Below, piece after piece: positions 1-18,851 of a DNA stretch of 18,851 nt (within the stretch, counting starts at the first letter, position 1; each line of letters starts with the position of its first letter). A model generated the notes under the pieces. The model searched no databases. It saw only the letters and a list, made by a program, of their open reading frames with translations, and was not told the DNA's origin. Source of the DNA: Polyrhizophydium stewartii (taxonomy: Eukaryota > Chytridiomycota > Chytridiomycetes > Rhizophydiales); assembly GCA_027604665.1 (NCBI GenBank), contig JADGIZ010000228.1, forward strand, positions 1-18,851, in the 5' to 3' direction. A program made the translations under genes and the position numbers.

Positions 1-18
1 GCCGGGGCCGGGGCCGGG
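1..18. repeat. Short GGGGCC hexamer repeat at window edge
   Basis: Three near-perfect copies of a GGGGCC-type hexamer occupy the first 18 bases. On the minus strand they encode alternating Pro-Gly residues at the visible end of uS9m. The full length of the repeat cannot be judged because it touches the edge. Confidence 0.6.
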
Positions 19-486
19 CACAAGAGGCGCACCCTGCAGCGGGAAGAGCAGGTTCAGGCGGTGAACCAGGTCCATGTAGCTGCCGGTGGTGAGGCGCATC
101 TGCATCGACTCGGTCATGTCCGCCATCGACCTCCAGTTGCGGGTCAGCGTCGGCTTGGAGCGGAACGGGATGCCGTGCTTGCGGATCAGGAAGTTGAGCT
201 CGCGCAGCATGTTGTAGTAGTTGGGGTTGCCCGTGAAGTACGCCGGGTCGGACGGGCGGGGCAGCGGGTGTGGGTTCTCGGGCACGTCGTTGAACGACGG
301 CACGTCCTGGTTGACGCTGGCGCCGCGCTGGGCATCCGGGTCTGTCGCCCGCAGCGCCGCCGACGTGTGCAGCAGCCCCGAGCGCAGCGCGGGGGAGGAC
401 GCAGCCGGCACCGCGAGCGCGAGCGCGGCCGTGCGCACGAGCGGCCGCGCATGCGGCAGCGCGCTGCGCAGCACAGCGGCGATCAT
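1..486 (-). CDS. MRPS9: Mitochondrial small-subunit ribosomal protein uS9m, N-terminal part (3' end outside window)
   Basis: The open frame starts at the ATG at 486-484 and runs off the left edge after 162 codons, so only the N-terminal part is visible. The first 45 or so residues are rich in Arg, Ala and Leu and lack acidic residues (LRSALPHARPLVRTAALALA), as expected for a mitochondrial targeting leader. The segment PAYFTGNPNYYNMLRELNFL near residues 80-100, followed by RKHG, resembles the helical N-terminal extension of fungal mitochondrial S9, where a (Y/F)FTGNP-type motif precedes an LRKY-like helix. The catalytically silent but diagnostic uS9 core (GxGKRK-type C-terminal region) would lie outside the window. 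The last visible codons form Pro-Gly repeats. The gene is divergent from the HMG-box gene, 130 bp away. No intron is visible. Family assignment is from remembered motifs, not a search. Confidence 0.72.
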   Translation of the reverse strand, partial: MIAAVLRSALPHARPLVRTAALALAVPAASSPALRSGLLHTSAALRATDPDAQRGASVNQDVPSFNDVPENPHPLPRPSDPAYFTGNPNYYNMLRELNFLIRKHGIPFRSKPTLTRNWRSMADMTESMQMRLTTGSYMDLVHRLNLLFPLQGAPLVPGPGPG

Positions 487-616
487 GTCGACGATCTCGG
501 CCGTCGCCAGCAGCACCCAGGCTCCGGTGCGACCGCGCCGCGTCCTCAGGGGCCGAGCGTTCGTGAGACGCGTCGCCGTCCCACCGAAGCTTGGTGCATC
601 ACCCGGCGGACAGAAC
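487..616. promoter_or_regulatory. Divergent promoter region of uS9m and the HMG-box gene
   Basis: These 130 bp lie between two divergently oriented start codons, so both promoters should be here. An ACGCGT hexamer, the core of the fungal MCB cell-cycle element, is at 568-573. A single hexamer is weak evidence. No TATA-like sequence was seen. Confidence 0.4.
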
Positions 617-1992
617 ATGCACCTGCAGCCGCGCTCGCACCAGCAGGGCACGGGAGACGCGAGCCCAGAGAACGTGCCGCTTGGGCATAAGGCGACGGCA
701 TGGTCCGTGTTTGTCCGCTCCAACTCGGCCGCGTTCAAGGCGGCGTTTCCAAACATGCGCTGGGCCGACCTCATGCCGTCCGTGTCCTCGACGTACCGCT
801 CGCTGCCCGCCGAGGAGAAAGAGGTGCATCTGCATCTGTTTCTCTGGTTGATCTCTTGCTCAAAAGTAACCTGCTTGGCGCCGGGTGACTGCAGGTATAC
901 AGCCAAATGGCCCGGGCGATCCGCGAGCAGGCGGCGGCGCAGCAGCTGGCGGTCGCTGCATCCCAGTCACCGCCCCAAGTGGCCGCGTCTCAGCAAGCGG
1001 CGTGCTCGGAGACAGCGTCTATGACGCTCTGCGATGCACCCCTGCGCGCCACTACGGCCGGGGCATTGGCATCGGCCAAGAAGCGGCCGCGTGTCTCACG
1101 CCCCAAGAGGATCTCACACAGCGCAATCGCGGCCGCAGCGACGGCCGTTGCTGAGCGACCAAAAGGCACGCCCGCCCCGCCCCCTATGCCACTCGCGCCA
1201 CTCGGAATCAAGCTCCCCATGCCAGCAATCGAGGATCCCGAATGGAGGCAGCCGCAGAACCCACCCTTGCCTCGCGACCTCTCGACGTTTCTCATGCCTC
1301 TGCCGGCCGACTCGTTCATCAGTATGGTCAATGCATCCGGAGACATGCCGAAAGTGTTCACCGGCGCATTCCATGTGCCTGGGGCAGCAACACTGGATCC
1401 GAAGACTCCTCCGAGGATGCCCGCGGCTGTCTTGAGTTGCGCTGGAGCCTCCAGCGCGACTCCAGGCTCGCCGGCGACTGTCCTAACGAGCCAGCTGATC
1501 AAGCCGTCGTTGCCACCTGACTCCTCTGCAGCCTCGTTTCTGACCCCAACGGCCTCTGTAATCGGCCACGTCTCCGTTGCGCCGGTTTCGCCTCAGTCGG
1601 CTCTCGTGCCGGGTCTCTCAAGCTCTCCCCCAACGGCAGTTGAAATGGTGCCGTCGATGACCGAGACCACCACCTCACTCGATATGCCAGCGCAGGTGCC
1701 CTCGGCGACAACTGCAGTCGCCGAAACGCCGCACGTTGAGGTTTCACAGGCACAGACACGTGTACCGCTCCAGCATCCAGCCATCTCACGCGCGCAGTCT
1801 TACGACGACGTCGCCAAGATTGTGTCGCTCGGCCGCAGCCCGAGCGTGCGCTTCCAGGCGTTTCTCGACCAAACCATCTTTGCCGAGTTCGACAACCCAT
1901 ACGACAGGATGCTGGCAGATTCGGCAACTCTCAATACCGCACTCAACCTGAACGACGGAAGCGGCGAGGCTGGAGTGCCATCGATGCCCTGA
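617..1992 (+). CDS. HMG-box domain protein, 434 aa, two exons
   Basis: Exons are 617-823 and 895-1992; the intron at 824-894 (71 nt, GTGCAT...CTGCAG) joins in phase 0. Residues about 25-85 form one HMG box that spans the splice: AWSVFVRSNSAAFKA in the first helix, MRWADLMPSV in the second, then SLPAEEKEVYSQMARAIREQ. The aromatic, Leu and EEKE..Y positions fit the family, although the usual RPxNxF start is replaced by KATAWSVF. The rest is rich in Ser, Thr, Pro and Ala and looks disordered, except for a more structured C-terminal patch near residues 375-425 (VRFQAFLDQTIFAEF). The likely role is DNA binding or bending in the nucleus; whether it is a mating-type, chromatin or other HMG protein cannot be told. 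ATG 617 is the first ATG clear of the uS9m start. AATAAA follows the stop by about 90 nt. Confidence 0.75.
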
Positions 1993-2079
1993 TATTCCGA
2001 CCCGAAATCGCACGAGCTCTTTTACTCGACGCTCGGGCAACAAACAACCGCTCTTCGACCTTTGGTTTGCCCGTGTCAA

Positions 2080-2085
2080 AATAAA
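2080..2085 (+). terminator. Polyadenylation signal AATAAA of the HMG-box gene
   Basis: A canonical AATAAA lies 88 nt after the HMG stop codon and about 40 nt before the end of the convergent TSNAXIP1-like coding region, so the two 3' UTRs probably overlap. Confidence 0.6.
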
Positions 2086-2125
2086 GCTTGCATGAATGCA
2101 GCCCGGCGAGTTTGTTACTCGTGGC

Positions 2126-5100
2126 TCACTGCTCGCTCTGGGGTGAGGTGTCTTGGTTGGCAGCCGCATGCTCGCGCTCAAGAAGGGCATGGCTGTCAAT
2201 GCCGAAGACGAGGACATTTCGTCGCAGATTCTGTCCGTGAAAGCGGGTCAGCACTGCTGGTGGCCGGGAACGTGCTGCCATCGGCAGACCTTGAGAAACT
2301 GATCCTTGGCTATCATCGTCTTGGGCTTGAGCAGCTCCGCGGGCTGATCAAAACCGCGTGCGAGGTATTCGTCCAGATCCGCCTTGCGCTTGTCAGGATC
2401 AAATTGGGCCAGGATTTTTGCCGCGTCCGATACAGTCAGTGAAGGGTCCTTTGAGAAAGCGTCAAAGAGCTTCTGCAGGCCTTGGATGTACTGCGTTCGT
2501 TGCTCGATTTCTTGCTCTCGCACGACGTCCAAAAAGATGCTTTCTCCCTCCGACTCGAACAACCAGCGGTATGTGATGCTTGAGCCGGGCTGGTCACTGT
2601 CAAGAGCCTGCGCATCGATTGTCAGATTCTCGCGGCGTGACAGGCAATCCTGAGCCGCGACGCACATTCTCCAGCATCTCGCGTTGTTGATCGCTCTTTG
2701 AAGGCCAGAACTTCTTGAGCGCAATCATGAGCTCTGCGCGCGGCACAAATCCACGCGCTTTGCCGTCGTGAATATGCAAATCAAGTCGGTAAAAGACGTT
2801 CTTGAGGCGCTCGATGCAGAGCTGCACGCGATGGTAGACCTCCTCCTCCACACCATCTGCACTCGGAGCGGCTCGTCAGACTGATCCTCAGAGCAGCCGT
2901 CATGGCGCACGCGGCATCTCACCGTTGAGAATGTCGTAGAATAGCTGGCAATCCGGGCTTTGGAAGCCATGCCTCTTGCACGCATCCATGATATTGTATC
3001 CCCACTCGGCGATGATCTCCTGCGCGCCAAAGCGCTTCTTGAGGTACAGAAACAAAAAGTCGGCGAGCTTTGTGCGCTTTCCGTGGTTCTTTGGAGATGC
3101 GTCAAAGACGGCTTTGGCTTCCCATGTGTCGCGGATGAGTTGCAGGCAGTTGCGCTTTGTCAGGCGGCGGTTGATGACCTTGCCCTTGAATCTACACGCA
3201 TACAGCGTCAGCCGAGCCATTAGCTGCTTGCATTCGATCCTGAAAATACATCGACGTACCGCAGAAATTTTGGCACGTTGCTGCCAAGGCCTTGGCCGAC
3301 AAAGTACTGGACCTCGAGGTCCTCGTCGCGTTGCTTCGACGGGATCAGGCTGTGCGACAGCGCCAACGCGTCAGTGGTCCTTCAACAACATCTTCCACTA
3401 AAATCCGATGCTTACGCCGCAGATTCGGTTGGGGCTTCGGTCTTGGCTACCGGCGCTGCAGAGCGTGCCTGATCGCTCGCCAGAGTTAGCGACATCCACG
3501 AATGCACAAGGCACAGTGCTGCTGGGCACCTTGACGAGCTCGCGAATAAGCGTTGCAATCGTCTCGTTGTAGTCGAGCCCCTTGGCCAAGTTCCAGAACT
3601 CGCGGATGCTCGAACCAAACCCGCTCTGGATGTACTCCCAGTCGGGAAACCGCTCCTCTTGGCTGTGCTTGAGCTGGGCCTCGACGTCCTTGATCTTCTG
3701 CTCCAGCTTCCCTCGGGCTTGGGCCTGGACGAATCGTGTTTCAGTCAACATCAACAAACGCGTAGCAAATCAAGGTATCATCACCGCACCGCTTGCAGCG
3801 CCTCGTCTTCGAGCTTGCGCATGTCAATCAGCGCCTTGTCGAGCTGCTGCTTTACGCGCTCGTGCTCAAGAACCGAGACACTTTTTGCAATTGACTTTTT
3901 GAGCATCGCAATCTCGCTGTAGACATCCGCAAGCTCTTGCTTGGCTGAGCTCAAACCGCATGCATTGTCAGCCGCCAGAGCAATGCAACACACTTGAATT
4001 GAGCTCACCGCGTTTGTTGTTGATTTCCAGCTCGGATATCTCGTAATCCTTCTGCGCGAGCTTTTCTTTTGTGGCGTGCTCGTAGTTGGCGTACTCGATT
4101 GAAAGCTGCCTCAACTCGGCTTGCTCCGGCGTTTCCCTCGTGTATTCTTGTATCTCGCGCCGGCGCATTTCGTCCACAAGCAACTGGTACTTTTTCTCGT
4201 GTGCGGCAATCTCCTTTTGGTGGCTCTCGATCTCGCGCATGAGCGCGGCGTTTTCGTTGCTTTCATGATGCATAGCGTGTTAATCCAGGCGAAGGGGCGT
4301 GGCATGCGCATCATGCAAACGCCTACCTTACGGCCCGCATGGCGACTAGGGCCTCGTCGCGGACCTTGTCGAGCTCCTGCGCAGCCTGAAACTTTATGAC
4401 GGACAGCTTGCCTTTCAGTGGCTCATTATGTACCCGTCAAGGTGTCTCGCATCAGGAAGGCGGCCGAGGGTGAATAGGCGCGCACAAGCGACGCAGGCGG
4501 GAAAAGGATATAGCTTATCGAGCGCCTCCCTCTGCTGCCTAATGAGCACTTCATACTCGTTCTTGATCTCTGAGAGGACGGGCTGGTAAGTCTTGAACTG
4601 ACTGATAAAGTGCTCTGATGCGCATGTGAGCCGTGATTGTGGTCTGATTGGACAGGATGCTCGGCGGGCTCACCGAACGCCTCGCGAAAGACCTGTATCC
4701 GGCGTGGATCACCGGTAGGAGCACTGGCGCCGAGTCGACAGGGTAATCAGCGCTGCTTCTGTGTAAACATGCAGAACAATCAAGTTTCGGCTTACTTTGA
4801 CGCGCCGAGTGTTCGCAATTCCTCGCGGATGTATCGCAGCATATCCAGAAGCAGCGCAGGCTGCGTGCTGTCGCCTGGCGCAATGATGGCAGAAGATGCT
4901 GCATGCCCTGTGTGTCCAGATCCGTGCGCGTGTGCGTGAGGGTGCGCAGCAGTTGCGGCCAGTGCAGGCGAGGAGGGCTTGAGCCCGCGGCGTGCTGTTG
5001 CGACTGCCGCCGACTTGGCTGCAAGAGTGCGAGTGCCCGCAGAGCCGGGACGCGACTGGGACGACAGCGCGAGCGGTGCGCCAGAAAGCGAGCCAAGACC

Positions 5101-5409
5101 GAGGCGCTTGGCACGTGGCGACGAAGCCGTCGAGGACGCACGGGATGACGAGTCCCATGCTGTGCGTGGCTCTGCTGCGGCTTCGGCGTGGAGTTTGTGT
5201 GAGATGTGGTGTTGATGCAGATGATGCTCTTGAGGTGCTGCGCCGCCGAGCCCGCCAACGCCGCGCCGCTCGTCCGAGACGGCTATTGTGACCGAAGACG
5301 CCCAGAAACCCGGTGCCGGTGCCGACGCTGACGGCGCGTGCAGCATCGTGTCCGTTGGACGCACGAATGCCTTGCTGACGTTGTTGACACGGTCGCGGAT
5401 GCGCTCCAT
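2126..5409 (-). CDS. TSNAXIP1-like coiled-coil protein, 830 aa, 13 exons
   Basis: Model exons: 5409-4796, 4723-4674, 4614-4512, 4425-4327, 4259-4009, 3944-3790, 3724-3530, 3468-3416, 3349-3260, 3191-2923, 2856-2666, 2607-2290, 2230-2126. All phases agree. Residues 1-180 are low complexity with His-rich clusters (EHHLHQHHISHKLH, HPHAHAHGSGH). Residues about 185-300 match the TSNAXIP1 N-terminal domain (LLLDMLRYIREELRTLG, then VFREAFEHFISQFKTYQPVL and IKNEYEVLI). A coiled coil follows to about 455, then FPDWEYIQSGF...FWNLAKGL. The region 520-690 (PKFLRFKGKVINRRLTKRN, EWGYNIMDACKRHG, LFYDILN) and the TYRWLFESEGESIFLDVVREQ segment also recall this family. EF-hand-like helices lack full calcium ligands. 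In animals TSNAXIP1 is linked to testis and ciliated cells; a role in the zoospore flagellum is inference. The last exon is less certain: skipping its 59-nt intron gives an end at 2248. Confidence 0.74.
4426..4511 (-). other. Candidate U12-type (minor spliceosome) AT-AA intron
   Basis: The intron between exons 3 and 4 of the TSNAXIP1-like gene has no good GT donor where homology stops. Instead it starts ATATCCTTTT, an exact match to the U12 AT-type donor, and has CACCTTGAC, close to the U12 branch consensus TTCCTTRAC, with the branch A about 11 nt from the proposed end ATAA. Splicing there joins CT to T and restores ALDKLEPLKGKL in frame. A conventional alternative, 4492-4422 (GTCGCT...ATGAG), also keeps the frame but adds LYPFPAC. 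An AT-AC end would create an immediate stop. Confidence 0.5.
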
Positions 5410-5454
5410 GGCGCGAGACGGGTGTTCGAGCCTCGGGCAACCGCAGGCTTCGGC

Positions 5455-6498
5455 TTAATTCGGCTGGGCACGCGACAACATGGAAACGGCCGAGGCAACT
5501 GCCGCGCCGTCGGTCGTGCTGCGGGTGTACTCTGGTGTCGTGATGGCGACCCCCATGAAAACCTGCGGATTGCGGAAGTTCATCTCGGACGGCACCTCCG
5601 CGGGGAGCGCCATATGGATCTCTGGCACGGATATCTCGGCGAGAATGCGGGCAACATTTCGGTTTGTTACGCCTTGCAATACGAGCCAGGCGCACGATGG
5701 AGCGGAGCAGGTCCAGGCGCATGTCAGATCCAGGTGAGACCCTCGCATGCGGCCGTAAATGCGCACCTCCCCCAGGTAGGATCTGGATGCGCGACCCCGC
5801 GCGCTCGACAAGCTGCTTAAGGAGCGGCAGTCCCTCGAGCACGCTCGAATCCTGACCGCTGGTGAGCACGCGCTGGATGCCGCCAATTCTCACGAGAGCC
5901 TCGAGCGCCTCGAAGGGATCGCGGGTCATATCAAAGGCGCGGTGGAACGTGACGGCCATGGGCTGCGCCTCGCGGACGAGCTCGGCCGTGCGCTCTGCGT
6001 CGACGGTGCCGTCTGGATTCAGCAGCCCGAGCACGACGCCCGCTGCGCCAAGGGACCTGGCGATGCGGATGTCCGCGCGCATGGTCTCGAACTCGACGTC
6101 GGTGTAGCGGAAGTCGCCGCCCCTGGCCAAGGCAGGTGAGCAGCCAGTCGGCGGCCGCACGCAGGTTGTGGTGCCGCCGCACCTTGGGCGGATCATGACG
6201 TGCACGGGGATCTTGATGCTGCTGCAGCACAGCTTGATGGCGCCGGCGCTCGGGGTGGTGCCGCCTGCAGCTCGGGAGTCAGGCGTGTGGGCAGCAGTCC
6301 AAACGTCGGCAGCCGAGACGGTGCACCTTCGAGCAGGTTGGCGCAGAGCTCGACCCTCGCTGCGCCGTTGCGCTCTGGCCGCGCCGAGTCAGCACTGGCC
6401 TGCTCCGCCCGGCAGTACCGGCCAGCATGCATGAAAGGGGTACCTGCGGTGATGGCGCTCTCAACAGACTCGAGGCACACTTCGAGAGCAACAGGCAT
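5455..6498 (-). CDS. CUTC: CutC family copper homeostasis protein, 252 aa, 5 exons
   Basis: Exons: 6498-6444, 6374-6327, 6264-6183, 6122-5767, 5672-5455; introns are 69, 62, 60 and 94 nt and phases all fit. The protein is a full-length CutC TIM barrel: LEVCLESVESA at the first strand, RVELCANLLEGGTTPS, PVHVMIRPRGGDF, GVVLGLLNPDGTVD, VTFHRAFDMTRD, RVLTSGQ and ILPGGGV. Cys8 and Cys29 have the same 21-residue spacing as the two Cys implicated in copper binding in human CUTC. The enzyme activity of the family is not settled; roles in cytosolic copper handling have been proposed. The name comes from bacteria, but five exons show this is a resident eukaryotic gene. The stop codon is only 45 nt before the ATG of the TSNAXIP1-like gene and in the same frame. 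Confidence 0.96.
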
Positions 6499-6599
6499 GA
6501 TCTGGTGGCAAGTTTATCGCTCGTTGGCGAGCCCAAGGAAACGACGTGGCGCATGACACGCTCGCCAAATTGCGCCGGGTGCAGGCCGGGATGCCATGT

Positions 6600-7360
6600 T
6601 TATGACAGACCCACGGCCACCAGGATGCTGTCATGCACGAGCGGAGCCAGCGCAGCCAAAAGCTTGTCTTTGAAATGGACGGTGTGCTCGTGAAATGCAA
6701 TATCTGCAGTCGGATCGGGCTCAATCTGCTGCTGCAGCAGATCAGTTGGAGCCGCTGCAGCATTGGCCGCATCGCCGACGAGTGCGCTCGGGACGGGCAG
6801 CTTGAAGAAGTCGGGCGTGAACATGGTGTCGGGAGTGACTGACTGAATCTCGCCGTACAGCACCCGCAGCATGCGAAGATCCTCGTCTGTGGGATGCGCC
6901 TTGAACACCCTGCGTTGGACATCAGCATCCTTGGCGGCAACCTGCAGCACAGCTCTGCACCAAGGGTGCCGTCAGCAACCATGTCGGGCAGCCGCATTCA
7001 CAACAGGCTTCCGCCGACAAGTGAAGCATACGCCAGGATGCCTTGCAAGCGGCCGAGCTCGTGCCCGATGTGGACGCCCTGCGCGTATCCCTGATCGAAG
7101 CCAGCTTGTATGTGTGCCTCCTTGCCCTCGATCACGCCGTCCTTGTAGCCCGCCTGGCCCGCACCGCCGTGTCAGCCGGCGCATCCACGTCGATGGCGTG
7201 CAGGCACTCGGCCGAGCTCGCGGTTTGCGACGCAGCCGGCCGAGAGGGCGCAGCGGGCTAGCCGCACCACGCCATGCGTGTCCTGCAGCCTGTTCCAGTT
7301 GCGCTCCGCCATCTGGCGATCAAAGTCCACGTCATCCGCGTCGCCCCAGACGTCGTCCAT
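6600..7360 (-). CDS. YAE1: Yae1 domain protein, Fe-S cluster adaptor, 199 aa, 3 exons
   Basis: Exons: 7360-7268, 7153-7002, 6954-6600; introns are 114 and 47 nt, each with a GCTGAC branch motif. The N-terminus MDDVWGD and the following acidic and aromatic helix are typical of Yae1. Residues 33-70 form a deca-GX3 repeat, with Gly at every fourth position (GYKDGVIEGKEAHIQAG, FDQGYAQGVHIGHELG). This is the hallmark shared by Yae1 and Lto1. In yeast the Yae1-Lto1 complex recruits the ribosome-recycling ATPase Rli1/ABCE1 to the cytosolic Fe-S assembly machinery. The start matches the family, and the GX3 repeat tells Yae1 from shorter Lto1 only with help from the N-terminal helix. The gene shares a 189-bp divergent promoter with eS27, a ribosomal gene, which suits co-expression with translation genes (inference). 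Confidence 0.92.
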
Positions 7361-7549
7361 GGGTGCCGAGCCGCGGCCGCTGTTGTCGCTGCTCCGGCGA
7401 AGCGCCAGCTCACCCGACTCACGGCAAAGTCTCGCACAGTGCGGAACCACGCGGTGGCCAATAAAAGGCCTAACGCCCGTTGGGCCCGGCCCGCGACCTG
7501 CGACAACGCGCAAATCGGGCTGCCATTTTTTCTCACCCCGCAACACACC
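7361..7549. promoter_or_regulatory. Divergent promoter of YAE1 and eS27
   Basis: The 189 bp between the two start codons contain a CCAAT box at 7458-7462, overlapping a TATA-like AATAAAAGG at 7460-7468 about 80 nt upstream of the eS27 ATG. A pyrimidine-rich tract at 7523-7539 lies just before the eS27 start and resembles the start regions of ribosomal protein genes. Orientation and use of the boxes are inferred. Confidence 0.5.
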
Positions 7550-8593
7550 ATGACCGTGAGCCCGCGCCGCGACGCCGTCGACATGCGACACCCCTCGGGC
7601 CGCGGCCGGCGACACCCCGCCCGCTGTCCGCGCACGCACGGACGTTGGCGGCCCCGGCACTGGCATCCATCCATCCGCCGAATCCGTGGGCGCGCGCGCC
7701 TCGACGGGTGTCCTGCCGCGGACGGATGGATGGATGGATGGGTCCTGGGTCCCAATAGCTGGCCAGTGATGGCCGCCATGCCACCCGCTCCGCAGGCGCT
7801 GCGCGATTATTCGGAGCCTCGAGCCTCGGCGACTGCGTGCGCCGTACGAAGACAGCGTGCCTAGCGCCAGCCTCGCTCCAGCTGCCCGCACCCTGTCTCC
7901 CCTGCGACAGGTCCGGCAGCAGGCGACGAGCCGACGGGCGGCGGCAGTGGTGCGGCAGAGGTGCTGCCGCGCCGCGGGGGCTGCTTCCTGTGCTGCTGGC
8001 GCTACCGCAGCCCGGCCGCCGTCCGAGCATTTCCAACACGCACTCTTGGCGAGCTCTCTGCAGAGTCTGGTGTGCTGACCCATCTCGCTCCGTCTGCAGC
8101 TCGCCGTCGACCTTCTCAACCCTCTCGAGACCAGCGAGCGCCGCAGGCACAAGCTCAAGCGCCTTGTGCAGAGCCCCAACTCTTACTTCATGGACGTCAA
8201 GTGCCCTGGTGCGTGCCCACAGCCGCCGCGTCGTTCCTCTGGCCACGATGCGATGCGCCACGGCGCCGTGATGGCCGCCGTCCACGTCAGACTGGTCGAT
8301 TGGATCGGACGCCTGCACGAGCCGCAGTGCTTGAAGCGCCTGGTGTGCTGACAATGCTCCTCTTCGCCAACAGGCTGCTTCCAGATCACCACCGTCTTCA
8401 GCCACGCACAGACCGTCGTCCTCTGCAGCGGCTGCTCCAACGTTCTCTGCCAGCCCACTGGTGGCAAGGCCCGCCTGACCGGTGCGTCGCGGCTGGGCGT
8501 TGCGCCGTCAGCAGGAAGGAACTGCTCGCGAGATGCTGACCGTTTCGGCGATTCAATGCAGAGGGCTGCTCGTTCCGCAGGAAGTCGGGTTAA
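7550..8593 (+). CDS. RPS27: 40S ribosomal protein eS27, 84 aa, 4 exons
   Basis: Exons: 7550-7555 (ATG ACC only), 8100-8208, 8374-8481, 8562-8593; introns are 544, 165 and 80 nt with phases 0, 1 and 1. The protein reads [10 protein letters not shown], then [41 protein letters not shown], and ends [10 protein letters not shown]. Length equals the usual 84 residues. The four zinc-binding cysteines (CPGC and CSGC) are intact, one pair being split by intron 2. The tiny first exon was chosen because ATGACC is followed by a good GTGAGC donor, no ATG occurs closer to exon 2, and joining gives the family N-terminus exactly. All three introns carry TGCTGAC upstream of the acceptor. It is a component of the small cytosolic ribosomal subunit. 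Confidence 0.97.
7556..8099 (+). other. Long first intron of eS27 (544 nt)
   Basis: This is by far the longest intron and the only non-coding stretch over 300 nt. It holds a GGAT microsatellite and a perfect 14-bp inverted repeat, GC-rich sequence, and GTGCTGAC about 20 nt before the acceptor. A snoRNA was looked for because ribosomal protein introns often host them; AGTGATGG near 7765 resembles box C, but no matching D box was found. Confidence 0.7.
7664..7736. repeat. Inverted repeat with 14-nt arms plus GGAT microsatellite
   Basis: CATCCATCCATCCG at 7664-7677 is the exact reverse complement of CGGATGGATGGATG at 7723-7736, separated by 45 nt. The right arm continues as GGAT units to about 7742. 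The transcript could fold into a strong hairpin inside the eS27 intron. Confidence 0.85.
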
Positions 8594-8744
8594 ACGACAG
8601 GCGCCGCCTTGTAATGAACACGGAGAAATGAATCGCACAGATGCGCTGCAGGAATGATGCGCTGTCCGTTCACGATGGGTGCAGAGTGCCCCCTGCTGGC
8701 TGCGTGTGAGGCTGCTGGATCTCGCGGGGCGGAGTTTGCCCGAG
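8594..8744 (+). promoter_or_regulatory. Spacer between eS27 and the CatSper-like gene
   Basis: These 151 bp must hold the eS27 3' end and the promoter of the CatSper-like gene. A direct repeat of GATGCGCTG lies at 8640-8648 and 8656-8664, start to start 16 bp, about 90 nt before the ATG; it may be a paired factor-binding site. No clean AATAAA for eS27 was found. Confidence 0.35.
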
Positions 8745-11700
8745 ATGCTCTCGCGCCGACACGCCACGGCGCTGCTGGCGTTGCCGGCGCTGCTGTCCTG
8801 CGTGGCGCGCGCCGCCCCCAACGTCTTTGGCAACAACCGCTTCTTCTACAAGAGCCTCGAGGCCGACGGCGTGTCGTTCGTCGCCGGTCGCCAGGTGCGT
8901 CAGTCTGTCTCCGCGCCTGCGTCAGATCTGTCTGCCAACACGGCGTGCAGTTTGTGCTCGGCTATGCCTCCACGGCCACGACCGTCACATGGGCCAACCC
9001 CAGCAACGACTGCACATTTACGCTCAACGGCGCGACGGCCACGGGCTCCGTCACTGCCGGCGCCGCAGACACGGTCTCGGTCTCGTGTCCTGCCGCCGGC
9101 AGCCAGATGTTCACGGTGCTGCGCAACAGCGACGCCACCACCACAGACACCTTCTACATCACCCTTGCTGCGGCCCAGTGCTTCCGCTGGTTCGCCGTCT
9201 ACGGCACCGCTCCGCTCGCTGCCGGCTCGCTGGCGCTGGTCGCGCCGCTTTCGACCGCGGCGCTGCGCATCTGGATTGCCGACCCATCGAATCTGTCGGC
9301 CGCCGAGTCTGCTGGTTCTGCGACAACGCCTTCCACGGTGCGCCTGCGCACGAGCACGACCATGCCGCCAGTCTTGTCGCTGTTGAGACTGACCTTTCGC
9401 TGCCCTAGAAATCCGCCCAGATCACTAGCGCATTCGCCGCTATAGGCGAGTGGCCGTCGCTTTCGATGCCAAAGTCCAACTCGCTCGTGCTCAACAGCTC
9501 AACCTTTTCCCAAGCGGGGTCGTAAGTGTAGCCGCAAGGCAATATCTCTCACAGCGTCTGCCTATTTGACATCTTCGGCGCTGCAGATATTGGGAGTTTA
9601 CGTACTCGACAGGAACTGGCAGCCAGGTCTCGATCACCATCACGGGCCAGAACACCACGCTTCTGGAATGCTCCATCGAGCCCCTGTACTTGACCGCCTC
9701 CATCACAAAACTGTCGGCATCAAGCCTTGCCCTCGCCTCCTCTGCATCTGTCGGCTCTTCCGCCACGTCGTACTTTTCCGTCTACCAGGACGCTTGCGCG
9801 CCAAACGTCCTCCTCGCGGCTGGATCGACGCTCGGCGATGGACGGTTCGTACTGACCCAGTCTTTCTTTGGCGCATCAGATGCTTCGGTGCTCTACTCGC
9901 TGCCATCGACCATCAGTGCGGGCTCGAGTGTTCGCGGCATTGCATTTACCATGTCGTCCATTGTCGCACTCGTGACAAACGGCGCAGCAGTGGCAACAGC
10001 CTCAACCGGGTGGTTCTCGTCGTCGGGCCTGCCGAGCACGACCCAGCTCAACAGAGTCAGCAGCGTCGCGCACTGCGACCCGACGATGAACCGCACCTCG
10101 ACGTCGAACCTGGTGGTCGCCGCCTGGGACAGCACGTTCCGTTCACAGCCAGCCGCCACATCGCAGACACTTTACGTCTCAATGGATGCCGGAGCTTCTT
10201 TCGTTGCCGTGCCGATCAACGTCGACAAGCAGGCAGCAGGCGGCGGATACATCCGCGATGTGGTCATTGTGCACGCAAGCCAGAGTCTTGTGGTTCTTGT
10301 GCGCGACGGCTCTGCGTTCGACCGCATCGTGCTTGTGCCGATCAACCTGTCGGGCGGCTCCTCTGACGGATACCAGTTTCTTTCGTCTGTCAACCCGGGC
10401 GTCATACTCGATGCGGGCGTGAAGGGCTCGGCGCCGCGCCTGACGCCCGCATCCTCTGGCGCGAGCGATCTCCTGCTATGGGGCGACTCGCTTTTCTACA
10501 GCCCCAACAGCGGCACGAATGTGTTTGCGGTATCGCTGATCAGCCGTGACCCTGCCCGTCCGGCTGCGGGGCTCGACACGACCGAGTACATCAAGGCAGT
10601 GGCGACTTCCACAGCGGGCAGGTTTGCGGCGCTCACATCAACAAATCGGTGGGTGGATAACAGCAACATGTGTTTACTACAGTGCCCGAGGATAGCTGAC
10701 CGCTGCTCAGAGTCTTTTATGGTCAGATTGGCATTACCTCGGCAATCGAGCTCGCCGCGGGCATCGGGCCATCTGCATGTGGGTCTATGCATGGAAGCAC
10801 TTATGCTGATGGCGCATGCTGACAATAGCCGCTCAGTTGCGTCGATTGCCTTTGATTCGCTTGGCCGCCTGGCGTTCCTTTCACCTCAAGCGACGGCTCC
10901 GTTTGTGTCAATGCGCATCGTTCCTGCGGAAAATCAAGTGCTGAGCACAAGGTGAGCGATGGTTCAGCGAGTCTCTTTCGCCTTTCTTCTCGCTGAAATA
11001 CCGCGCCAGGGTCCCCGCATCTGCCAACCCGGCCCTCGTCTGCCCGTATCAGTACTGGAAAGTGGACGCCGAGCCAGAGTACATCCTCGACTACGGTGAG
11101 AGCCAGGCGTGTGCTTGAGCGTGTGTGCCAGGCCTTCAGCATCGCTGACAACGCCGCAGGCCAGTCAGTCGACATATCTTCCACATTGCTGCCCCTGACG
11201 CCCGCTACTTCAGGTTCAATCTCTGTGAGTGCGACCCGTATTCTGCCTATGCAGGCCGACACACTGACGCATGCATTGCAGATTCGCCAGACAAACACCT
11301 CCTTGGTCAAGGCGTCCATCTCGACGTCAGAGCAGTCGATCCCGTCCAGCGGTGGCGTGTATCTTCAAAAAACCACATCTGTGCACATTGCAACCAAGGC
11401 TAAGACCTACCAAGGGAGGCTCGAGGTGCAGATCCGACCCAAGGAAGACAGCCTTGTTTGTCCGGGGAGGCCAAAGACGACAGTCATTCGCGTCGGATGC
11501 CCGCCAAACCGGCGGCTCGTCCTTCGCACTGCAACCAAGACGACGCTGCTACCATCTCCTTCGCCTCGCTACAATTGGGGCCACCGGTATTCAACGAGCC
11601 ATGCAACGACAGATGCTGCAACAACAGCAGCAGCAGACTCGCATGCAACATATGCAGCTTCCGCGACGGATACGAGCCTCCCGACTATTGCGACAACGAC

Positions 11701-12654
11701 AGACTGCTCGCTTGCACCAACGCAAGTCACGCTACCCAAGGGGTACTGGATCTCTGATTGGGCCAGTCTGTCTCGCGGCGCCAGTGATAAGGTGTCATGG
11801 CGTCTTTGCGGCTGTCAAGCTCCGCACTTCAGGCTGACCTGCGGCGCTGGAAAATACAGACCGTCGACTACAACTGCACAAAGTTTGGCGTCCCGATCCC
11901 ACTGTACTACGGCGACTTTTTTCAGCCCGTGTTCGACGTCTTTGACGGCGATGTCTATGTTGACACGCCCGACGTCGACATTGCGCTGTTCGAGTACAAC
12001 GGCCGCACGAGCTTCACCTTCAACACGACAATGGAGCAAGCCGGCTGCCGCGTCAAGGCGCAGGACTGGATGCTGCTTGCGGCTTCTTCGCCCACCGCCC
12101 CTTGGGACGCCCTGACGTCGTCTGTGGGTCGAACTCTTTGAACATGGCCGCGATGGAGCGATCCCGCTGACTCTCATACTCGCAATGCAGAACTACGTCA
12201 AGTGCTATAGCTCGGCGGCCGATGGCACCATCAGCCGAACCGACAAGGCTGCGGCATACACGATCATGAATGGCACCAATCTCAACTCTGTCTTGTGGGT
12301 CGACGGCCAAGGCGGCTATTTCGTGTTTCGAGCGCGAGTTCTGGATCCGGCATATAGGTTAGAGAGCATGCATTGATACCAACACCGCATCCACTGACGC
12401 GGCGCATTCTGCACGTGGCCAGCTACTGCGATCTGACCGCCGACTTTGCAGTCAATGTCATTGGTGCCCCACTGTTCTGGGGATACCAGCTTCTGATTGT
12501 CCTGGGAGTTTGCGCCATCGGCGTCGGCGTGCTGTGTTACACATATTGGATTTACGCGGCCCAGCAGCGAGCCATCCGTGAAGAGGAAAACAGCAAGACA
12601 TCCGATTCGAGCAGCGCGAACCTCAACAAGTCGCAGAGACAAAAGATCGACTGA
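8745..12654 (+). CDS. CatSper auxiliary subunit, delta/epsilon-like, 1072 aa, 12 exons
   Basis: Exons: 8745-8894, 8951-9337, 9409-9521, 9587-10648, 10711-10778, 10837-10951, 11010-11095, 11160-11224, 11282-11791, 11860-12123, 12191-12357, 12423-12654. All phases fit. Residues 1-24 are a signal peptide (HATALLALPALLSCVARAAP). CFRWFAVYG and LRIWIADPSNL, then a beta-rich region to about 630 including AGRFAALTSTNRVFYGQIG, suit the propeller headpiece of CatSper beta/gamma/delta/epsilon subunits. VGCPPNRR (about 753-760), then FGVPIPLYYGDFFQPVFDVF, GRTSFTFNTTMEQAGC, NYVKCY, and FVFRARVLDPAYSYC (about 983-998) follow the conserved extracellular stalk. One membrane helix at about 1017-1040 ends in a short Lys/Glu-rich tail, so the topology is type I. 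In animal sperm these subunits cap a flagellar calcium channel; a role in zoospore or gamete motility is inference. Which paralogue it is remains open; epsilon is slightly favoured. Confidence 0.82.
11619..11636 (+). repeat. CAA/CAG trinucleotide run in CatSper-like exon 9
   Basis: A short CAA-CAG run sits in a low-complexity stretch that encodes Ala and Thr (residues about 765-822 of the model) between the VGCPP motif and the next conserved block. It looks like an expanded loop of low constraint. Confidence 0.6.
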
Positions 12655-12758
12655 AGACGCCCTGCTACTTGCGCGCGAAAGCCGAAATAAATCATCAATC
12701 GCGCGCATATCCCGCTCACATGATCTCTATTTATATATTCACCGCCGCAGAAACGCTG
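12655..12758. terminator. Shared 3' intergenic region of two convergent genes
   Basis: Only 104 bp separate the stops of the CatSper-like and LRRCC1-like genes. A canonical AATAAA on the plus strand at 12686-12691 serves the former. On the minus strand AATATATAAATA (12739-12728) is a likely A/T-rich polyadenylation element for the latter. The two 3' UTRs should overlap in antisense. Confidence 0.6.
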
Positions 12759-15700
12759 TCAGCCGTCATCCAGCGCAGCCTTGAGCTTCGACATCCGGTC
12801 GTGCGTTCTCCTCCGATGGGAATCAAGCTCGGTGATCAGAACCTTGATCTCGGCTTCCTGAGTCTCGACGACGCCCTTACATGTGGCAAGGTCTTGCCGC
12901 AGATTTGCAATCGTCTCGATCATTCCGAGGCGCTCGCGCTCAAATGCTTCTATGCGCTGCAGCGCACTCTGCGCCTTGTGTCAACCTAAACACGGCGAGA
13001 ACGAGATTTCTTGCCATTGGAATCGTACCTGTAGCTTCTGCTTCATGGCCTCGATCTCGCCTGCCTGCTCTGCCCGGATGCGGCCCTCCTTGGCCTGAAA
13101 GTGCTGCTGGATGCGCGCGACCTGTCGGCCAACTCTCACTTAGCCGCGCAGCCGGGCAGGGGGCTCCTCGGACAAGACTGACCTCTTGCTCAATCTTCTC
13201 GATGCTCTCGTTGCGCTCGCGGAGACGCGCGCGCACTTGCTCAAGCTCGACAGCGAAAGCGTCCCGGTCGTGCCGATACTCTTGTGCGACGGCGCGATAT
13301 CGATCTGCATTCGTGCGCAGCGCATCAATCTGCCTATGAATCAGCCACAAGGAGAGGTGGTGCAAAACAGCATACTCTCGGCTCAGTGCCTCTGCCCACC
13401 TGTGCGCGAAGATCTTTGACGGACTCGGAATCAATATGCCGCAGATCATCCATTTCGTCGCGGCACTCTTCGAGCTCCTGCACAATATGTTGGTACTCGC
13501 GGGTCTGCACGAGTACCATGAGTGGCCGTCAGAGCATGTCGGATGGTGGATTTCAACCCGTTAACAAGCCCCCCCAACCTTGTTCTCCAGGTTCTGCTTG
13601 AGCGTGCGGATCGTTTCGTTTTGGTCTTCCAGCATCTTGGTCTTGACGCGCACGGCCTGGTCAAGTGCCTCACTTTGCTTGCGCAGATTCTCCGACTCTT
13701 CAACGCAGGCCTTTTTGACTCTTTGGAGCTCGTCAGCGAGCCTGTTTCGCTCAGCGTTCTGTTTGCAGAACGTCAGTGTCCAACAAATTTATCCGCCCCG
13801 CATACCAGACGCAAACTACATACACTGGCCGAAAGCTCATCCATCAGCAAGCGCTGCTTCTCGGAAATCTGTTCATGCGCCAACTGTTTCGACGCAAGCT
13901 CGCGTCGCAGGGCCGCGCATTCCTGATCGACTGCAGCGGCGTCCCTCGTTGCCGCAGCAGAGCGAGCTAGCTTGATTTCGAGTTCTGCAATCTGGCCCTG
14001 CATTTTCAACAGCGAACCAAGACGCCGGTTAGAGCAAGCCGTCCCTCAGGCCCATGGTATGGGAGCACGGGCTTACCTGCATGTGACGCGATGCTGTCTG
14101 GTTGCGTTCATGCAGAGTCGTGATTTTGGCCTTTTGCTCGCGCACCATGGCCGAGAGCTCCTTGATCAGCCCTGTCAGATCGGCTTCCTTTTCCTTCGAG
14201 ACTTTGAGACTGGCTTCGGCACTCTGCAGCTTCTCGTTGGTGTCTACCTGAACGCGCTCGAGTTCGGCTTGCTTGTTGCGCTCGGCTGATATCCCAAAAC
14301 CGAGTGAGCTGCAAGATCGGGCGTGTCGTGCTGACTCGCGGAGAGCCTCACCTTGAAGCATTGTTCTGAACTCGTCTTCGAGTGCCTTGTATGCCAGGCG
14401 GGTCTTGTCCAGCTCGCCGTGCGCAGCAGTAAGCTCGCGTGAGTGTGCTTCGACGAGCCGCATTGTCGCGTCTGCGATCGCTGCATTCAGATCGACCTTG
14501 TGCTGGCTGGATTGGGGTTCAGCATCGCACAAACTAGAGATCGTGGGTCCTCTGAGTTCCGAACATTGACGCACCTGTGCACGGTTTCGATGCGCGAATG
14601 AAAGTCGCTCTCGCGTGCGCTCATGGTCGACTGCAAGTGCATTACTTCCGTCTGAAGGCAGCCCACAGTCTCGCGCAGCATCTCGGCCTCGCGCTTCGCC
14701 TGTCTAAGCTCGTCAGCGCATATTCTCCTGACATGCATTTGGACAAGCGAGGTGCTCGGACCTCGGCAACTTTGACTTTGTGGCCTTCGCGGTCCTTGAG
14801 AAACTTGATGGCCGAGCGCTTGTTCTCGGCCTCGAGCTCTTGGCACCTGTGCCGCGTTTCCTGGAGTGCAGCCTTGTCCGGGTGGTTGAAGCTCAGCAAC
14901 AGCATAACAGGTGCGCCAAACAGCACAGCGCACCTCGAGTTCAAGCCCGTGCTTGCGCGATTGCTCGAGCTCTTTCCTTCTTTCAAGGAGCTCTCGCTCT
15001 GCCGCGTCGCTGGCACTTGCGAGCCGCCCAAGCTCGGCTCTCTGCTGCGAGAGCAGACCCTCCGCCTCGGTGAGCCGCGACTGCGTCTGCGCGAGATCGG
15101 CAGCAAGCTTTTCAGAGACGCCCTTGACACCCGAGAGCTCCGTGGCTGCTCGCGTGAGCTCGTGCGACTGCTTCTCGACGTGCGCTCGCTGATGCACTGG
15201 CGTGTCAATATCACTCGCCCGTCTCTCATCAAGCGGATACGAGGCACGCTCGACTCACAAGGACCTTGACCTGGTCGCGCAGTGGAGCGACGAGTTTGGA
15301 GGTTTCACGCTCAACGCGAAGCTCCTCCATCAGCGATCGAATCTTCTCGGCGTATCGCTGCTCGTTTTCGCGCAGTCGGCGCTCCTCCTGCTCCAGTGCT
15401 GCAATCAGTCGGGCGTTGGCCGCAAGCGCTGTATCGGTCGCTTTGCTACGTTTTGCAATTGTCTGCGCGGACACCAAACCGCCTGTTGGCTGGGAATGTG
15501 TCGGCATGCGCGATGGCCTGACAGTCGGATCAGCGCAAGCCAGTGTTTGGTCGCACTGCCTATCGCCGACATCCCACCCTGCAGATTGGCCGCTGCGCGC
15601 GCGCTGAGATGTCGCGGGTATCTGCCGCGTCGGTGAAGATGGCGTGACGTCGTCGCGATCAGGCGTATCCTCGATCCAAACAAGCGACATGTTCTTGGCT

Positions 15701-17478
15701 CCCTAAGCACGCAGCGGATGAATCAGCGGCGCGGGGCAGCGATGACACTGTTGTGCCGGGCACACACGGGAACATCTGGCACGCGTGCTGGTATTGTGAC
15801 AACAGCGTCTTGCGAGGTCAACGCTTGATCTGCAGAAGTTATGGTGGTCTGATCCACAATCCGCTTGCGCATCAAGAGATGCTGCCGCTGATGCTCCTGC
15901 AATCGCGGTTCGCGACGTTAGACAGAGCGCTCGCCAGCAAGAGCGAACGCGGCTGAATGACCCACGCGTGCAATCTCCTGATTGACACCAGATGGCGGCC
16001 TGGATGGCTGACTGGTTTCAGTTCGAGACTGCTCTTGCTCTGCAACAGGGCGAGGCTGATCCTGTGCCGGTGCCTGCTCGTGTGCCTGCACCTGAGCATG
16101 CTGGTCGAAAACGGCAACGAGTCGCTTGATTTGCGCTTCCAGCTCGCCAATCCTGCCCTTCTCATCGTTGTCGTTTGCATTTCGCTCGTTCCGGGTGGAA
16201 ATCTGTGTCTCCGAAAGTCGTGCGAGCTGCGACTCGAGTGCACGGATCCGCTCCAAGAGCACAGCCGACGGATCACAGGTGCTCGATCCCGACAGAGCAG
16301 CAGGCTCGCCCTGAGACTGCTGGCCAAGAACTCCAACCTGCGACTCGATGGCGGCGAGCCGTTCGGCGAGCTGCGCAACGGCGCCGCCGACAGTCAGGGC
16401 AGAAGCCTGGTCAACGACAGACGCGGACGGCCGCAGCCCATCGCCTTGACTTGCAGATGCACTCGAAATGGGTCGTGCTGGACTAGCAGCCCGCGTAGAT
16501 CGCGAACGATGCTGATGCTGACTTTGGCGCAGAGCTGCAGGATGTCCGTGAACAAGACTCTCGTATGCCGCGAGATCAAAGTCGTCCACCCCTGCTCCTG
16601 CAACAGGCACCGAGACGGTGGTTCCGCGAACGTCGCGGCCGTCCAGAGACGCGATCTGCGGAAGCAAGCGGAATATGACTGCCCGCTGATACGTTGCAGG
16701 CGCGCAGATGGGGTTGATGCGGCTGGTGCGGAGGTCGCCGGCAAGCACGAGATGCTGGAGTCGCTGTGATCGCGGGCAAGAGCAGCGTGTGCAGGTGAGC
16801 GGCGGAGTGAACCTGAGTAGAATAGTAAATCAATGACTCACAGTGCATCCAGCAAGGAGCGACAGTTGGCCAGCGTCGCTGATGAGATTGCCTTTGAGGT
16901 CCAAAGTCGACAGCGAGTGGAAGTCGCCATGTGCATCGACGATGCCCGCCAGGCTCTCGACGCGATTGAAGGACAGATTGAGCCGCTGCAGTCGCTTGAG
17001 AGGCCGCAGACCTTGGATGCACGATATCTGTACGGGCTTCAGCGTGCGCTACGCGGCAGGCACAGATGCAGATGCAGAAGCAGATCCCCGCGCACCATGT
17101 TGTTGGCCAGATTCAGATCGACGAGTGTGGGCACTGCCTCGACGCCATCCATGGACTGCAGCTGCAGGTTGTGTGCCAAGGCGTATCAGCACACAATATC
17201 CAGAACACGGGCATAAATGCGCCGTGCGGGAGTGGGGAGGCTGACGAGTGAGGCTTGTCGATGCGGGCACTTGCGTTGTTGCTGGACAGGTCGAGCGACA
17301 CCAGGCGGACAAAGAGCGCCAGCACGCCGCGGTCAAGCGCGGCGATGCGGTTCGAGTGCAGCACGAGCGCCGCGACGGCGGCGAGGTCTGCCCGGGGGCC
17401 TTCGAGGTGAAGCAAGTCCTGCAGCGCCGCCAGGCCCTCGTCGACGTGGCTGACCGTGCGTGGTGTGTCGGCGGCCAT
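12759..17478 (-). CDS. LRRCC1/VFL1-like basal body protein (LRR plus coiled coil), 1191 aa, 17 exons
   Basis: Exons: 17478-17275, 17161-17096, 17027-16842, 16763-15966, 15896-15783, 15702-15259, 15188-14934, 14872-14762, 14699-14575, 14506-14352, 14285-14077, 13997-13824, 13758-13579, 13504-13400, 13329-13183, 13121-13029, 12968-12759. Leucine-rich repeats fill residues about 20-165 (LVSLDLSSNNLQSMDGV, LVDLNLANNMISCIQGL, LQRLNLSFNRVESLAGI, LSTLDLKGNLI), closed by a cap (INPICAPATYQRAVIF, LPQIASLDGRDV). A Ser/Gln-rich linker with short coils follows, then heptad-rich coiled coil from about 520 to the end. This order matches LRRCC1/CLERC of vertebrates and VFL1 of Chlamydomonas, which sit in the centriole or basal body lumen and set its rotational polarity. 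Joining the LRR and coil halves rests on two phase-0 introns (15965-15897, 15782-15703) with good donors, branch motifs and acceptors. If they are not spliced, two genes result, the second starting at ATG 15690. Confidence 0.78.
17162..17274 (-). other. GC-AG intron in the LRRCC1-like gene
   Basis: Intron 1 starts with GCAAGT, the classical GC-type donor, and ends CCTGCAG with GTGCTGAT upstream. It joins SSNN to LQSMDG in phase 0, which restores the leucine-rich repeat register. No GT donor in the area gives phase 0 and the repeat. Confidence 0.65.
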
Positions 17479-17586
17479 GGCGCAGCGGCGGCGGGCGAGG
17501 GCCAGAAACGCCGTTCAGGCCGACTCCCGCTCCCGCTCCGAGACCGGCGCAACATGGTCGGTGCCCCGCAGCGCGGCATCTAGCGT

Positions 17587-18826
17587 TCATTGCATATGCG
17601 GACGCAGATACTCAGCCAGGTCGCCGGCCTGCCATGGGAGCGCTTCGCCGGTGTGCGCTGGGGGCCGCGGCGCGGCGGCAACGGCCGATCCGTGGCTCAT
17701 GGCCGTCTCGGATGGTGCCCACCCGCGCACTCCCATCTGCCTGAGGGTCTCGCGGAGCACGGGCGGGCACTCTCTATTCGACGCGGACTTGAGGTGGCGG
17801 TCGCGCGCGTCCTTGCGATGGAATGCACGTCCGCAAAAGTGGCACACATACTTGCGCTCCATCTCGTGCGTCGAGCTGTGTCTGGAGAGAAGAAAGCGGG
17901 GGATGGGCGGAAGTGGGGAGAAGCTTGTAGAATAAGCATCACCGTAACTCTCTCGCACCGGTTGTTGGACTGCTCAGCGACAGGCACCCGCGAGAGCGCC
18001 TGTATGTTTAAAAGGGTGTGTGTTGATGAACTCACCGCTCTGCGTCGTGCTTGCGGCTGAAACGCTGCTTGCAGTATTTGCATCCGAACGGGTACTGGCC
18101 CGTGTGGGAGGGAAGGTGCGCCACGAGACCCTGCTTGCGCCGGAATGTCTTGCCGCAGAACGAGCATTCAAAGCGGTGGGCCGGATCGAGCGCGGGCTCG
18201 CAAAAGTCGGGCGAGAGGCCTGATATCGACGAGATCTCGATGGCGCTGCGGTGCGCCTGCGCCGACGTCGTCGATGGAGCCAGCGGTGTCGGGATCGGCT
18301 CGCACTGGAGAGGCGTTTGGATCTCGCTGGAAACAGTCGCTTGGGCGATCTCGCGCGGTGCATGGGCACTCAAAGGCGGTATGTAGTCAAGCACTTGGGC
18401 CGGAAGCGCTTGATCTCGAGGTGCGTGCTGGATAAGCTCGTGCGACGGTGGGTGTGTTCTGTCAATGCGCGCCATGTTGACGAGCGTGTGTGGATGCTGA
18501 GCAGCAGATCCATGCAGCATGGATGGGTCGTGTTGCGGCTCGGGGGCAGCCGGCCCCGGTGAGAACGGTTGTGACCGACCGAACGGAGTGCCGGCGGCGG
18601 CGAGTTCCCGTGTCGAAGCTGGGGTCGGCCAATGTTGCTGGGGAGGAACCAAGCCCGAGAAAGCGCATGACAAAGCGGCCGGTGCCTCTGTCGATGCTGC
18701 TTGGGACGCTGCCGAAGGCGAGGGCTGTCGCACATCTGGGCCGGCGGCAGGACGTGCCGTCGCTCGGGGCGGCTCGGTTGCCGGCGGGGTTGTTGTCGGG
18801 CTCGCTGCGAGACCGGGCGACCACAT
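17587..18826 (-). CDS. C2H2 zinc-finger protein, at least 361 aa, two exons (5' end may extend beyond window)
   Basis: Exons: 18826-18036 and 17881-17587; the intron of 154 nt (GTGAGT...CTCCAG) splits the second finger between Arg and His. Residues 1-210 are rich in Pro, Ala, Ser and Gln and look disordered, as in transcription factor activation regions. Three fingers follow: CSFCGKTFRRKQGLVAHLPSH, CKYCKQRFSRKHDAER followed by HSSTH, and CHFCGRAFHRKDARDRH. The first two are canonical C-x2-C-x12-H-x3-H. The third lacks the second His at the usual spacing and has Cys eight residues after its His (HLKSASNREC), so it may be a C2HC variant or degenerate. The likely role is sequence-specific DNA binding in the nucleus. 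The frame stays open for eight codons upstream of ATG 18826 to the edge, so an earlier start is possible. The LRRCC1-like gene begins 108 nt downstream. Confidence 0.82.
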
Positions 18827-18851
18827 CGCACACGAGGTCGTGACTGGCGCC

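Follow-up and report, generated by a model that had tools for sequence, protein, structure and literature searches.

We analysed an 18,851-base stretch of DNA (the window) from the chytrid Polyrhizophydium stewartii, in which the main feature is a gene of the CATSPERD/E family at 8745-12654 on the + strand. The neighbouring genes were read from Pfam profiles and by eye. A CutC-family gene lies at 4712-6388 on the - strand (PF03932, 3.1e-46). Just upstream of the CatSper gene and on the same + strand, exons resembling ribosomal protein S27e occupy 8079-8500, recognized in part by a sub-threshold profile match (0.008) and for the rest by eye. The opposite (-) strand at 12759-17514 holds, as judged by eye, a leucine-rich-repeat fragment (weak LRR_8 match, 0.0011) and coiled-coil-like frames. 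These frames possibly form one centrosomal or flagellar gene, and a 303-aa piece of them had no PDB match. A zinc-finger fragment (zf-H2C2_2, sub-threshold at 6e-4) is located at 17590-17973, also on the - strand. A megablast search of the CatSper gene against phages gave no match.

We rebuilt the model of the CatSper gene from the DNA. Its 12 exons join into an open reading frame of 1072 aa with no internal stop and a single final stop, and all 11 introns run from GT to AG and measure 56-71 bp each. The first-pass annotation, made from the letters alone, had proposed this 12-exon, 1072-aa structure, and the rebuilding reproduced it exactly. All of the motifs that it quoted (LRIWIADP, AGRFAALTS, VGCPP, DVFDGD, GRTSFTFN, NYVKCY and VLDPAYSYC) are present in the translation, and its terminal helix corresponds to one long hydrophobic stretch at residues about 1004-1041. 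Beyond this stretch, one isolated hydropathy window at 335, inside the propeller, passed the threshold. The N-terminus stayed below the threshold that the terminal helix passed, and the putative signal peptide was recognized by eye only. We discarded a 13-exon draft encoding 1041 aa that placed introns at 11587-11657 and 11743-11832. Its linker was incorrect: two related proteins described below (P0002 and P0003) follow the alternative frame in their alignments, and this frame encodes a Ser/Thr-rich linker. The draft served as the query for the PDB and homologue searches, whereas the Pfam search used the final 1072-aa model.

To place the gene among public records, we compared residues 815-1015 of the draft with a set of 5.8 billion proteins and obtained two matches (P0001 and P0002) among 947 candidates. 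P0001 is HK105_003281, an 897-aa "hypothetical protein" of Polyrhizophydium stewartii (Chytridiomycota, Rhizophydiales). Five blocks of 179, 477, 42, 122 and 76 residues are letter-identical to the window and account for 896 of its 897 aa, so this record is the same gene in a shorter public model. P0002 is the orthologue from Entophlyctis helioformis, whose public name is "cation channel sperm-associated protein subunit delta-domain-containing protein". It aligns with every one of the 12 exons, and 569 of 1071 aligned residues are identical (53%). A second search with P0002 as the query recovered only itself and P0003 (2 of 440 candidates). This search missed P0001, so its sensitivity is limited and the number of fungi carrying the gene cannot be read from it. 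P0003, an unnamed 745-aa protein, aligns from within exon 4 through exon 12 (349 of 731 residues identical), and its alignment is gapped in the linker of exon 9.

The public P. stewartii model is without window residues 180-183, 661-698, 741-852 and 975-996. Exon 3 thereby loses four residues and exon 11 loses 22, while exon 8 and the greater part of exon 9 are missing. The VGCPP motif is among the lost parts, and the score of the public model against CATSPERE_NTD2 is 21.4, under the cut-off of 27. We consider the 12-exon model to be the better one because all four omitted pieces align in P0002 and the last three also align in P0003, which has gaps in the linker and starts later. The same comparisons bear on the idea that the gene is contaminating DNA from an animal or was wrongly pieced together when spliced by eye. 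The contig comprises 18,851 bases only, and P0001 may derive from the same assembly and is therefore not independent proof. However, the orthologue in another chytrid, E. helioformis, matches exon by exon, and the mouse proteins are just 26-33% identical in the best domain. We regard the probability of contamination or artefact as negligible, and the CATSPERD/E-type gene in the window is confirmed as real.

The domains follow one another along the exons, all on the + strand. Exon 1 (8745..8894) provides the start codon and the N-terminus; its 50 aa, which include the putative signal peptide, are identical to P0001, and 27 of the 50 are identical in P0002. Exon 2 (8951..9337) encodes the N-terminal domain and the start of CATSPERE_NTD2 with the LRIWIADP motif, and exon 3 (9409..9521) encodes the remainder of NTD2, both placed by Pfam and alignment; exon 3 begins with KSAQ, which is in P0002 and not in P0001. 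The NTD2 model (PF22843) matched at 2.7e-8 with 34.2 bits against a cut-off of 27. The bulk of the beta-propeller is in exon 4 (9587..10648; 207 of 355 residues identical to P0002), and Beta-prop_CATSPERD (PF15020) matched residues 304-613 at 4.4e-10 with 39.8 bits against a cut-off of 27. By alignment, the propeller continues in exon 5 (10711..10778) and ends in exon 6 (10837..10951), and exon 7 (11010..11095) covers the CPYQYW region past it. Exon 8 (11160..11224) is missing from P0001 and aligns in P0002 and P0003, with 10 and 9 of 22 residues identical, respectively. Exon 9 (11282..11791) comprises VGCPPNRRLVLR and the Ser/Thr-rich linker; P0001 lacks 16 residues at the start of this exon and 112 at its end (741-852), 82 of its 170 residues are identical to P0002, and 64 of the 149 aligned to P0003 are identical. 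The CATSPERD/E C-terminal domain begins in exon 10 (11860..12123), which carries DVFDGD and GRTSFTFN, and continues by alignment in exon 11 (12191..12357), which carries NYVKCY and whose last 22 aa (975-996) are not in P0001. CATSPERD-E_C (PF22850) matched residues 848-1023 at 3.4e-28 with 99.1 bits against a cut-off of 27.4, and at 3.7e-10 in the genome search. Exon 12 (12423..12654) encodes the YSYC motif, the hydrophobic helix, a short charged tail and the stop, as assigned by hydropathy and alignment.

Besides these three CATSPERD/E models, each matched above its curated cut-off, the only Pfam match of the 1072-aa protein at E<=1 was a sub-threshold one to CATSPERB_C (0.0024), so the profiles do not place the protein in another beta-propeller family. 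The PDB search with the 1041-aa draft pointed the same way: the matches were to CATSPERE (5.6e-36 and 9.1e-36) and CATSPERD (1.1e-17 and 4.8e-17), and the next was only at 0.75. As sequence scores, these family E-values are far beyond anything that chance could account for. PF15020 missed the window's own propeller in a six-frame genome search and had no match in P0002. An AlphaFold2 model of P0002, built from 2 sequences only, had a mean pLDDT of 30.3 and was unusable.

We compared the protein with the two mouse subunits that it resembles. The best PDB match is mouse CATSPERE (7eeb chain H and 9ubw chain H); the NTD2 and C-terminal domain models match, and the stretches TFN.TMEQ.GC and LDP.YS.C are common to both proteins in the alignment. 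The P. stewartii protein differs from mouse CATSPERE in being fungal, in the Ser/Thr-rich linker that separates VGCPP from the C-terminal domain, and in its sequence, which is 33% identical in the best domain. The likeness to CATSPERD (7eeb chain G) lies in the C-terminal domain and in the propeller model PF15020, whereas the score is lower (66.5 versus 127 bits for CATSPERE) and the PDB search gave no NTD2 alignment to CATSPERD. In the C-terminal domain, 62 of 189 residues (33%) are identical to mouse epsilon and 49 of 186 (26%) to mouse delta, with PDB scores of 107.8 and 59.4 bits, respectively; the two mouse proteins are themselves 26% identical there. P0002 shares the C-terminal and NTD2 Pfam domains (33.0 bits for its NTD2) and has a longer linker and no PF15020 match. 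Although it is named delta, its PDB scores fall in the same order (1.3e-34 for CATSPERE versus 9.8e-20 for CATSPERD).

A tree of seven sequences with gamma as the outgroup gave a different picture. The three fungal rows cluster together with support of 90, and it is mouse delta, not epsilon, that joins them, weakly (support 48). Because the scores favour epsilon and the best tree weakly joins delta, we use the cautious label delta/epsilon-type for a protein that appears closer to epsilon by score and is possibly pre-duplication. This label leaves room for an alternative, in which the protein belongs to CATSPERD/E but corresponds to neither animal epsilon nor animal delta, as a form that predates their duplication or was kept separately, and the fungal canopy has fewer kinds of subunit. 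A search of the P. stewartii assembly (12,858,570 bases in 690 contigs, possibly incomplete) with PF22850 matched the window gene only and found no second D/E-family gene, which speaks for this alternative. So do the tree, which places the fungal rows confidently with neither mouse protein, and Chung et al. 2017 (PMC5362262), where delta is described as appearing later in evolution. However, the P. stewartii protein has CATSPERE_NTD2, and its C-terminal domain is nearer to mouse epsilon by both identity and bits. On balance we find this alternative possible but doubtful, and we note that it overlaps with the reading of the protein as a delta/epsilon-type subunit.

We searched the same assembly for the other CatSper subunits. 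The Ion_trans profile matched five places, two of which could be assigned. C269 is CATSPER3-like, with best PDB matches to CATSPER3 (1.2e-25 and 2.5e-25) ahead of a Cav channel at 2.8e-18. C26 is CATSPER2-like (7.9e-26 and 3.6e-25), by a small margin over the next match, a Cav channel at 5.2e-23; its filter reads TLDQ, followed by W on the far side of a join that was placed by eye. The genome accordingly has CatSper pore genes. The other three places (C401, C33 and C188) were seen as frames only and may include a further CATSPER. CATSPERG is encoded at C543 in a 494-aa open frame that matched CATSPERG_C (2.9e-18), and the first 259 residues of this frame matched only CATSPERG in the PDB at E<=1 (1.7e-17 and 2.1e-17). 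TMEM249/CATSPERtheta is at C175 (Pfam 3.7e-15; PDB 4.3e-10 and 5.9e-10). The companion genes proposed in the first-pass annotation thus turned up in part: the CATSPER2-like, CATSPER3-like and TMEM249 genes were found, but CATSPER1 and CATSPER4 were not, either at the two assigned Ion_trans places or in a search for the CatSper filter pattern. This pattern (F-x-L/I/V/M-x-T-x-D-x-W) occurred at three genome places versus one in a reversed control, and no channel-like frame was seen by eye at L019, the one of the three places that was inspected. CATSPERB was not found in the assembly with two Pfam models. The CATSPERG propeller model PF15064 had no match in the assembly, though the C-terminal model later matched C543, so negatives from propeller models mean little. 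Since PF15064 missed CATSPERG and PF15020 missed the window's own propeller, the negatives from the assembly do not show absence.

We consider it very probable that the P. stewartii gene product belongs to the canopy of a CatSper Ca2+ channel, as a delta/epsilon-type subunit (CATSPERD/E family) whose scores are nearer to epsilon. What was directly observed is how the gene is built, which family it belongs to, and that the assembly also contains homologues of the pore, gamma and theta subunits. The Pfam and PDB matches, the identity to a chytrid protein and these companion genes support the central proposal of the first-pass annotation, that a fungal genome encodes a CatSper subunit of the delta/epsilon type. 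The canopy roof over the CATSPER1-4 pore of mouse consists mostly of the propellers of beta, gamma, delta and epsilon (PMC9205950). When mouse TMEM249/CATSPERtheta is lost, the assembled complex is kept from leaving the cell body, and when the genomes of 1,256 eukaryotes were surveyed, TMEM249 grouped with the CatSper co-evolution network (both PMC10055175).

By homology, the P. stewartii protein is likely to be a type I membrane protein with an N-terminal domain, NTD2, a beta-propeller, a stem and one transmembrane helix. The terminal helix would lie next to the tetrameric pore, with the propeller contributing to the extracellular roof as a neighbour of CATSPERG. TMEM249/CATSPERtheta would act as an assembly helper, and the subunits would join into one complex in the flagellar membrane. 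The flagellated cells of chytrids are zoospores or gametes. For this reason we consider Ca2+ entry controlling the flagellar beat to be the likeliest role, in which the channel would most likely admit Ca2+ to the flagellum of the zoospore or gamete and alter its beat and swimming. A CatSper-family protein could instead have been kept for a non-flagellar role, such as adhesion or sensing at the surface, in which it would not be part of a channel. The searches that did not find CATSPER1, CATSPER4 and CATSPERB in the assembly are in keeping with this, but the same assembly contains two pore genes, CATSPERG and TMEM249, and we judge such a role very unlikely. A further reading takes the gene set at face value: chytrid zoospores would run CatSper with one delta/epsilon-type subunit, perhaps pre-duplication, together with gamma and with neither beta nor a second D/E gene, and would use it to steer asexual swimming cells. 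We hold this to be unlikely. If it were true, the first job of the canopy would have been motility control in dispersal cells and not fertilization.

We compared these results with previous studies. Chung et al. 2017 (PMC5362262), who cite Cai et al. 2014, traced CatSpere to the root of eukaryotes and included a fungus in their auxiliary-subunit screen. The suggestion of the first-pass annotation that the canopy is older than animals fits our results and is strengthened for Fungi, but it is not new, having been stated in that work. Its remark that a fungal auxiliary subunit is little described is only partly fair, because pre-animal auxiliary subunits are in print and the E. helioformis record already carries a CatSper-delta name. 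No title among the matches listed in the literature on CatSper in fungi or zoospores concerned a fungal canopy subunit; most subscription papers were outside the scope of this search. Kossakowski et al. 2026 (PMC13358043) give CATSPER1 or CATSPER2 as example subunits among the orthogroups of flagellated fungi and describe the CatSper complex as not universally retained; the main text of that paper mentions none of CATSPERB, D, E, G, TMEM249 and Polyrhizophydium. In the account of the Phytophthora parasitica zoospore membrane proteome (PMC12223298), no annotated calcium channel is described as resembling CatSper2.

What is new here is modest, namely the P. stewartii family member and a better gene model; the antiquity of the channel and canopy belongs to older work. 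A pre-animal origin of both is strengthened for Fungi, with a better gene model to test. Since genes for two pore subunits, for the assembly factor TMEM249 and for canopy subunits of both the delta/epsilon and the gamma type occur together in one chytrid genome, the swimming cells of a fungus could serve in place of sperm for studying the complex.

We also aligned the selectivity filter of the CATSPER3-like pore locus (L003, at G000 C269) with 25 CATSPER3-like proteins (P0004-P0028), 8 of which come from fungi and bear the name "Cation channel sperm-associated protein 3" in existing records. Cys is the first filter residue in 16 of the 26 rows (CADGW, CGDGW or CGDNW); the P. stewartii locus is one of them, as are 11 of the 14 rows assigned to a named fungus. 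The filter is TADGW in 7 rows (P0020, P0021 and P0023-P0027, one of which is from a jellyfish), TAEGW in Cladochytrium and TASNW in Paraphysoderma, and the one remaining row is a gap.
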